Part shown: piece by piece, positions 1 through 64,000 of the stretch
Numbering within the stretch: the first letter of the stretch is position 1
How the letters are laid out: every line of letters starts with the position of its first letter
Source: Dyella dinghuensis
Lineage (GTDB): Bacteria; Pseudomonadota; Gammaproteobacteria; Xanthomonadales; Rhodanobacteraceae
DNA length: 64,000 nt
Assembly (NCBI RefSeq): GCF_003977615.1
Contig: NZ_RYZR01000005.1
Coordinates: forward strand, 248,001 to 312,000
Direction of reading: 5' to 3'
The notes under the pieces: generated by a model
Database searches by the model: none
What the model was told of the DNA's origin: nothing
The model's input: the letters and a program-made list of their open reading frames with translations, nothing else
Position numbers and translations under genes: made by a program

Positions 1-1
1 T

Positions 2-58
2 CCGCAGTTGATGCACACCACGTCGATGGTGATGAAGACGGTGGCGTATCGCGTTTGA
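2..58 (+). CDS. coq7: 3' end of coq7 (ubiquinone biosynthesis hydroxylase), partial
   Basis: Only the last 18 codons and the TGA stop are in the window; the 5' part lies off the left edge. The residues read PQLMHTTSMVMKTVAYRV. This aligns without gaps to the C-terminus of pseudomonad Coq7, sharing the Met, Ser, Val-Met and Tyr-Arg positions. Coq7 is a di-iron carboxylate enzyme that hydroxylates demethoxyubiquinone in ubiquinone synthesis. A coq7 gene near speD and a crp/vfr homologue is known from Pseudomonas, and the same order is seen here with speD convergent. The other plus frame stops at base 96 and the minus frame opens at base 66, but neither resembles a known end. Confidence 0.7.
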   Translation, partial: PQLMHTTSMVMKTVAYRV

Positions 59-114
59 TGTGGCATGTGGTTTATCTATCGCTAGAGAAACATTGAGGCA
101 ATGTCGAAGCCCGA

Positions 115-262
115 CGTCATTCCGGCGAAGGCCGGAATCCAGTGGCGTTATCGCTGATTTGATACCTCATGGTTGGGACGCTCGCTTTGCAGCGTAGGTA
201 TCTGGCGATAAGGCTCGATTCAACACTGAAGACACTGGATTCCGGCCTTCGCCGGAATGACG
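115..262. repeat. GTCATTCCGGC-type inverted repeat element, copy 1
   Basis: Two 30-base arms, 115-144 and 233-262, are perfect reverse complements (left arm starts CGTCATTCCGGCGAAGG and ends CCAGTG). They enclose about 88 bases with no recognisable gene. Related copies occur at 18063-18176 and 38251-38358. Arms of this kind are widespread small non-coding repeats (MITE or BIME-like) in proteobacteria. It fills the coq7-speD convergent gap. Confidence 0.85.
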
Positions 263-346
263 GTGAGATGCTTGAAAGGGTTGAGGCCAGACGAATTGCC
301 GCCTCAATAAATCGCGGCTCGCTCTCTGTCCAACAGACAACAAGAA

Positions 347-370
347 AAAACCCGCCTTTCGGCGGGTTTT
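347..370 (-). terminator. Rho-independent terminator of speD
   Basis: The stem AAAACCCGCC (347-356) pairs with GGCGGGTTTT (361-370) around a TTTC loop. On the minus strand it is followed by a T run. It lies just beyond the speD stop and could also stop read-through from the coq7 side. Confidence 0.85.
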
Positions 371-372
371 CG

Positions 373-1182
373 TTACATCAGGTTACGTCCGTGGAAGAGC
401 TCTTCAATCTCACGGCGAAGCAGCGACTCGATGCGCTGACGTTCCTTGAACGACAGATCGTCCGCATGCGCCTCGAACAGATACGTATCGAGGTCGAAGT
501 CCTTGATGTGCATCTTGGTGTGGAAGATATTTTCCTGATACACGTTCACATCGAACATCTCGTACTTCTGACGAATGTGGCGCGCCAGATAATCCTGCAC
601 CGAGTTGATCTTGTGATCGATGAAGTGCTTCTTGCCCCGCACGTCGCGCGTGAAACCGCGCACGCGGTAATCGCACACCACGATGTCGGACTCGAAACTG
701 TCGATCAGGTAATTCAGGGCTTTCAGCGGGGAGATCACACCGCAGGTCGCCACGTCGATGTCCGCACGGAAGGTCGCGATGCCGTTGTGCGGATGCGTTT
801 CCGGATACGTGTGGACGGTGATATGGCTCTTGTCCATATGCGCCACCACGGCATCGGAGATCGTGTCGCGGCCCAGCTTCTCCACCACCGGCTCCTCGGA
901 AATGAGGATGGTGACCGACGCACCCTGCGGGTCGTAGTCCTGACGGGCCACGTTGAGGATGTTCGCGCCGATGATCTCGGCCACGTCGGTAAGGATCTGC
1001 GTGAGACGATCGGCGTCGTACTGCTCGTCGATGTACTCGATGTAACGCTGGCGCTGGTCTTCGGACACCGCATAGCAGATGTCGTAAATATTGAAGCTCA
1101 GGGCCTTGGTCAGGTTGTTGAAGCCCTGCAGACGCAGGCGCGGGAGGGGTTTCACCACGGCGACACTCCATGGCCGGGTCAC
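373..1182 (-). CDS. speD: S-adenosylmethionine decarboxylase proenzyme
   Basis: This 269-residue protein matches the E. coli-type SpeD (about 264 residues). SpeD decarboxylates S-adenosylmethionine to give the aminopropyl donor for spermidine synthesis. The proenzyme self-cleaves to create a pyruvoyl cofactor. The predicted cleavage is before Ser119 in the motif [13 protein letters not shown], and the downstream segment with [14 protein letters not shown] is typical of the family. The gene is divergent from clp and ends at a strong hairpin. A long plus-strand ORF over the same bases (169-1224) is an antisense shadow. No spermidine synthase gene is in the window. Confidence 0.95.
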
Positions 1183-1444
1183 GGCCGACAGGTGAGGCGG
1201 GTTAGCTACAAGGGTCCCCGCTGATTAGAAAAGCATGCTGGACCCTTATCCTGCACGCCTCTTGTGTACGAACGATGGCAGCTGCCACCATCCGGAAGAC
1301 TGCGAAGTATGCGGCATATCGGAGCAAAACTGAACCTACGGGGTTCGCTTCGACTTTGCCATAATGCAAAGGTTGTTCAGGGACGTAAGCCTTTTTGCCG
1401 CTGGATGGGGCGGCTCTTGGAACTCTCAGCTTGGGGAAAATTCT

Positions 1445-2140
1445 GTGGTGCAGCTGAAATATCAACTACAACAAGCGTTCGAAAAGTCACAGGCTCCTCT
1501 CGGTTTTGCGCCAGACCCCGCCGCCATGGAGCGTTTTCTGGGGATGTGCCACCGCCGCCGGTATCCGGGCAAAACGGCCATCATCCGCCCGGGCGACCCC
1601 GCCAACACCCTGTATTACGTCATTGAAGGCTCTCTGGCCGTCTGTACGGAAGACGAACAGGGCCGCGAACTGATCCTGGCCTACATCAGCCGCGGACAGT
1701 TCATCGGTGAGATGGGGCTGTTCGTGGAGCAGGCCCAGCGCGAATCGATGGTGCGTACCCGCAGCCCTTGCGAAATGGCCGAAATCAGCTATGAGCGCCT
1801 GTTCCAGCTGATGGAAGGCCCGCTGCGCGATGAATGCCCGAAGATTCTGTTCGCCATTGGTGCCCAACTCACCCATCGTTTGCTGCGTACGTCCCGCCAG
1901 GTCAGCCGCATGGCCTTCATGGACGTCACCAATCGCATCTCGCGCACCCTGCTCGATCTCTGCCAGGAACCGGATGCGATGAGCCACCCGGCCGGTACGC
2001 AGATCCGCATCTCGCGTCAGGAAGTCAGCCGCATCGTCGGTTGCTCGCGCGAGATGGTCGGCCGCGTGCTCAAGCAGTTGGAAGAGCAAGGCATGATCGA
2101 AGTGTCCGGCAAGACCATTGTCGTGCGCGGCACGCGCTGA
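1445..2140 (+). CDS. clp: CRP-like global regulator Clp
   Basis: This is a CRP/FNR-family transcription factor of 231 residues from the proposed GTG start. The N-terminal cyclic-nucleotide-binding domain includes FRRRYPGK-like, RPGDPANTLYYVIEGS and GEMGLF segments. The C-terminal winged helix carries RISRQEVSRIVGCSREMVGRVL. It closely resembles xanthomonad Clp, which responds to cyclic di-GMP and controls virulence and extracellular enzymes; pseudomonad Vfr is the cAMP-binding relative. I chose GTG 1445 (1448 is also GTG) because GGGGA lies seven bases upstream; the upstream extension to 1364 is not conserved-looking. Which ligand it binds cannot be told from sequence alone. Confidence 0.88.
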   Translation: MVQLKYQLQQAFEKSQAPLGFAPDPAAMERFLGMCHRRRYPGKTAIIRPGDPANTLYYVIEGSLAVCTEDEQGRELILAYISRGQFIGEMGLFVEQAQRESMVRTRSPCEMAEISYERLFQLMEGPLRDECPKILFAIGAQLTHRLLRTSRQVSRMAFMDVTNRISRTLLDLCQEPDAMSHPAGTQIRISRQEVSRIVGCSREMVGRVLKQLEEQGMIEVSGKTIVVRGTR

Positions 2141-2149
2141 GCCCCTTGC

Positions 2150-2324
2150 CTCCTCTCCCCTTCGGGACGCGGGGAGGGGCCATGGATGGCCCCGCTCTGA
2201 GGAGCGAGGAAGAGGACTGAGGTGAGGGGACACGCTTGCCTCACCGGTTATAACAGCCGCGCTCCAGGTAGGCGCGAAGCAAGATTGGCCCCTCACCCCA
2301 ACCCTCTCCCCACAGGGGAGAGGG
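2150..2324. repeat. REP-like GC palindromes R1/R2 in inverted arrangement
   Basis: Downstream of clp there is a degenerate palindrome (CCTCTCCCC...GGGGAGGGG, about 2150-2178) followed at 2219-2230 by GAGGTGAGGGG. A second unit at 2289-2324 reads CCCCTCACCCCAACCCTC, then a CTCTCCCC/GGGGAGAG hairpin. The two face each other, as at 31880-32315 and 41507-41626. They may act as terminators or mRNA-stabilising hairpins; no T run follows. Confidence 0.7.
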
Positions 2325-2326
2325 AG

Positions 2327-3283
2327 TTATGACGCTGGCTTCTCGTAGATCATGTAAACGTCCGCGCGCTCGTAATGCGAGCCCGGACGGATGGCCGGCT
2401 GGAAGCGGAATCCTGCTTTTTCATACATGCCCAGCGCGGGCTTCAGCGCGCTGTTGGACTCGAGGAACAACGTGACGCCACCGCGACGGTGAAACTCGGC
2501 GATGGCTGCCTCAAGCAGACGCTTTCCCGCACCCAGGCCTCGGAACGTTTCGTCCACACCCATCTTGGTCAGCTCGAACACGCCGGGCGATTCCTGCAGC
2601 AGCGCACACGTGCCAATGATTTCGTTACCCAGCCGCGCGAAGAAAATCGCCCCGCCCGGTTCGAGGATGTAGTGCTCCGGATCGCTGAGCACCGCACGGT
2701 CGATATCCTCGATGTGGAAATAGCGTTCCAACCACGCCGCGTTCAGGCGATAGAAATGTTCGCGCCATTGGGGCGCGTAAGGCACGATTTCCAGCGGCGT
2801 GGCCAGCAGCGCGGCGTGCTCGGCCAGAATGGCTTCGGCGACGGGACGCTCCTGCAAGGCGCGCTCGCACGCCGCGATGGCCTCGAGCAACTGCGTGGCA
2901 TGCTCGCCCAACGACGCTGTGACGCCCTGCCGCACGGCGCACCAGATCGGCCCGAGTTCGCCCAACGCGTGATTGGCCTTGTCGGTGAGGGCAAGCACGG
3001 AGCGACGCCCATCCTTCGCATCGCGTCCGCGTTTCACCATGCCGGCGCGAACCAGCTTGTCGGTGAGCTGGCTGACCGCCGAATGGGTTTGGCCGATCGC
3101 CTCGGCGACTTCCGTGACCGAGCGCGGCCCCACATCCCACAGGTAACGCAAAACCGGGAGCCAGCGCGATTCGATGCGGGCGCCGCGAGCCTGATAGACC
3201 TCATCCGCTGCGCCGTAGAACTGATCGCTCAACGCCTTCAGGCGGCTGCCCAAGGCCAGTTTTCCCAAGGATGCGATGTACAT
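2327..3283 (-). CDS. MarR-family regulator fused to a GNAT acetyltransferase
   Basis: This is a two-domain protein of 318 residues from the start I prefer. Residues about 10-140 form a winged helix of the MarR type (ESRWLPVLRYLWDVGPRSVTEVAEAIGQTHSAVSQLTDKLV). Residues about 160-318 form a GNAT fold with an acetyl-CoA site near FRGLGAGKRLLEAAI. Such bifunctional HTH/GNAT proteins are common in proteobacteria and their acceptor substrates are mostly unknown. The ATG at 3283 is preferred over 3343 because a 26-base palindrome (3299-3324) lies just upstream and would otherwise be coding. The Shine-Dalgarno is weak. It is probably autoregulated through that palindrome. Confidence 0.85.
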   Translation of the reverse strand: MYIASLGKLALGSRLKALSDQFYGAADEVYQARGARIESRWLPVLRYLWDVGPRSVTEVAEAIGQTHSAVSQLTDKLVRAGMVKRGRDAKDGRRSVLALTDKANHALGELGPIWCAVRQGVTASLGEHATQLLEAIAACERALQERPVAEAILAEHAALLATPLEIVPYAPQWREHFYRLNAAWLERYFHIEDIDRAVLSDPEHYILEPGGAIFFARLGNEIIGTCALLQESPGVFELTKMGVDETFRGLGAGKRLLEAAIAEFHRRGGVTLFLESNSALKPALGMYEKAGFRFQPAIRPGSHYERADVYMIYEKPAS

Positions 3284-3298
3284 AGCCGGATCATGTGC

Positions 3299-3324
3299 GA
3301 GATACGTAAGTACTAACGTATCTC
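3299..3324. promoter_or_regulatory. Near-perfect palindrome, probable MarR autoregulatory operator
   Basis: Left half GAGATACGTAAGT and right half ACTAACGTATCTC are reverse complements except for one mismatched base pair. The site lies 16 bases upstream of the 3283 start of the MarR-GNAT gene, where an autorepressor operator is expected. Confidence 0.7.
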
Positions 3325-3361
3325 CGTCTGGCGTGGCTCGCAAGTGGCCAAATGAAGGGAA

Positions 3362-4063
3362 TCAGTACCAGGCGACGCGCGCTACCGAGCGGCCGAGTGC
3401 CTTCTCCACGCGCTTGCACAGCTTGGGCGTGCCGTTCACCAGCACGGGCTCATGCGCCTGTTTGAGCATCGCCGCATCGAGCATGGAATCGCCGTAGGCG
3501 ACACGCCACGTTTTCACGCCCTTCGCGGCAAGGCTTTGCACCTTGCGACGTCCGACGTTGTGCACTTTCACGCGCATGCCCGACCAGCCCGGCTTGATTT
3601 GCGATCCGATCACGCCGACCTCGGGCAAGCCCAGTTGCGAGAGCAAACGCGTGGCAAGCATCTGCTCACAACCCGTCACGACAAAGACTTCATCGCCATC
3701 GGCAACGTGTCGGCGCAATGCGTGCAAGCCATCGCGATAAAACTGCCGCGGGCGCCGCACGATGTGATCGGCGAACGCATCCACCGTTTCCTGATAACGC
3801 TTCTGACTCATTCCGAAAAGCGCAACATGGACCAGCACACGCGCCGCCCACCAGCGTGAGAACACACCGCAAAGCAACCACCACGGCATCGTCAGCAACG
3901 CCAGGATTTTGCTCAACAGCGATTGCTTGTAGCGATGACGCATGAACATCGCGAACGAATCGCCATGAAACAGCACGCCGTCGAAATCGAACAGCACCGT
4001 GCGTGACGCGCTCGCGTCGGCACCGGAAGACTCCGGCGCGTTTGTCATGTCCCCTGTCGCCAT
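3362..4063 (-). CDS. HAD-superfamily phosphatase (HAD-IB, phosphoserine-phosphatase-like)
   Basis: The protein of 233 residues carries haloacid-dehalogenase motif I as FDFDGVLFHGDSF near residues 25-37, motif II as VVTGCEQ and motif IV as YGDSMLDAAML. A hydrophobic stretch (LSKILALLTMPWWLLCGVF) in the cap region suggests membrane contact, as in PgpC/SerB-like family IB phosphatases. Its ATG starts two bases after the trpC stop, so it is probably translated with the trp genes. An alternative ATG at 4048 is possible. The substrate is unknown; lipid phosphates and phosphoserine are candidates by family only. Confidence 0.8.
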   Translation of the reverse strand: MATGDMTNAPESSGADASASRTVLFDFDGVLFHGDSFAMFMRHRYKQSLLSKILALLTMPWWLLCGVFSRWWAARVLVHVALFGMSQKRYQETVDAFADHIVRRPRQFYRDGLHALRRHVADGDEVFVVTGCEQMLATRLLSQLGLPEVGVIGSQIKPGWSGMRVKVHNVGRRKVQSLAAKGVKTWRVAYGDSMLDAAMLKQAHEPVLVNGTPKLCKRVEKALGRSVARVAWY

Positions 4064-4065
4064 GA

Positions 4066-4860
4066 TCAGTGCGTATCGAAAAGTCGCTTCAATTCCTGCC
4101 CGGGATCGGCTGCGCGCATAAATGCTTCGCCGATCAGGAAGGCGTTGATCCCGGCCTCGCGCAGCTGCGCGACATGTTCCGGCGTGTGAATACCCGATTC
4201 GGCAACCAGAATGCGGTCGTATTCGATCAGCTGCTGCATTTCCAGCGTGATTTCGAGCGAGGTTTCAAAGGTGCGCAGATTGCGATTGTTCACGCCGATC
4301 AACGGCACCGGCACGGCTTGTGCGCGTTCGAGTTCTTCCGCGTCGTGCACTTCGCACAGCACGTCCAGATCAAGATCGGCAGCGAGCAACGACAGTTCGA
4401 GCAAATCCGCGTCGCCCAGCGCTGCAACGATCAGCAGGATGCAATCGGCGCCAATCGCGCGGGCTTCATACACCTGATAGGGATCGATCACGAAGTCTTT
4501 GCGCAAGACAGGCAGCGAACAGGCTGCGCGAGCCTGCTGCAGAAAATCTTCACAGCCCTGAAAAAAATCCTTGTCCGTGAGCACGGAAAGGCACGCGGCA
4601 CCGCCGATTTCGTAGCTGCGTGCAATCGCAGCAGGATCGAACTCCTGCCGAATTACGCCTTTGCTGGGACTGGCTTTCTTCACTTCGGCAATCACGGCCG
4701 GTTCGCCCGCGGCGATCTTCGCTTCGATGGCCGCAGCAAAACCACGCGTATCGGGCATATCAGCCGCGCGTGCGGATAGCTCTTTGAGTGGCAACTTCGT
4801 GCTGCGCTCGGCGAGCTCTTCGGCTTTGCGGGCAAGGATGCGTTGAAGAATATCGGTCAT
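4066..4860 (-). CDS. trpC: Indole-3-glycerol phosphate synthase
   Basis: TrpC (264 residues) cyclises CdRP to indole-3-glycerol phosphate, the fourth step of tryptophan synthesis. The TIM-barrel motifs are evident: [13 protein letters not shown] (catalytic Lys), [33 protein letters not shown], and [12 protein letters not shown]. The length is normal for a monofunctional enzyme; there is no TrpF fusion. It lies 51 bases downstream of trpD. Confidence 0.96.
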
Positions 4861-4911
4861 GAGGTTGCGTTCAACGGATGAAACAAAATAACAGTGGCGC
4901 GACCACCGGAC

Positions 4912-5967
4912 TTACTCGGTAGTATCCGCGAGTCGCCGCGTAGTTGCCACGAATTCATCCATTTTGGCACGCGCCGCACCACTGGCGATGGTGGCCCGGG
5001 CCAGCTCGATACCACTGGCAATGGAACCCGCCAGACCCGAGGTATAGAGGGCAGCACCGGCATTCAGGCACACGATGTCGTGTGGCACGCCATGGCGATC
5101 TTCGAGTGCTTCCAGCAGCATGGTCTTCGAACCTTCCACGCTGTCGACACGCAAATTGCGGCTGGATGCCATGGCCAGCCCGAAATCTTCGGGCTCGATC
5201 TCGTACTCATGCACCTCGCCGTTGCGCAGCTCGCCCACCAGCGTGGCCGCACCCAGCGAGATTTCGTCCATGCCATCGCGGCCCCAGACGACCATGGCGT
5301 TCTGCGAACCGAGCGCCTGCAACACGCGCACCTGGATGCCGACCAGATCCGGGTGAAACACACCCATCAGGATGTTCGGAGCACCCGCCGGATTGGTCAG
5401 CGGCCCAAGAATGTTGAACAACGTGCGCACGCCCATTTCCTTGCGCACCGGCGAAACCACCTTCATCGCGGGGTGATGATTGGGTGCATACATGAAACCG
5501 ATGTCGGTCTCCGTCATGCACTGCGCCACCTGCGTCGGTGAAAGATCGATGCGCGCACCGAGTGCTTCAAGCACATCGGCGCTGCCCGATTTGGACGACA
5601 CGCTGCGACCGCCATGCTTGGCGATACGCGCGCCCGCTGCCGCGGCAACAAACATCGACGCGGTGGAGATATTGAAGGTCGACGCACCATCGCCGCCGGT
5701 GCCGACGATATCGACAAAATGCGGATGCGCCGGCGCGTCGACTTTGGCCGACAGCTCGCGCATCACACGCGCAGCGCCGGTGATTTCGCCCACCGTTTCT
5801 TTCTTGACGCGCAGGCCGGTGATGATCGCCGCCGTCATCAACGAGCTGACTTCGCCGTTCATGATCTGGCGCATCAGCGCGATCATTTCATCGTGGAAGA
5901 TTTCACGATGTTCGATCGTGCGCTGAAGCGCTTCCTGTGGCGTGATGGAAATCGCGCGCCCGGTCAT
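4912..5967 (-). CDS. trpD: Anthranilate phosphoribosyltransferase
   Basis: TrpD (351 residues) transfers phosphoribosyl from PRPP to anthranilate. Family motifs are [18 protein letters not shown] (the PRPP-binding GTGGD loop), [21 protein letters not shown] and GPLTNPAG. The ATG at 5967 overlaps the trpG stop as ATGA, so I start there rather than at the longer upstream ORF. The overlap implies translational coupling, which fits the stoichiometric need for TrpG and TrpD products. Confidence 0.96.
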
Positions 5968-6563
5968 GCCGCGAGCTTTTTCTTCGGCAAGCCGAGGAAA
6001 TTGCGCAGCAGATCGTGACCGTGCTGGGTCAGAATCGACTCCGGATGAAACTGCACGCCTTCGACGGCCAGCGTCTTGTGGCGCAGGCCCATGATCTCGT
6101 CGATCGAGCCATCCGCGTTCTCCGTCCACGCGGTGACTTCAAGGCAATCGGGTAATGAAGATTGCTCGACGACCAGCGAGTGATAACGCGTGGCTTCGAA
6201 CGGATCAGGCAATCCAGCAAACACACCCTGCCCGCGATGGCGTACCGGCGAGGTCTTGCCATGCATTATCTGCTTGGCGCGAATCACTTTGCCGCCAAAG
6301 GCCTGACCGATGGCCTGATGCCCAAGGCACACGCCGAACACCGGAATATCGCCACCCAGCTGCGTGAGCACATCGAGCGAAATACCTGCATCGTCAGGCG
6401 TTCCCGGCCCGGGCGAAATCATGATGTGCGACGGCCGCAGCGCGCGGATACCGGCGATATCGAGCGCATCGTTGCGCACCACCTTCACCTCCTGTCCCAA
6501 CTCGCCCAGGTACTGCACGAGGTTGAAGGTGAAGCTGTCGTAGTTGTCGATCATCAGGAGCAC
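5964..6563 (-). CDS. trpG: Anthranilate synthase glutamine amidotransferase component
   Basis: TrpG/PabA-type class I amidotransferase, 199 residues, that supplies ammonia to TrpE. It begins at a GTG (reading [20 protein letters not shown]). The catalytic Cys lies in [15 protein letters not shown] and the His-Glu pair in [12 protein letters not shown]. The gene is separated from trpE by two accessory genes, a split arrangement also seen in other Xanthomonadales. It may also serve 4-amino-4-deoxychorismate synthase. Confidence 0.95.
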
Positions 6564-6645
6564 GGGCGGGATTCCGGCAGGGGATGCGATACGGGACAGC
6601 CATTATCCATCGAACACGGGCGGTGTGGACGATGACTCCCGGCAC

Positions 6646-7590
6646 TCAGAGGGCGGGTGCCGGGGTCGGTTCGGCATGCCGCCACACCGACCAGCTCACG
6701 CCGGCCACCAGCAGCACGATGGCCGCAATTTCCAGCGGCCGCGGCCAGCGATGGTCATAGATGAACGCATAAAGCAGCGCGAACAGCGTTTCGAATACCA
6801 GCAACTGGCCGGCCAGGGTCAGCGGCAAGCGGCGGGAAGCGGCATTCCACAGGGCGTTGCCCAGCCAGGAAGCGCCGATCGCCAGCAGCAGATTGACCAG
6901 CCAGAACACTTGCCAGCGCGCGGGAGGAAGGGCCTCCTGCACCCAGCCCGCAGGCAGCAGCAGGACCAGTAGCCACAGCAACAGGCCAAGCAAACCCGTC
7001 ACGGCGCCCCATAACATGGCCCATTCGTTGCCGGAGAAATGGGCGGTGCGGCGCAGGTAACGCGCGTTCTGCACCGCGTACCACGTCCAGCAAGCCAATG
7101 CGCCCGTCGCGCAGGCCATGCCGATGCAGCGGCTGAGAACGCTGGCGTGCGGTCCGCTGTTCGCGCTGAATACATCCGCATTGATGCAGGCGATACCAGC
7201 CAACACCATCAACAGCGGCCATGCCAGTCGCGACAATGGCACCGAACCATGATCGCCATGGCCGATCAATGTCACGGAAACGGGTAACACGCCGATGATG
7301 AGTGAAGTGGCTGCTACGCCGACCTCATGCACGGCAAAACCGAGCAGCACGTAATACAGCAGATTGCCCACCAGCGCGAAGCGCAGCAGTGCAAAGAAAT
7401 CATCGCGAGTAAGTCGAGCGATCACGCTGCGCGCGGTCGGCAACAACGCAAGCGAGGAAACGATGCCGTACATCACGTAACGTCCCGCGCTCAACAGCAC
7501 GGGCGAAAAATCGCCGAGCAGGCGCGGCACCAGAAACACCATGCCCCACATCGCGCCAGCCAGTAATCCGTACAACACGCCACGCTGCAT
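6646..7590 (-). CDS. EamA-family (drug/metabolite transporter) permease
   Basis: A 314-residue integral membrane protein with about ten predicted helices in two EamA repeats (first repeat begins VLYGLLAGAMWGMVFLVPRLL; second begins around CIGMACATGALACWTWYAVQ). DMT permeases of this type export amino acids or other metabolites. It sits inside the trp gene series, 82 bases before trpG and 45 after the chorismate-lyase-like gene, so export of an aromatic compound is a reasonable inference but not shown. AAGGAA lies just upstream of the ATG. Confidence 0.85.
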   Translation of the reverse strand: MQRGVLYGLLAGAMWGMVFLVPRLLGDFSPVLLSAGRYVMYGIVSSLALLPTARSVIARLTRDDFFALLRFALVGNLLYYVLLGFAVHEVGVAATSLIIGVLPVSVTLIGHGDHGSVPLSRLAWPLLMVLAGIACINADVFSANSGPHASVLSRCIGMACATGALACWTWYAVQNARYLRRTAHFSGNEWAMLWGAVTGLLGLLLWLLVLLLPAGWVQEALPPARWQVFWLVNLLLAIGASWLGNALWNAASRRLPLTLAGQLLVFETLFALLYAFIYDHRWPRPLEIAAIVLLVAGVSWSVWRHAEPTPAPAL

Positions 7591-7635
7591 GACGTTCCTT
7601 ATGTGCTGAAAACTCTATAGCCGCGCACCCATGTT

Positions 7636-8310
7636 TTAAGGGCGCGCCAGAACTTGTCGCGTATAGCTTTCGATGACAAGACTGAAAGGCTGATTGTCGC
7701 CGGTGTACAGCACCGCGCGATGCTGCAACACGTGATCGGGAATCGTCAGCGATTGCTGACTAGCTGGCGGCAACGGGGTACCGCTGTCCCAACCCGCCGG
7801 CAACGGTGACCACAGCAAATCTGCTGCAAGCGTCTGGCGACGGAAGTGCAACGGTTGAACGACTTTGCCAAACGGCACATCGGACGTATCGAGTTGCCGA
7901 TTCATCTCCGGCGTGAGGCGCGAAGGCACATACCAGTTATCTGCGTCCGACAACACCACGTCACCGCAACTCAACGCCACGCGGCGGTAGCGCACCTGTT
8001 CGTCCGGACCGATGCCGAGCAACGCTCGCGCACCATCAGGTAACGGTTTGTCGGCGCCATGCACGCGCTGCGCAACGATCTTCGCCTCCGGCGCGAGGTG
8101 ATGCGCGCCGCACCATTGCTCCAGTGTCAGCGTTGCACTCGGGTGGCTTAGCAATTGCGCATTCAACGTCTGCAATTCGGCCAAAGCCTGTGTGCGGCTA
8201 AGCAGCGTATCGGGCCAGCCTTGCGACGATTGGCGCGCCGACAACGACCACGCGGCGATCAGCATCGTCAACACAACAAGATGACTAGCACGGCGCACGA
8301 TGTCTGGCAT
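7636..8310 (-). CDS. Putative secreted chorismate-lyase (UbiC)-like protein
   Basis: The 224-residue protein has a hydrophobic N-terminal segment (HLVVLTMLIAAWSLSA) that could be a signal peptide or anchor. The region 105-220 aligns by eye with E. coli UbiC: YRRVALSC matches its REILLC, WYVPSRLTPEMNRQL matches VVPVSTLSGPELALQ, PFGK matches PLGR, and SLVIESYT matches LLLTELFL. The catalytic Arg (R109 or R110) and Glu (E214) positions are kept. Chorismate lyase converts chorismate to 4-hydroxybenzoate and pyruvate. The ATG is three bases after the trpE stop, so it is co-translated with the other major chorismate user. Function remains inferred; an exported location would be odd for this enzyme. 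Confidence 0.55.
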   Translation of the reverse strand: MPDIVRRASHLVVLTMLIAAWSLSARQSSQGWPDTLLSRTQALAELQTLNAQLLSHPSATLTLEQWCGAHHLAPEAKIVAQRVHGADKPLPDGARALLGIGPDEQVRYRRVALSCGDVVLSDADNWYVPSRLTPEMNRQLDTSDVPFGKVVQPLHFRRQTLAADLLWSPLPAGWDSGTPLPPASQQSLTIPDHVLQHRAVLYTGDNQPFSLVIESYTRQVLARP

Positions 8311-8313
8311 GAC

Positions 8314-9825
8314 TCACAATCCCTTGGCAGCCTGCGCGACCGCACGGAACAGCGCGCGGCCCTTGTTCATCGTTTCTTCCCACTCCGACGCAGGATCGGA
8401 GTCGTACACGATGCCCGCACCCGCCTGCACATGCAGACGGCCGCCTTGAATGACCGCCGTGCGAATGGCGATGGCGGTGTCCGCATCGCCCCACCAGCCG
8501 ATCCAGCCGATCGCACCGGCGTAGATATTGCGCTTGTACGGTTCCAGCTCCTGGATGATTTCGATGGCGCGGATTTTTGGCGCACCGCTCAACGTACCAG
8601 CCGGGAATGTCGCCTTGAGTACGTCCATGTAGCTGAGGTTCGGCTTTGCGGTGCCCTGCACCTGCGACACGATATGCATGACGTGCGAGTAACGTTCGAC
8701 GACGAACGACTCGCTGACTTCCACCGTACCGGTTTCACTGATGCGGCCGATGTCGTTGCGACCGAGATCGATCAGCATGACGTGCTCGGCCCGTTCCTTC
8801 GGATCGGCCAGTAACTCGGCTTCAAGTGCGCGGTCTTCTTCGTCTGTCGCGCCGCGCTTGCGCGTGCCGGCGAGCGGACGCACCAGGACTTTGCCGTCCT
8901 TCATGCGCGCCAGAATTTCCGGCGACGAACCGACGATCTGCGTATCGCCAAGATCCACGAAATACATGTACGGCGACGGATTCATCGCGCGCAATGCGCG
9001 ATACACATCCACCGGCCGCGCGTTAAAGCCAACACTCAAACGTTGCGATGGCACGACCTGGAAAATGTCGCCCGCACGAATGTATTCCTTCGCCCGCTCG
9101 ACCATCGCTTCGAATTCCTCGCGCGTGAACGAGGATTTGAAATCGCTCTCGTCGAGCGCGATCGATTGCGTGAGCTGCGGATACGACGCGCCACCTTGGC
9201 GCAGCCGATGCGTCAGCGCATCGAGGCGGCGCAGCGCTTGTGCGTACGCCTGCGGCTGCGACGGATCGGCGTGCACGATCAAGTACAGGCGACCCTTGAG
9301 GTTGTCGAACACCGCCACTTCTTCGGCGAGCATCAACAACACATCGGGTGTGCCGAGTTCGTCTTTGCGATCCCACTGCGCCAAGCGCGGCTCGATGTAG
9401 CCGATGGTTTCGAAACCGAAGTAACCCACCAGGCCGCCGCTGAAAGCTGGCAGTTGCGGCAAACGCGGCACGTTGTAGTGCTCGCGAAGTTTTTCGATTT
9501 CGGCCAGCGGATCGTCCAGATGCCGGCGTTCAACCACTTCGCCCGCATCTTCCACCTCAAGCTCGTGACCCCGCAGGCGATACACGCGCTTGGCCGGCAG
9601 ACCGATGATCGAATAGCGGCCCCACGTCGCCCCGCCTTCCACCGATTCGAACAGGAACGTGTACGGACCATCGGCCAGTTTCAGATAGACCGATAGCGGC
9701 GTGTCCAAATCGGAGAACACTTCGCGCACCAGCGGGATGCGGGTGTGTCCTTGGGCTACAAGCGCCTCGAATTCGTCGCGGGAAATCACGTAGGGTTCCG
9801 GATGGCCAAACGGGGGAACGGCCAT
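8314..9825 (-). CDS. trpE: Anthranilate synthase component I
   Basis: TrpE (503 residues) makes anthranilate from chorismate with TrpG. The C-terminal chorismate-binding domain has LAGTRKRGATDEED, LIDLGRNDIGRIS, VVERYSHVMHIVSQV and the FPAGTLSGAPKIRAIEII signature. The N-terminal part, with LDTPLSVYLKL, is the region that carries the Trp feedback site in homologues. It begins only 14 bases after the stop of the upstream kinase gene, so any promoter or leader must be within that kinase gene; no attenuator leader peptide with Trp codons is visible in the gap. Confidence 0.96.
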   Translation of the reverse strand: MAVPPFGHPEPYVISRDEFEALVAQGHTRIPLVREVFSDLDTPLSVYLKLADGPYTFLFESVEGGATWGRYSIIGLPAKRVYRLRGHELEVEDAGEVVERRHLDDPLAEIEKLREHYNVPRLPQLPAFSGGLVGYFGFETIGYIEPRLAQWDRKDELGTPDVLLMLAEEVAVFDNLKGRLYLIVHADPSQPQAYAQALRRLDALTHRLRQGGASYPQLTQSIALDESDFKSSFTREEFEAMVERAKEYIRAGDIFQVVPSQRLSVGFNARPVDVYRALRAMNPSPYMYFVDLGDTQIVGSSPEILARMKDGKVLVRPLAGTRKRGATDEEDRALEAELLADPKERAEHVMLIDLGRNDIGRISETGTVEVSESFVVERYSHVMHIVSQVQGTAKPNLSYMDVLKATFPAGTLSGAPKIRAIEIIQELEPYKRNIYAGAIGWIGWWGDADTAIAIRTAVIQGGRLHVQAGAGIVYDSDPASEWEETMNKGRALFRAVAQAAKGL

Positions 9826-9839
9826 TGTACAGACTCTGC

Positions 9840-11846
9840 CTAACCGGCTAGACGCTGCCTTGGCATCGCATGCAGGCGCAGCGTAAAGGCCACGCCACTG
9901 CCATCTTCCAGATTTCTTGCGGAGGCGATGCCGCCGTGGCGCTCGGCCACCAGCCGTACGACGTACAAGCCAAGGCCCAAATGGGGTGCATCGCCCGGCG
10001 TAGCTTTCTCGCGCAGGCTGACCAGCGAATCGAACAGGCGGCCCTGCATGGCGGCTGGCAACAGCGGGCCCTGGTTGGCCAGTTCGATTTCCGCGCCGTT
10101 TTCGATCGGACGAAGACTGAGACGCAACCAGCCATCGGGCGGCGTGAACGACAGGGCGTTGTCGAAGAGTTTATCCAGTGCCTGGGCGATCAACTCCGGC
10201 GCGCCGTGCAAATGCACCGGTTGATCGGGCAGCACGCAATCCAGGTGACGCACGCCCGCAAGCGGCCGATACGCTTCCGCGCAACCGTCCACCACTTCGA
10301 CCAGATCGACATCTTCTGGCTCGGCCGCCGCGATGGCGCGTTCCATTCGGCTCGCTTCGCTCATCGCGCGAACAAGCTGTCCAAGGCGCGCAACGCCATC
10401 GCGAGCACGCGCGAGATAAGGCTGCGCTTCGTCGGAGAGTTCAGCGTGTTCGAGGTTATCCAGCGACGACTTCACGATCGCCAAAGGCGTGTTGAGTTCA
10501 TGCGACAACTTGGAAGCAAGCGTGCGCAAGTAATCGGTGTAACCACCCACAGCCTCGAACAAGCGTTGGAAGCTGCGTGCCAGGTCGCCGATTTCATCTT
10601 CCGATTCGGCCATCGGGAATTGGCCCTCAAAGAACTGGCCATCCAGACGGCCGTCGTTGATTTGGGCGCGTTCGACGGCATCGCGCAAACGGCCAAGACG
10701 AAGACTGAGGCGCGTGGCAAACAGCAACAGAATGGCGCCAGCAACAAGCATCACGCCAAAGCTGGTCAGCAGCAGACTCAGGAAGGCGCGGTTGGCGAGC
10801 AAGGGAACCGCTCGGCTGGCTTGTTCCAACAGCAGCACGCTGACCACTTCATGATCGCGCTCGATGGGAACCGCCGTCGCCAGCACCACGCTGTCGCGCT
10901 CTTCGCCCTGTCGCCACACCGTGGCCGGTTCACCACGGCTGGCACTTTGCACTTCAGGAAGGTCCAGACGCGGCGCATCTTCGGTCCACGACTCGGCATC
11001 TTCCAGCGGATTGGCTAGCAGCGAGCGATAGATCAGCGACGACAACCACGGCGGTTGCGGGCCGGATGTCGTCAGACGACCGCTTTGTGCAAGCAACCAA
11101 CCGGACGGTGTCATAAGACGCGCACGCGTGTCATCAGGTGCCAGCCGAACAAGTTCCTGCGCCAGATCCGGCGAGTAGCGCCACAGCGATCTTTCTTCCG
11201 TTGCCAATGGATCGCCGCCATTGGCTGCCGAGTAAATGCCTACGCCAAGCGCGCTCAATCCAAGATCCGGCGGCAACCGCAGTTCTGCGCGATAGCCGCT
11301 GCCATCTTCCTGCCATTGACCGACGATTCTGTCCGGCAAATTGCCCGCAGCGGGATCGACCGGCAACGCGGTGAACGCACCGGGCGCTGCGCTGGCAATC
11401 AGATAGCGGCGATGAATGGAGCCTTGCACAAGATCGAGCACGAGATGATCGGCGGACATGGCATTGGCATCGCCGGCATCCGCACGCGTTCGGCGCGCCG
11501 TGCGCACATCGATGTACATGTAGAAGCCGTTGTCATCTTCGGCGAGCAGCAACTTGCCTTGCGTGCCGATGGACTGACTCCACGGCGTCATCGGCGCCCA
11601 ATCGTCGCCGTAGCCATCGATGGTGATCGGATTCACCGCCTGCTGCACGTACCAGCCCTTGCCGGATTGCGGCAGCGGCGCATCGGTAACGGCGAGGCTT
11701 CGCGCGACAGCTGTCGCGGTTGCCGTAAGCGCCTGCTCCTGCCCCTGGCGCAGCAGCGTTTCCATCTGCCGCACATACAGCCAACCCGCCACCGGCAGTG
11801 CAAGCGTGCACAGCGCTACCAGCAGCAGTTTTTGGCGCAGACTCAT
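9840..11846 (-). CDS. Large membrane sensor histidine kinase (dedicated-sortase-system type)
   Basis: A 668-residue kinase. Residues 5-27 and about 355-377 are membrane helices enclosing a roughly 325-residue periplasmic sensor. The sensor contains TIDGYGDDWAPM and FYMYIDVR, resembling a family 9 carbohydrate-binding fold. A HAMP-like linker follows, then the phosphoacceptor His449 in ASKLSHELNTPLAIVKSSLD and an ATPase domain with GLGLYVVRLVAERHGG. This long layout recalls the kinase of the proteobacterial dedicated sortase system. It forms an operon with the response regulator and secreted protein upstream. No sortase gene is in the window. Confidence 0.82.
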   Translation of the reverse strand: MSLRQKLLLVALCTLALPVAGWLYVRQMETLLRQGQEQALTATATAVARSLAVTDAPLPQSGKGWYVQQAVNPITIDGYGDDWAPMTPWSQSIGTQGKLLLAEDDNGFYMYIDVRTARRTRADAGDANAMSADHLVLDLVQGSIHRRYLIASAAPGAFTALPVDPAAGNLPDRIVGQWQEDGSGYRAELRLPPDLGLSALGVGIYSAANGGDPLATEERSLWRYSPDLAQELVRLAPDDTRARLMTPSGWLLAQSGRLTTSGPQPPWLSSLIYRSLLANPLEDAESWTEDAPRLDLPEVQSASRGEPATVWRQGEERDSVVLATAVPIERDHEVVSVLLLEQASRAVPLLANRAFLSLLLTSFGVMLVAGAILLLFATRLSLRLGRLRDAVERAQINDGRLDGQFFEGQFPMAESEDEIGDLARSFQRLFEAVGGYTDYLRTLASKLSHELNTPLAIVKSSLDNLEHAELSDEAQPYLARARDGVARLGQLVRAMSEASRMERAIAAAEPEDVDLVEVVDGCAEAYRPLAGVRHLDCVLPDQPVHLHGAPELIAQALDKLFDNALSFTPPDGWLRLSLRPIENGAEIELANQGPLLPAAMQGRLFDSLVSLREKATPGDAPHLGLGLYVVRLVAERHGGIASARNLEDGSGVAFTLRLHAMPRQRLAG

Positions 11847-11879
11847 GCGGGGGTGTCCCGGCTTGTTCCAAGCCGCAAT

Positions 11880-12473
11880 TTAATGGGTTGCGGCTTTGCT
11901 GGTCGAGCCCGGCGCAGGAACGAACTTGGCGTAAGTGGAATGTTCGACGACTTGCTTGAATGCATCCAGCGCAGCCTGACTTTGCGGATCGCCCTGCCCG
12001 ACCGTCATGGACCAGCTGTAACGGATGCCTGCGGCTTTTCCGGGATCGCAGAACACGACGACGTCATTGACGTGATCGCTGCCCGTATACATCACGCCCT
12101 GGCATGCCATGGAAGGATTTTTGACGGGGTATGCGGCAACCGTGCCTGCCGGATCGACTTGCAAGTAGTGCTTCCGGTCATCCTGAAGCTCGACATCCAA
12201 TGACGGCAGTTTGGACGGCCAAACGTTAAGCACAATCACGCGATCCGGTTTGCCCGTCCAATCGCCCTGATAGAGCACGTAATTCACACCGATGGCGCTG
12301 GCATAGGTGCAGCAGTCTTTGGTCCAGCCGCCGGGCGAAACAGTGTGGATGGCCCAGCCCGGAACGTTGCCGTCTACAACGCCGTGAGCATCCACGACGT
12401 TGTTCGACGGCTGCGCGGCCATCGACACGTTCGCCACGAACATCAAAAGCGCAACAACCCAGCGCATACGCAT
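11880..12473 (-). CDS. Small secreted protein encoded between regulator and kinase
   Basis: I do not recognise the family. The 197-residue product has a clear signal peptide (MRMRWVVALLMFVANVSMA). Its mature part contains four cysteines: a CC pair in WTKDCCTYAS, one in SMACQGVMYTG and one in VVFCDPGK. These could form disulfides in the periplasm. Its ATG overlaps the response-regulator stop as TGATG, which decides the start over the upstream in-frame ATG at 12485. Being made between the regulator and kinase suggests an accessory sensor or ligand-presenting protein, by inference only. Confidence 0.75.
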   Translation of the reverse strand: MRMRWVVALLMFVANVSMAAQPSNNVVDAHGVVDGNVPGWAIHTVSPGGWTKDCCTYASAIGVNYVLYQGDWTGKPDRVIVLNVWPSKLPSLDVELQDDRKHYLQVDPAGTVAAYPVKNPSMACQGVMYTGSDHVNDVVVFCDPGKAAGIRYSWSMTVGQGDPQSQAALDAFKQVVEHSTYAKFVPAPGSTSKAATH

Positions 12474-13162
12474 CACGGGCGCCACCTGTAACCCACACCG
12501 TGCACCGTCTCGATGGCATCGAATTCCGGCGCCACCGCAATAAACTTTTTGCGGATGCGCTTGATGTGCGACGTGATCGTCGCATCGTCCACCACAAGCT
12601 CCGCTTCACGCATCAGCTGATCGCGATTCTTCACGTGACCGGGAAAGCGCACCAAGGTGTGCACCATCCAGAATTCGGTCACAGTGAGCGGCACTTCCGC
12701 ATCATTCCACGTGATGCGCATACGTTCGGATTCGAGCTTGAGCGGACCGTGGCCGATCACCGTTTCGCTGGATATCGGCGCCTTCAGCGATTCGATACGG
12801 CGGAACAACGCAGCGATGCGTGCCGCCAGCTGATGCAGGCTCGTGTCTTTGCTGAGGTAATCGTCCGCACCAAGACGCAAACCGGAGATCACATCGAAAT
12901 CCGAATCGCGCGCGGTGAGGAAGATGATGGGTAGCGTGGCGGACTTCGCCCGCAGCTCGCGGCACAGATCGAAACCGCCTTCCGGCTCGTCACCCAAACC
13001 GATATCGATGATCACCAGTTCCGGCAGGCGCGTCGCGAACGCATTGGAGGCCTCCAGCCGCGAGCCGTAACCGCGCGTGTCGTAGCCGAAACGGGTCAGC
13101 GCCTCGACGTAGTTGGCGCGAATCAGCGGTTCGTCTTCGACGATGGCGATGTGGCGTCCCAT
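12473..13162 (-). CDS. OmpR-type response regulator partner of the large kinase
   Basis: The protein of 229 residues has a receiver domain with acidic pocket E9-D10-E11, phosphoacceptor Asp53 (VIIDIGLGDEPEGG), Thr in FLTARDS and the Lys in DDYLSKD. A winged-helix effector follows, ending EFDAIETVHGVGYRWRP. The start at 13162 is preceded by GAGGAATTTTC, a strong ribosome site; the 145-residue upstream extension is low-complexity read-through and is discarded. It resembles the response regulator of the dedicated sortase system. Divergent tiny ORFs lie 174 bases upstream. Confidence 0.88.
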   Translation of the reverse strand: MGRHIAIVEDEPLIRANYVEALTRFGYDTRGYGSRLEASNAFATRLPELVIIDIGLGDEPEGGFDLCRELRAKSATLPIIFLTARDSDFDVISGLRLGADDYLSKDTSLHQLAARIAALFRRIESLKAPISSETVIGHGPLKLESERMRITWNDAEVPLTVTEFWMVHTLVRFPGHVKNRDQLMREAELVVDDATITSHIKRIRKKFIAVAPEFDAIETVHGVGYRWRP

Positions 13163-13336
13163 GAAAATTCCTCGTGATGTTGGCGCGCAGCGTGCAGTGT
13201 GGGTGATCGACACGCAAGCCGGTCGGGCACTTTGCCCGCGTTCTGCCAGATTCCATCGCCCGATCGCCCCGCAGCCGCCGGTAGGTGCGCCGCGGCGAGG
13301 TGTTTGATAACCCCAAGCCCAAACGAAACGAACCGC

Positions 13337-13450
13337 ATGCGCGCTGACCCCTCGATCGACCCCAATGCCGAACTTCGCAGCTTCGAGCCACTGCGCGTGG
13401 TGCTGGCGCTGGGATCGCTGCTTCTTGCCCTGCTGATGAGTCTGCCCTGA
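13337..13450 (+). CDS. Candidate small single-pass membrane protein, 37 residues
   Basis: The ORF encodes a polar N-terminus (MRADPSIDPNAELRSFE) followed by one hydrophobic helix (PLRVVLALGSLLLALLMSLP). There is no convincing Shine-Dalgarno. Support comes from its TGATG overlap with the next tiny ORF, the position divergent from the response regulator, and the terminator at 13617-13645. No family is recognised. Confidence 0.4.
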   Translation: MRADPSIDPNAELRSFEPLRVVLALGSLLLALLMSLP

Positions 13451-13566
13451 TGTCATCGAGTTACTTTCATGAAGCCGACGTGGACGGCTTCGGCGCGGCC
13501 GGCGCGCAAGGACGGGCACCGGTCGCGCCATGCGGCGAGCCCGATCCCGACTGGCAACCTCTGTAA
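13450..13566 (+). CDS. Candidate small soluble protein, 38 residues, coupled to the preceding ORF
   Basis: The ATG overlaps the stop of the 37-residue membrane ORF as TGATG. The product is short and acidic (MSSSYFHEADVDGFGAAG, later PCGEPDPDWQPL). It ends 50 bases before a strong terminator. No homologue is recognised. Confidence 0.33.
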   Translation: MSSSYFHEADVDGFGAAGAQGRAPVAPCGEPDPDWQPL

Positions 13567-13616
13567 ACGGCGCAGTTGAGCCATTTTCTCCGGTCATTCC
13601 TGTCCCGGCGTTCCAT

Positions 13617-13645
13617 CCCCTCGCACTCCCGAGGGGATTTTTTTT
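13617..13645 (+). terminator. Rho-independent terminator after the tiny ORF pair
   Basis: CCCCTCG (13617-13623) pairs with CGAGGGG (13630-13636) around CACTCC, followed by a run of eight T. Confidence 0.85.
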
Positions 13646-13727
13646 GGCGGCTCGAAATTATTTGCAGAAATCCGGGAACCATTTGGGGGGAGCCCGGTCA
13701 CTTACTACGGCAGGCGTGTAGTCCATT

Positions 13728-13756
13728 TTGCCGTGGAACTCGCCGGTGCTGATAAG
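13728..13756 (+). promoter_or_regulatory. Candidate sigma-70 promoter of the small RNA
   Basis: TTGCCG (13728-13733) and GATAAG (13751-13756) are separated by 17 bases. A start near 13763 would give a transcript of about 117 bases ending at the terminator 13842-13879. Confidence 0.45.
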
Positions 13757-13762
13757 GCGGCC

Positions 13763-13879
13763 GAGCCTCCCGTCCTTACCAGCAACGTGCAGGCCACTCC
13801 TGCCATGGTGTCTCCTCTAGCGTCTTTCCGACGCCCCTCCGCCCGGTGCAGACTTCCCCCTGCGCCGGGTTTTTCTTTT
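13763..13879 (+). ncRNA. Candidate small RNA with three C-rich-loop hairpins (sX13-like)
   Basis: The segment has no credible ORF but ends in a strong terminator that faces only the plus strand, and an independent terminator (13617-13645) closes the preceding transcript. Three hairpins are visible: 13789-13803 (GCAGG/CCTGC, loop CCACT), 13820-13834 (GCGTC/GACGC, loop TTTCC) and the terminator stem 13842-13869 (loop ACTTCCCC). The 5' end is also C-rich (CCTCCCGTCC). A roughly 117-base RNA with C-rich single-stranded loops able to pair with Shine-Dalgarno regions matches the architecture of sX13, a conserved xanthomonad sRNA. Identity with that family is inferred from structure, not alignment. 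Confidence 0.6.
13842..13879 (+). terminator. Rho-independent terminator of the small RNA
   Basis: CCCGGTGCAG pairs with CTGCGCCGGG with one wobble, then TTTTTCTTTT. The minus strand has no T run after the stem, so it does not serve rpe. Confidence 0.88.
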
Positions 13880-13885
13880 CTGGCC

Positions 13886-14554
13886 TCAGCCCAGCGCCTG
13901 GCGCATCTTCGCGATGACGGCCTGGTAGTCCGGCGCATTGAAGATGGCCGAACCGGCCACGAAGGTATCGGCGCCCGCGGCGGCGATTTCGCCGATGTTG
14001 TCGGCGGTAACGCCGCCGTCCACTTCCAGGCGGATGTCGTAGCCGCTCTCGTCGATCAGGCGGCGCACGCGGCGCAGCTTCTCCAGCGCCTCGGGAATGA
14101 ACTTCTGGCCGCCGAAGCCTGGGTTCACCGACATGATCAGTACGAGATCGAGCTTGTCGAGCACGTAATCGAGCCAGTTGAGCGGCGTCGCCGGGTTAAA
14201 CACCAGGCCGACCTTGCAGCCGGAGTCCTTGATCAGGCCGATCGTGCGGTCCACATGCTCGGTAGCCTCGGGATGGAAGCTGATGCGGCTGGCCCCGGCC
14301 TTGGCAAAATCCGGAACGATTTGATCCACCGGCTTCACCATCAGGTGCACGTCGATCGGCGCAGTGATGCCGTAATTGCGCAAGGCCTTGAGCACCATCG
14401 GCCCCATCGTGAGATTGGGGACGTAGTGGTTGTCCATCACGTCGTAGTGCACCCAGTCGCCACCAGCGGCGAGCACCTTGGCGGTGTCTTCGCCCAGTCG
14501 CGCGAAATCGGCGGAAAGGATGGACGGGGCGATGATGGGCGACTGCTTGCTCAT
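13886..14554 (-). CDS. rpe: Ribulose-phosphate 3-epimerase
   Basis: Rpe (222 residues) interconverts ribulose 5-phosphate and xylulose 5-phosphate in the pentose phosphate pathway. Motifs are [13 protein letters not shown] at the N-terminus, [16 protein letters not shown] (metal ligands), [13 protein letters not shown] and [13 protein letters not shown] with the phosphate-binding VAGSAIF. AAGGT precedes the ATG. The partner enzyme transketolase is encoded 4 kb away. Confidence 0.97.
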
Positions 14555-14652
14555 GGGAAGACCTTGCGAAAGAAAAAGGCGTGGCGGCGCAAAATGCGGC
14601 GCGGCAGGCGTGTCATTTTGCCACGTCGCCCGCGGCGACGCTTTGGCCCGGT

Positions 14653-15465
14653 CTATTTGAAGCCGCGCTCGGCCTTGATGCGCTCGTAGGCGGCGTTGAT
14701 CTCGCTGGCGCGCGACTCGGCGCGCTTACGCATGTCTTCCGGCAGGTCGCCGAGGCGGTCCGGGTGATGTTCGGAAATCAGCTTGCGATAGGCGCGTTTG
14801 ATCGCGCGATCATCCGCATCGCGCGCAATACCCAGCACGGTGTACGGGTCGGGGCCCTGCGCATTGCGCTGCGGCGGCACGTAACCGTTATTGCCGTGTC
14901 CGGTACCGTAGCCCTGGCCACGCGCGCCAGCGCCCTGCCACACGTAGCCCTTCATGGCCATCAACGCCATCAGCTCCATGTCGCTGATGCGCAGCGCGAA
15001 CGCGAGTTGGCGAAGGATCGACATTTTCTCCGGCGACGGCGAGCCTTCCGCAAGCACGGTCTCGATCACCACGTCCAGCAATGGAAAGGCATGATCGCGA
15101 CGCAAGCCCGCCCACTGGCGCAACGCGTTGATCGGCGTGGTGACATCGAACTCGGGCTGCTTGCCGGTATTGAACGCGCTGATCGCAGCCTGGCGTTGGC
15201 CGTTGGCCAGGCCCATGCGCGTCATGATGCGTTCGGCGGTGGCGATTTCCGCTTCGGAAACGCGGCCATCGGATTTCGCAACGGCGCCCAGCAACTGGAA
15301 AAGCGGTACGACGTAACCGCCCGATTCCGGAGCCGCCTCGCGGCGCTGAGTGAAATTCAGATTGTCGAGCGCGAAACCGATGATGGCGCCGATGACGACA
15401 CCGGTCATCCCGCGTCCCAGGAAAAAACCTACTGCAGCAAACAGAATGGTGTAGGTGTATTTCAT
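14653..15465 (-). CDS. djlA: DjlA-like membrane-anchored J-domain co-chaperone
   Basis: The 270-residue protein starts with a membrane helix ([28 protein letters not shown]), continues with a TerB-like helical domain (about 50-165) and ends with a J domain ([21 protein letters not shown] with the HPD motif in SEHHPDRL). This is the order seen in E. coli DjlA, which stimulates DnaK at the inner membrane. Its ATG overlaps the stop of the upstream cytochrome c gene (ATGA). Confidence 0.9.
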
Positions 15466-15794
15466 GGTTGCCCGGCGGCCTGCGGTGGCGGTGTTTGCGC
15501 GCTATACCAGCGCGCCAGCTGATCCAGATCCGCGTCGCTGACCGGACCGATGGCCGCGCGCATCAACGGCACATCGCGGCTGCCGTCGCGGTAATCCTTC
15601 AGTGCCTTGCGCAGGTAATCCAGTTTCTGGCCCGCCAGATTCGGCGCGCCCGGAATCTGCGCCATGCCCGTTTCGCCGTGGCATGCCGCGCACAAGCCCA
15701 GCCGCACCGGTTTGGGCGGCATATCGGCAGCAAGCGCTTGCAGGGCACAGGTCAGACCGAGTGCCACGACGAGGAAGGTTCGCATCGGCAACAC
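15462..15794 (-). CDS. Small periplasmic c-type cytochrome
   Basis: The product (110 residues, or 107 if it starts at the second Met, 15785) has a signal peptide ending in LQALAA. One haem-binding motif CAACH occurs in RLGLCAACHGETGMAQIPGAPNLAGQ, and the distal Met ligand is probably the one in VPLMRAAIGPVSD. This is the cytochrome c553/c5-like class I fold, an electron carrier. It forms a two-gene unit with the djlA-like gene. The redox partner is unknown. Confidence 0.88.
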   Translation of the reverse strand: MLPMRTFLVVALGLTCALQALAADMPPKPVRLGLCAACHGETGMAQIPGAPNLAGQKLDYLRKALKDYRDGSRDVPLMRAAIGPVSDADLDQLARWYSAQTPPPQAAGQP

Positions 15795-15891
15795 AGAAAT
15801 ATAAAGTCGCCGATTCTATCAGTGTCCCCTATCAGCGTCGCTGGCCCAGACCGTTACAATAGTCCGCTTGTTTGACCCCTTGGAGCGCGCC

Positions 15892-16788
15892 GTGCCGACC
15901 ACCCTCTCGCAATCGAACCTGCCCGGCCTTGAGCTTATCCACCGCGGCAAGGTGCGCGATGTGTATTCCCTGCCCGGCAAGCGCTTGCTGATCGTGGCGA
16001 CCGACCGCCTGTCGGCTTTCGACGTAGTGCTCCCGGACCCGATTCCTGGCAAGGGCGAAATGCTGACGCAGATCTCGAATTTCTGGTTCGGCAAGACCGC
16101 GCATATCGTTCCGAACCACCTGCTGCACACGCCGTTGGAAGAGGTGCTGCCCAAGGGCACAGACCTGGCGCTTTACAGCAAGCGCGCGGTCGTCACCAAG
16201 CATCTGAAGCCGGTGCCGGTGGAAGCGATTGCGCGCGGTTATCTGATTGGCTCGGGCTGGAAGGACTACCAGGCAACCGGTTCGCTGTGCGGTATCAAAC
16301 TTCCCGTCGGCTTGCGCCAGGCCGAGCAGTTGCCCGAACCGATTTTCACGCCATCGACGAAAGCCGCCGTGGGCGATCACGACGAAAACGTCAGTTTCGA
16401 TGCCGTGGTTTCGGCGGTCGGCAAAGATCTGGCCGAACAGGTGCGCGATGCAACGCTCGCCATCTACAAATGGGCGGCTGAGTATGCTGCGAAGCGCGGC
16501 ATCATCATCGCCGACACCAAGTTCGAATTCGGCACCGACGAAGACGGCAAGCTGTACGTGATGGATGAAATGCTGACGCCCGATTCGTCGCGCTTCTGGC
16601 CCGCCGATCAGTATCAGGTCGGCATCAGCCCACCCAGTTACGACAAGCAGTTCGTGCGCGACTATCTGGAAAAGCTGGGCTGGAACAAGCAGCCACCCGC
16701 GCCGAAAGTTCCCGCCGACGTGATCGCTGGCACCGCGGCGAAATATGCCGAAGCGCTGCAACGTCTCGCTGACATCAAGCTGGATTGA
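15892..16788 (+). CDS. purC: Phosphoribosylaminoimidazole-succinocarboxamide synthase
   Basis: PurC (298 residues) joins CAIR and aspartate in purine synthesis. It has [12 protein letters not shown] and [20 protein letters not shown] at the N-terminus, then [17 protein letters not shown] and [29 protein letters not shown]. It is of the longer type, like yeast Ade1. I prefer GTG 15892, which has TTGGAG eight bases upstream, to the TTG at 15868. Confidence 0.95.
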
Positions 16789-16792
16789 CCCT

Positions 16793-17128
16793 ATGAACGC
16801 GTGGCTTAGCCTGGGCCTCGCGATTGGTGCCGAGGTCATCGCAACCAGTGCGCTGAAGGCCGCGGATGGTTTTACGCATCTGTGGCCGAGCGTGATCGTT
16901 GTCGCGGGTTACGCCATGGCGTTTTATTGCCTCAGCCTAACGCTGCGGCAGATTCCGCTCGGCATTGCGTACGCCGTATGGTCGGGTGCGGGAACGGCGT
17001 TGATCGCGCTGATCGGCGTGGTGATTTATCGGCAGAAGCTCGATCTGGCCGCCGTCTTTGGTATCGCCCTGATCGTGGCGGGCGTGCTGGTACTCAACCT
17101 TTTCTCCAAGAGCGGCGCACACGGATGA
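16793..17128 (+). CDS. Small multidrug resistance (EmrE-type) transporter
   Basis: A four-helix protein of 111 residues. The essential glutamate is Glu14 in LAIGAEVIATSALKAADGF, as in EmrE. YCLSLTLRQIPLGIAYAVWSGAG is the family signature. SMR proteins exchange protons for cationic drugs, or guanidinium in the Gdx branch. The KAADGFT and IPLGIAYAVWSG features fit the Qac/EmrE branch. Four bases separate it from the purC stop, and it overlaps the next gene as ATGA. Confidence 0.92.
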   Translation: MNAWLSLGLAIGAEVIATSALKAADGFTHLWPSVIVVAGYAMAFYCLSLTLRQIPLGIAYAVWSGAGTALIALIGVVIYRQKLDLAAVFGIALIVAGVLVLNLFSKSGAHG

Positions 17129-17622
17129 CATCGCAAGACACCATGCACGGCCCCCGCAGCATGCGCGACTGGCTCGACAGCTACAGCCGCGATCATCAGC
17201 ATCCGACGAATCAAGTGCTGCACTGGATTTGCGTGCCGCTAATCCTGTGGAGCGCCATCGCGATGATGTGGACGATTCCCGTTCCCGAATCCTTGTTGCA
17301 TCCGGGCGCGTGGTCGGTGCTGGCCATCGTTCTTGCATTCACGTGGTACTGGAAACATTCGCACCGTCTTGGCGCTGCATTGCTGATCGTATTGGTGCTG
17401 TTTGCGTTGAGTTGCTACTACCTGTTTCAGCAATTCGGGCCACGTGACTTGCTCAAGCTTGGCATCGTCGTCTTCGTCGTCGCCTGGATCGGCCAATTCA
17501 TCGGACATCTGATTGAAGGCCAGCGCCCAAGCTTCTTTACCGATCTCGCTTACCTTTTGGTTGGCCCTGCGTGGCTGATGGATAAATCCCTCCGTCGCAT
17601 GGGCTTCAAGGAAACCGCATGA
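17125..17622 (+). CDS. Mpo1/DUF962-like membrane protein
   Basis: This 165-residue protein has about four membrane helices and conserved His residues in HPTNQVLHWICVPLILW, WKHSHRLGAAL and GHLIEGQRPSFF. These are typical of the DUF962/YGL010w family. The yeast member Mpo1 is an iron-dependent dioxygenase in alpha-oxidation of 2-hydroxy fatty acids. The bacterial role is not established. It overlaps both neighbours by ATGA, forming an SMR-Mpo1-membrane protein operon. Confidence 0.85.
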   Translation: MTSQDTMHGPRSMRDWLDSYSRDHQHPTNQVLHWICVPLILWSAIAMMWTIPVPESLLHPGAWSVLAIVLAFTWYWKHSHRLGAALLIVLVLFALSCYYLFQQFGPRDLLKLGIVVFVVAWIGQFIGHLIEGQRPSFFTDLAYLLVGPAWLMDKSLRRMGFKETA

Positions 17623-18032
17623 CGAGTGTGCTTACGCTGCTCAGCAGCCTGATCTGGTGGGTGTTGTTCAGCAGCGTTGGCGCCGTGGCGCCTGCGGTGA
17701 TCGCGTGGATCGTGTTGCGTTGGAACGAGCGTACGTCGGTGGTTTTCAACCGCGTCTATCTGGCGTGCTTGATCTGGTGTCTGTCTACCATGCTGCTTAG
17801 TGCGGGTGTCGCGGCGCATCTGGGCATCATGCGTGCGCCGTTTGGCCCGCTGCTGGCTAGCGGAACGTTCCGTGCGTCGCTGGTGTTGTCGATGCTGGTG
17901 GGAGTTATCGCGATGTGGCGGTTGATTCCGCGTGTCGATGCGCATCGCATTCGTTTGACGAGTGCGTGTCTTGCGGTTGCCGTGGTGATGGCGATTGCGT
18001 TTGGGGTTGTGACGACGCTTGCTAGCGGTTGA
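17619..18032 (+). CDS. Four-helix integral membrane protein of unknown function
   Basis: The 137-residue product is almost entirely hydrophobic, with four predicted helices (for example WWVLFSSVGAVAPAVIAWIV and LVLSMLVGVIAMW). Its ATG overlaps the Mpo1-like stop. No enzyme motif is visible and I do not recognise the family. Confidence 0.7.
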   Translation: MTSVLTLLSSLIWWVLFSSVGAVAPAVIAWIVLRWNERTSVVFNRVYLACLIWCLSTMLLSAGVAAHLGIMRAPFGPLLASGTFRASLVLSMLVGVIAMWRLIPRVDAHRIRLTSACLAVAVVMAIAFGVVTTLASG

Positions 18033-18062
18033 TTGGGTCGACGCGGAGCAATTCCAGCCTAG

Positions 18063-18176
18063 CCTCACCGTCATTCCGGCGCAGGCCGGAATCTAGTGTC
18101 CTCGCAACCAGTTCGTGAGGAAGCGTACAACCGTTATCGCCACTGGATTCCGGCCTGCGCCGGAATGACGGTGAGG
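18063..18176. repeat. GTCATTCCGGC-type inverted repeat element, copy 2
   Basis: Arms 18063-18093 and 18146-18176 are perfect 31-base reverse complements (left arm begins CCTCACCGTCATTCCGGCGC). The 52-base centre has no ORF. It shares arm sequence with copy 1 and TGGCGATAAC-like inner bases. Confidence 0.9.
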
Positions 18177-18217
18177 TACCAGTTGCGGTTTTCGCGAAAC
18201 TGGACTTATCGCTTTCT

Positions 18218-18240
18218 CCCTCTCCCCAATGAGGAGAGGG
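18218..18240. repeat. REP-like GC palindrome R3
   Basis: CCCTCTCCCC then AATGAG then GAGAGGG, the solitary member of the CTCTCCC family, 15 bases from the tkt stop. It may end tkt transcripts. Confidence 0.55.
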
Positions 18241-18254
18241 AATAAAGCGCATGA

Positions 18255-20249
18255 TCAGCCAATAACTTTCTTCACCGTATCGACGACATGCGCAACGGTG
18301 AAACCAAACTTTTCGAACAATATCGGCGCCGGCGCCGATGCACCGAACGTAGTCATGCCAATGACTGCACCGTCAAGGCCCACATACTTGCCCCAAAAAT
18401 CCGCATTGGCCGCTTCCACCGCCACGCGTGCACGGCACCAGCCCGGCAGAATGGCTTCACGATATTCCGCTGGCTGTGCATCGAATTCTTCCGTGCAGGG
18501 CATCGACACCACGCGCACGGGAATATTTTGCTGGGCAAGCGTGCGTGCCGCTTCCATCGCCAGCTCCACTTCCGAACCAGTCGCGATGATGATCGCCTTG
18601 AACTTGGTATCCGCCGGATCGGAAAGCACGTAAGCGCCGCGCTGAATGTCCGCCAGCTGCTGCGCGGTGCGTTGCTGATGCTTGAGCGTCTGACGCGAGA
18701 AGATCAGGCACGACGGCTTGCCTTTGCGTTCGACTGCCACCTTCCATGACACGGCCGACTCTGCCGCGTCACATGGACGCCACAAGCGATTGTTCGGAAT
18801 CAGACGCAGCGAACTGATGTGCTCGATCGGTTGATGGGTCGGGCCGTCTTCGCCCAGACCAATCGAATCGTGCGTATAGACGTGAATGACATGCGCCGGA
18901 ATCAGGCAGCTCATGCGCACGGCATTGCGCGCGTAATCGGAAAACACCAGGAACGTGCCGTCGTACGGAAGCAGTCCGCCATACAACGCCACGCCGTTCG
19001 CGATCGCGCTCATACCGAATTCGCGCACGCCGTAATGCACATAGTTGCCATCCGGGCCGGTGATGGTCTTGCTGCCCTTCCACATCGTGAGATTGGAAGG
19101 CGCCAGGTCAGCCGATCCGCCGATCAGTTCGGGCAGCAGCGGGCCGAACGCATCCAGCGTCATCTGCGAGGCCTTGCGCGAAGCGACATCCGGGCCATCT
19201 GCCTGCATCTTTTCGACAAACGCCTGCGACTTGCTGGCCCAATCTTTGGGCAGCTCGCTGGCGGTGCGGCGAACGAACTCTGCGGCAAGCTCGGGATACT
19301 CCGCCTGGTACTTGGCGAAGGCGTCGTTCCACTTCTTCTCGCGTTCGGCACCGATTTTCTTCTTGTCCCACGCGGCGTAAATTTCGTCCGGAATCACGAA
19401 GGGCGGATAGCGCCAGTCGAGCATGTCGCGCGCGGCGGCCACTTCGCTCTTGCCCAGCGCAGAACCGTGCGCTTCTTCCTTGCCTTCCTTGTTCGGAGCG
19501 CCAAAACCGATGATCGTCTTGCAGATGATGATCGTCGGTTTTTCGCTCTGCGCGTTCGCCTGCACGAAGGCTTGCTTTACCGCTTCGGCATCGTGGCCAT
19601 CGATCGGGCCGATCACGTTCCAGCCATACGCGTCGAAGCGCTTGGCGGTGTCGTCGGTGAACCAGCCTTCCACTTCACCGTCGATGGAGATCTTGTTGTC
19701 GTCGTAAACCAGAACCAGCTTGCCTAGCTTCCACGTACCGGCAAGCGACGCGGCCTCATGCGACACACCTTCCATCAAGCAACCGTCGCCCGCGAAGACG
19801 TAGGTGCGGTGATCGACGATGTCATGACCCGGACGATTGAAGTGCTGTGCAAGCAATTTTTCGGCGAGCGCAAAACCCACCGAATTGGCGATGCCCTGAC
19901 CGAGCGGACCGGTGGTGGTTTCCACGCCGACTGTATCGGCCGCTTCCGGATGTCCCGGGGTCTTGGAGTGCCACTGACGGAAACGCTCAAGCTCCGACAT
20001 CGGCAGATCGAAGCCGCTCAGATGCAACGCCGCATACTGAAGCATCGAGCCGTGACCGTTGGAGAGCACAAACCGGTCGCGATTGGGCCACTTCGGATTG
20101 CCGGGGTTGAACTGGAGGAAGTCGTTCCAGAGGACTTCGGCGATATCGGCCATACCCATGGGCATGCCCGGATGGCCGGAGTTGGCTTTCTCGACAGCAT
20201 CCATGGCCAGGGCGCGGATGGCGTTGGCGAGTACGCGGCGGGTGGTCAT
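18255..20249 (-). CDS. tkt: Transketolase
   Basis: Transketolase (664 residues) transfers two-carbon units in the pentose phosphate pathway using thiamine diphosphate. Motifs include [52 protein letters not shown], the ThDP site [18 protein letters not shown] and [19 protein letters not shown]. The start at 20249 ([19 protein letters not shown]) has GGAGA nine bases upstream; the longer ORF start is rejected. Its upstream region is shared with the divergent beta-barrel gene. Confidence 0.97.
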
Positions 20250-20351
20250 TCGGGGAATCTCCGGAAGTGGCGGCGTGAAAAGTCCGCATTGTCTCCGATC
20301 CCCACTGCTCCCGGCCATCCTTAACGAGTGAAAGAACCCTCCAACTGCCCG

Positions 20352-20391
20352 TTGACATTAACTTCGGCTTAATACTGTACCAATCGGTATT
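20352..20391. promoter_or_regulatory. Palindromic site upstream of tkt and the beta-barrel gene
   Basis: A TTGACA hexamer (20352-20357) is followed at 20371-20391 by nested palindromic arms: AATAC...GTATT outside and TACC-AATC-GGTA (20378-20389) inside. TACCNNNNGGTA resembles operators of TetR-family repressors. The -10 element is not clear. Confidence 0.35.
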
Positions 20392-20516
20392 GAAACCCTT
20401 CAGCCGCCTCCCCATCTAATTGACCAGCACCGTCGACGAACGGAGCCCAGCCCGGCATGAAGCCTCTCCCCAAGGCGCCGTGGTCTGGATACCTAAGAGT
20501 TAAGAAGGAATCCCCC

Positions 20517-21119
20517 ATGAAAAAGACGCTGTTTGCTATTGCCCTCGCTACTGTCGGTGTTGCTACCGTTCCCGCCGTGTTCGCGCAGAGCGCTCCCACT
20601 CAGACGGCCCAGCAGGGCTGGTATGTCGGCGCGCAAGCCGGCTACGGCGAGGTCAACAATGGCCGCTATGACAATCAGGGCAACTACATTGGCGGCATCA
20701 ACGGCGGTTACCGTTTCGCCATCAACCCGGAAGCCTCGGTTGGCGTAGAAGCCGGTTACCAGTACCTGGGTGCGGTCGACGCCAAGGGTGCCAACGATTC
20801 GTCCTCCGACCGTGCGCGTCTCCACGGCCCGACCCTGGGTGCAAACCTGCGCTGGAACTTCAATCCAGACTGGTACGCCGAAGTCCGCGCTGGCGCTTTC
20901 TATGCGGAAGGCCAGGGCCTGACCAACGCGTATGATGGTTCTTACGCTCGTTTCGAGCGCGTTCGTCCCTACGCCGGCGTGGGTGTTGGCTACAACATCA
21001 ACCAGCACTTCAGCGTTGGTGTGAACTACAACTATTACGACGGCTCCAGCCGCGGTGGCAACCAGGGTGTGCAGTTGGACACCAACGCCGTCACGGTCGC
21101 TGCCGAATACCGCTTCTAA
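20517..21119 (+). CDS. Outer-membrane beta-barrel protein (OmpA/Ail-like porin family)
   Basis: The 200-residue protein has a signal peptide (KKTLFAIALATVGVATVPAVFAQ). It then has alternating amphipathic strands such as GWYVGAQAGYGEVNNG, GGINGGYRFAINPEASVGVEAGY, YAEVRAGAFYAEGQG and VRPYAGVGVGYNINQHFSVGVNYNYY, ending AVTVAAEYRF with the C-terminal aromatic of outer-membrane proteins. This fits an eight-stranded barrel without a peptidoglycan-binding domain. AAGGAA precedes the ATG. A strong terminator follows at 21160. Confidence 0.88.
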   Translation: MKKTLFAIALATVGVATVPAVFAQSAPTQTAQQGWYVGAQAGYGEVNNGRYDNQGNYIGGINGGYRFAINPEASVGVEAGYQYLGAVDAKGANDSSSDRARLHGPTLGANLRWNFNPDWYAEVRAGAFYAEGQGLTNAYDGSYARFERVRPYAGVGVGYNINQHFSVGVNYNYYDGSSRGGNQGVQLDTNAVTVAAEYRF

Positions 21120-21159
21120 TAACAAGTTGTCGATCGACGTTGTCTGTTGAAATAAAAAA

Positions 21160-21186
21160 GGGCGCCATGTTGGCGCCCTTTCTTTT
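21160..21186. terminator. Bidirectional terminator between beta-barrel gene and aldolase
   Basis: GGGCGCC/GGCGCCC stem around ATGTT, with T-rich tract on the plus side and an A run on the other, so it can end both converging transcripts. Confidence 0.88.
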
Positions 21187-21212
21187 ATCGACGAAATTAT
21201 CGATGAAGGCGA

Positions 21213-22217
21213 TCAGCCCTTCCACTGTCCCAGCGCGGCCAGACCGTTGTCCTTGGCGCGAGCGGAAACCGTCTTCTGCGCTTCGGCGTAGTTGCCCTTC
21301 ATGTCTTCCGACCAGAGCTTCAACGCGGCCTGCTGCATGGCGCGACCGTAGGAGAACGACAGCGGCCAGGGATGCGGGCCCATGCGATTCATCGCATTGA
21401 GGTGCGCGGTGGATTGCTCGTCGCTCTGACCACCGGAAAGGAACACGATGCCCGGCAGTGTCGCCGGCACGGTGGTCTTGAGCACGCGCACCGTGGCTTC
21501 AGCCACTTCTTCCACGCTCACCTGCTCGTCCGATTCCTTGCCCGGAATCACCATGCTGGTCTTCAGGATGGTGCCTTCCAGCAGCACGTTCTGCTCATAC
21601 AGCGCGTTGAACAGGCTGCGCAGCACGGCTTCATGCACTTCGTAGCTGACTTCGATGGTGTGGTCGCCATCCATGATCACTTCCGGCTCGACCATCGGCA
21701 CCAGGCCGGCTTCCTGGCACAGCGCGGCATAGCGGGCCAGCGCGTGGCAGTTCGCTTCGATCGCGGTGGAGCTGGGGTTGTCTTCGCTGATGTTGATCAC
21801 GGCGCGCCACTTGGCGAAGTGCGCGCCGAGCTTCACGTATTCGGCCAGGCGCTCGCGCAGGCCATCGAGGCCTTCGGTCACCACGTCGCCCGGGAAACCG
21901 GCCAGCGGCACGGGGCCTTTATCGACTTTGATGCCCGGGATGATGCCGTTCTTCTTCATCACCTGGGTGAAAGGCACGCCGTCCTTGGTGGACTGGCGAA
22001 TGGTTTCGTCGTACAGGATCGCGCCGGAAATGTGTTCGGAGAGATTCGGCGAGGTGAGCAGCAGCTCGCGGTAGGCGCGGCGGTTTTCTTCTGTGTTTTC
22101 GATGCCGACGGCCTCGAAGCGCTTCTTGATAGTGTTGGTCGACTCATCGATCGCGATGATGCCTTTGCCAGGTGCGACCATCGCCAGGGCGATGCTCTCG
22201 AGATCTTCAATGCTCAT
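21213..22217 (-). CDS. Class I fructose-bisphosphate aldolase
   Basis: The 334-residue enzyme is of the eukaryote-like class I (Schiff-base) family. It cleaves fructose 1,6-bisphosphate to two triose phosphates. MSIEDLESIALAMVAPGKGIIAIDEST, AILYDETIRQ, MVEPEVIMDGDH, and ILKTSMVIPGK (Schiff-base Lys) followed by PGIVFLSGGQSDEQST are family motifs. GGAGTCGTCCC precedes the chosen ATG. A TATAAT hexamer on the minus strand (22304-22299) is a plausible -10 element. Many bacteria use class II instead. Confidence 0.95.
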   Translation of the reverse strand: MSIEDLESIALAMVAPGKGIIAIDESTNTIKKRFEAVGIENTEENRRAYRELLLTSPNLSEHISGAILYDETIRQSTKDGVPFTQVMKKNGIIPGIKVDKGPVPLAGFPGDVVTEGLDGLRERLAEYVKLGAHFAKWRAVINISEDNPSSTAIEANCHALARYAALCQEAGLVPMVEPEVIMDGDHTIEVSYEVHEAVLRSLFNALYEQNVLLEGTILKTSMVIPGKESDEQVSVEEVAEATVRVLKTTVPATLPGIVFLSGGQSDEQSTAHLNAMNRMGPHPWPLSFSYGRAMQQAALKLWSEDMKGNYAEAQKTVSARAKDNGLAALGQWKG

Positions 22218-22353
22218 GGGACGACTCCGTAACACTTGGGCGGCATAGGGCCGCAAGAAGGACGCCACCCGTACGGGCGGTTAGTTAGAAAGTCGGGAAT
22301 TATAGCCCCAACCGGCCGGAGGGGTTCCGGCCGGGTCCTTTCAGCGCCTGGCG

Positions 22354-22800
22354 TCAGGTCGGCGCGTAGCCGGGAAGCTTGCAGGGCGCCATCACTGCGG
22401 CCTGCTCCTTGGGGTCATCCGGAGCGTTGAAGGGCACGACGTAATACGTCGACACCGGCTCGCCCTGCTTGTTGATCTTCGACGGCGCGTAGCGGAAGTG
22501 GGATACCGCGCTGACCGCGGCCTTGCCGAGATCGCTCGCCGGCACCACCTTGGCCACCATCACGTTGTACGGCACGCCATCGGAACCAACGTTGTACGTC
22601 ACCGCCACGCACCCGGGCTTATAGATGTTCACGCCGCTATTGGGCACATCCACCGAGACATCGCTGTTGGTCAGAACCCACGTATAGGGAAGCTGCTCCG
22701 GCGCGACGCGACGGGGTTGTTGCGCCATGACAGGTGCGCTGCTAGCGACAGCCAGCGCCACGAGCAGTGCGGATCGGACACGACAAGAAGTGATGTTCAT
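22354..22800 (-). CDS. Secreted TonB C-terminal-domain-like protein
   Basis: The product of 148 residues has a signal peptide (SALLVALAVASSAPVMAQ). Its mature part resembles a TonB C-terminal fold: CVAVTYNVGSDGVPYNVMVAKVVPASDLGKAAVSAVSHFRY. Two Cys (KPGCVAV and APCKLPG) may pair. There is no transmembrane anchor or proline-rich linker, so it is not a complete energy transducer. Such stand-alone domains are common and uncharacterised in Xanthomonadales. Confidence 0.75.
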   Translation of the reverse strand: MNITSCRVRSALLVALAVASSAPVMAQQPRRVAPEQLPYTWVLTNSDVSVDVPNSGVNIYKPGCVAVTYNVGSDGVPYNVMVAKVVPASDLGKAAVSAVSHFRYAPSKINKQGEPVSTYYVVPFNAPDDPKEQAAVMAPCKLPGYAPT

Positions 22801-22846
22801 GGGGATATCTCCTGCCTACCGCGGAAAGTGGGGATGAGTATGCAGT

Positions 22847-23407
22847 TTAATCGTCGCGCGCCTCTGCAGCGCTATCGCCTGATGCAACTGTTTCGTTGAC
22901 AGGATAACCGCGCAGCCTGTGCAGCAAACCGATCAGGCCACGAGATCCTACGGCGAGAGCACCACCTGCCAGGGCTTCGAGGGTGTAAGAGCACACGTAC
23001 CGCCATTCGCCGGGCGGCAGCACCCCCGTCGCAGCATCGGCCACGCGCTCGCGAAGAAACAGCATGATCATCAGGTGGCTGATACAACCGCCAAAACCCG
23101 AAATAATCATCCACATGCCCAACACCGAAAAGGCGATATGCTGCACCTGATCAGCACTTATCGGACTCTCCAGAATTTCGCGCTGTCCTTTGCCGATGGC
23201 CCACCAGGCAAGTATGCCCGGGCGTACCCAAAGTACGGTTGCCAGGACGAGAACGAAGAGCCCTAACAACAGCTGATAGAGGGTATAGACGCTCCCGGGG
23301 TGCGATTGCGAAAGCCAGAACGGCAACTGTTCCAGAATGTTCACAGCGAGCAGAACAGCACCCAGACGGATAGCGATGCAAAGCACCGTAAACAACGTCG
23401 TCTTCAT
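22847..23407 (-). CDS. Integral membrane protein of unknown function
   Basis: A 186-residue protein with about four hydrophobic helices (LFTVLCIAIRLGAVLLAVNIL, LYQLLLGLFVLVLATVLWV, AFSVLGMWMIISGFGGCISHLMIML, and a weaker one near 150). No motif is recognised. It lies between pyk and the TonB-like gene on the same strand, 26 bases after pyk. Confidence 0.65.
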   Translation of the reverse strand: MKTTLFTVLCIAIRLGAVLLAVNILEQLPFWLSQSHPGSVYTLYQLLLGLFVLVLATVLWVRPGILAWWAIGKGQREILESPISADQVQHIAFSVLGMWMIISGFGGCISHLMIMLFLRERVADAATGVLPPGEWRYVCSYTLEALAGGALAVGSRGLIGLLHRLRGYPVNETVASGDSAAEARDD

Positions 23408-23433
23408 ACCCCCTCCCTGACGGTTCGAACTAA

Positions 23434-24906
23434 CTAAAGATCGCGAAGACTTTCCACCATGCCTTCCGCGCCTACGGAAAGAAGCTTCAGTGTATTCGTG
23501 CCACCGCCGCGGCCGATGTGGTCGCCATGCGTCAGCACGACGCGATCGCCATCGGAGAGCTTGCCCATCGCGAACATCTGACGCACGGCTTCGCGTGCCG
23601 ATACGGCAGGGTTCAACGTGTCATGTGTGAACTTGACGGGCTGCACGTCGCGCAGCACCAGCATACGGCGACGCGCATCGTCGAACGGTGACAGTGCGTA
23701 GATCGGCACCGCGCTGCGATAGCGCGACAGCCATTGCGCCGTCGCACCGGATTCGGTCAAGGCAACAATGGCGCGTACGCCTACTTCGCTGGCCAGCAAC
23801 ATGGCCGCTTTCGCGATGGCCTGGTCGGTGCGATCAAGGCGATGTCCCGCCGTGCTCAGGTCTTCCTTTGGCTCGAATTGGCGTTCGGCGCCGAGACAGA
23901 TGCGACGCAAAGCAGCTACGGCCTTGTCTGGGTGCGCACCGGCCGCGGATTCTTCCGACAGCATCACCGCATCGGTGCCGTCGATCACGGCGTTGGCGAC
24001 GTCCAGCACTTCGGCACGCGTCGGAATGGGCGACTTCACCATCGACTGCAGCATCTGCGTGGCGGTAATCACCGCGCGGTTGCGTTGCACCGCTTCGCGA
24101 ATGATCTTTTTCTGCAGGCCCGGCAACTCGGCGTCGCCGATTTCCACACCCAGGTCGCCGCGCGCCACCATGACAACATCCGACGCATCGATGATTTCGC
24201 CGAGCACAGGAATGGCATCGGCGCGTTCGATCTTCGCTACTAGCGATGCGTTGCCGCCGGCTTCGTGCAACAGCTTTCGCGCCAGATCCATGTCTGCGCC
24301 TGAGCGCACAAAGGACACCGCGAGAAAGTCCGCACCGATTTCCGCGGCCAACTTGATGTCGGCCTTGTCCTTGTCGGACAACGCGGCCACGGACAAACCA
24401 CCGCCCTGACGGTTCAGTCCCTTGCGGTCTGAAAGACGGCCGCCGATCAAAACCTGGCAGCGCACTTCCGCGCCGACAACCTCAAGCACGGTTAGCGCTA
24501 CCAAGCCATCGTCCAATAAAAGCACGTCGCCGGCATGCACGTCCTGCGGCAAACCGAGGTAGCTCACGCCAACGCGCGTCGTATCGCCAGGCGGCGCATC
24601 GGCACGGCAGTCCAGCACGAACGGTTCGCCATCGCGCAATTCGATCGGGCCATTGGCGAAGCGCTCAACGCGAATCTTCGGACCTTGCAGGTCGGCAAGA
24701 ATGCCGACTTCGCGCCCTACCTTCTCTGCCGCCTTGCGCACTGCGACGGCGCGGGCGCGATGATCGTCGGATTGACCATGCGAGAGATTAAGACGAACGA
24801 CATCGACGCCTTCGGCGATGATTCGCTCGAGCATGCCAGGCGCGTCGGTGGCAGGGCCCAGGGTGGCAACAATCTTGGTGCGGCGTAGATGAGTGTCGGT
24901 AGTCAT
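23434..24906 (-). CDS. pyk: Pyruvate kinase
   Basis: Pyruvate kinase (490 residues) makes pyruvate and ATP from phosphoenolpyruvate. It begins RRTKIVATLGPATDAPGMLERIIAEGVDVVRLNLSHG. The catalytic and metal region includes SLVAKIERADAIPVLGEIIDASDVVMVARGDLGVEIG and the ATATQMLQSMV segment. A C-terminal allosteric-type domain is present (ending TNTLKLLSVG). The A-domain and B-domain lengths are normal. Confidence 0.97.
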   Translation of the reverse strand: MTTDTHLRRTKIVATLGPATDAPGMLERIIAEGVDVVRLNLSHGQSDDHRARAVAVRKAAEKVGREVGILADLQGPKIRVERFANGPIELRDGEPFVLDCRADAPPGDTTRVGVSYLGLPQDVHAGDVLLLDDGLVALTVLEVVGAEVRCQVLIGGRLSDRKGLNRQGGGLSVAALSDKDKADIKLAAEIGADFLAVSFVRSGADMDLARKLLHEAGGNASLVAKIERADAIPVLGEIIDASDVVMVARGDLGVEIGDAELPGLQKKIIREAVQRNRAVITATQMLQSMVKSPIPTRAEVLDVANAVIDGTDAVMLSEESAAGAHPDKAVAALRRICLGAERQFEPKEDLSTAGHRLDRTDQAIAKAAMLLASEVGVRAIVALTESGATAQWLSRYRSAVPIYALSPFDDARRRMLVLRDVQPVKFTHDTLNPAVSAREAVRQMFAMGKLSDGDRVVLTHGDHIGRGGGTNTLKLLSVGAEGMVESLRDL

Positions 24907-25316
24907 TGCGTCATTTTCTGCAGTTGTCTTTGCAGACTAGCAGAACTGAACGGCGACTCGACAACTGCTTTTTGCCAACGCATGCGTACTGTCGCAGTGC
25001 GTCAAAATTGAGCGCTCGAAATGGACGGATAAACGTATACCCGTGCGAGTGCTTTTTTTGAGAACGGCGTCGTCAACACTTTCGAGTCATAGCCGCATAT
25101 CAAGTGCAGCACGCACGCAATACCAGCTCTCGTAAGTCCATTCCATTCGAGAGATTTATGAGCCAACCAGATTTTCCAACGCGCCTCGCCTCAATCCGTG
25201 CATGGGAGACTTGCGTCACGATGTTCACGCAACGCTTACGACCTTGGCGCCCGTCTCGCCCCGCCCACTCGTCAAAATTCTGAATACGTATGCAGGGACG
25301 GAGGCGGCCAGCCTCA
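24907..25316. other. 410-base intergenic region, no feature recognised
   Basis: The gap between the pyk start and the nuclease stop contains no palindrome or RNA I can support. A 41-codon ORF at 25158-25283 on the plus strand has GAGAG five bases upstream of its ATG, but its Arg/Pro-rich product looks like chance coding. The region is slightly richer in A and T than its flanks near 24960-25150. Confidence 0.5.
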
Positions 25317-26129
25317 TCACCCGTTTTGCAGCGCGATATTCAGTACTTCGGCCAGGCGGCGGCCTGCCTCGCGCAACCGGTTATCCGCGATGGGCAGGTT
25401 GGCATCGATATAGGCCTGATCGATCTTGTGGCCGTCCGGATAGATGGTGCGCGTGATCTGGCACGACTCCTCCGCCCATTGTGCGTAGGGGTTGTCCAGC
25501 GGAGCGATCGGCTGCGGCAACGGCTCGAAGCCTTCTGCATCGAGCATGTTCGCGTAGGCTTTCCAATCCATGTTGCGTGTGCCGAGCAGACCCGAATCCC
25601 ACACGCGATGCAGATTGGTGCCCTGCCCCTGGAATTGCACCTGATAGTTGTTGGCACCCGCATCGTTTTGGAAATTGCCGTGCAGCGGCTGATGAATATC
25701 GCCCACGAAATGCACGACGAACTTGAGCGCCTGCAGTCGCGCCGCATCAGGCTGACTGCGATCGCTCAGGATGGCCACGTAGTGCGGAAGCGCCTCGACG
25801 ACGCACTTGCCATCCTTGCAATCGCGCGGTGGTACATACACGCAGCTGGGATCGCGAAAGTCGATGTAATGCAGCGGACGTGTTTCCTTCCAGAGGGCCT
25901 GCTGGTTGGGATCGTTGCGAATTTCGTCCGGCCAGCTGGCAATGTCGGCCAATGATGTCGTGTGATCCAGCGCCAGCAGATGTTCCATTTCCGCCGTTGC
26001 CTCCGGACTCAAATGGCGCTGCGCCAATTCGGCAACGACACTGTGTCCAAGCGGGCCCCACGCCTCGGCGACCGGCGCGATGGCGAGTGTGACGAACAAA
26101 GCGGCAGCGATACGGCGTACACGGAACAT
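25317..26129 (-). CDS. Secreted S1/P1-type nuclease
   Basis: The 270-residue protein has a signal peptide that would be cleaved to expose Trp24 as the mature N-terminus (AEA then WGPLGHSVVAELAQ), as required for the trinuclear zinc site in P1 nuclease. Further ligands lie in TSLADIASWPDEIR, LHYIDF and VHFVGDIHQPLHGNFQNDAGANN, and a late HRVWDSGLL. These enzymes degrade single-stranded nucleic acids and release 3'-phosphate. The start at 26129 is chosen over 26168 because it gives a standard signal peptide. Confidence 0.9.
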   Translation of the reverse strand: MFRVRRIAAALFVTLAIAPVAEAWGPLGHSVVAELAQRHLSPEATAEMEHLLALDHTTSLADIASWPDEIRNDPNQQALWKETRPLHYIDFRDPSCVYVPPRDCKDGKCVVEALPHYVAILSDRSQPDAARLQALKFVVHFVGDIHQPLHGNFQNDAGANNYQVQFQGQGTNLHRVWDSGLLGTRNMDWKAYANMLDAEGFEPLPQPIAPLDNPYAQWAEESCQITRTIYPDGHKIDQAYIDANLPIADNRLREAGRRLAEVLNIALQNG

Positions 26130-26182
26130 ACGGGCAACTCGACGGATGGAAACGGAGCATCTTGCCATAGTCGATATGACAG

Positions 26183-26647
26183 TCAGACGTTGCTGTTATG
26201 CACGACATCGCCAGCCGCATCGAACACGCGGACGTTCACCGTAATACCTTGCCGCACGCTCTCGGTGACGATGCAAAAATTTTCGAATTGCGCGAAGGCT
26301 TGATGGGCATGCTCCAGTGCGGATGCGTTGTCGCCGAGCTGCAGATCCACTTCCACGTGCGTGATACGTAGACGGCCGTGCTCATTTCGCGACACCGTGG
26401 CTCGCGACCTGGTCACCAGCTTCCCGGGATCGTTCTTGTATTTGCGCAAGGCGAACAACAGGCTGGCCGACAGGCAGTTCGCCACGGAAACCGCCAGCAG
26501 ACGCGATGGATTGGGCCCAGCATCCTTGCCCAAGGGCGGGTTCTCATCCGTGATCAGATCGGGAATCTGCGTGCCGTCGAACCGGACGCGGAATTCATAA
26601 GGGCCCGTCTGCTCAAGGGTGATCTCGACCAACTGCTCGTCGCTCAT
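26183..26647 (-). CDS. OsmC-family protein
   Basis: The 154-residue protein has the OsmC/Ohr fold with two conserved cysteines, C58 (LLAVSVANCLSASLL) and C125 (FENFCIVTES). They would serve thiol-dependent peroxide reduction. It is closer to the YhfA-like OsmC branch than to Ohr by the GPNPSRLL motif. GGAGAAACCCC precedes the chosen ATG. The substrate is unknown. Confidence 0.85.
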   Translation of the reverse strand: MSDEQLVEITLEQTGPYEFRVRFDGTQIPDLITDENPPLGKDAGPNPSRLLAVSVANCLSASLLFALRKYKNDPGKLVTRSRATVSRNEHGRLRITHVEVDLQLGDNASALEHAHQAFAQFENFCIVTESVRQGITVNVRVFDAAGDVVHNSNV

Positions 26648-26818
26648 GGGGTTTCTCCGCACCAAGAAGGGCCTTTATAGCCCGGCCCGGCGCATGCCTG
26701 CCTGTGCCCGGGGCCGGTTACCTGCGTGAAGTAGCCGGTTCGGGCTAAAATGCGCGTTCCGGCGGCCCATCAGGACCGCCGCTTTGCTGCTCGCCATCAC
26801 TTTGGAGGACGCTGTCCC

Positions 26819-27835
26819 ATGGCCATCAAGGTCGCCATCAACGGTTACGGTCGCATCGGCCGCAACATTCTGCGTGCGCTGTACGAATCCGGTCGTACGA
26901 ACGAATTTCAGATCGTCGCGATCAACGACCTCGGCAATGCCGAGACCAACGCGCACCTTACTCAATACGACACCGCGCATGGCCGCTTCCCGGGTCAGGT
27001 GACGGTGGACGGTGGCGATCTGATCGTCAACGGCGACCGCATCAAGGTGTGCGCGGAACGCGATCCGTCGAAGTTGCCCTGGGGCGAACTCGGCGTGGAC
27101 GTGGTGCTGGAATGCACGGGCCTGTTCACCTCCAAGGCCAAGGCCGGCGCGCACATCGCTGCGGGCGCTAAGAAGGTGATCATTTCCGCGCCGGGCGACA
27201 AAGACGTCGACGGCACCTTCGTGTTCGGCGTGAACGACGACAAGATCTCGGCCGGGCAGCATCAAGTCATCTCCAACGCCTCGTGCACCACCAACTGCCT
27301 TGCGCCGCTGGCGAAGGTTCTGAACGACAAGATCGGCATCGTGCATGGCCTGATGACGACCATTCACGCCTACACCAACGATCAGGTGCTGACGGACGTC
27401 TATCACTCCGACCTGCGCCGCGCGCGTTCGGCCACGCATTCGCAGATTCCGACCAAGACCGGCGCTGCTGCCGCGGTGGGCCTGGTGCTGCCGGAACTCA
27501 ACGGCAAGCTCGACGGCTTCGCCATGCGCGTGCCGACGATCAACGTCTCGGTGGTCGACCTCACCTTCGTCGCGGCACGCCCGACCACGAAGGAAGAAAT
27601 CGATGCGGCCATTCTTGAAGCTTCGCAGGGTGCGTTGAAGGGCATCCTCGATGTCAACAGCAAGCCGCTGGTGTCGATCGACTTCAACCACAACCCCGCC
27701 TCGTCCATCTATGACACCACGCAGACGCGCGTCATGGGCGGCACGCTGGTGAAAGTGCTGAGCTGGTACGACAACGAGTGGGGCTTCTCCAACCGTATGT
27801 TGGACATGACCAAGGCGTTGATCGCAGCGAAGTAA
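26819..27835 (+). CDS. gapA: Glyceraldehyde-3-phosphate dehydrogenase
   Basis: GapA (338 residues) oxidises glyceraldehyde 3-phosphate in glycolysis. The NAD-binding start [20 protein letters not shown] and the active-site [17 protein letters not shown] (catalytic Cys) are clear. The C-terminus [15 protein letters not shown] is typical. GGAGG lies nine bases before ATG 26819. The gene ends at a strong terminator. Confidence 0.97.
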
Positions 27836-27862
27836 GTTTTCACTCATAGCGCATGCATCAGG

Positions 27863-27890
27863 GCGGCCACCTCGTGTGGCCGCTTTTTTT
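27863..27890 (+). terminator. Rho-independent terminator of gapA
   Basis: GCGGCCAC/GTGGCCGC stem with CTCGT loop and seven T. Confidence 0.92.
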
Positions 27891-27947
27891 GTGCCATCGC
27901 CAGCGCGATACTGGCGCGAACATCCAGGTCCAGGAGGGAACCCCGAG

Positions 27948-28859
27948 ATGAACGTCGCGATGAAACGTGCACTGTGGTTAGGGATAGGCCTCTGTCTGCC
28001 ATGGGGACTCGCCACCTCCGTCGCCGCAGCGGATAACACCGGTTGGATAGCAGCACCTCCTTCTCAAGACATCATGCCGGACGCCGATTGGGTAACGCTC
28101 TTCGACCAAAGCAAACCATTGGCCGATCGCCAGCACATGCTCGCCAATCTCGAGCAATCGCCCGGACTGAAAGATGATCCTGAAGATCTTTACAGGCTCG
28201 GGTCGCTTTACCACATGGGCGAGCATGCTCCGGGTTCACCCGTACAAGAAGATCCCGTCAAGGCCACCCTGTATCTGGGCAACGCTGCCCTGCACGGAAG
28301 CACGCTAGCCATGGCGAAAATGGCGGAGCTGAAATTGGCAGCGGGACAGTATCGTGAAGCGATGAACTGGGCGCAGATTTACAGCCATTACGCATTGATG
28401 TCCCCCGCGAGCCAGGGCACCGCCACGGAAAGCTACGCCGCCGAGCTGGTCGATCGTATCAAGGACAAAATCGACCAATCGGTCATGCCGGCCGTCATGG
28501 CTGACGTGAACAGCTTCGTTGCTCAGCACGATGCCGATATCCGCCTCGGCATGGCCAGGGAACAGGCACGCGAACATCACACGCCGAAAACGCCTAAACA
28601 TTACTACGTTGGCCCGCTTGGCAGCCGGGCATCGGATTCCGGCATTGCCGATTACATGCTTGTATTCAACGCAGACGGCACCGTGGCGACTATGCTGCTC
28701 ATCGATGCCGTGCCACGCCCCAACATAGGAACAACGATGCGCTCGTATGCGGCGTCCATGACGTTGAAGCCTCAAGACAATCAACGCCCACGCTACGCAT
28801 GGGTACCGGTGCTACTGGGGAACCATGAGTACCGCATGGATAGCGCGCACGGTGGCTGA
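27948..28859 (+). CDS. Secreted Sel1-like repeat protein
   Basis: The product of 303 residues has a signal peptide (about 1-25) and one or two Sel1-like helical repeats (LYRLGSLYHMGEHAPGSPVQ, then DPVKATLYLGNAALHGSTLA). The C-terminal part (YMLVFNADGTVATMLLIDAVP) resembles a TonB C-terminal strand-helix-strand element. AGGAGGG precedes ATG 27948. It distantly resembles the paired secreted proteins at 55315-56964 in its DPVKA-containing repeat. Role unknown. Confidence 0.75.
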   Translation: MNVAMKRALWLGIGLCLPWGLATSVAAADNTGWIAAPPSQDIMPDADWVTLFDQSKPLADRQHMLANLEQSPGLKDDPEDLYRLGSLYHMGEHAPGSPVQEDPVKATLYLGNAALHGSTLAMAKMAELKLAAGQYREAMNWAQIYSHYALMSPASQGTATESYAAELVDRIKDKIDQSVMPAVMADVNSFVAQHDADIRLGMAREQAREHHTPKTPKHYYVGPLGSRASDSGIADYMLVFNADGTVATMLLIDAVPRPNIGTTMRSYAASMTLKPQDNQRPRYAWVPVLLGNHEYRMDSAHGG

Positions 28860-28870
28860 TAACAAAAAAA

Positions 28871-28893
28871 GCCGGGCATAGCCCGGCTTTTTT
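28871..28893. terminator. Bidirectional terminator between the Sel1-like gene and tpx
   Basis: GCCGGGC/GCCCGGC with a three-base loop, six T on one side and seven A on the other, between converging genes. Confidence 0.9.
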
Positions 28894-28910
28894 ATCAACG
28901 ATGTCGACCG

Positions 28911-29411
28911 TCAATGCAACGCCGCGAGCGCCGCATCGTAATTGGGTTCCTGCGCGATTTCGCTCACCATCTCGGTGTGCAGCACCTTGTCGTGCTCGTC
29001 GAGCACCACCACCGCGCGCGCGGCGAGACCGGCCAGCGGACTGGAGGCAATCGCCACACCGTAATGCCTGAGGAAATCATGACCACGCATGGTGGACAAC
29101 GTCACCACGTTGCTAAGACCTTCCGCGCCACAAAAACGTGCTTGTGCAAAAGGTAGATCTGCGGAAATGCACAGCACCACCGTGTTGCTCAGTGCACTGG
29201 CAGCTTGGTTGAAGTGACGCACGGACATCGCGCAGGTTGGCGTATCCACACTCGGGAAGATGTTCAACACTTTGCGCTTGCCGCTGAAGTTCGCGAGCGT
29301 CGCATCGGACAGATCTTTGGCAACGAGGCTGAAAGCCGGTGCCTTATCGCCCACGGCCGGAAAATGACCGTCGATCTTGATCGGGTTGCCTTTCAGGGTG
29401 ACTTGGGACAT
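28911..29411 (-). CDS. tpx: Thiol peroxidase
   Basis: Tpx (166 residues) is an atypical 2-Cys peroxiredoxin that reduces hydroperoxides with thioredoxin. The peroxidatic Cys is C60 in [16 protein letters not shown] and the resolving Cys is C94 in [12 protein letters not shown], at the normal spacing for the family. AGGAG precedes the ATG. It lies downstream of the tyrosine catabolic genes but with a 90-base gap. Confidence 0.96.
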
Positions 29412-29500
29412 GAGGCGTAACTCCTGTGTCTGTGAGATGCATGCGCGCGTCGTGCGATCGGAAGAAGATAGCGCCGATGGCGCACCACGTCACCTGTGCA

Positions 29501-30484
29501 TCACTTCTGCGGGGCGATAACCTGTTCGATAGCGCCGAAGATCGACGCACCACGCGCGTCGGTGATCTCGATACGCAACGTGTCGCCGTACTTGAGGAAT
29601 GGCGTGCTGGGCTTCCCGCTCGCCAGCGTTTCGACGGTGCGCTGCTCGGCAAGGCATGACGCACCCTTGCTCGTATCTTCGTTGGCAATCGTGCCCGATC
29701 CCACGATGCTTCCTGCCGTGAGCGGCCGCGTCTTGGCCGCGTGCGCAACGAGCTGCGCAAAATTGAACTGCATGTCGACACCGCACTCCGCTTCGCCAAA
29801 CCACTTGGCGTTGAGCCATGTGCGCATCGGCAGGTGAAGCTTCTCATCCTGCCACGCATCGCCCAGTTCGTCCGGCGTTACAAAAACCGGCGACAGCGCC
29901 GAGCGCGGCTTGGATTGCAGGAAGCCAAAACCCTTGGCGAGCTCATTGGGAATCAGATTGCGCAGACTGACGTCGTTGATCAAACCCACCAGCTGAATAT
30001 GCGCAGCTGCCTGCTCTGGCGTCACCGCCATCGGCACGTCATCCGTAACGACCACGACTTCGGCCTCCAGATCGATACCGTAATCCTCGGTCGGCACAAT
30101 CACCGGATCGCGCGGACCGAGGAAACCGGCGCTGGTCGCCTGATACATCAGCGGATCGACGTAAAACGATTCGGGCACTTCTGCGCCACGCGCACGACGC
30201 ACACGCTCGACGTGGGGCAAATAAGCACTGCCATCGACAAATTCGTAAGCGCGCGGAAGCGGCGCTGCCAGCACTTTCATATCCAGTGCAAACGCACCCG
30301 GCGCTTTACCGGCATTGAGATCTTCCGACAACGCATTCAGGCGTGGCGCAATGTTCGACCAATCATCCAGCGCTGCTTGCATGGTCGCGGCGATGCCCGT
30401 GGCTTTCACCGCATGCGTCAGATCGCGACTGACGACGATCAGCGTGCCATCACGGCCGCCTTCCTTGAGACTACCCAGTTTCAT
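29501..30484 (-). CDS. Fumarylacetoacetate hydrolase family enzyme
   Basis: The 327-residue protein carries the FAH fold with metal ligands in DYGIDLEAEVVVVTDDVP and the GSGTIANEDTSKGASCLAEQR segment. Placed after hppD and hmgA, it most likely cleaves fumarylacetoacetate to fumarate and acetoacetate, the last step of tyrosine breakdown. It is shorter than eukaryotic FAH (about 420) and belongs to the bacterial branch. GGAG precedes the ATG. No maleylacetoacetate isomerase gene is adjacent. Confidence 0.88.
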   Translation of the reverse strand: MKLGSLKEGGRDGTLIVVSRDLTHAVKATGIAATMQAALDDWSNIAPRLNALSEDLNAGKAPGAFALDMKVLAAPLPRAYEFVDGSAYLPHVERVRRARGAEVPESFYVDPLMYQATSAGFLGPRDPVIVPTEDYGIDLEAEVVVVTDDVPMAVTPEQAAAHIQLVGLINDVSLRNLIPNELAKGFGFLQSKPRSALSPVFVTPDELGDAWQDEKLHLPMRTWLNAKWFGEAECGVDMQFNFAQLVAHAAKTRPLTAGSIVGSGTIANEDTSKGASCLAEQRTVETLASGKPSTPFLKYGDTLRIEITDARGASIFGAIEQVIAPQK

Positions 30485-30554
30485 GCCTTCACTCCGTCGG
30501 CCGCACTCACTAGCAGCCCTCTACGTATTCGATTTTCGGCGGCCAACGTGCGTA

Positions 30555-31865
30555 TCACGCACGCTCCGGGTTGAAATGTTTTTTGATGCCTTGCCAGCAC
30601 TTGTAGTAATCGTGCTGGAGCTGTGGTGCATCCAGCGCCTGTTTGGTCGGATGAATCACCTTGCGCGTTTCGAACATGAAAGCCATCGTGCCGGTGAGAT
30701 GATCAGGCTTGCTGACATCCGCGACACTTGCTTTCTCGAAACTCGTGGCATCCGGACCATGACCGCTCATGCAGTTATGCAGGCTAGCGCCGCCCGGCGC
30801 AAATCCGCCCGCCTTCGCGTCGTAAACGCCTTCGATCAAGCCCATGAATTCGCTGGCGACATTGCGATGGAAATACGGCGGACGGAATGTGTGCTCGGCC
30901 ACCAGCCAGCGCGGCGGGAAGATCACGAAATCGACGTTTGCCGTACCGGGCGTATCGCTTGGCGAGGTGAGCACCGTGAAGATCGACGGATCGGGATGAT
31001 CCACGCTGATAGAGCCAACGGTGTTGAAGTGGGTGAGATCGTATTTGTAGGGCGCGTAGTTACCGTGCCAAGCCACCACATCCAGCGGCGAATGATCGAT
31101 GCGAGCCGTCCACAGCGAACCCTGGAATTTATTGATCAACTCGAAGTTGCCTTCGACGTCTTCATAAGCGGCATGTGGCGCGAGGAAGTCGCGCGGCAAT
31201 GCCATCGAGTTCGCGCCGATCGGACCGAGATCGGGTAAGCGCAGCAATGCACCAAAGTTTTCTGCGACGTAGCCGCGCGCTTCACCATCCAGCAATTCCA
31301 CGCGGAAGCGAACGCCACGCGGAATCACCGCGACTTCGAGCGGCTTCACTTCCAGCACACCCAACTCCGTCGCGATATGCAAACGCCCCTGCTGCGGCAC
31401 GATGAGCAACTCACCATCCGCGTCGTAAAAGAAGCGCCCTTGCATCGAGCTGTTCGCGGCATAGATATGAATGCCGCAACCGGCTTGCTCCGCCGGGCCA
31501 CCGTTGCCTGCAAGCGTCACAAGGCCGTCGACGAAATCCGTCAGATCAGACGGCATCGGCCATGGATCCCAGCGCAATTGATTGGGCGTTGGTGGCGCTT
31601 CGTCGAAGCGATTGTGAAACGTGCCGTGCGGTTTCGGTTTGAACGGCAGATGCATGGCCGCTGGCCGAATGCGGTAGAGCCAGCTACGCTGATTGCAGTG
31701 ACGCGGCGCGGTGAATGCGGTGCCCGACAACTGCTCCGCATACAACCCATGCGCCACGCGCTGCGGCGAATTCTGTCCCTTCGGCAAAATGCCGGGAATC
31801 GCCTCCGTAGCGAACTCGTTGCCAAAACCGGATTGGTAACCCTTCGATTCGATCACGCGCATCAC
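30555..31865 (-). CDS. hmgA: Homogentisate 1,2-dioxygenase
   Basis: HmgA (436 residues) opens the ring of homogentisate to maleylacetoacetate using Fe(II). The N-terminus [17 protein letters not shown] and the late motifs [29 protein letters not shown] (iron ligands) and [14 protein letters not shown] are diagnostic. Two Met codons at the start (31865, 31862) are both possible. In this locus its upstream neighbour is a DUF559 gene rather than hppD directly. Confidence 0.96.
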
Positions 31866-31871
31866 CTGGTT

Positions 31872-32273
31872 TCAGTACTCCCCTCTCCCATCGGGAGAGG
31901 GGTTGGGGGTGAGGGTGCGGTGTTCGAGAGCGCTCAATATCGCCTCAAGCACCGCATCGGTCTGTTGCAACGCCTCGTTGTCCCAGAACCGCAAAACCGC
32001 CATGCCTTGCGATACCAGATACTGCGTGCGTATTTGATCCGACTGCTCGTTGTGTTGCGAACCATCCAATTCGACTACGAGACGTTTCGCTTCACAATAG
32101 AAATCTACGACATAAGGTGGTACTGCATGCTGGCGGCGGAATTTATAGCCATTCAAGCGACTATCCCGAAGGTGGTACCAGAGCTTTTGTTCTGCTTCGG
32201 TGCTCGTTCGCCTGAGACCGCGCAATAGCTTTCGCGTCGTGGTCGGCAACGGTGGTTTGATGCTTCCTTGCAC
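31872..32273 (-). CDS. DUF559 (Vsr-like PD-(D/E)XK) nuclease-like protein inside inverted repeats
   Basis: The 133-residue product matches the DUF559 family, related to very-short-patch-repair endonucleases. It has RRTSTEAEQKLWYHLRDSRLNG then KFRRQHAVPPYVVDFYCEAKRLVVELDGSQH, giving the D...E-x-D pattern of a PD-(D/E)XK core. Translation starts at GTG 32273, with AGGG from the right inverted repeat acting as ribosome site. The last residues (LTPNPSPDGRGEY) are read from the left inverted repeat. So both gene ends are made by the repeats. The gene sits between hppD and hmgA, in their orientation. Biological role is unknown. Confidence 0.85.
   Translation of the reverse strand: MQGSIKPPLPTTTRKLLRGLRRTSTEAEQKLWYHLRDSRLNGYKFRRQHAVPPYVVDFYCEAKRLVVELDGSQHNEQSDQIRTQYLVSQGMAVLRFWDNEALQQTDAVLEAILSALEHRTLTPNPSPDGRGEY
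31880..31915. repeat. REP-like palindrome R4, left terminal inverted repeat of the DUF559 unit
   Basis: CCCCTCTCCC-AT-CGGGAGAGGGG hairpin followed by TTGGGGGTGAGGG. It is the reverse complement of R5 except for one inserted G. It lies within the last codons of the DUF559 gene. Confidence 0.9.
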
Positions 32274-32280
32274 TGCCGAA

Positions 32281-32315
32281 CCCTCACCCCAACCCCTCTC
32301 CCGATGGGAGAGGGG
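32281..32315. repeat. REP-like palindrome R5, right terminal inverted repeat of the DUF559 unit
   Basis: CCCTCACCCCAA followed by the CCCCTCTCCC-GA-TGGGAGAGGGG hairpin. It lies seven bases upstream of the DUF559 GTG and supplies its AGGG ribosome site on the minus strand. Confidence 0.9.
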
Positions 32316-32326
32316 CTTTTAAAGCG

Positions 32327-33421
32327 TTACAGCACGCCGCGCTTCATCTGGTCGCGTTCGATCGATTCGAACAACGCCTGGAAGTTGCCTTCGCCGAAAC
32401 CTTCGTTGCCTTTGCGCTGAATGATCTCGAAGAAGATCGGCCCGATGTTGTTTTGCGTGAAGATCTGCAGCAGTTTGCGCTGCTTGGTCTCCGGATCGGC
32501 GTCGATCAGGATCTTGTTCTTGGCCAGGCGCGGCACATCTTCGCCATGATTGGGGATGCGGTGTTCGATCACGTCGAAGTACGTATCCGGCGTATCGAGG
32601 AATTCGACGCCCTTCGCGCGCATCGCTTCCACCGTGTCGTAAATGTTGTCGGTGAAGCAGGCGATGTGCTGGATGCCTTCGCCGTGATACGCATCGAGAT
32701 ATTCATTGATCTGCGATTTCGGATCGCTCGATTCGTTAAGCGGTATGCGCACGATGCCATCCGGCGCCGTCATCGCCTTCGACACCAGGCCGGTCTTGGC
32801 ACCCTTGATATCGAAGTAGCGAATTTCGCGGAAATTGAACAGACGTTCGTAGTAGTCGGACCACTTCTGCATGTTGCCGAAGTAGAGGTTGTGCGTGAGG
32901 TGATCGATGAAGGTCAGACCGAAGCCTGCGGGATTCTGATCGGCACCCGGAATCGGCGCGTAATCGGCGTCATAGATGCTGCCCGCGCTGCCGTAACGAT
33001 CGATCAGGTACAGCATGCAATCGCCAATGCCCTTCACCACCGGCGCATTCACCGCTTTCGTATCCGCTTTATCGGTCAGCGCTTCGCCGCCGTTCGAGAG
33101 CACGGTCTTGAGCACTTCGCTGGCGGGCTTCTTGAAGCGAATCGCGAAACCGCACGCGCAAGGGCCGTGCTTGGCGGCGAAGTCGGCTGCAAAGGAGTTC
33201 GGTTCTTCGTTGACCAGGAAGTTCACACCACCCTGGCGGTACACAGTGATCGCGCGGCTCTTGTGTTTGAGCACCGGCGCGAAGCCCATGTTCTTGAACA
33301 GTGCATGCAATTCGCCACCGCGAGCGCCGGGTGCGGCAAACTCAACGAACTCGAAGCCATCGATACCCATCGGGTTCTCGAAGGTGGTGACTTGCATACC
33401 GAGGTTGGGTTGGGCGTTCAT
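32327..33421 (-). CDS. hppD: 4-hydroxyphenylpyruvate dioxygenase
   Basis: HppD (364 residues) converts 4-hydroxyphenylpyruvate to homogentisate with Fe(II). It has two vicinal-oxygen-chelate domains. Iron ligands lie in FIDHLTHNLYFG, GIQHIACFTDNIYDTV and the C-terminal QIFTQNNIGPIFFEIIQRKGNEGFGEGNF. AGGAGAGCGCC precedes ATG 33421; the longer ORF start is discarded because the operator 33495-33512 would then be close to coding sequence. It is the first gene of the tyrosine operon. Confidence 0.97.
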   Translation of the reverse strand: MNAQPNLGMQVTTFENPMGIDGFEFVEFAAPGARGGELHALFKNMGFAPVLKHKSRAITVYRQGGVNFLVNEEPNSFAADFAAKHGPCACGFAIRFKKPASEVLKTVLSNGGEALTDKADTKAVNAPVVKGIGDCMLYLIDRYGSAGSIYDADYAPIPGADQNPAGFGLTFIDHLTHNLYFGNMQKWSDYYERLFNFREIRYFDIKGAKTGLVSKAMTAPDGIVRIPLNESSDPKSQINEYLDAYHGEGIQHIACFTDNIYDTVEAMRAKGVEFLDTPDTYFDVIEHRIPNHGEDVPRLAKNKILIDADPETKQRKLLQIFTQNNIGPIFFEIIQRKGNEGFGEGNFQALFESIERDQMKRGVL

Positions 33422-33494
33422 GGCGCTCTCCTGGTCAATCGATGCGCGACGGCAGCCACGGCAGCGTGCCACCATCGGGATAAGGACCACGTTA

Positions 33495-33512
33495 TAGTTA
33501 CAAATGAAACTA
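33495..33512. promoter_or_regulatory. Probable MarR operator between hppD and its regulator
   Basis: TAGTTACAAATGAAACTA has 5-base arms TAGTT/AACTA and matches its reverse complement at 14 of 18 positions. It lies in the 112-base divergent gap, 73 bases upstream of hppD and 21 upstream of the marR start. Confidence 0.55.
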
Positions 33513-33533
33513 ATTGCAAGGAACAGTGCCGCA

Positions 33534-33998
33534 ATGCCCAATCCGCGTAAGCCTGCCCCGGTCGGCGCCGAACACGCCCCTCTCGAGCTGGAGCATTTCC
33601 TGCCCTACCGGCTGTCGATCCTCTCCAACACCGTCAGCCAGGCCATCGCGGACGATTACCAGCGACGTTACGACCTTAGCGTTACCGAATGGCGTGTGAT
33701 GGCGGTGCTGGCCCGATTCCACGGCCTGTCGGCGCGCGAAGTGGCCGAGCGGACGGCGATGGACAAAGTCGCAGTGAGCCGCGCACTGGCCCGGCTAGTG
33801 GAAGCCGGTCGCGTACACCGTGAAACGCACGACGGCGACAAGCGCCGCTCCGTGCTGAACCTGACCGAGGCCGGCTGGCTGATTCACGACGATGTCGCGC
33901 CAATGGCGCGCAACCGCGAACGCGAAGTGTTGGCCAAGCTCGATGCAGAAGAGCAGGAGTGGCTGACGCGCATTCTGGACAAGCTGCTGGCGCACTGA
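33534..33998 (+). CDS. MarR-family regulator of tyrosine catabolism (inferred)
   Basis: The 154-residue winged-helix protein has LSVTEWRVMAVLARFHGLSAREVAERTAMDKVAVSRALARLVEAGRVHRE and the wing GDKRRSVLNLT. ATG 33534 (AAGGA upstream) is preferred to 33504, which overlaps the palindrome. Divergent placement beside hppD suggests it represses the hppD-hmgA-FAH operon and responds to a pathway aromatic, as known for HpdA/HmgR-type systems in other bacteria. The ligand is not shown. Confidence 0.87.
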   Translation: MPNPRKPAPVGAEHAPLELEHFLPYRLSILSNTVSQAIADDYQRRYDLSVTEWRVMAVLARFHGLSAREVAERTAMDKVAVSRALARLVEAGRVHRETHDGDKRRSVLNLTEAGWLIHDDVAPMARNREREVLAKLDAEEQEWLTRILDKLLAH

Positions 33999-34086
33999 AC
34001 TTTAGCCCGGCCGCAAATCCGCCTATGGCGAGTCGGGCCGATCAAGGATCGAACCCGACTTGCAGGAAATTACAACGCTGTCCGCA

Positions 34087-36330
34087 TCAATTGGCCCAGA
34101 TCGGAACCGTAGAGGGAAGACCCGAGTTGAAAATGACTTGACCGCTAGGCACGACAAACGACGGTGTGGAGAGCGTAAAGCTGCAACCACTATTCGGATT
34201 GCACGCCGTGCCCTGATTGGTCATCAGCATCGTATTCATTCCGTTTGTCCAAAGAATGTCGGCACGACCGTCGCCGTTAAAGTCGGCAACCGTAGCGATG
34301 TGATAGCCCTGTAACTGAGGTGGTATGGGTTCAACCACAATCTGTTGTACCGCCCCGCTATTGCTCATCATCCAGTAGCCCCACTCGGTGCCGGAAGCAT
34401 TGACCCAAACAAGATCTGCAGTACCGTTACCGTCCAGATCGCCACGGCCCTCAAGCAACCATCCTGGAGGGAATGTCGTGATGTATTTGGATGTAAAGCC
34501 GTTCGCCCCTGCGAACCAGATGTAAATATCGTTTTTGGCGCTCGTCCAGACGATGTCTGCGTAGCCATCGCCATTGAAGTCGCCAATCGCGATGGGGTAA
34601 TAACCCGGGGTGTAACTTACCGTCTTGTAAATAGGCCAAGCACTGGGGTCGCCCATCAACACGTACGAAAGAAGGTGCTGGGACACATTGTTGAACACGA
34701 TGTCGTCAACACCATCATTGTTCATGTCGCCCGCACCAACGATCTGCGAGCCAGAAGGGACTGTCCCGTAGTATTTGGGGACATATCCGCTCGCGCTGCC
34801 GAACCAGATGTACATGTCATTCTTAGCGCTGGTCCAAAGAATGTCAGCGATGCCGTCGCCATTGAAATCGCCCACCGCCGCTGGGTAGTAACCTTGAGCA
34901 ATCGCCTGCATCACGGCGCTGCCATTGTTAATGGAATTCAAGGTTGAAAGTTCACCCGGGCCATAAGACATGACCGACGAACGACCGCTACCAATGAGGT
35001 CATCGGCGACCGGCACCGTCAAGCGAAAAACTTCGCCGCCTCCATTCGCCCCGCCAAGCTGAGTGGTGCCGTAAAAGGCACGACCAGAACCTTGCAGCAC
35101 GGCGTTGGGCCAGTAGCCACCGTTGGCCTGCTGCCCGGTAAAACTATAAAGAGACGTGAAGACCCCTTTCGGGGACACTCGAAAAACTGTTCCGCTATTG
35201 GCGGTACCACCGATTGTGGTGACACCATACAGGTTGCCGTCTGCACCAACGATGAGGCTCGGTACGACGGTAGGTTCTCCGTAGACAGAACCATCGTTGT
35301 TTGCGTACGAGAAAGAGTACAACACTGAGAATTGCCCGGCCGCGCTGTACTCAAAAATGGTACCGGCTCCACCCGCGCCGCCCCAAGACGTTGCACCAAA
35401 CAAGTTTCCCTGTGCGTCCTTCGTCAAGCTTGTTATGGAATTACCATCGGCACTGTCGAGCGTATAAAGCAACGTCCTGTCACCGCCCGAATTCATTTCG
35501 AAGAGAATGTCGCCTGCCGACCCGGAAATGGCTCCTTGCGGTAACGATCCATAAAATTCTCCATTCTGGTCCATCTGAAGGGTATTGGGCGGCAGCGCAT
35601 CCGTTGAAACATAAATCGGGGTTTCAACGCCGCCCGGTGTAACCCGAAATACCACCGATGGCGAACTGACGGTGCCCTGGGACGTGGTCATCATCGCGGA
35701 GCACATCGTGTAACCGTAAAAATTGCCATCCGCTCCCTGGAAAAGACCGGTTGGGCATGCTCCACTCGACGACGACCACAGGCCGCCGCCGTCTGACGGC
35801 GTCACGGAGAATGTAAAGAGATTTGTAAGCGACCCCGCTGAAGAGAGTGTAGACACTGTTCCTTCGGGCGCTTCATTTTCATTTACTAACGGAGGCCCCA
35901 GGAATGCACTTGAAAAGAGCAGTGTTCCGTTGCTCATCTGACTAAGCTTTGGGCCGTACTCGTTTCCTGAGAATGGATACGATCCGTTCAACGGTACGCC
36001 ATCGTTCGCGGTCATCTCGTAGAGATCGGTATAGGACCCCGCGGGAGTGACTGAAAAAATACCGCCTCGCCCGGGAATCCCCCCAACGCCGGCAACGCCA
36101 TATACGTTGCCGTCGTTCCCGACTATCAAAGAAATTGGTTGTGCCAGACCATTGATACCTTGTGAGGTACCAGGCATTGCCGTTTGCGATACATGGGGTG
36201 CCGCAGCGTGTGCTGCACTGCTCAAAGCCATCGCGAACGCAACTCCCATCAAACTACTGATGCGCGAATTCACAGTACCGGACAACGAGCGACGCGATGC
36301 GCCGCGCTGCATCGAACAACGACTCGACAT
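34087..36330 (-). CDS. Large exported protein with GloVer and FG-GAP repeats
   Basis: A 747-residue exported protein (signal segment SSLMGVAFAMALSSAAHA). Residues about 60-440 hold six tandem units of the GloVer type, each like GADGNLYGVTTIGG...GTVFRVSPKG...LYSF. Residues about 480-740 hold five FG-GAP/VCBS-like units with calcium-loop motifs such as DFNGDGIADILW, DFNGDGYADIVW and DLDGNGTADLVW. It is predicted to be extracellular or surface-bound with a beta-propeller. The gene looks less GC-rich than its neighbours and uses more A/T-ending codons, consistent with acquisition. No cell-wall anchor is visible at the C-terminus. Confidence 0.85.
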   Translation of the reverse strand: MSSRCSMQRGASRRSLSGTVNSRISSLMGVAFAMALSSAAHAAAPHVSQTAMPGTSQGINGLAQPISLIVGNDGNVYGVAGVGGIPGRGGIFSVTPAGSYTDLYEMTANDGVPLNGSYPFSGNEYGPKLSQMSNGTLLFSSAFLGPPLVNENEAPEGTVSTLSSAGSLTNLFTFSVTPSDGGGLWSSSSGACPTGLFQGADGNFYGYTMCSAMMTTSQGTVSSPSVVFRVTPGGVETPIYVSTDALPPNTLQMDQNGEFYGSLPQGAISGSAGDILFEMNSGGDRTLLYTLDSADGNSITSLTKDAQGNLFGATSWGGAGGAGTIFEYSAAGQFSVLYSFSYANNDGSVYGEPTVVPSLIVGADGNLYGVTTIGGTANSGTVFRVSPKGVFTSLYSFTGQQANGGYWPNAVLQGSGRAFYGTTQLGGANGGGEVFRLTVPVADDLIGSGRSSVMSYGPGELSTLNSINNGSAVMQAIAQGYYPAAVGDFNGDGIADILWTSAKNDMYIWFGSASGYVPKYYGTVPSGSQIVGAGDMNNDGVDDIVFNNVSQHLLSYVLMGDPSAWPIYKTVSYTPGYYPIAIGDFNGDGYADIVWTSAKNDIYIWFAGANGFTSKYITTFPPGWLLEGRGDLDGNGTADLVWVNASGTEWGYWMMSNSGAVQQIVVEPIPPQLQGYHIATVADFNGDGRADILWTNGMNTMLMTNQGTACNPNSGCSFTLSTPSFVVPSGQVIFNSGLPSTVPIWAN

Positions 36331-36522
36331 GACTTCCCCCTAGAAGCGTGAATGTTTGTTACGGCAAATGCTTCAACGCAAGTTCAAACCACCCTAGTCC
36401 AAGTGCTTAAGTCATAAAGCACAAAAATTCGGTCAGCAGCTACCTTCTGGGCCACCGGACGATATTCTAACCATCACGCAGTGTGACCCGCTTTGGTATC
36501 CGATTGTGACAAAAGTACCTAA

Positions 36523-36557
36523 TAAATGGTTGGAGTAGCGACATTTCCAGCCATTTA
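36523..36557. terminator. Hairpin downstream of the POT transporter gene
   Basis: TAAATGGTTGGA (36523-36534) pairs with TCCAGCCATTTA (36546-36557) with one wobble. No real T run follows on the minus strand, so terminator function is tentative. The rest of 36331-36580 is AT-rich with no gene seen. Confidence 0.4.
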
Positions 36558-36580
36558 ATGCACACCGCACAATCACGTGC

Positions 36581-38089
36581 TTACCTCACGCCGTGCATCA
36601 ACCGGTTGATCAGCGGCGAAATCAGCAACAGCACGACGCCTGCACCGACGAGTGTCCAGAAGCTGAAATTGAAGCCGCTGAGAGCGGAAGCGGCGGTCAT
36701 ACCGTTTTCACCGCTGATATGGCCCGCAAGCAATCCCGAAAGATTGCCGCCCTCGGCTAGCGACAGAAACCAACCGCCCATCGCGACGCCAACCAGACGC
36801 GGCGGCGCCAGCTTTGTCACCATCGACAAACCAATGGGCGACAGACACAGCTCGCCCACCGTCTGCAGTACGTAGCAGGTGGTTAACGGCCAGAACGGGA
36901 TCAATCCGCGCGGATCGATTAAACGCGACAAGGCATACACCAGCACCAGAAAGCCCAGGCCGTTGAAGATCAAGCCCAAGCCGAACTTGCGTGGAATCGA
37001 CGGCTCCATGTGACGGCGCGACAAGAACGACCACACCTGCGTCACGATCGGCGCCAACACGATGATCGCCAGCGGCGTCACCGATTGATACCAACCCACC
37101 GGGAATTCCCAACCGCCAAACAGCTTCCGGTCGACCAGGTTTTCGGCAAGGAAATTGAACGACGTGCCGAACTGGAAGTAGAACATCCAGAACAACAGGT
37201 TGAAGGCGAAGATGATCAGCATGGCGATTACGCGATGCACCTGTACTTTGCCGGTACGCGCCGCTTCGGCAATCAACATCGCCGCAACACCAATGAACAG
37301 CAGACCGAGCAGCCACTGCAGACCCAGCGCGCTGATCTTCGACAGCACGAAGTAAATGACAGGCACCGCCACCAACACGCCGATGAAGACCCACAACACG
37401 CGCGTGCGACTCGCTGCTTCCGGCGCAGGACGGCCCACACCTCGCAGACCGCGGCGACCGAACCAGAACCAAAGCAGGCTCAACAGCATGCCGACGCCGG
37501 CCGCTGCAAACACTGCGCGATAGTTCTGCACCATCGGCGTATCGGTGAAGTAGCTCGCGAGCCAGCCGGTCAACAAGGGCGCCACAAAGGCACCGGCATT
37601 GATGCCCATATAGAACAACGTGAAACCGCGATCGCGGCGATCGTCATTGGGTCCATACAACTGACCGACCATCGACGAAATGTTCGGCTTGAACAGGCCG
37701 TCGCCGACGACCACCATCGCCAGACCCAGAAGCATCGCATCCTTGCTGGGCAGCATGATCGTAAAAAGTCCCGCCGCCATGACCAGCGCGCCGAGCAGGA
37801 TCGATCGCTGATAGCCGATCAACTTGTCCGCCACGTAGCCGCCGAAAATACCGGTGGCGTAGATCAGTGCGGTGTACGCACCGTAGGTATTACTGGCCCA
37901 GGATTGTCCCGACGCATCGCCGTGGTAGAACTGCGCGACGATATACAACGCCAGCGCCCAGCTCACGCTGTAGAACGCAAAGCGTTCCCAGAATTCGGTC
38001 ATGAACAGCATCCACAGCGGACGCGGATGGCCGAGCAGTTGTGGAAAGTCGGGCGTAGCGGCGGCGCCGGCTTCGGGATTCTGGCTCAC
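36581..38089 (-). CDS. POT/PTR2-family proton-coupled oligopeptide transporter
   Basis: The protein of 502 residues has about 12-14 helices. The family motif ExxERFxxY is present as EFWERFAFY near residue 32. GDGLFKPNISSMVGQLYG and FYMGINAGAFVAPLL are the PTR2 signatures. It imports di- and tripeptides with protons. It lies near tryptophan 2,3-dioxygenase, so peptides may feed amino-acid catabolism, which is inference. Confidence 0.93.
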   Translation of the reverse strand: MSQNPEAGAAATPDFPQLLGHPRPLWMLFMTEFWERFAFYSVSWALALYIVAQFYHGDASGQSWASNTYGAYTALIYATGIFGGYVADKLIGYQRSILLGALVMAAGLFTIMLPSKDAMLLGLAMVVVGDGLFKPNISSMVGQLYGPNDDRRDRGFTLFYMGINAGAFVAPLLTGWLASYFTDTPMVQNYRAVFAAAGVGMLLSLLWFWFGRRGLRGVGRPAPEAASRTRVLWVFIGVLVAVPVIYFVLSKISALGLQWLLGLLFIGVAAMLIAEAARTGKVQVHRVIAMLIIFAFNLLFWMFYFQFGTSFNFLAENLVDRKLFGGWEFPVGWYQSVTPLAIIVLAPIVTQVWSFLSRRHMEPSIPRKFGLGLIFNGLGFLVLVYALSRLIDPRGLIPFWPLTTCYVLQTVGELCLSPIGLSMVTKLAPPRLVGVAMGGWFLSLAEGGNLSGLLAGHISGENGMTAASALSGFNFSFWTLVGAGVVLLLISPLINRLMHGVR

Positions 38090-38250
38090 GGATAGTCCCC
38101 TTGAATCGTGATGAGCGCGGAGTCGAAGGCCGCGCCGATTGGCTCTATGTATCGGGCGCGCGATGGGACGTCAAATGCGTCGCACCATGAAACTTCCCTC
38201 ACCGTCATTCCAGACACGCAGATCGCCGTTGTTCCGCGCACTCGCCTCAC

Positions 38251-38358
38251 CGTCATTCCAGCGAAAGCTGGAATCCAGTCAAATGTGGGTGCGCAGCACA
38301 CATCATTTTCGTCGAAAAATGCCAAAGGCGCTGGATTCCAAATTTCGCTGGAATGACG
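38251..38358. repeat. GTCATTCC-type inverted repeat element, copy 3
   Basis: Arms 38251-38278 (CGTCATTCCAGCGAAAGC...) and 38331-38358 match as reverse complements with two mismatches. A partial extra arm (CCCTCACCGTCATTCCAGA) sits at 38196-38214. It has GCGAAAGC where the other copies have GGCCGG-type inner bases, so it is a diverged subtype. Confidence 0.8.
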
Positions 38359-38370
38359 ATAAGGAAGGCA

Positions 38371-39219
38371 TCAGCTTCCCAATATCGTGCGCACGTCGAG
38401 CAATTCCGGGAAAAACTCCAAATCCAGCGCCTTCTTCAAAAACGCCACACCGGAGGAACCACCCGTCCCCCGGCGATGTCCGATGATGCGCTCGACGGTT
38501 TTCATATGGCGGAAACGCCAGAGTTGGAAACTCTCTTCCACGTCCACCAGCTGTTCGCACATGTGGTACTCCGGCCAGAACGTTGCACGCTCCTCGTAAA
38601 TGCGCTTGAACACCGGCAATAAATCGTCATGGCGCTGATAAGGTTCGCTCCAGTCGCGTTCGACGCGCGCCGCGGGCACCGCGTGGCCACGGCGCGCCAG
38701 ATAACGCAGGAATTCGTCGTACAACCCCGGCGCTTCCAGCACTTCGCGAAGTTGCGCTTGCGCCTTGGGGTCGTAGTCGAATACGGGCAGCATCTGCGCG
38801 TTCTTGTTGCCGAGCATGAATTCGATCATGCGGTACTGCAGCGACTGAAAGCCCGAGGAAGGGCCCAGCACATCGCGAAACTCCAGATACTCCGAAGGCG
38901 TCAGCGTCTCCAGCACGGCCCACTGTTCAAACAGCTGGCGCTGCACCTGCTTCACCCGCGCAAGAATCTTCAGACACGCATCGATGTCATCCATCCGCAA
39001 ATGCGCGATGGCGGCTTTCAGCTCGTGGATGACCAGCTTCATCCAGAGTTCCGCCACCTGGTGCTGCACGATGAAAAGCGTCTCATCATGGTGCGGCGGC
39101 TGGCTGAGGGGCTGTTGGGCGCTGAGCAACTGGTCCAGCCGCAGGTAGCCGCCGTAGGTCATCCGGCCGTTCAGGTCCAGCTCGATGCCCGCTTCAAGAT
39201 CCCGCCGATTGTCCGTCAT
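38371..39219 (-). CDS. kynA: Tryptophan 2,3-dioxygenase
   Basis: The haem enzyme (282 residues) converts tryptophan to N-formylkynurenine. [40 protein letters not shown] (substrate His), [22 protein letters not shown] and the late [26 protein letters not shown] (haem His, substrate loop) are conserved. I start at [11 protein letters not shown]; a start at 39249 is also possible. No kynurenine hydrolase is adjacent. Confidence 0.95.
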
Positions 39220-39427
39220 GGTCGCCCGCAAATCCCGGAAAACGCACATGTTAACCGGTCGCGGGGGCGGGGCCGTACGGACTCGCATGCTGCACCGTAC
39301 CTTGCGGCGCAACATGGCGTCCTGCTAAAAATTGCCGTCTTACTCTGGGATTTTATGCGCGTCCGGCCCCACTGGATGGGCCGCGCCTCCCCCCGCAGAT
39401 TTTTCCTACCCCACCCGGGAGCGAGTC

Positions 39428-40513
39428 GTGTCCATCGCCGCCAAGTTTGAAATCGAATATCTGCAATACCTCGATGCCGAAGGCAAGCAAGTCCGTGACG
39501 ACCTGCCTGAGTTCGCCAAAGACCTCAACCACATGGTCGAGCTGTACAAGCTGATGATGTCGACACGCGTGTTCGACGCGAAGTCGGTAGCACTGCAACG
39601 TACCGGCAAGCTCGGCACCTATGCAAGCTGCCTCGGTCACGAAGCCTCGCACGTGGGCATCGGCAGCGCCATGCGGCCTGAAGACGTGTTCGCCCCCAGC
39701 TACCGCGAGTACGGTGCACAGCTCTACCGTGGCGTACAGCCGCGCGAGGTGTACATGTACTGGGGCGGTGACGAGCGCGGGAATGATTATCAGAAAGAAC
39801 CTGCACGTCACGACTTCGCCTGGTCGGTGCCGATTGCCACGCAGTGCCTGCATGCCGCCGGTTCCGCGCTGGCCTTCAAGATCCGCAACGAACCGCGCGT
39901 AGCCGTATGCACGATCGGTGACGGCGGTTCGTCGAAGGGTGACTTCTACGGTGCCATCAACATCGCTGGCGCGCAGAACCTGCCGATGGTTGCTGTCATC
40001 GTGAACAACCAGTGGGCGATTTCGGTGCCGCGCAAGATTCAGTCCGGCGCCACGACGCTCGCGCAGAAAGGCATCGCCGCCGGCCTCTACAGCATCCAAG
40101 TGGACGGCAACGACATCATTGCCGTGCGCAAGGCGATGGAAGACGCGCTCGAACGCGCACGCACCGGCAAGGGTGCCAGCGTGTTGGAACTGGTTACCTA
40201 CCGCCTGAGCGATCACACCACCGCCGACGACGCACGTCGTTATCGCGGCGAGCAGGAAGTGAAAGACGCCTGGGCGAAAGAGCCGATGAAGCGCCTGCGC
40301 AACTGGCTGGTCGCCAAGAAAGTGTGGGACGACAAGAAAGAAGAAGCCTGGAAGAACGAGTGCGACGAGTGGATGGATAACGAGGTCAACGCTTACCTCG
40401 AAACCAAGACCCAGCCCGTCACGGCGATGTTCGACTACACCTTCGCCGAAGTCCCTGCCGATCTCGCCAAACAGCGCGATCTGGCTATCTCGCTCGACAA
40501 GAAGGCGCACTGA
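39428..40513 (+). CDS. pdhA: 2-oxoacid dehydrogenase E1 component, alpha subunit
   Basis: The 361-residue subunit starts at GTG 39428 with GGGAG upstream. The thiamine-diphosphate motif is IGDGGSSKGDFYGAINIAG through VNNQWAIS. LSDHTTADDARRYR is the phosphorylation-loop region of alpha subunits. It forms an alpha2beta2 E1 with the next gene. Whether the complex acts on pyruvate or branched-chain oxoacids cannot be decided by eye; xanthomonad homologues are annotated as either. Confidence 0.88.
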   Translation: MSIAAKFEIEYLQYLDAEGKQVRDDLPEFAKDLNHMVELYKLMMSTRVFDAKSVALQRTGKLGTYASCLGHEASHVGIGSAMRPEDVFAPSYREYGAQLYRGVQPREVYMYWGGDERGNDYQKEPARHDFAWSVPIATQCLHAAGSALAFKIRNEPRVAVCTIGDGGSSKGDFYGAINIAGAQNLPMVAVIVNNQWAISVPRKIQSGATTLAQKGIAAGLYSIQVDGNDIIAVRKAMEDALERARTGKGASVLELVTYRLSDHTTADDARRYRGEQEVKDAWAKEPMKRLRNWLVAKKVWDDKKEEAWKNECDEWMDNEVNAYLETKTQPVTAMFDYTFAEVPADLAKQRDLAISLDKKAH

Positions 40514-40516
40514 GCC

Positions 40517-41497
40517 ATGGCACAAATCACTCTTATCGAAGCCGTTACCCAGGCACTCGCTTATGAAATGGCGCACGACGAAAGCGTCGTGGTGCTGGGT
40601 GAAGACGTTGGCGTGAACGGCGGTGTGTTCCGCGCCACGCAGGGTCTGCAGGAAAAGTTCGGCGAACTGCGCGTGCTCGACACGCCGCTGGACGAAACCA
40701 CCATCGCCGGCGTTACCGTCGGGCTGGCCGCACAGGGCATGAAGCCGGTAGCCGAAGCGCAGTTCGAAGGCTTCATCTATCCGATGATGGAACAGATCGC
40801 CTGCCACGCTGCACGTCTGCGCAACCGCACGCGCGGCCGCATCACTGTGCCGGCCGTGTGGCGTGCACCGTGGGGCGGTGGTATCCGTGCACCGGAACAT
40901 CACTCCGAAGCGAACGAACATCTGTTCACCAATATCCCCGGCCTGCGCGTGGTGATGCCGTCGTCGCCGGCGCGTGCTTACGGTCTGCTGCTCGCCGCCA
41001 TCCGCGATCCGGATCCGGTGATGTTCTTCGAACCCAAGCGCATCTACCGCCAGTACAAGGAAGAAGTGCCGGACGACGGTGAAGCACTGCCGCTCGACGT
41101 GTGCTTCGTGCTGCGTGACGGTACCGATGTCACCATCGTGACGTGGGGTGCGCAGGTGAAAGAAGCGCTGGAAGCGGCCGACGCACTGGCCGAAGAAGGC
41201 ATCAGCGCCGAAGTGATCGACGTGGCCACGCTCACGCCGCTCGACTTCGACACCATCGCCGAATCGGTGCAGAAGACGGGCCGTTGCGTGATCGTGCACG
41301 AAGCGCCCAAGACCGCTGGCTTCGGCGCGGAAATCGCTGCACGCGTTGCGGAAGAGTGCCTGTATGAACTGCTCGCGCCAGTCGAGCGCGTTACCGGTTA
41401 CGACACGCACATCCCGCTGTTCCGTCTGGAAATGAAGTATCTGCCCAGCACGGAGCGTGTGGTCGAAGCCGCCAAGCGCACGCTCGCAGCAAGCTAA
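40517..41497 (+). CDS. pdhB: 2-oxoacid dehydrogenase E1 component, beta subunit
   Basis: The 326-residue subunit begins three bases after the alpha stop. It has VVVLGEDVGVNGGVFRATQGLQEKFG and RVLDTPLDETTIAGVTVGLAAQG, then EAQFEGFIYPMMEQIACHAARLRNRT, typical of E1 beta. It binds the cofactor jointly with the alpha subunit. Confidence 0.9.
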   Translation: MAQITLIEAVTQALAYEMAHDESVVVLGEDVGVNGGVFRATQGLQEKFGELRVLDTPLDETTIAGVTVGLAAQGMKPVAEAQFEGFIYPMMEQIACHAARLRNRTRGRITVPAVWRAPWGGGIRAPEHHSEANEHLFTNIPGLRVVMPSSPARAYGLLLAAIRDPDPVMFFEPKRIYRQYKEEVPDDGEALPLDVCFVLRDGTDVTIVTWGAQVKEALEAADALAEEGISAEVIDVATLTPLDFDTIAESVQKTGRCVIVHEAPKTAGFGAEIAARVAEECLYELLAPVERVTGYDTHIPLFRLEMKYLPSTERVVEAAKRTLAAS

Positions 41498-41506
41498 CGC
41501 TCTTAG

Positions 41507-41626
41507 CCCCTCCCCCTGCTTGCAGGGGGAGGTCGGGAGGGGGTAGTTCCCCACAAAACGCAGCATTCCGCTTTGTGACGGCTACACCCCCACCCCAACC
41601 CTCCCCCGCTACACGCAGGGGAGGGA
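41507..41626. repeat. REP-like palindromes R6/R7 in the pdhB-pdhC gap
   Basis: R6 (41507-41543) has CCCCTCCCCCTG...CAGGGGGAGG followed by TCGGGAGGGGG. R7 (41586-41626) has ACCCCCACCCCAACCCTC then CCCCCG...CAGGGGAGGG. They face each other across about 40 bases. This head-to-head pair lies inside an operon and could alter mRNA processing between E1 and E2. Confidence 0.75.
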
Positions 41627-41663
41627 GCCCACAACGAATCATCCACTTTTCGGAACTCCGAAC

Positions 41664-43049
41664 ATGGCCGACATCAAGACGTTCTACCTGCCGGACCTCG
41701 GCGAAGGCTTGCCCGACGCGACCGTCGTCGAATGGCACGTCAAGGAAGGCGACACCATCAAGCTCGACGCACCGCTGGTGTCGATGGAAACCGCCAAGGC
41801 GGTGGTCGACGTGCCTTCGCCCTACACCGGCAAAGTCACCAAGCTACACGGCGCTGCAGGCGACGTGATCGAAACCGGCGCAGCACTCGCCGAATTCGAA
41901 CCCGATCCGAATGCCAAGCAACGTGCCGAAGCCGAATCCACCGGCCATCATCACGGACCGAAGAAGGCTGCCGCACCGGCTGCCGAGCCGAAAAAAGTCA
42001 CCGCTTCCGATGAAGGCGGCGAGATCGAATCGGGCAACGGCAAGACGGCGGACCGCGAAGACGAAGGTACGGTGGTCGGCGCAATGATCAGCGGCAGCCA
42101 CGTGCACGTTGAGCAAGCGTCCAGCGTGGGTGGCGTGAAGGCCGTTCCGGCCGTTCGCGCGCTGGCGAAGAAACTCAAGGTCGATATCGCACGCGTGAAG
42201 CCGTCAGGCGCCGATGGCGTCGTCACTCTGCAGGATGTGAAGAACGCTGCTGCAAATGGCTCCGCTGCACTCGGTGCGGCGCCTGCGCGTGCGGCGCCCT
42301 CTTCTGCTGGTCGTCACCTCGCTCCCGAGCTGCCGCAGCCGGAAGCGGCGCGTACGCCGACGTCGCTCGCGGGCAAGCCGGTGCGCACTGCGCCGCCAAG
42401 CGTGCAAGCAAGTGGCCAGCCGGAACAGTTGAAGGGCGTTCGCCGCAATATGGCGCGCGTGATGGCCGATGCACATGCCAACGTCGTTCCTACCACGCTG
42501 GTGGACGATGCGGATCTGCATGCATGGATCGGCAAGCAAGACATCACCGCTCGCCTCATTCGCTCCATCGTCGCTGCGTGCAAGGCTGTCCCTGCGCTCA
42601 ATGCATGGTTCGACGGCAAGAACCTGACTCGCACGCTGCACCCGCATGTGGACATCGGCATCGCCGTGGACACGGAAGACGGCTTGTTCGTGCCAGCCCT
42701 GCGCAATGCCGACGTGCTGGATGGTGCCGGCATCCGCGCCGGTATCAAGCGTCTGCGTACACAGGTGGAAGATCGCACGATTCCGTCGTCGGAACTGAGC
42801 GGCTACACAATCAGCCTGTCGAACTTCGGTATGTTCGCTGGCCGTTACGCGACACCGGTGGTTGTGCCGCCATGCGTGGCCATCATCGGTGCGGGCAAAC
42901 TGAGTCACGATGTGGTGGCAGTCATGGGCGGCATCGAAGTGCATCGCCGCATGCCGATCAGCATCACCTTCGACCATCGTGCTGCAACGGGTGGCGAGGC
43001 GGCTCGTTTCCTGAAGGCGATGCTTGACGATCTGTCGCTGCCTAACTAA
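41664..43049 (+). CDS. pdhC: 2-oxoacid dehydrogenase E2 (dihydrolipoyl acyltransferase)
   Basis: The 461-residue E2 has one lipoyl domain (residues 1-80, lipoyl Lys45 in SMETAKAVVDV), an Ala/Pro/Glu-rich linker, an E1/E3-binding domain (about 160-195, VPAVRALAKKLKVDIARVKPSG) and a catalytic domain (about 250-461). The catalytic motif is FDHRAATGGEAARF: His438 is present but the Asp of the usual HxxxDG is Thr442. The complex E3 gene is not in the window. The operon ends at the terminator 43075-43099. Confidence 0.88.
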   Translation: MADIKTFYLPDLGEGLPDATVVEWHVKEGDTIKLDAPLVSMETAKAVVDVPSPYTGKVTKLHGAAGDVIETGAALAEFEPDPNAKQRAEAESTGHHHGPKKAAAPAAEPKKVTASDEGGEIESGNGKTADREDEGTVVGAMISGSHVHVEQASSVGGVKAVPAVRALAKKLKVDIARVKPSGADGVVTLQDVKNAAANGSAALGAAPARAAPSSAGRHLAPELPQPEAARTPTSLAGKPVRTAPPSVQASGQPEQLKGVRRNMARVMADAHANVVPTTLVDDADLHAWIGKQDITARLIRSIVAACKAVPALNAWFDGKNLTRTLHPHVDIGIAVDTEDGLFVPALRNADVLDGAGIRAGIKRLRTQVEDRTIPSSELSGYTISLSNFGMFAGRYATPVVVPPCVAIIGAGKLSHDVVAVMGGIEVHRRMPISITFDHRAATGGEAARFLKAMLDDLSLPN

Positions 43050-43074
43050 TCGCCGGTCGTTGCTTAAAGAAAAA

Positions 43075-43099
43075 GCGCCCCTCCCGGGGCGCTTTTTTT
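43075..43099. terminator. Bidirectional terminator after the E2 gene
   Basis: GCGCCCC/GGGGCGC stem with TCCC loop, seven T on the plus side and an A-rich tract on the other side facing the MFS gene. Confidence 0.92.
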
Positions 43100-43141
43100 G
43101 TGGTCTAAATATTGTTTCGCAGACCAAAATGCGGTCGCCCT

Positions 43142-44608
43142 TCAGATCCTCGTGCAATCGTTCAGACGCAGATGCCGTGTTTCCGGCGCCCAGATGATCG
43201 ACACCACCATGCCGATAACCAGTACCGCTGCCAGCGACAGCATCGCCATTTCCACGCCATAACGCGCCATGGCCATCGGCAGTACAAATACACTGAACGC
43301 TGAGCCAAGACGACTGAACGCGATGGCGAATCCCACACCGCATGCACGCACTTCGGTAGGAAAGCATTCGGGCGGATAAACACCAACGAGGTTTGATACC
43401 GCCGACAAGGCTGCCGTGAACACAGCGAACGACGCCACTAGTGCCATTCCCCATGAGTTTGGCAACAGGCTTAACGCCGCCAGCGATACAGCAGTGACTG
43501 CAAAGGAAGAAATCAGGAATACGCGTCGCGGCAGGATGACGGTGAGCCAGATACCGACGATCGCTCCTGCAATCAGCAAACCATTCAACAAGAGGTCGGC
43601 GTGTCCATCGTTCGGTAAATTGAATAGCCGGAGAATGGTGGGGAGGAACGTATAAATCGCGAAGTACGGAATCACGATGCACACGAAGAACACACAGTTG
43701 AACAGCGTGCGGCGAATCAGATCACGGTGAAAAAGACGACCGAATCCACCCGACGCATGATGATCGTCGCGCGTTCTCGTATCGAGCATCACCTTCTTGC
43801 CAAAGTACTTTTCCACCACCGCATTTGCTTCGGCCTGGCGTCCCTTGTTGAACAGCCAACGCGGTGATTCGGGCGTACCCATGCGCAATACTAGAACGAT
43901 CAGTGCCGGAACACCGGCCGAAGCCAACACCCAACGCCACGCGTCAGGATTCGATGACTTTTGAATGTACTCCATGCCAATGATATTGGCCGCCACATAG
44001 CCGATGGTCCAAATTACGCTAAACGAACCCAACAGCAAACCGCGATGCTTGCGCGGCGAGAACTCGGCAAGAATCGCGTGCCCCACCGCGAAATCGCCGC
44101 CCATGCCTATACCGAGCAACACACGTAACAAACACAGTGCCAGCGGCGATTGCACATAGAACTGCGCAAAAGCCGTGGCAGTGATGATCACAAAGCTCAG
44201 CAGGAAAATCTTCTGACGGCCGACGCGATCGGATAGACGTCCAAAAATCAGACTTCCGAGGAAAATACCCATCAGAGTGGAGCTGCCAATCAGCCCATTC
44301 CATACAGCTGCAAGCCCAGCATCGACTCCGAGAAAATTCAGAATACTTTGCAGGACAACAGGCAACGGTTGAAGCTGCCCGTTGATGGCCTGCATCTGAT
44401 TGAGAAATGGCGTCAACGCGTAAGCGATCGTGCCAATTGCATATCCTTCGGTCAGATGCGCGCCAAACGTCAGTCCGGCGATCTTGCAATGGAAGAAGTT
44501 CAACGGCACATCGTCGAGCAGAACCTTCTTCTCCGACGTCCCTTGTTGTTTGTCGATATGTCCGACCAATCCCTCCGCGGTTACAGCTCGTCCATCTCCG
44601 CTGCCCAT
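43142..44608 (-). CDS. MFS transporter of the sugar/aromatic acid (metabolite:H+ symporter) type
   Basis: The 488-residue permease has 12 predicted helices. Family motifs are GSLIFGRLSDRVGRQKIF after helix 2 and PESPRWLFNKGR in the central loop. AAGGGAG precedes ATG 44608; the upstream extension is dropped. It ends the Fae/AKR/dehydrogenase operon and probably imports the substrate of that pathway. A specific solute cannot be assigned. Confidence 0.85.
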   Translation of the reverse strand: MGSGDGRAVTAEGLVGHIDKQQGTSEKKVLLDDVPLNFFHCKIAGLTFGAHLTEGYAIGTIAYALTPFLNQMQAINGQLQPLPVVLQSILNFLGVDAGLAAVWNGLIGSSTLMGIFLGSLIFGRLSDRVGRQKIFLLSFVIITATAFAQFYVQSPLALCLLRVLLGIGMGGDFAVGHAILAEFSPRKHRGLLLGSFSVIWTIGYVAANIIGMEYIQKSSNPDAWRWVLASAGVPALIVLVLRMGTPESPRWLFNKGRQAEANAVVEKYFGKKVMLDTRTRDDHHASGGFGRLFHRDLIRRTLFNCVFFVCIVIPYFAIYTFLPTILRLFNLPNDGHADLLLNGLLIAGAIVGIWLTVILPRRVFLISSFAVTAVSLAALSLLPNSWGMALVASFAVFTAALSAVSNLVGVYPPECFPTEVRACGVGFAIAFSRLGSAFSVFVLPMAMARYGVEMAMLSLAAVLVIGMVVSIIWAPETRHLRLNDCTRI

Positions 44609-44686
44609 GTCACTCCCTTCCCTAGCATGAGCGCCGAAGGCGCCCGGGTTATGCAAACCACAAGGTCGCCCGTGTCATTCGCTTCG

Positions 44687-46123
44687 TTATTGCAAGCCGC
44701 CCATCATCAGGTACTTCAGTTCGACGTATTCATCGAGGCCATACTTGGAGCCCTCGCGACCAAGACCTGATTCCTTTACGCCGCCGAACGGAGCGACTTC
44801 GGTGGAGATGATTCCTTCATTGATGCCGATCATTCCGCTCTCGATCGCGTCGGCAACGCGCCAGATGCGCTTCATGTCCTGCGTGTAGAAGTACGCGGAA
44901 AGACCATACGGCGTGTTGTTAGCGGCGGCGATCACCTCCTCTTCCGTATCGAATTGGAAACACGCTGCAACGGGGCCGAAGGTCTCGTCCTCGGCGATCA
45001 ACATGTCGTGCCGGGCATTCGTCAAAACGGTCGGTTCGTAGAATGTTCCGCCCAACACATGGGGCTGGCCACCGATGAGCACGTTTGCCCCTTTGCTTAC
45101 CGCATCCGCGACATGAGCTTGGACTTTTTCAAGCGCCGCCTGATTGATCAGCGGGCCTTGTTCGACCTCGCCCGTCAGGCCGTTACCGACCCTCAGCTTG
45201 CTGACTGCCGTCGACAGCGCCGTGGTGAAGGCATCGTAGATACCACTCTGAACATAGAAGCGATTGACACACACGCAGGTTTGTCCGGTGTTCCGGAATT
45301 TCGATGCCATCGCACCGCGCACAGCCGCATCGATATCGGCGTCGTCAAACACGATGAAGGGTGCGTTACCACCCAGTTCCAGCGACATTTTCTTCAAGGT
45401 ATTCGCGCACTGGCTCGCCAGGAGCTTGCCGGTGCGCGTTGAGCCGGTAAACGAGAGTTTGCGAACGATTTCCGACTCAGTAAACACCTTGCCGATCGCA
45501 CGCGCTTCGCCGGCAACAACGTTGAAGACGCCAGCGGGAATACCCGCCTCTTCGGCAAGCACCGCCAGCGCAAGGGCCGATAGTGGCGTGTCCTCTGCGG
45601 GCTTGAGCACCATCGTGCAGCCAGCCGCGAGTGCCGGTGCAGCCTTGCGTGTGATCATCGCGAGCGGAAAATTCCACGGCGTGATAGCCGCGACAACCCC
45701 CACGGGCTCGCGCGTTACGAGGATCTTCGAACCAGGAAACGGGCTGGGGATGACATCGCCATAGGCGCGCTTGGCCTCTTCCGCGAACCATTCCAGGAAA
45801 CTCGCGGCGTAACCGACTTCTCCACGCGCCTCGGCGATCGGTTTGCCCTGCTCGCGCGTCAGAAGCTCCGCGAGCGCTTCTTTGTGCTCCAGCATCAACT
45901 CGCCCCAACGGCGAACCTTGATGCTGCGTTCCTTGGCGGTCAGCGCGCGCCAGGCAGGGAATGCTTTGGCTGCCGCGGACACCGCTTGCTGAGCTTCCAC
46001 CTCACCGCCTCGCGCGATCTCGACGATGATGTCGCCTGTCGCCGGATTGCGAACGGGGAACAAAGTGGAACTTGTTACCCATTTGCCATCGATGTAGTGA
46101 CTATTGCGAATCAATTCCTTCAT
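44687..46123 (-). CDS. NAD(P)-dependent succinate-semialdehyde-type aldehyde dehydrogenase
   Basis: The 478-residue aldehyde dehydrogenase is of the GabD class. It has ITPWNFPLAMITRKAAPALAAGCTMVLKPAE, SFTGSTRTGKLL, the catalytic Glu in MSLELGGNAPFIVFDDAD and the catalytic Cys in NTGQTCVCVNRFYV. The ATG overlaps the aldo/keto reductase stop (ATGA). In this cluster it would oxidise an aldehyde intermediate; succinate semialdehyde is a family-based guess. Confidence 0.88.
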   Translation of the reverse strand: MKELIRNSHYIDGKWVTSSTLFPVRNPATGDIIVEIARGGEVEAQQAVSAAAKAFPAWRALTAKERSIKVRRWGELMLEHKEALAELLTREQGKPIAEARGEVGYAASFLEWFAEEAKRAYGDVIPSPFPGSKILVTREPVGVVAAITPWNFPLAMITRKAAPALAAGCTMVLKPAEDTPLSALALAVLAEEAGIPAGVFNVVAGEARAIGKVFTESEIVRKLSFTGSTRTGKLLASQCANTLKKMSLELGGNAPFIVFDDADIDAAVRGAMASKFRNTGQTCVCVNRFYVQSGIYDAFTTALSTAVSKLRVGNGLTGEVEQGPLINQAALEKVQAHVADAVSKGANVLIGGQPHVLGGTFYEPTVLTNARHDMLIAEDETFGPVAACFQFDTEEEVIAAANNTPYGLSAYFYTQDMKRIWRVADAIESGMIGINEGIISTEVAPFGGVKESGLGREGSKYGLDEYVELKYLMMGGLQ

Positions 46124-47157
46124 GCCGCATTGCTCTTGTCTTGCGCATATTCGTTGTGCGCTGGGCGGGATTCGCGTGCGATGCGCTTACCGGACGTGTA
46201 ATCGTTGATAAGGTCGCAAGGCGTGTAGTTGCGCTCCAGCTCGTACAACTCTTCGTCGTCGAGTTTTGTGTTCAGCGCTGCTACGGCGCTATCGAACTGC
46301 GCAGGCGAATCGGCACCGACCAGCATGCTGGCGATGCTGCTCTGACCGAGCACCCAAGCTTGCGCGATTTGCGCAGGGGACACGCCGCGTTTTGCGGCGA
46401 CACGAGAAGCGGATGCAGCAATCGCCAGCGACGCTTTGTCGCCATACATCTGCGCGGTAAAGAAATCGGTCTGATTGCGCGTCGAGTTCGCATCGCCTGA
46501 GAGCAGGCCGCGCGCCAGCGGACTGAACACTGACACACCGATGCCCTGGTCGGCACAATACGGAATCATTTCACGCTCTTCCTCGCGGTACGCAAGGTTG
46601 TACTGCAGCTGCATGTTGATGGGTTTGGCCCAGCCATGCCGTTCGCACGCCTGGATGATCTTGGCGAGTTGCCACGTGTACATGGTGGACACGCCAACGT
46701 AGCGCGCCTTGCCCGAGCGTACGATGTCGTTCAATGCATCCATCGTTTCTTCGACGGGCGTATTCACATCGAAGTAGTGCAGCATGTAGATGTCGACGTA
46801 ATCCATGCCCATGCGCGTGAGCGAGCCATCGATTCCATCCATGATGTGTTTGCGCGAATGGCCGCCGGCATTGGGATAGGCTCCCATGTCGTAACCCACC
46901 TTGGTGGTCACGACGATTTCTTCGCGACGAACCAGGCGGTTGAGGATGCGTCCCACGACTTCCTCACCGACACCGGTCGAATAGAAATCCGCGAGATCGA
47001 TGAAGTTGACGCCCGCTTCCAGGGCGTGTCGAACGATCGGTTCGCTCTGCGCTTCGTCAAAAATCCAGGGCTTCCACTTCGGCGTACCCATATTCATGGT
47101 GCCGAGACACAAGCGCGACACTTTCAGGCCCGATTGGCCCAGTCGAACGTATTCCAT
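46120..47157 (-). CDS. Aldo/keto reductase
   Basis: The 345-residue TIM-barrel oxidoreductase has the AKR tetrad: Asp and Tyr in FIDLADFYSTG, Lys in IVVTTKVGYDMG and His in YVDIYMLHYFDV. The late segment SPLARGLLSGD and the cofactor loop QIAQAWVLGQSSIASMLVGADS indicate NADP binding. I start at MEYVRLGQSGLKVSRL with AGGACG upstream; 47172 is the alternative. It lies between the Fae homologue and the dehydrogenase. Confidence 0.88.
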   Translation of the reverse strand: MEYVRLGQSGLKVSRLCLGTMNMGTPKWKPWIFDEAQSEPIVRHALEAGVNFIDLADFYSTGVGEEVVGRILNRLVRREEIVVTTKVGYDMGAYPNAGGHSRKHIMDGIDGSLTRMGMDYVDIYMLHYFDVNTPVEETMDALNDIVRSGKARYVGVSTMYTWQLAKIIQACERHGWAKPINMQLQYNLAYREEEREMIPYCADQGIGVSVFSPLARGLLSGDANSTRNQTDFFTAQMYGDKASLAIAASASRVAAKRGVSPAQIAQAWVLGQSSIASMLVGADSPAQFDSAVAALNTKLDDEELYELERNYTPCDLINDYTSGKRIARESRPAHNEYAQDKSNAA

Positions 47158-47168
47158 GTTCGTCGTCC

Positions 47169-47687
47169 TCAAGCCTTCTTGGGCGTATAGAAGGGATTGG
47201 ATACATCGCGCGCGGCTGCGAAGACGTCCTGGCGCAGTGGCAGGCCGAGCATGGCGGCCTTGATCGCGTTCTTGCAGGCGCGATAGTTGTTTTCGTACAC
47301 CGCATCGAGGTCATCCGCTGCGGGATTGACCCAGTTTGCGGAAACGACCACCCAATCGTTCTCTGCTTCGGGCGGCAACACGCCCTGCTCCAGCGATTCG
47401 GCGACGGCCTTGGCGATACCCGCTTGCGATGCGCCCCACGTGGCGTTGCCGTGGAAGTCGTTCACGATCTGCGCTTTGTTGACGTAGAGTGTAAGCGGCT
47501 TGGTCGGCACACCGGGCGTGGCGATGATGACGAACGGTGCATGACCGGCTGACGGTGTCGCCAACGCCGTGGCAAATGCCTGGCCTGCGGGGCCGGTTCG
47601 TGGACCGACCAGCACATTGATGTGTGCGAGATTGACGCCCGGCCCTTCGAAGCCTTCGCCGATATAAAGCTGCTTGCCTGTATCCAT
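47169..47687 (-). CDS. Formaldehyde-activating enzyme (Fae) family protein
   Basis: The 172-residue protein aligns with methylotroph Fae: GPGVNLAHINVLVGPRTGPAGQAFATAL corresponds to the Fae segment with AHIDLIIGPRGSPAETAF, and His22 is the catalytic His17 equivalent. LTLYVNKAQI and AVAESLEQGVLPPEAENDW also match. Fae condenses formaldehyde with tetrahydromethanopterin. No methanopterin pathway genes are in the window, so this may be a divergent Fae-like enzyme with another role. It is the first gene of the operon. I start at MDTGKQLYIGEGF. Confidence 0.82.
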   Translation of the reverse strand: MDTGKQLYIGEGFEGPGVNLAHINVLVGPRTGPAGQAFATALATPSAGHAPFVIIATPGVPTKPLTLYVNKAQIVNDFHGNATWGASQAGIAKAVAESLEQGVLPPEAENDWVVVSANWVNPAADDLDAVYENNYRACKNAIKAAMLGLPLRQDVFAAARDVSNPFYTPKKA

Positions 47688-47797
47688 GTTTGCTGTGTTG
47701 TTCCGCAGTGAGTCGATGACTCGATTGTGCGGTTCGTACAGCAAGCGAAAGAATCGTGCTTTCCCGATGGACACATGAGGAAAGCTCTTGGCACGCC

Positions 47798-47873
47798 GTG
47801 GAGTAATTCCTACACGGAACGAAAATCGTAAACGTACTAGGACTACCGAAATTTCTAGCGAAATCGATTTCGG
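47798..47873. promoter_or_regulatory. Inverted repeats upstream of the Fae operon
   Basis: GGAGTAATTCC (47800-47810) and a longer pair CCGAAAT (47846-47852)/ATTTCGG (47867-47873) lie in the 209-base gap upstream of the Fae start. They may be operators or, for the second, the weak terminator of the kinase gene. No regulator gene is adjacent. Confidence 0.35.
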
Positions 47874-47896
47874 AACATCACCTCTGATGCCAGAGG

Positions 47897-49270
47897 TTAC
47901 GCTCCCTCAGCTCCCGGCAAGCGCATGGTTATCGCCAGTCCGCCACCGTCTGCGTTTTGCGCCGTCACGTCACCGCCATGCACATGCACAACACGATGCA
48001 CGATAGCCAACCCCAGGCCATGCCCGTTGGCATGCATCGCGTTGGTGCCGCGGAAAAACGGGCGAAAAAGCAGACCAAGCTCTTCCGCTGGAACGCCAGG
48101 GCCATGGTCGCGGATGCGCACGATGGCGCTTTGCTGATCTTGCTCGACATCCACGTCGACCGTGCCACGGTCAGGGCTGAACTTGATCGCGTTGGCGATG
48201 ATGTTGTCCAGCGCACGTTCGAGCAAAATGCCGCTGCCCCACACAAACACCGGGGCCGTGCTGCGTATCTTCAGATCGATACCGCGCGCTTCGGCCTCCA
48301 CGCGCGCGGCATCCAGGCGTTCTTTCGCGAGATCGGCGATATCGACCGAATCGCGCTCCATGCCTGGCAGGCCGCCCTCGAGCCTTGAGAGTGCGAGCAT
48401 CTCGGTAGTCATGCGATCCATGCGCACAATCTCGCGCTCTGCATGCTTGAAGTGCACAGCCGCCTCGTGAGCCGTCGCGCTGTGTTGCGCGAGATCGAGA
48501 ATCAGATGCAGACGCGCCAGCGGTGAGCGCAGTTCATGCGATAGATCCTGCAAGACACCACGATCGTGCGCGACAAGCACTTCGATACGCTCGGCCATGC
48601 CATTGAAGTCGCTCGCGAGCTGACCAAGCTCGTCGTGCGCGTTACTCCATCGCTTGTCGACGCGCGTCGTGAATTCTCCGGCTGCCATCTTTCGCGTCGC
48701 CGCACGCATGGCTTCAACGGGTCGCGAGACGCTGCGCGCCACCCACCAGCCGATCGCGCCAACCAGCAACAAGGACAGCGCCAGCTGCGAACCAAGCAGA
48801 ATCTTCTCGCGCATATGGCGCGGAATGCGTGCACGCGAACTACTGACGCCCACGAGTTGCCGCGTGTGGCCGTCCTTGCCGGTCACGTTTTGCACACCGA
48901 TATAAAAACCTGGGAAGGGATTCAGCGCGAGGTTCTGACCCGCCGCCAGCCAATCCGGCAATGAATCGCGCACCGGCGGCGGCAAATGCATCTCGCGGAG
49001 CGGCTGGCCGTTTTCATATAACGTCGCATCGATGCCTTCCGCGCGTTGCTGCTGCGCCCACGTCGCCAGACCATCGGCGCCACCGGTGTCGTAGGCGTCT
49101 TCTGCCGACTGCGCAATCGTCGTCCAATCGATGTCCTGCTCGGCCGAAAACGCAATGAAGCTGCTGGTCACCCAGCTGCTGAGCGCGAACACAAGCAGAT
49201 TGGCGATGCAGAAGTAGATCAGCAATCGCCAGAACAACGGACTTCTGAAGGGACTCTTGAAGGAGGTCAT
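47897..49270 (-). CDS. CpxA-like sensor histidine kinase
   Basis: The 457-residue kinase has helices at about 13-40 and 157-178, a periplasmic domain of about 115 residues, HAMP (180-232), His245 in QDLSHELRSPLARLHLILDLA, and an ATPase domain with NIIANAIKFSPDRGTV and GLGLAIVHRVV. The start at 49270 overlaps the regulator stop (ATGA); the longer ORF start is wrong. The HELRSPL box, periplasmic loop size and the CpxP/Spy-like neighbour support a Cpx-type envelope stress sensor. Confidence 0.85.
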   Translation of the reverse strand: MTSFKSPFRSPLFWRLLIYFCIANLLVFALSSWVTSSFIAFSAEQDIDWTTIAQSAEDAYDTGGADGLATWAQQQRAEGIDATLYENGQPLREMHLPPPVRDSLPDWLAAGQNLALNPFPGFYIGVQNVTGKDGHTRQLVGVSSSRARIPRHMREKILLGSQLALSLLLVGAIGWWVARSVSRPVEAMRAATRKMAAGEFTTRVDKRWSNAHDELGQLASDFNGMAERIEVLVAHDRGVLQDLSHELRSPLARLHLILDLAQHSATAHEAAVHFKHAEREIVRMDRMTTEMLALSRLEGGLPGMERDSVDIADLAKERLDAARVEAEARGIDLKIRSTAPVFVWGSGILLERALDNIIANAIKFSPDRGTVDVDVEQDQQSAIVRIRDHGPGVPAEELGLLFRPFFRGTNAMHANGHGLGLAIVHRVVHVHGGDVTAQNADGGGLAITMRLPGAEGA

Positions 49271-49962
49271 GCCTGCGCGGCGCCGTTGGCCAACAGCACA
49301 TAGCCGGCACCGCGGATGGAATCGATGCGCGGCGCATTCGGCGAGGCCTCGGTGAGCTTGTGGCGCAAGCGGCTCACATGCACATCGATGCTGCGATCGA
49401 ATCGCTCCAGCTCGCGGCCAAGCGCCACGCGCGTCAACGACGTCTTGTCGATCACTTCGCCGGCACGCTGCACCAGCATCAACAATAAGGAGAATTCGGC
49501 GCCGGTGAGATTGAGTTCCTGATCGCCGGCATACGCGCGCCGTTCGGCGGGCATCAAACGCAATACACCGGCCGTGAGCACACCAGCACCTTCGGCGGAG
49601 TGGCGCCTCAACTGCGCACGCACGCGGGCGAGCAATTCGCGCGGCAGGCACGGTTTGGACAGATAGTCGTCCGCGCCCAGCTCAAGGCCGACCACACGAT
49701 CGACCGGCTCGCCGCGGCCGGAAAGCATGATGACGGGCAGACGATGTTGCGCGCGCAAATCGCGCAAGGTGTCCAGACCGCTACGGCCCGGGAGCATGAC
49801 ATCGAGGATCAACAGGTCCGGACGCAGTGCCGGATCGCGCAGTTGCGTCAGAACGGCCTCGCCATCGTGCACCACTTCCACTTGCAGACCTTCCCGACGC
49901 AGATATTCGGAAAGCAGCGCGCACAGCTCGCGGTCGTCATCGCCAATCAGTATTCGGGACAT
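49267..49962 (-). CDS. CpxR-like OmpR-family response regulator
   Basis: The 231-residue regulator has acidic residues D8-D10, phosphoacceptor Asp54 (LLILDVMLPGRSGLDTLR), Lys in DDYLSKPCLPRELLARV and a C-terminal winged helix ending RIDSIRGAGYVLL. The effector segment RSIDVHVSRLRHKL is CpxR-like. It is divergent from a CpxP/Spy-like gene and a GTAAA-N5-GTAAA site lies between them, so autoregulation is likely. Confidence 0.88.
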   Translation of the reverse strand: MSRILIGDDDRELCALLSEYLRREGLQVEVVHDGEAVLTQLRDPALRPDLLILDVMLPGRSGLDTLRDLRAQHRLPVIMLSGRGEPVDRVVGLELGADDYLSKPCLPRELLARVRAQLRRHSAEGAGVLTAGVLRLMPAERRAYAGDQELNLTGAEFSLLLMLVQRAGEVIDKTSLTRVALGRELERFDRSIDVHVSRLRHKLTEASPNAPRIDSIRGAGYVLLANGAAQA

Positions 49963-50086
49963 GGGTTCGTCGTGGGGAAGCCAATGGGGACCGGTGCCTA
50001 CTATCGCATTACCTGTCGCGATTGGCTGCCGGTTAGGCCTTGTAAAACGCGGACTTGGACGACTCGCTTGCCTGACTGGCGATGAC

Positions 50087-50101
50087 TTTACCCTTCTTTA
50101 C
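50087..50101 (-). promoter_or_regulatory. Perfect CpxR box
   Basis: On the minus strand the site reads GTAAA-GAAGG-GTAAA, the consensus GTAAA-N5-GTAAA of E. coli CpxR. It is 77 bases upstream of the Spy-like ATG and 125 upstream of the regulator ATG. A further GTAAA occurs at 50042-50046. Confidence 0.78.
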
Positions 50102-50177
50102 CACGCCGCAAAGATCTTAAACGCGCCCATGCATTCAAATAATCACCAACAACAACCCCCCACGCAGGAGCTTCACT

Positions 50178-50696
50178 ATGCGCAAGACAATGACTCTGTC
50201 GATCATCCTGGCTGCGGCTATCGGCTGTTCCGCGCTGGCCTTCGCTCAGGGTGGTCCTGGTTTCGGCGGCCCCGGCGGTCACGGCGGCCACCATGGTTTT
50301 CACGACGGCGGCCTCCCCCTCCGCGGCGTGACCCTCACCGACACGCAGAAGGCTTCGATCAAGTCTATCAAGCAGTCGGAATTCACCAGCCTGAAGTCGC
50401 AGTTCGAGGCCGTCCATCAGCAGCGCCAGGCGTTTGAAGCCTTGTCGCCGAGCTCGTCGGGCTACCAAGCTGCTGCGGCAAGCCTCGCTCAGGCTGAAGG
50501 CCAGCTCACCACCGCCCGCATCACCGCCGAAGCTGCTGCAGATGCCCAGATCTACAACAGCGTGTTGACCGGCGCACAGCAGACGCAGGTTGCCACCAAC
50601 AAGGCGAACTTCCAGGCGCGTCAGGCCGAGTGGCAGCAGTTCAAGGCCGAGCATGCAACGCAGTCGACTACAAGCAGCTCGAGCTCTGCCCAGTAA
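50178..50696 (+). CDS. Spy/CpxP-like periplasmic protein
   Basis: The 172-residue protein has a signal peptide (TLSIILAAAIGCSALAFAQ), a Gly/His-rich linker and two LTxxQ-like motifs (LTDTQKASIKSIKQSEF at about 52 and LTGAQQTQVATNKANF at about 130) in a helical domain. That is the pattern of Spy/CpxP chaperones that restrain CpxA or protect periplasmic proteins. GGAG precedes the ATG. It ends with a Ser/Thr-rich tail and a strong terminator. Confidence 0.88.
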   Translation: MRKTMTLSIILAAAIGCSALAFAQGGPGFGGPGGHGGHHGFHDGGLPLRGVTLTDTQKASIKSIKQSEFTSLKSQFEAVHQQRQAFEALSPSSSGYQAAAASLAQAEGQLTTARITAEAAADAQIYNSVLTGAQQTQVATNKANFQARQAEWQQFKAEHATQSTTSSSSSAQ

Positions 50697-50764
50697 TACG
50701 TTTGACCCATAAAAACGAAGTGTCTCGGTTAGTCGAGTCTTAGCGGACGTTCTAACCCAACTTA

Positions 50765-50798
50765 AGCGATCGCCGCTGCATCGGCGATCGCTTTTTTT
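50765..50798 (+). terminator. Rho-independent terminator of the Spy-like gene
   Basis: AGCGATCGCC pairs with GGCGATCGCT around an eight-base loop, then seven T. Confidence 0.9.
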
Positions 50799-50814
50799 GT
50801 TTCCGCATTCGGTA

Positions 50815-51351
50815 TTACGCAACCTTCGGAAAATCAACCACGGTGTCGTTGACGCGGTTGAGCATGTTGGTGAAGAGAATCGCGCTGATCGCATACAGCG
50901 CTTCGATGATCTGACGATCGCTATAACCCGCTTGCTTGACCGCATTCACAGCGTCCGCAGGAACGGTGCCGGACGTCTTCACCACATTCACGGCAAATTT
51001 CACCAGCGCATCGATCTTGGCGTCGGCACTGAATGCGCCGTTGCGCAATTCATGCATTTGCTCGTTGGTGAATCCGGCGAGCTTGCCCGTAAAGCTATGT
51101 GCAGCCACGCAGTAATCACAGCCTGATGCTTCGCTGATCGCAAGATTGATCGCATCCTGCTCGCGGGCATTCAATTGGGTCTGCTTGAGCGCAGCACCCG
51201 TTTGCAGCACCTGGCCCAACACGCCCGGTGCATTGCTACCCAGCACGGCATAGGCATTGGGCACCTTGCCGACGGCGCGCTTGATCGCGCTGAACATTTG
51301 CTCGGTTTCGCCGGTGGCTTCGTTGATGTCGATGGTATGAAGGCGGTTCAT
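50815..51351 (-). CDS. AhpD-like carboxymuconolactone decarboxylase-family protein
   Basis: The 178-residue protein has the AhpD active site: C78-D-Y-C81 with His85 (GCDYCVAAHSFTGK). AhpD-like proteins are thiol-dependent alkylhydroperoxidases. GGAG precedes the ATG. It is divergent from an AraC regulator, which probably controls it in response to an oxidant or metabolite. It is not a true gamma-carboxymuconolactone decarboxylase, which lacks the CxxC. Confidence 0.87.
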   Translation of the reverse strand: MNRLHTIDINEATGETEQMFSAIKRAVGKVPNAYAVLGSNAPGVLGQVLQTGAALKQTQLNAREQDAINLAISEASGCDYCVAAHSFTGKLAGFTNEQMHELRNGAFSADAKIDALVKFAVNVVKTSGTVPADAVNAVKQAGYSDRQIIEALYAISAILFTNMLNRVNDTVVDFPKVA

Positions 51352-51490
51352 GAGATTTCTCCAGTGGGATTAAAGTTGGCGGGTTGCAACGATTCGCGTC
51401 GCTGCATCCGTGGAGCTATCTTAGGCACCGACTGTGCATCGATCTGCACAGAAAAATTCATTTTCTTACCCAATCGTCTCAAGCATTCCC

Positions 51491-52432
51491 ATGGATAGCC
51501 TCAGCCATCTGGTCCGCACGCTGTCGGTTTCCGGCCGGGTCGACCTCCATTGCCTGCTCGCGGGCATCTGGATTGCCGATCAGCCCAAAGCGCCACCAGG
51601 TCATGTGCCCTATCACGTGGTCTTTGCCGGCGGGGTGCGCGTGCGCATGGGGCACAACGTCCACGAGTTCGAGGCGGGCGACATCCTGGTTTTTCCGCAC
51701 GGTGCCGGCCACGTGCTGGAGAGCATCGCCCAGGATGCGAACCACACCCCCTCTGACGACAACTTGCAGCAGCATTTCAACGGCGTCGTCACCGAGTTGA
51801 TTCACCCCGGCGAAGGACCGGCACTTGAGATGTTGTGCGGCGAATTCGTGCTCGGAGAAACCGGCATATGGCTGCTGCGCGCACTGCCGGATGTGCTGCG
51901 TATCAGCGCGAAAGACCGCCCATCCGTCCTGTCCTTGGTCGGCATGATGCGCGACGAAAGTGTGGAACCCAAACCTGGCAGCGCTGCGGTCGTCACCGAA
52001 CTTTCGACCGCACTCTTCACGCTGTTGTTGCGCCGCGTTATGACCGAGCAAGTGGTCCATGGCAGCGTTCTTGCGCTGCTAGCGGATACGCGCATCAGTC
52101 GCGCTGTCGATGCCGTGCTGCAGAATCCTGCTCAACCGTGGACAGTCGATACGCTGGCCAAGCAAGCGCATCTCTCTCGCGCCACGTTCGCGCGGCACTT
52201 TACGCAACGCAGTGGCATGGCTCCGCTGGAATGGGTCACACAGGTCCGCATGGAACTGGCCGCGCGTTTGTTAACGCATGACGGATTAGCCGCCAATCAC
52301 GTTGCCGAACGGTGCGGCTATGCATCCGAAGCCGCTTTCGGGCGAGTGTTTAAAAAACATTATCAAGTCGGCCCAGGCGCTTATCGCCGCCGCACACTGA
52401 ATCGGAGTAGCCTCAACGATTCATCCGTGTGA
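51491..52432 (+). CDS. AraC-family regulator with N-terminal cupin domain
   Basis: The 313-residue protein has an N-terminal cupin-type sensing domain (about 15-180; YHVVFAGGVRVRMG, FEAGDILVFPHGAGHVL) and two helix-turn-helix motifs in the last 100 residues (WTVDTLAKQAHLSRATFARHF; AANHVAERCGYASEAAFGRVFKK). It is divergent from the AhpD-like gene with a 139-base gap. The start at 51491 gives a normal cupin N-terminus; 51434 is the longer alternative. Confidence 0.88.
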   Translation: MDSLSHLVRTLSVSGRVDLHCLLAGIWIADQPKAPPGHVPYHVVFAGGVRVRMGHNVHEFEAGDILVFPHGAGHVLESIAQDANHTPSDDNLQQHFNGVVTELIHPGEGPALEMLCGEFVLGETGIWLLRALPDVLRISAKDRPSVLSLVGMMRDESVEPKPGSAAVVTELSTALFTLLLRRVMTEQVVHGSVLALLADTRISRAVDAVLQNPAQPWTVDTLAKQAHLSRATFARHFTQRSGMAPLEWVTQVRMELAARLLTHDGLAANHVAERCGYASEAAFGRVFKKHYQVGPGAYRRRTLNRSSLNDSSV

Positions 52433-52496
52433 TTGTCACGTATTTGTCTTGTGCAGTGCTTAGCTTCCATGAGGCTGACCACTAAAGGGGCATGCC

Positions 52497-54083
52497 ATGC
52501 AGACGGAAGTCGCTGTTGCTACAGCCGCGTCACCAACGAGCCAAGGTTCGGGGCGCATTTTCGGTATTGTTTTTGCCTTGGTGTTGTTGGTGGGCGCCGT
52601 CTATGCGGGCGTTCACCTGATCGAAGATCTCTCCATCGTTCGCACACACTCCTCCGGGCCTTTCATCCTGTTAGGCATCGCGCTGCTGATTGCGCTGGGT
52701 TTTGAATTCGTCAACGGTTTCCATGACACGGCCAATGCTGTGGCTACGGTGATCTACACCAATTCGTTGCCAGCCAATCTCGCCGTGATCTGGTCGGGCG
52801 TCTTCAACTTTCTCGGTGTGTTGACCTCAACGGGTGCGGTTGCGTTCACGGTGGTGTCGCTGCTTCCCGTTGAGTTGATCTTGCAGGTAGGCAGCGGCGC
52901 CGGCTTCGCGATGGTGTTCGCACTGCTTATCGCTGCGATTATCTGGAATCTCGGCACGTGGTATTTCGGTTTGCCCAATTCGTCCTCGCATACGTTGATC
53001 GGTTCGATCATCGGCGTCGGTCTGGCCAATCAACTGACGTCGTTGAAGACCGGCACCAGCGGCGTGGATTGGAATCAGGCGATGGGCGTATTCAGAGGCC
53101 TGATCTTCTCGCCGATTGCGGGTTTCATCCTGGCAGGCCTGCTGATGTTTCTGCTGAAGGGATTGGTGAAGATTCCCTCGCTCTATAAAGCACCCGAAGG
53201 CAAGAAGCCGCCGCCGTGGCCGATTCGTGCCCTGCTCGTTCTCACCTGCACTGGCGTGAGCTTCGCGCACGGTTCCAACGATGGTCAGAAGGGCATGGGT
53301 TTGATCATGCTGATTCTGATCGGCACGGTTCCCACCGCGTATGCGTTGAACAATGCGGTATCCGGCGGCGAAGTGAAGAGCTTCCATCAGGTCTCGATCG
53401 AAGCGCAGCAAGTCCTGGCAAGCCTCGACCACGGCGTACAGATCAATGGCGATCCGCGAACGATCGTCACCACGGCGATCCAGCAGCGCAAGCTGTTGCC
53501 CGATACGATCCCCGCGATGTCTGCATTGATTGCAGAGATCGACCATCAGATCGGCACTCGCCAGTCGTTGAGCAACGTTCCGCAAGAGCAGATGGGCAAC
53601 GTACGTAACGACATCTATCTGGCCGACGCGGCGATTCCTTATGTCCTGTCCTCTCCCGGCGTGACCTCCGAGCAGCATGACGTGCTGACGACGTGGCATG
53701 CCCAAGGTGTGAAAGCGACGCAATTCATTCCGCTGTGGGTCAAAGTCGCTGTGGCGCTCGCGCTGGGCTTGGGCACGATGGTGGGCTGGAAGCGCATCGT
53801 CACGACGGTCGGCGAAAAGATCGGCAAGGAGCATCTGACGTACGCACAAGGTGCATCGGCAGAATTGGTGGCGATGGGATTGATCATGGCCGCCGACGCG
53901 TATCACTTGCCGGTCAGTACAACGCACGTGCTGACCTCGGGCGTCGCGGGCACCATGGCCGCGAATGGTTCAGGCCTGCAGTGGGCAACCGTACGCAATC
54001 TGCTGATGGCATGGGTGCTGACGTTGCCTGCTTCGATTCTTCTCGCCGGCATCCTGTTCGTCATTCTCAAGCACGTCTTCTAA
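52497..54083 (+). CDS. pit: Pit-family low-affinity inorganic phosphate transporter
   Basis: The 528-residue permease shows the duplicated PiT signature: GFEFVNGFHDTANAVATVIYTNSL in the first half and a second one near GVSFAHGSNDGQKGMGLI. The C-terminus has AADAYHLPVSTTHVLTSGVAGTM. A hydrophilic loop of about 150 residues separates the halves, as in E. coli PitA. It moves metal-phosphate complexes with protons. AGGGG precedes the ATG. Confidence 0.94.
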   Translation: MQTEVAVATAASPTSQGSGRIFGIVFALVLLVGAVYAGVHLIEDLSIVRTHSSGPFILLGIALLIALGFEFVNGFHDTANAVATVIYTNSLPANLAVIWSGVFNFLGVLTSTGAVAFTVVSLLPVELILQVGSGAGFAMVFALLIAAIIWNLGTWYFGLPNSSSHTLIGSIIGVGLANQLTSLKTGTSGVDWNQAMGVFRGLIFSPIAGFILAGLLMFLLKGLVKIPSLYKAPEGKKPPPWPIRALLVLTCTGVSFAHGSNDGQKGMGLIMLILIGTVPTAYALNNAVSGGEVKSFHQVSIEAQQVLASLDHGVQINGDPRTIVTTAIQQRKLLPDTIPAMSALIAEIDHQIGTRQSLSNVPQEQMGNVRNDIYLADAAIPYVLSSPGVTSEQHDVLTTWHAQGVKATQFIPLWVKVAVALALGLGTMVGWKRIVTTVGEKIGKEHLTYAQGASAELVAMGLIMAADAYHLPVSTTHVLTSGVAGTMAANGSGLQWATVRNLLMAWVLTLPASILLAGILFVILKHVF

Positions 54084-54105
54084 CTTCCCGATCCATGCAA
54101 AAACC

Positions 54106-54139
54106 AAAAGAGCGCGGCATTCACTGCTGCGCTCTTTTT
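54106..54139. terminator. Bidirectional terminator after pit
   Basis: AAAAGAGCGC pairs with GCGCTCTTTT across a 13-base loop containing GGCA/TGCT; A and T tracts lie on either side, ending both pit and the His-rich gene. Confidence 0.88.
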
Positions 54140-54223
54140 GCATGAGGCTGATTGAACCAATCACCCGGAATCACAGTTGGTCGTCCCTGACCGTGCCACT
54201 TCCTGAGATGACCGTGGCAATGC

Positions 54224-54439
54224 TTAGTGCTTGTGATGCTTTGCCGCGTGTTTCTTGGCGGCGTGTTCGGCGTGCTCGATCGCATGCAATTTGTGGCCGT
54301 GCGCAAGGTGCGCATGGTGACTGGCCGTATCGTGGTCACCGGATTCGGCATGTTTTGCCGCTTCGCGATGATGCTTGGCTGCCTCGTCCAGATGCTTTGC
54401 AGCTTCGTGGTGATGATGATGAATCTCATGCTCGCTCAT
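54224..54439 (-). CDS. Small His/Ala-rich protein
   Basis: The 71-residue protein is about one-third histidine with repeated EAAKHH/HAEHA patterns (EIHHHHHEAAKHLDEAAKHH, then REAAKHAESGDHDTASHHAH). It is probably a single helical coil able to bind metal. Similar short proteins annotated as hypothetical occur in Burkholderia and Xanthomonadales. GAGGAGAG four bases before the ATG is a strong ribosome site. A hairpin precedes it in the 5' leader. Confidence 0.8.
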   Translation of the reverse strand: MSEHEIHHHHHEAAKHLDEAAKHHREAAKHAESGDHDTASHHAHLAHGHKLHAIEHAEHAAKKHAAKHHKH

Positions 54440-54453
54440 GCAACTCTCCTCGA

Positions 54454-54494
54454 TAGCTAGGCACCCGGCACAGATAACCGGGCTTTGCTAGCTA
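54454..54494 (-). promoter_or_regulatory. Hairpin in the 5' leader of the His-rich gene
   Basis: TAGCTAG (54454-54460) pairs with CTAGCTA (54488-54494), with an inner CCCGG/CCGGG pair, giving a two-part stem that ends a few bases before the Shine-Dalgarno. The remainder of 54495-54768 has no gene; GTTGCGCAAC at 54692-54701 is a small palindrome. Confidence 0.5.
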
Positions 54495-54768
54495 ATCAGA
54501 AGACGGTGTCATGCTTGTGACGTCAGACAATCTCGTTTTTCCCATCCGTTACAAAGTAATGCATGACGGCTCTAGGCGAGCAACGTTTGTCGAACAACCT
54601 GTTCGCACGATCAACACGTGCCTGAACAAACGCAACGCCTCATGACATTTTGCAACATTGTTTTCACATGCAAGCTGTTGCCATGGTTGCGCAACATGAA
54701 ACGGACCGGCGTAATCGCTCGTCCGATCACTTTGCAAACAAGTGATTTATATGCCCAAGGAGATTGCC

Positions 54769-55212
54769 ATGCGTAACCTGTCCATTCTGCGCAAAACACT
54801 AATCGCGAGCGGTGTCTTGATGGCCGTTGCTGCTCTACCGCTGACTCAGGCGATGGCGCAGGACACGTCCGGCTCATCCGCCATGCAATCCTCGCAACAA
54901 GCGCCAGCCTCCGCAGCGTCGTCAAGCAACGAAACCGTACCCGGCAAGGTAGATGACTCCTGGATCACCACCAAGGTGAAATCCAAGCTCGCGGCAGCGA
55001 AAGGTATTAAATCCTCGGATATCTCCGTCAACACGACGGAAGGTGTTGTGACGTTGACAGGCACAGTAGCCTCGTCCAAACAACGCACGCGCGTCGAGCA
55101 CCTCGCGAAACAGGTCAAAGGTGTCAAGAGCGTCGATGGCAGCGGTTTGACTGTCAGCGCAACAAGCAGCAGTTCAACGCCTGCATCGTCAAGCAGCGCC
55201 AGCAATCACTAA
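54769..55212 (+). CDS. Periplasmic BON-domain protein (OsmY-like)
   Basis: The 147-residue product has a signal peptide (LIASGVLMAVAALPLTQAMAQ), a Ser/Ala-rich linker and one BON domain (DDSWITTKVKSKLAAAKGIKS then ISVNTTEGVVTLTGTVASS). BON domains bind phospholipid and help envelope stability under stress. The C-terminus is Ser-rich. GGAG precedes ATG 54769. E. coli OsmY has two BON domains; this has one. Confidence 0.87.
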   Translation: MRNLSILRKTLIASGVLMAVAALPLTQAMAQDTSGSSAMQSSQQAPASAASSSNETVPGKVDDSWITTKVKSKLAAAKGIKSSDISVNTTEGVVTLTGTVASSKQRTRVEHLAKQVKGVKSVDGSGLTVSATSSSSTPASSSSASNH

Positions 55213-55314
55213 AAGCGGGTTCGCTCGATGAGTGAACAGCTTTCGATTATGCCGGGCGAGATTCTGCATACCTCGCCCGGCATTGTTCCCGAGCTCGCGT
55301 TGTGAGCAGATTCG

Positions 55315-56073
55315 TCAGTCACGACTTGCGTTGTCGTTGTTTTGCACGGCCGCAGGCCTTTCCTTTAGAACGCCCTGCAAGTTTCCGACTGTTACAGTGC
55401 CTTTCCACATCGCATCGCGAACGCCGAAATATTCTTTAGGCACCCAGAACCATTTCGAGTAGAAGTCTGTGCAGACGCGAATGTCGCCAGACTCACAATT
55501 CGCGTTTCCCCGCGATATGTACATGTCCGAGTAACCGATAAATCCCGGTTCGGCCCCAAGACCGAATATGTCCATCCAGCTATCGTGCAAGGCTCTAACT
55601 TCGCGCGGCTTCGCACTGGCGTCGCCGAACTGTTTGTATAGCGTCTGTTCCAGAGCGAGCGCCTGCTTCTGCTGATCGGAAGTCAGTTGTTGCCAGATCC
55701 GGTCACGGGTTTTCTCAAATGGCGGATATTCGCGCTCCGCCGAAAGAGCCACCCATGCGTAAGCTTTCACAGGGTCCTTCGGGACGCCCTGGCCATTGAG
55801 ATACATCAGGCCTACGCTGACTTGCGATACCTTGTCCGCGTACCAGGCGCTTGCCTGGAAATCGTACATGGCATTCTTGTAGTTTCCTATCGAGTAATCT
55901 TCCATGCCGCGATATTCGTAGCGAAGATCGGGATGGCCGACCGTCGTCGTGTTTTCCATAACGTGTAAAGCGTGGCGGGGAGTTGGCAATTTATCCGCGC
56001 TGTCTTGCGCGAACACAGGAACAACGATTGACGAGAGCGCGAGTGCTGCGAAACCGACGTGATGCAATTTCAT
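55315..56073 (-). CDS. Secreted Sel1-like protein, paralogue A
   Basis: The 252-residue secreted protein (signal peptide HVGFAALALSSIVVPVFAQ) contains a Sel1-like unit SQVSVGLMYLNGQGVPKDPVKAYAWVALSAEREYPPF. It shares long stretches with the following gene, including GHPDL, GMEDY/GMRRY, AMYDF/AMKDF and YADK-SQ-S-GLMYL. GGAGG precedes the ATG. The pair is clearly a tandem duplication. Cysteines late in the protein (NCESGDIRVCTDF) match CAQDNFNECSDP in the paralogue. Confidence 0.8.
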   Translation of the reverse strand: MKLHHVGFAALALSSIVVPVFAQDSADKLPTPRHALHVMENTTTVGHPDLRYEYRGMEDYSIGNYKNAMYDFQASAWYADKVSQVSVGLMYLNGQGVPKDPVKAYAWVALSAEREYPPFEKTRDRIWQQLTSDQQKQALALEQTLYKQFGDASAKPREVRALHDSWMDIFGLGAEPGFIGYSDMYISRGNANCESGDIRVCTDFYSKWFWVPKEYFGVRDAMWKGTVTVGNLQGVLKERPAAVQNNDNASRD

Positions 56074-56247
56074 GATGACCTCCTGCGCATTCAATCCTTG
56101 GAAACGCGACGTGACAGTCCGGCTGCCACGCGATCAACAGAAAGCGTATGTACCGTACAACCGTTCGATGACGCTGCGCGAGTGCCGTTGGGCGCAGTTC
56201 GCCTTGCGCTCATGTAAAAACTAAACCGCAAAGAAGCATGCGGCTAG

Positions 56248-56964
56248 TTATTGGCCATTGCCGTGAACATTTTGCAGCGGCCCCATGGTTACGGTGCCGC
56301 GCCAGGTCGCGTCGCGCCCGGCGAAGTAATTGTTGGGATCCCAATACCATTTGGCATAGGGATCGCTGCACTCGTTGAAGTTGTCCTGCGCACAAATCTT
56401 CACGCCGTTATAGGTATGCACATCGGCGCTGGCACCGTAATTGATGCCCGCTGTCATATCCACCTTGCTGTCACGTATCGCTTGCAGCATGCGCGGCTTG
56501 GCAACTGCATCGCCATACTGTGCAGCGATGGTCTGCTGCATCACCTTGGCCTCTTTGCGTTGCTGAGAGTCCAGATCTGCCCATACCTGATTTTGCGTCG
56601 CCGTAAATTGCGGATATTGACGCTCCGCCGCTACGGAAACCCATGCGTACGCTTTGACGGGATCTTTCTCTATGCCCTGACCGCGCAGATACATCAGACC
56701 GATGCTTAGCTGCGACGGTTTGTCCGCATAGTATGCGGCCTGCAAAAAGTCTTTCATGGCACCGGAATAGTCACCGGCTTCATAACGGCGCATACCGGCA
56801 AACTCATTGAAGAGATCGGGATGGCCCTGGGTATAGGTCTTGTCCATCGTCGCCAGCGTCGACGTCGTATCGTTCGGCGGCGATGCGGGGGCGTCTTGCG
56901 CGAGCGCTGAACCAGGAACCGCGCAAAGCAGCAACCCTAAAAGCTCCACATACGGCTGTTTCAT
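56248..56964 (-). CDS. Secreted Sel1-like protein, paralogue B
   Basis: The 238-residue protein has a signal peptide (VELLGLLLCAVPGSALAQ) and the unit SQLSIGLMYLRGQGIEKDPVKAYAWVSVAAERQYPQF. Both paralogues carry the GRDATWRGTVTMGPLQNV-like ending (GVRDAMWKGTVTVGNLQGV in A). The identical GGAGGTCATCATGAA start context supports recent duplication of the whole unit. Sel1 repeats mediate protein contacts; no partner is evident. Confidence 0.8.
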   Translation of the reverse strand: MKQPYVELLGLLLCAVPGSALAQDAPASPPNDTTSTLATMDKTYTQGHPDLFNEFAGMRRYEAGDYSGAMKDFLQAAYYADKPSQLSIGLMYLRGQGIEKDPVKAYAWVSVAAERQYPQFTATQNQVWADLDSQQRKEAKVMQQTIAAQYGDAVAKPRMLQAIRDSKVDMTAGINYGASADVHTYNGVKICAQDNFNECSDPYAKWYWDPNNYFAGRDATWRGTVTMGPLQNVHGNGQ

Positions 56965-57144
56965 GATGACCTCCGACGCGTTCGTCAAAACCACGCGGCG
57001 CGGCATCTTGAATGCCGCGTCATCGGCATAAGGCGAGCTACATCCTACGCCTGACGCGAACGTTGTGAAGGCCCTAGCGAGCGCCATCGCAAAGGGATTA
57101 ATCCTTTGTGAGGACGATCTATGCGTACCGTTAAACGGATGCTT

Positions 57145-58524
57145 TTACGACGCTTGTTCTTTTTCTTGCGAGGCGAGCAAATCCAGCGCTTCACGCAAAT
57201 AGTGGAGCGCTTCGTCGCGAGCAGGTTCGTCGACGTAATCGGGCGTGCTCGCTACCGGCTCACCATCGAGTTCCAGCACCAGCGAGCGTGGCAGAACATG
57301 CAGCGTTGCGGCATCGCCACCCAGCGTCTTCAGCTGCTTTTGCACGACACCCGCTGCCTTGGGATCCTTGAACGATTTGGACAGCAACAACTCGTCGCCT
57401 TCCGATGAGAACAACCGGAAACGGAAGCTGCCGTCCGTGTCGCGGAAGCTCGCGAAACGTGGCGACTTGATCGATTTGCTCGGCAACTTCGCTGAGCCCG
57501 CGCGCATTGTCACAGACGACATCGCACGCAGGCCAATGGCATCGCGAAGCTCGGCGAGTTTCGGTGCGGCAACGGCACGTGCCTTGCGCGCGCCTTCGCG
57601 CAAAATGTCTTCGATGGCGGCCGGACGCGAGATGAGGCTTTCATAGCGCTCTCGCATCGGCGCCACATCGGCTTCGATGCGCTCGTACAACACCTGCTTC
57701 GCTTCACCCCAACCGATGCCTTCTTCCAGCGCGCGACGGAACGCTGCGCTTTCCGCATCGCTGGCGAAAGCATGGAAGATGGTGAAAAGCGAGGAGCTAT
57801 CGGGATCTTTCGGTTCGCCCGGTGTGCGCGAATCGGTGACGATGCGCATGACCGTCTCGCGCAAATGTTTTGCGCCGCCTGCAAACAACGGAATAGTGTT
57901 GTCGTAGCTCTTGGACATCTTGCGACCGTCCAGCCCCGGCAACGTGGCCACTTGCTCTTCGATCACCGCTTCAGGCAATACGAAGAATTCGCGGCCGTAA
58001 ATGTGATTGAAGCGCTGGCCGATATCGCGCGCCATTTCAATGTGCTGAATCTGATCGCGGCCGACGGGCACCTGTTTCGCATCGAACGCCAAAATATCCG
58101 CGGCCATCAGCACCGGATACATGTACAAACCCGCTGTGATACCCGCATCGGCGTCTTCACCCGTTTCGGTGTTCTTGTCGACCGCAGCCTTGTACGCATG
58201 AGCGCGGTTCAGAAGGCCTTTCGAGGTGACGCAGGTAAGCAACCATGTGAGCTCCGGAATTTCCGGAATGTCCGATTGCTTGTAGAAGGTGACCTTGTTC
58301 GGATCGAGTCCCGCCGCCAGCCACGTTGCCGCGATTTCCAGGCGCGAGCGTTCAATGCGCGCCGGATCGTCGCTCTTGATCAGCGCGTGGTAATCGGCCA
58401 TGAAGAAGAACGCATCGACATCGGCACGGCGGCTTGCGGCGATCGCCGGGCGAATCGCGCCAACGTAGTTGCCAAGATGCGGCGTGCCGGTGGTGGTGAT
58501 GCCGGTAAGGACGCGTGTTTGCAT
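57145..58524 (-). CDS. trpS: Tryptophanyl-tRNA synthetase with a C-terminal extra domain
   Basis: The 459-residue protein is longer than typical bacterial TrpRS (about 330). The class I motifs are TGTPHLGN (residues 13-19, HIGH) and KMSKS (202-206). The catalytic body ends near 333. Residues 334-353 form a linker, and 354-430 (FASFRDTDGSFRFRLFSSEG, then LLLSKSFKDPKAAGVVQKQL) resemble the YegP/DUF1508 fold. An acidic helix ends the protein. The extension is a fusion typical of some Xanthomonadales. Its role, perhaps tRNA contact, is unknown. Confidence 0.92.
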   Translation of the reverse strand: MQTRVLTGITTTGTPHLGNYVGAIRPAIAASRRADVDAFFFMADYHALIKSDDPARIERSRLEIAATWLAAGLDPNKVTFYKQSDIPEIPELTWLLTCVTSKGLLNRAHAYKAAVDKNTETGEDADAGITAGLYMYPVLMAADILAFDAKQVPVGRDQIQHIEMARDIGQRFNHIYGREFFVLPEAVIEEQVATLPGLDGRKMSKSYDNTIPLFAGGAKHLRETVMRIVTDSRTPGEPKDPDSSSLFTIFHAFASDAESAAFRRALEEGIGWGEAKQVLYERIEADVAPMRERYESLISRPAAIEDILREGARKARAVAAPKLAELRDAIGLRAMSSVTMRAGSAKLPSKSIKSPRFASFRDTDGSFRFRLFSSEGDELLLSKSFKDPKAAGVVQKQLKTLGGDAATLHVLPRSLVLELDGEPVASTPDYVDEPARDEALHYLREALDLLASQEKEQAS

Positions 58525-58635
58525 GCGGCGACAGTCAATTCATCGAACGAGTGAACATTTCCGCACAGTTACGTGCGGGCTGATTTCAGGCAGTGTACGG
58601 GTAAAACCGGGAAACGCGACCCATGCGCAGTCCGA

Positions 58636-59559
58636 TCAATCCGGGCCGCGCATCAAGGTGGACTTGCCGAACAGCGATTCGACCAGCTCCACAGCAAGTT
58701 TGGCCGTCTGATTGCGTTTGTCGTAAGCCGGATTCAGCTCGACGATATCCACCGAACCCAGACGCCCCGTGTCGGCAATCATCTCCATGCACAGCTGCGC
58801 TTCGCGATAGGTCGGCCCGCCACGCACCGTCGTGCCGACGCCGGGCGCGATGGACGGATCGAGGAAATCGACATCGAAGCTCACGTGCAGATGCGTATCG
58901 GCATCCAGACCATCCAGCGCCTCTTCCATCGTGCGCTTCATGCCCACTTCGTCGATGTGGCGCATATCGTAGATATCCATCTTCGCTTCGCGCACGAGGC
59001 GCTTCTCGCCTTCGTCCACCGAACGGATGCCGATCTGACGAAAAACATCTGGAGAGACCGCCGGTACGCGATCGCCGATTTCCACCAGCTCGCGCGGCCC
59101 GTTGCCGCACAAACAGGCGACCGGCATGCCGTGGATGTTGCCCGATGGCGTAACTTGCGAGGTGTTGAAATCTGCATGTGCATCCAGCCACAAAACACGC
59201 AGCTTGCGCCCCTGTTCGCGGCAATGGCGCGCGACGGCGCTGATCGAACCAATCGCCAGACAGTGATCGCCACCCAGCATGACCGGCAGGCGCCCGGCCT
59301 GCAGTTCGTGATGGATGGCGCCGTGTACGGCGGTATTCCAGGCGATGACTTCAGGCAGATGGCGGTAGCCCTGCTCCGGCGGCTGCCAGGGGTTCATCGG
59401 GCCATGCAGGTTGCCGCGATCGATGACCTCCAGCCCACGGCGGCGCAATTTCTCGGCCAGCTGGGCAACGCGTAAGGCTTCGGGCCCCATGGAGGCCCCC
59501 CGATGTCCCGCACCGATGTCGGTAGGCGCGCCAACCAGTGCAATCACCTGCTTACTCAT
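58636..59559 (-). CDS. rocF: Arginase
   Basis: Arginase (307 residues) hydrolyses arginine to ornithine and urea. Manganese ligands are in GGDHCLAIGS, WLDAHADFNTSQVTPSGNIHGMPVA and SFDVDFLDPSIAPGVGTTVRGG; the C-terminus has VDIVELNPAYDKRNQTAKLA. The N-terminus matches eukaryotic/Bacillus arginase (GAPTDIGAGHRGASMGPEALR). I start at MSKQVIALVGAPTD; the ribosome site is weak (GAGAAA). Confidence 0.94.
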   Translation of the reverse strand: MSKQVIALVGAPTDIGAGHRGASMGPEALRVAQLAEKLRRRGLEVIDRGNLHGPMNPWQPPEQGYRHLPEVIAWNTAVHGAIHHELQAGRLPVMLGGDHCLAIGSISAVARHCREQGRKLRVLWLDAHADFNTSQVTPSGNIHGMPVACLCGNGPRELVEIGDRVPAVSPDVFRQIGIRSVDEGEKRLVREAKMDIYDMRHIDEVGMKRTMEEALDGLDADTHLHVSFDVDFLDPSIAPGVGTTVRGGPTYREAQLCMEMIADTGRLGSVDIVELNPAYDKRNQTAKLAVELVESLFGKSTLMRGPD

Positions 59560-59725
59560 ACTGCTTTTCTCGTGATGTTTCGCGTAGATAGCCAAGTGTA
59601 CCGGGTCGGGCGTTGACGGCCCATTAGGCCTCCCCAGGCCCGATGAATTGAGGCCTTCATGCATCTGCGATAAAAAGGCACCACAGGGAGAGGCGGCGCC
59701 CCTTCGCGCCGCACAGGGGGACAAT

Positions 59726-60865
59726 ATGACTTGCGCAGTATGTGGGGCGGCGACGTCAGGTACGTCGACGATTTGCGGTTCATGCGATCAGGTTGTCGGG
59801 CGCGGCCGGTTTGCCGGCAGCGGCGGCTCGTATTCATCGGGATCAGGACGCCTTGAGGATGTCTCATCGGGCATGGCGGCGGTCTGGTTTGTCGTTCTGC
59901 TGGCGATAACGCTGGGCAGCACCTTCGTCCTCCTGGGGCGACCCACCGATGCATTTACCAGCGGCGAACTGTTCGGCGGCGTAGCTGCCCATATCTTGCT
60001 GGCCGCGATCATTGCGGGGCTGCTTCGCTGGACGGCAAAAGCCCGTTTTGGGCGAACGTTCCTGATCACGTGGGCGATACTCATACCGCTGATGTTTATT
60101 TCGAACATCGCGCAGCGAAGTCAGCTGCAGAATCAAGGCGTGCATCAGGCACTGCTTGATCTGCGCAAGGCGATGAACACCAAGAGTCCGGCGACCAGTT
60201 CATCCGTCGCGCCCACGGCGAATCAGCCCACGGCAAATCAAACAGTGTCGTCCGATGGCAGCGGTGCATCGGCATTGCAAGTCGCCATCGAACACATTGC
60301 GCAAAATGCTGCGGCATTCAAGCAGCAGCAAGCGGCACGCACGCAGAAGGAAAAAGATCTTCATATTGAGCTTGTCTTGCAGCCGCAACGTCTTGTGTCG
60401 GCGCAGGGGATCGGGCTGAGCCGCTCATCGGTTGATCAATACCGAAACCTGATGACCGAACAACAGACCGCGCTGAAGACGTTCGAAGACCAGAACCAGG
60501 CGTATCTGATGCAGTTGCCCGAACCCATGCAAGACGCGGCACTGCGTGGCTTTCTGAAGTCGCGCGCATCGGCGGATCAGGCGTTCGACCAGTACTTTCT
60601 CGTAGAGAACACTACGGCCGATACGTTCGATCAAGTGTTGGACGTTGCGCAGCATGCACTCGGTCGCTCGCGCCTCGATAGCAACGGCAAACTGCTGCTT
60701 CCCGAACCGATGCATAGCCAGATGGTGAGCCTGTGGCAAACGCTCCAGCAGAACGTCGTGCAGGAGACGGAAGCCAAGCAGAACATGCAGGCACTGGCTG
60801 CACAGCATCAACAACAGATGGATCAGCTGCTGCAGCAAACTGCAACGCCAGGATCGTCCCAATAG
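59726..60865 (+). CDS. Zinc-ribbon membrane protein with periplasmic coiled coil
   Basis: The protein of 379 residues begins with a treble-clef zinc ribbon (CAVC...CGSC, residues 3-22), then a Gly/Ser-rich linker. Three hydrophobic segments follow (about 48-66, 80-100 and 110-127). A long Gln-rich soluble region (about 135-379) has coiled-coil character (AAFKQQQAARTQKEKD; MQALAAQHQQQMDQLLQQ). ATG 59726 gives the CxxC start. I do not recognise a family. A cytosolic zinc ribbon with an exported tail suggests a scaffold, by inference. Confidence 0.7.
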   Translation: MTCAVCGAATSGTSTICGSCDQVVGRGRFAGSGGSYSSGSGRLEDVSSGMAAVWFVVLLAITLGSTFVLLGRPTDAFTSGELFGGVAAHILLAAIIAGLLRWTAKARFGRTFLITWAILIPLMFISNIAQRSQLQNQGVHQALLDLRKAMNTKSPATSSSVAPTANQPTANQTVSSDGSGASALQVAIEHIAQNAAAFKQQQAARTQKEKDLHIELVLQPQRLVSAQGIGLSRSSVDQYRNLMTEQQTALKTFEDQNQAYLMQLPEPMQDAALRGFLKSRASADQAFDQYFLVENTTADTFDQVLDVAQHALGRSRLDSNGKLLLPEPMHSQMVSLWQTLQQNVVQETEAKQNMQALAAQHQQQMDQLLQQTATPGSSQ

Positions 60866-60897
60866 ATTTCGTGGAATCCACATAGCAACAGGCAAAC

Positions 60898-60925
60898 AAA
60901 AAGCCCGCGACGAAGCGGGCTTTTT
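60898..60925. terminator. Bidirectional terminator between the zinc-ribbon gene and tRNA-Thr
   Basis: GCCCGC/GCGGGC stem flanked by A5 and T5 tracts; it can end both converging transcripts. Confidence 0.9.
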
Positions 60926-60933
60926 GTTGAAAC

Positions 60934-61009
60934 TGGTGCCGGCACCCGGATTCGAACTGGGGACCTACCGCTTACAAGGCGGTTGCTCTACCAACTGAGC
61001 TATGCCGGC
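60934..61009 (-). tRNA. tRNA-Thr (anticodon TGT)
   Basis: On the minus strand a complete cloverleaf of 76 bases is visible, including an encoded CCA. The acceptor GCCGGCA pairs with TGCCGGC, D arm GCTC/GAGC, anticodon stem ACCGC/GCGGT around CTTGTAA, and T arm with GTTCGAATC. The anticodon is TGT, decoding ACA/ACG-type threonine codons. The body closely matches E. coli tRNA-Thr(TGT). Confidence 0.97.
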
Positions 61010-61039
61010 ATGGAGCCGACTATTGTAGCAAACCATCGC

Positions 61040-61759
61040 TCAAAAACAGCCCGTGCTGTGGGATCCGATCGCGGTATCGTGGACGCGGCTGCGCCAGTCG
61101 AAGTGGGCGCTGTCTACCGGGATCAGGTCCAGCCAGTACTCCGGGACGGTTTCCGTGCGCTCGCTCATCTGGGCGGGGAAACCCGCTTCGGCGATCTGAT
61201 CGCGGCGCTTGCGCGCATTGGCCGGGTCCTTGAACAGACCCAGGGAAACCGTGTTCTGGTCGTCCCCGGCGCCGCTGATCACAAAATAATCCTGGATGTT
61301 TTTCGCCGCGAGCTGACGCGCTTCCGCAAGCGCCGCGGCATGGCTGGACGTGGCCGGCAGATAAACCCACCACCCGCGCGACTGCGTGGTCTGCTCCTGC
61401 CGGGCACGCATGCGTTGAACTTGCGGCTCGAGCGCATTGCGTGCCACGCGCAGATCTTCCTGCGTCGCAAACGGGCCCAGCGCCATGCACGCGTAGCTGA
61501 GCGTATTGGTCGATGGCTGCGCCGACAACGGATTGGCCGCCGAGGAGGATTGCGCGGGCGTCGCTGCCGCCACGTTCGTCGCCGAGGCGCTTGACGTCAC
61601 CGATGCCGCGGGTGGCGGCAATTCCGACAGCAGATGCAATTTATTAACGCCCGGATCGGTGGGCAGATGCGCGTGCGTGTCGTTCTGGCCAAGCAGCAGC
61701 CATGCGCCGACAGCGATATTGAGTGCAATAAGCAATACGAACAGCAGGCGCAGAAGCAT
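61040..61759 (-). CDS. SPOR-domain membrane protein
   Basis: The 239-residue protein has an N-terminal membrane helix (LLRLLFVLLIALNIAVGAWLLL), an Ala/Ser/Pro-rich linker and a C-terminal SPOR-like domain with YFVISGAGDDQNTVSLGLFKDPANARKRRDQIAEAGFPA. SPOR domains bind septal peptidoglycan. It starts 32 bases after the coaX stop, so birA-coaX-SPOR form an operon. The preceding ORF start at 61828 is not needed. Confidence 0.85.
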   Translation of the reverse strand: MLLRLLFVLLIALNIAVGAWLLLGQNDTHAHLPTDPGVNKLHLLSELPPPAASVTSSASATNVAAATPAQSSSAANPLSAQPSTNTLSYACMALGPFATQEDLRVARNALEPQVQRMRARQEQTTQSRGWWVYLPATSSHAAALAEARQLAAKNIQDYFVISGAGDDQNTVSLGLFKDPANARKRRDQIAEAGFPAQMSERTETVPEYWLDLIPVDSAHFDWRSRVHDTAIGSHSTGCF

Positions 61760-61791
61760 TAGCCATTCACCAGCATGGGTCGTTGGGGATT

Positions 61792-62550
61792 CTAGGGGGA
61801 TGCGGGCGCGGGATGGGAGTGGGCCCATATAAGTAAGCCACGCAGCACGCTATCGGGCGCGAGTTCGGCGGACAAGCCCAGCAGCGGCAGCAATGTCGCC
61901 GCGTCGCCGCCATCTAACAGCAAGCGTGGTGCTTTTCCGGGATGTTGGTTGGCGATGTGCCGGGTAAACCGTTCGATCAACGCCGCAACCGCTTGCCAGC
62001 AACCCGATGCCACGGCGTCAGGCGTGTTGTCGGCGATATCGCGAATCGCAGCGCGATAATCGGTTTGCACGCGCACCGTCGCGCCAAGCAGCGATTGCTG
62101 CATCAGCAGCGGACCGGGCGCGATCAAACCGCCCAGATGCTGGCCATCCGCTGCAAGCGCATCCAGCGTCAGCGCCGTGCCGATACCTGCGAGCACGCAA
62201 GGCGTATGCCCTTCCGCGTGCGCCGCCACCATCGCAAGAAAACGATCCACGCCCAGCCGATGCGGTTCGGGATACGCGTTGCGCACGCCGCATGCTTGCG
62301 CAGGTGTGCGCACCCACGTCACGTCGCGCGCAAAGATCTCAGCGATCAGGGTTTGAATCTGTGCCTCGCGTACTTCATCCACGACGGACGAACCCAACAC
62401 ATGGTCCGGATGTGTCAGCGCTCGCCACGATTGCGTCAAAACGTTTGCGACGTCTTCGTTCCACGCGACGGCACCGCGTGCCGACCAGCCATTCGCGGCC
62501 GCCATCGCCCATTTCAGCCGTGTGTTGCCAAGGTCAAGCAGGAGTTTCAT
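61792..62550 (-). CDS. coaX: Type III pantothenate kinase
   Basis: CoaX (252 residues) phosphorylates pantothenate in coenzyme A synthesis. The ASKHA-fold motifs are LLLDLGNTRLKWA at the N-terminus, PHRLGVDRFLAMVAAH and AGIGTALTLDALAADGQHLGGLIAPG. The ATG overlaps the birA stop (ATGA), a common coaX-birA pairing. Confidence 0.95.
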   Translation of the reverse strand: MKLLLDLGNTRLKWAMAAANGWSARGAVAWNEDVANVLTQSWRALTHPDHVLGSSVVDEVREAQIQTLIAEIFARDVTWVRTPAQACGVRNAYPEPHRLGVDRFLAMVAAHAEGHTPCVLAGIGTALTLDALAADGQHLGGLIAPGPLLMQQSLLGATVRVQTDYRAAIRDIADNTPDAVASGCWQAVAALIERFTRHIANQHPGKAPRLLLDGGDAATLLPLLGLSAELAPDSVLRGLLIWAHSHPAPASP

Positions 62551-63518
62551 GCGCGGCGCACCGTGACATCGGCGCTGTCGATACCGTGCAGGCCTGCAGC
62601 GGTTTGCAATTGCAGTGCGCCGCGTGCATCGATGCCCGCACCAATTCCGTCCAGATCGCCCATTGCGCTACTGACGCGCAATGGCACGCCACGTAGCGCA
62701 TCGTGCTGCGCGTATTCGTCGACGAATGCCGCAAAACCATCGCGTTCGAATTGCGCCAGGCCCTGCACCAGACTGGTGACGAGCGCTGCCGCCACCTGAT
62801 TGCGATCAGGCGGCGTACCGTTGCACAGACTCGCCAGATCGGCGATCGGCTGGCCGGCTTGCTCATGCAACGCCGGCGTCAATCGCAAATTCAGACCGAT
62901 GCCAATCACCGCAGCACACGGCCCCTGATATTCCCCGCTCAATTCGACCAGAATACCAGCGAGTTTTCCGCGTTCGGTCAGCACATCGTTCGGCCATTTG
63001 AGGCGCGCACCATCGATGGCAAGTGCATGCAATGCGCGCAGCACGATGACACCCGTCGCAAGCGACAAACCCGAGAGCGATGCAAAGCCCGCATCGAAAC
63101 GCTTCAGGCAGGACAGATAAAGATTGAGCCCTGGCGGCGACAGCCAGCTGCGCCCGCGCCGTCCGCGCCCTGCCGTCTGTGTTTCAGCGGTGACGATGCT
63201 GAAGTCGGGCGCGGCAGGGCCGCGCCGTTGCAATTCGCTGGAGGTCGAATCGAGCTCCCAGCGCACGTCCAACGCACCGAGCCGACCGGCAATGACCGGC
63301 GGCAGCTGCAAACGGATGCTCTCCTCGTCCAGCATCTGGATCGGCCAGGGCAAATGGTAACCGGCCGAACCGGCGGACTCGATCGGCACGCCGCGATGGC
63401 GCAGCGCCTCGATCTGCTTCCAGATGGCGGCGCGCGTCACGCCCGTCTCGGACGCCAGACTCGCCCCCGAAAGCGTGTCTCCGGAGGCCAACAAGGCCAG
63501 TAGTTGTTGCGGCTGCAT
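62547..63518 (-). CDS. birA: Bifunctional biotin ligase / biotin operon repressor
   Basis: BirA (323 residues) has an N-terminal winged helix (SGASLASETGVTRAAIWKQIEALRHRG), the ligase domain with GRGRRGRSWLSPPGLNLYLS and KWPNDVLTERGKLAGILVE, and a C-terminal SH3-like domain. It biotinylates acetyl-CoA carboxylase carrier protein and may repress bio genes. The chosen ATG (63518) removes an upstream low-complexity extension. Confidence 0.95.
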   Translation of the reverse strand: MQPQQLLALLASGDTLSGASLASETGVTRAAIWKQIEALRHRGVPIESAGSAGYHLPWPIQMLDEESIRLQLPPVIAGRLGALDVRWELDSTSSELQRRGPAAPDFSIVTAETQTAGRGRRGRSWLSPPGLNLYLSCLKRFDAGFASLSGLSLATGVIVLRALHALAIDGARLKWPNDVLTERGKLAGILVELSGEYQGPCAAVIGIGLNLRLTPALHEQAGQPIADLASLCNGTPPDRNQVAAALVTSLVQGLAQFERDGFAAFVDEYAQHDALRGVPLRVSSAMGDLDGIGAGIDARGALQLQTAAGLHGIDSADVTVRRA

Positions 63519-63706
63519 GGTCTCAGTATCCGCGGAGACGACAGGCGCGAGGGGGCCGTTGAAGGGCTGGGAAAGAAGGATGTCGCATCGGGCGATTCTA
63601 CCGGGAGCCGGCGCTTTCACCGCGTCCCGAGGGTGGCACTGGCATCTGTAGGTGGTTTCTGGGACGATCCGGCTGTTAGGGCATTCGCCTCGGGGACGGA
63701 ATCGCC

Positions 63707-64000
63707 ATGCGTGCCACACCATTGTTGCTTGGATGCTTGCTGGGACTGAGCGCCATCGCCACGGCGGCGGCTAACGGCTCGTCGATCGCGGGCACGCTCG
63801 GCAGCAGCGCGGGCTCCAGCTATAACTGCACCCACCAGTCGCCGGAACACAGCAGCAACCATGATGCCGCTCCGAGCGGCGGCGATGCGTTGAGTGTTTC
63901 TCACGCCAGCGCCGTACCGTCACCGCCTGCCAGCCATCACACCAGCACGCCGAACGGCTCGTCGGAAAGCGATGTCACGCACTTCGGCGATGACGCATCG
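63707..64000 (+). CDS. Secreted Ser/His-rich protein, 5' part (truncated by window end)
   Basis: An ATG with GGA-rich upstream bases opens a frame still open at the right edge (98 codons seen). It has a signal peptide (LLLGCLLGLSAIATAAA) and a Ser/His/Gly-rich region with repeated SSN/SHH patterns and one Cys (YNCTHQSPEH). No family is recognisable from this part. It is divergent from birA. Confidence 0.6.
   Translation, partial: MRATPLLLGCLLGLSAIATAAANGSSIAGTLGSSAGSSYNCTHQSPEHSSNHDAAPSGGDALSVSHASAVPSPPASHHTSTPNGSSESDVTHFGDDAS

What the first reader, a model, noticed from the sequence alone, without database searches (positions are those of the whole stretch)
31872..32315. DUF559 nuclease-like gene built into a pair of inverted REP-like repeats and inserted in the tyrosine operon
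The unit is bounded by 36- and 35-base inverted repeats, each with its own hairpin. The right repeat provides the Shine-Dalgarno of the GTG start and the left repeat encodes the last residues (LTPNPSP...). The unit interrupts hppD-hmgA yet preserves gene direction. The layout is like REP-associated transposase (RAYT) genes, but with a PD-(D/E)XK protein. This suggests a REP-borne mobile or maintenance system that has not, to my knowledge, been described. It may also explain the other paired repeats in the window as gene-less derivatives.
Basis: partly seen in the sequence, partly recalled or inferred. Interest (0 to 1): 0.78.

Follow-up and report, generated by a model that had tools for sequence, protein, structure and literature searches.

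The report
Nuclease gene paired with genome repeats
A small bacterial nuclease gene of unknown function sits between inverted copies of a short hairpin repeat that is scattered through the genome; most of the related genes examined have such hairpins beside them, and in this bacterial family the type of nuclease predicts the type of repeat, so the enzyme may be the missing partner of a widespread class of repeats.

Summary
The 133-aa DUF559 (YcjD/Vsr-like PD-(D/E)XK) gene at 31872-32273(-) lies inside inverted palindromic repeats (31880-31920, 32276-32315) that supply its C-terminus and a plausible ribosome site. Of 196 testable DUF559 loci, 151 have matching inverted repeats on both sides, against 8 of 1064 control windows. 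Of 216 copies, 199 have a pyrimidine/purine hairpin within 300 nt, against 33 of 426 controls. Repeat subtype follows nuclease clade inside single genomes. The window's clade predicts the window's repeat type across genomes, 24/27 vs 17/64. Presence of a Y1-transposase gene does not predict repeats. E. coli YcjD beside fabI has similar repeats, probably 'box C'. Cutting and copying of repeats by the nuclease is inferred, not shown.

The parts
31872..32273 (-). DUF559 (YcjD/Vsr-like PD-(D/E)XK) nuclease gene, 133 aa, window (B) clade
   Evidence: D57, E68, D70, G71, R82, R95 invariant in 208 of 208 domains without a stop
31880..31920 (-). left (3') type-B repeat: hairpin plus GGGGGTGAGGGTGCGG tail pointing into the gene; encodes the protein C-terminus
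32276..32315 (+). right (5') type-B repeat in inverted orientation; lies just upstream of the GTG start
30555..31865 (-). hmgA (homogentisate 1,2-dioxygenase), downstream neighbour; 87-93% identical in 14 of the 15 other genomes of the genus searched (one had no match)
   Evidence: name from knowledge of the family
32327..33541 (-). hppD (4-hydroxyphenylpyruvate dioxygenase), upstream neighbour
   Evidence: name from knowledge of the family
2200..2324 (.). gene-less inverted type-A doublet with a degenerate left arm (start approximate); its nuclease partner is taken to be the DUF559 copy L002 at G000:C10:500814-501125
41508..41624 (.). gene-less inverted type-C doublet; its nuclease partner is taken to be the DUF559 copy L001 at G000:C8:162260-162574

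Best explanation
DUF559 is a resident, mostly vertically inherited nuclease whose genetic partner is the palindromic repeat that flanks it. The gene stays at one place between inverted copies of its cognate repeat. Acting in trans, the nuclease recognises that repeat, most likely the hairpin and its GGGGTGAGGG-type tail, in single-stranded or cruciform DNA (for example at replication forks). It cuts there, and repair or rejoining copies and homogenises the repeat and its inverted doublets elsewhere in the genome. This is the job that RAYT (HUH) transposases are proposed to do for GTAG-type REPs, done here by an unrelated PD-(D/E)XK enzyme. Shown: the physical association, predicted hairpin folding, specific nuclease-repeat pairing, correlation of repeat number with nuclease clade, conserved residence, conserved catalytic-type residues. 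Inferred: cleavage, hairpin recognition, copying.
For: Flanking inverted repeats in 151 of 196 testable DUF559 loci vs 8 of 1064 controls; hairpin within 300 nt in 199 of 216 vs 33 of 426. In 15 genomes with several copies, arm type follows the nearest nuclease in other genomes (similarity 0.54 vs 0.449 +/- 0.023 after swapping arms within genomes, p 2e-4, 45 copies), and the two arms of a copy match each other better than any other copy's arm in the same genome in 43 of 45 (this second count is helped by arms having been chosen as the best match within a copy). DUF559-positive genomes carry the repeats: 67 of 91 vs 8 of 56 (p 8e-13; within-genus permutation p 2e-4). The window clade predicts type B, 24/27 vs 17/64 (p 3e-8; rank test p 3e-7; within genus p 2e-4), but not type A, 21/27 vs 46/64 (p 0.61). 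A different type, defined only from the flanks of two loci, reached 29 copies in one source genome (3 in the other) and 73 in a DUF559-positive genome that lacks type A, with 0-8 in the other genomes. Invariant acidic residues; PDB relatives 3hrl and the mobile-intron protein 3r3p. In Caulobacter the SOS response seen without the methylase ScmA depends on the DUF559 protein VsrA (PMC12907096, passages read).
Against: No nuclease assay was made and no movement was observed. 8 of 56 genomes without a strong DUF559 match still hold 5 or more type-A repeats, and 18 of 120 without the window clade hold 4 or more type-B repeats; recent loss or cross-use would be needed. 24 of 91 DUF559 genomes have fewer than 5 type-A repeats; only some are explained by another type. 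Outside the family the two-sided pairs are less regular (phylum sample 28 of 49). 17 of 216 copies fail the strict hairpin test (12 of these have an inverted-repeat score of 16 or more), and 4 of 8 plasmid copies scored below 16. In two relatives the gene at this site has an in-frame stop while repeats persist (G038 22, G017 13 type-B copies). A K-12 stretch with a degenerate repeat after ycjD does not fold better than shuffles (z -0.52). Thresholds (5 and 4 repeats, clade limit) were set after seeing the counts. VsrA was interpreted by its authors as mismatch repair.
Confidence: 0.62

Rival explanations
1. DUF559 is an ordinary Vsr-like mismatch-repair nuclease, and the hairpins are only its terminator and leader regulatory elements, which happen to be common in the genome.
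For: NCBIfam vsr model gives a weak local match (4.6e-5, 23.7 bits against a cut-off of 97.85); VsrA of Caulobacter is proposed to act in mismatch repair (PMC12907096, passages read); hairpins often sit at the gene ends.
Against: Does not explain why the genome-wide number of a repeat type follows the nuclease clade, nor why arm type follows the nuclease when the host genome is held constant.
Confidence: 0.17
2. The repeats are spread by another agent such as a RAYT/IS200 transposase, and DUF559 lies in a repeat-rich place by hitchhiking.
For: Y1_Tnp matches are present in 98 of 147 genomes; RAYT genes show the same flanking layout (PMC2817692, passages read).
Against: Y1 presence does not predict type-A repeats (47/98 vs 28/49, OR 0.69, p 0.38), nor within DUF559-positive (42/59 vs 25/32) or other genomes (5/39 vs 3/17). 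Windows shifted by 0.8-2 kb lack such pairs (8 of 1064). The Y1 hits were not sorted into RAYT and other kinds.
Confidence: 0.06
3. One reading: the repeat-gene-repeat unit is itself a mobile element that inserted into the tyrosine operon, and gene-less pairs are its deletion derivatives.
For: Inverted repeats at both ends; three tandem copies 501 nt apart in G029; gene-bearing and gene-less states at the same gap in the genus; 20 of 130 pairs of similar genes share neither flank.
Against: hppD-DUF559-hmgA shared by 12 loci of several genera; 107 of 130 similar pairs share both flanks; no clean empty site among 15 gaps; gene-less pairs look like a different subtype by eye.
Confidence: 0.1
4. 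DUF559 is a defence or addiction nuclease whose repeats mark self DNA or serve as its control elements.
For: Weak partial similarity to defence proteins (window protein to DpdF 5.7e-4; L002 protein to Hhe 1.8e-3); DNA-damage response without ScmA in Caulobacter (PMC12907096, passages read).
Against: Only partial, weak PADLOC matches; at tblastn E 1e-5 only 2 of 50,697 phage records and 43 of 72,556 plasmid-collection records hold a relative of the window protein; the gene is mostly stably resident.
Confidence: 0.05

Closest known systems
RAYT (REP-associated tyrosine transposase) with REP/REPIN
   Same: Gene flanked by inverted palindromic repeats; repeat type matched to enzyme; several enzyme-repeat pairs in one genome; short-spaced inverted doublets (PMC2817692 and PMC3116915, passages read). 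Mostly vertical inheritance of the gene is also a RAYT trait (recalled).
   Different: The enzyme is PD-(D/E)XK (DUF559), not HUH/Y1; the window repeats lack the GTAG head; a Y1 gene does not predict repeat number.
E. coli BoxC repeat (56 bp, 32 copies; PMC2267715, table passages read) and YcjD (DUF559)
   Same: K-12 ycjD lies between sapF and fabI with repeat-like hairpins after it; 17 and 33 dispersed repeats in two E. coli records, control 0.
   Different: Repeats mainly on one side of ycjD. That these repeats are BoxC is inferred from place and number (origin of box C next to envM/fabI is recalled); the published consensus was not compared.
Vsr / EDxHD nucleases, including the mobile-intron protein 3r3p (I-Bth0305I by recall)
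   Same: Nuclease superfamily; profile match to 3r3p E 0.0011.
   Different: Score far below the Vsr cut-off; no intron or mismatch link tested.
Untagged palindromic repeats of other bacteria (Brucella, cyanobacteria, Deinococcus named in PMC3733652; RIME and Bru-RS recalled)
   Same: Palindromes without a conserved terminal tag and without a known enzyme; hairpins or inverted repeats flank DUF559 copies in one cyanobacterial and two Deinococcus plasmids and in further proteobacteria.
   Different: Identity with the named families was not tested.

Membership tests
DUF559 (PF04480) | Profile score above the curated cut-off | tested here: met
   130.7 vs 20.6 bits
DUF559 (PF04480) | Conserved acidic PD-(D/E)XK-type residues | tested here: met
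   D57, E68, D70 in 208 of 208; E28 in 205 of 208
RAYT | HUH/Y1 transposase domain (PF01797) | tested here: not met
   Only DUF559 and MTES_1575 reported for the protein at E<=1
RAYT | Gene flanked by inverted palindromic repeats | tested here: met
   Window gene; 151 of 196 testable DUF559 loci; feature
RAYT | GTAG (GT(A/G)G) head on the repeat | tested here: not met
   No such head on the window arms, read directly from the sequence; feature
RAYT | Repeat class paired with its own enzyme | tested here: met
RAYT | Cleavage of single-stranded repeat DNA | not testable with these tools
   needs an assay; feature from PMC3733652 passage
REPIN | Inverted doublets at fixed short spacing | tested here: met
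   10 close pairs among 58 sites, all inverted (9 tail-inward, 1 the other way), 74-102 nt, next gap 1022 nt; feature
REPIN | Excision or insertion polymorphism | tested here: inconclusive
   E. coli sstT-alx gap: doublet in one strain, one hybrid hairpin lacking 75 nt in two; slippage between the palindromic stems would also do it
Vsr | TIGR00632 score above cut-off | tested here: not met
   23.7 vs 97.85 bits
Insertion sequence / transposon | Clean empty site or target-site duplication | tested here: not met
   No clean empty site among 15 gaps of the genus, read by eye; residence shared across genera
E. coli BoxC | Published consensus sequence | not tested
   Only length and copy number seen in PMC2267715

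The most novel reading that the evidence does not exclude
DUF559/YcjD nucleases are the missing trans-acting partners of a bacteria-wide class of untagged palindromic repeats, probably including E. coli box C. They form a second, independently evolved counterpart of the RAYT-REPIN system, in which a PD-(D/E)XK nuclease cuts hairpin DNA and thereby spreads, converts and maintains its cognate repeats, with up to several private enzyme-repeat pairs per genome.
Probability: 0.5. Interest if true: 0.93.

Novelty: new variant of a known kind. Interest (0 to 1): 0.87.

Why it matters
It would give a function to a large nuclease family annotated only as DUF559, with a member in E. coli K-12, and an enzyme to repeats that have had none. 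[quoted passage not shown] The pairing makes that question testable in a laboratory strain: ycjD looks dispensable in nature, since part of the E. coli genomes lack it and an efflux operon stands there in lineages described in PMC12817139 (passages read). It would also show that resident repeat-enzyme partnerships arose at least twice.

Tried and rejected
Rejected: chance; Y1/RAYT as the agent; recent insertion into the operon; phage or plasmid carriage as the main mode.

Weak or null: trees of the genus from hmgA (one row in the wrong orientation) and hmgA+hppD were too poorly resolved to order gain and loss of the gene. dN/dS over 1704 pairs was below 1 in every pair (median 0.41) but most pairs are divergent, so it shows constraint only loosely. 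E. coli presence or absence of ycjD follows lineage (PMC12817139 passages) and could not be used as independent events. A second E. coli gap (gcvP-ygfF) has different neighbours in strains without the match, so it is no clean empty site. One E. coli hit (H72) was another locus. The Neisseria gonorrhoeae genome behind L136 gave 27 matches to the E. coli repeat pattern with 7 in the control, and its DUF559 locus scored only 10 for inverted repeats. Structure prediction was accepted late and had not finished at the last look, so no fold search was made; the solved relative 3hrl stands in.

Limits of the counts: arm identity used a pattern to find the arms in 11 of the 12 loci (L100 was left out), which favours conserved arms. 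The genome-contig loci are the best 80 of 572 confirmed. The 'family' and 'phylum' loci were picked from the higher-scoring hits of evenly drawn genomes. 6 loci at contig ends were dropped. Identical domain copies were counted once. In one search near relatives were cut at 45. The type-A and type-B counts allow two mismatches. The own genus is taken as Dyella because the 2,327,151-base contig of same-genus genome G038 has the length of a Dyella lipolytica record.

Full report
WHAT IS THERE. The window encodes hppD (32327-33541 -), a 133-aa DUF559 protein (31872-32273 -) and hmgA (30555-31865 -) in one direction (gene names hppD/hmgA from knowledge of the families). The protein matches Pfam DUF559 at 2.5e-38. 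It lies inside an inverted pair of palindromic repeats of about 40 nt with a perfect 29-nt core. Each arm is a 10-bp hairpin followed by a G-rich tail (GTTGGGGTGAGGGT-like) that points into the gene. The left arm encodes the last residues, and the right arm ends just before the GTG start.

OWN GENOME. The 4.2-Mb genome has three DUF559 matches, each beside hairpin repeats of its own type (types by eye). Type A is CTCCCTCTCCCC..GGGGAGAGGGYYGGGGTGAGGGGCC (gene L002). Type B is AAGCCCCTCTCCC..GGGAGAGGGGTTGGGGTGAGGGT (window gene). Type C is CCTCCCC..GGGGAGG with a GGGGTGGGG tail (gene L001). The core pattern CCCTCACCCCAACCC with at most one mismatch occurs 58 times (reversed-pattern control 18). 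Ten neighbouring pairs lie 74-102 nt apart, all inverted, and the next gap is 1022 nt. The window itself holds a gene-less type-A doublet with a degenerate left arm, the type-B gene unit and a gene-less type-C doublet.

ASSOCIATION. DUF559 loci were collected from 147 genomes of the family (98 with a match), 299 of the phylum (108 with a match), the GTDB contig collection (80 loci kept of 572) and extra regions. The best inverted match between the 300 nt upstream and 350 nt downstream scored 16 or more in 151 of 196 testable loci: own 3/3, family 60/67, phylum 28/49, contig collection 60/77. It did so in 8 of 1064 windows shifted by 0.8-2 kb; 6 loci at contig ends were untestable. A simpler test, any pyrimidine/purine hairpin within 300 nt, is positive in 199 of 216 copies (137 on both sides) against 33 of 426 controls (4 on both sides); 12 of the 17 failing copies have an inverted-repeat score of 16 or more. 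Named hosts with a score of 16 or more include Xanthomonas, Lysobacter, Thermomonas, Dyella, Rhodanobacter, Variovorax, Legionella, Rhizobium, Bradyrhizobium, and MAGs titled Desulfobacterales, Nitrospirales and Chloroflexi; among those that did not are Neisseria gonorrhoeae (10), a second Legionella (7) and a Dadabacteria MAG (9). On plasmids, 4 of 8 copies examined scored 16 or more (Pseudanabaena 49, Sphingomonas 23, two Deinococcus 20 and 16); Synechocystis 7, Picosynechococcus 13 and two Azospirillum 10 and 12 did not.

PAIRING. In 15 genomes with two or more repeat-flanked copies (45 copies), the arm of a copy resembles the arm of its nearest protein in another genome (0.54) more than when arms are swapped among copies of the same genome (0.449, sd 0.023; 5000 swaps, p 2e-4). 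The two arms of a copy match each other better than any other copy's arm in 43 of 45; this count is helped by the way arms were chosen, as the best match within a copy. The host is constant in the swap test, so repeat subtype follows the nuclease.

COPY NUMBER. Of 91 family genomes with a strong DUF559 match (E<1e-20), 67 have five or more type-A repeats (median 25); of 56 others, 8 do (median 0); Fisher p 8e-13, within-genus permutation p 2e-4. The window's clade (27 genomes, 50-73% identity in relatives) predicts the window's repeat type: 24 of 27 have four or more, against 17 of 64 other DUF559-positive genomes (p 3e-8; rank test p 3e-7; within genus p 2e-4). It does not predict type A (21/27 vs 46/64, p 0.61). 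Cut-offs were set after seeing the counts. A third pattern, taken only from the flanks of L056 and L062, was counted in the same 147 genomes. It gave 29 copies in source genome G098 and 3 in source genome G111, 73 in G014, 8 in G114, 5 each in G024, G079 and G096, and at most 3 elsewhere. G014 and G079 hold pairs of it directly beside their DUF559 genes, and G014, with 73 copies, has no type-A repeat. Presence of a Y1 transposase match does not predict type A (47/98 vs 28/49, p 0.38), also not within strata. Exceptions exist on both sides and are listed.

RESIDENCE. The gene is not a recent guest. hppD-DUF559-hmgA is found in 12 loci including four Xanthomonas, Thermomonas, Lysobacter and Pseudoxanthomonas. 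A second clade keeps another site in 15 loci. 107 of 130 pairs of similar genes from different genomes share both flanks, 3 one, 20 neither. In 11 of the 12 hppD-hmgA loci (L100 was left out) the repeats are about 93% identical between loci while the gene's DNA is 65% identical, higher in all 55 pairs (arms were located with a pattern, which favours conserved ones). In the genus, of 15 hppD-hmgA gaps, 4 hold the gene (two with a stop codon inside), 5 hold a gene-less inverted pair, 2 a decayed hairpin, 1 a single short hairpin, 1 another repeat and 2 other sequence that looks like a small gene (classified by eye). So the gene appears to be lost now and then, and the gap often keeps repeats; the trees could not order these events.

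ESCHERICHIA COLI. K-12 ycjD, annotated DUF559, lies between sapF and fabI and is followed by degenerate and intact copies of the same kind of repeat; the one stretch folded, with a degenerate copy, is not better than shuffles (z -0.52). Two E. coli records hold 17 and 33 dispersed copies at up to 3 mismatches, control 0. BoxC is a known E. coli family of 56 bp and 32 copies (PMC2267715, passages read); I infer that these are the same. The ycjD locus is present in 3362 of 5426 genomes at 80% coverage or more; in the two strains without it that were looked at, fabI is preceded by efflux-operon genes, as described in PMC12817139 (passages read). At sstT-alx one strain carries a repeat doublet and two carry one hybrid hairpin lacking 75 nt; 7 of the 30 rows listed show the shorter form's two-piece match. 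That is REPIN-like loss or gain, but slippage between the palindromic stems would also explain it.

PROTEIN. D57, E68, D70, G71, R82 and R95 are identical in 208 of 208 domains without a stop. A solved relative exists (3hrl, 3.4e-39), and a mobile-intron protein (3r3p) matches at 0.0011. The SOS response of Caulobacter cells lacking a cytosine methylase depends on the DUF559 protein VsrA (PMC12907096, passages read), which suggests that at least one family member damages DNA in vivo.

MECHANISM. I conclude that the nuclease most likely acts on its repeat. Likely steps: the repeat extrudes as a hairpin in single-stranded or cruciform DNA; the nuclease recognises stem and tail and cuts; repair joins or copies repeats and doublets to new or related sites. 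The first step is supported by folding (z -3.9, -3.8, and -9.9 for a doublet), the second by pairing statistics only, the third by copy-number statistics only.

PRIOR ART. 14 papers of the searchable library mention DUF559; none of the listed titles or abstract openings concerns an association with dispersed palindromes. One 2025 paper notes that segments with a transposase and DUF559 are mutation and recombination hotspots in Legionella pneumophila (PMC12308824, passages read). YcjD was assigned to PD-(D/E)XK in 2005 or before (PMC1189080, passages read). Most subscription journals and all preprints were outside the library, so an earlier description cannot be excluded.

Noticed in passing
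L248 (G029:C3:275814-277118): Three nearly identical DUF559 genes in tandem with a 501-nt period, each with its repeats: local amplification of the unit.
   Followed up: partly
L265 (G342:C31): Two DUF559 genes about 5.7 kb apart, each inside about 100-nt near-perfect inverted repeats, a longer repeat class than in the window.
   Followed up: partly
L124 (Legionella anisa), about 2845-3500: DUF559 inside about 147-nt inverted repeats; in L. pneumophila DUF559 segments are reported recombination hotspots (PMC12308824).
   Followed up: no
L314 (Pseudanabaena plasmid ABRG53a): DUF559 inside about 80-nt inverted GCCCCCTAAATCCCCC..GGGGGGC repeats, like abundant cyanobacterial intergenic repeats (recalled).
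   Followed up: no
window 31872-31912 and L002: Protein tails such as LTPNPSPDGRGEY and HPNPLPKGERE are translated repeats, a possible source of false protein similarity.
   Followed up: partly
L235, L241 (same genus, hppD-hmgA gap): Two species carry unrelated sequence that looks like a small gene in the gap instead of repeats.
   Followed up: no
L317 and L312 (cyanobacterial plasmids): DUF559 copies near DUF1156 and PIN/VapC genes without clear flanking hairpins, possibly a different use of the domain.
   Followed up: no
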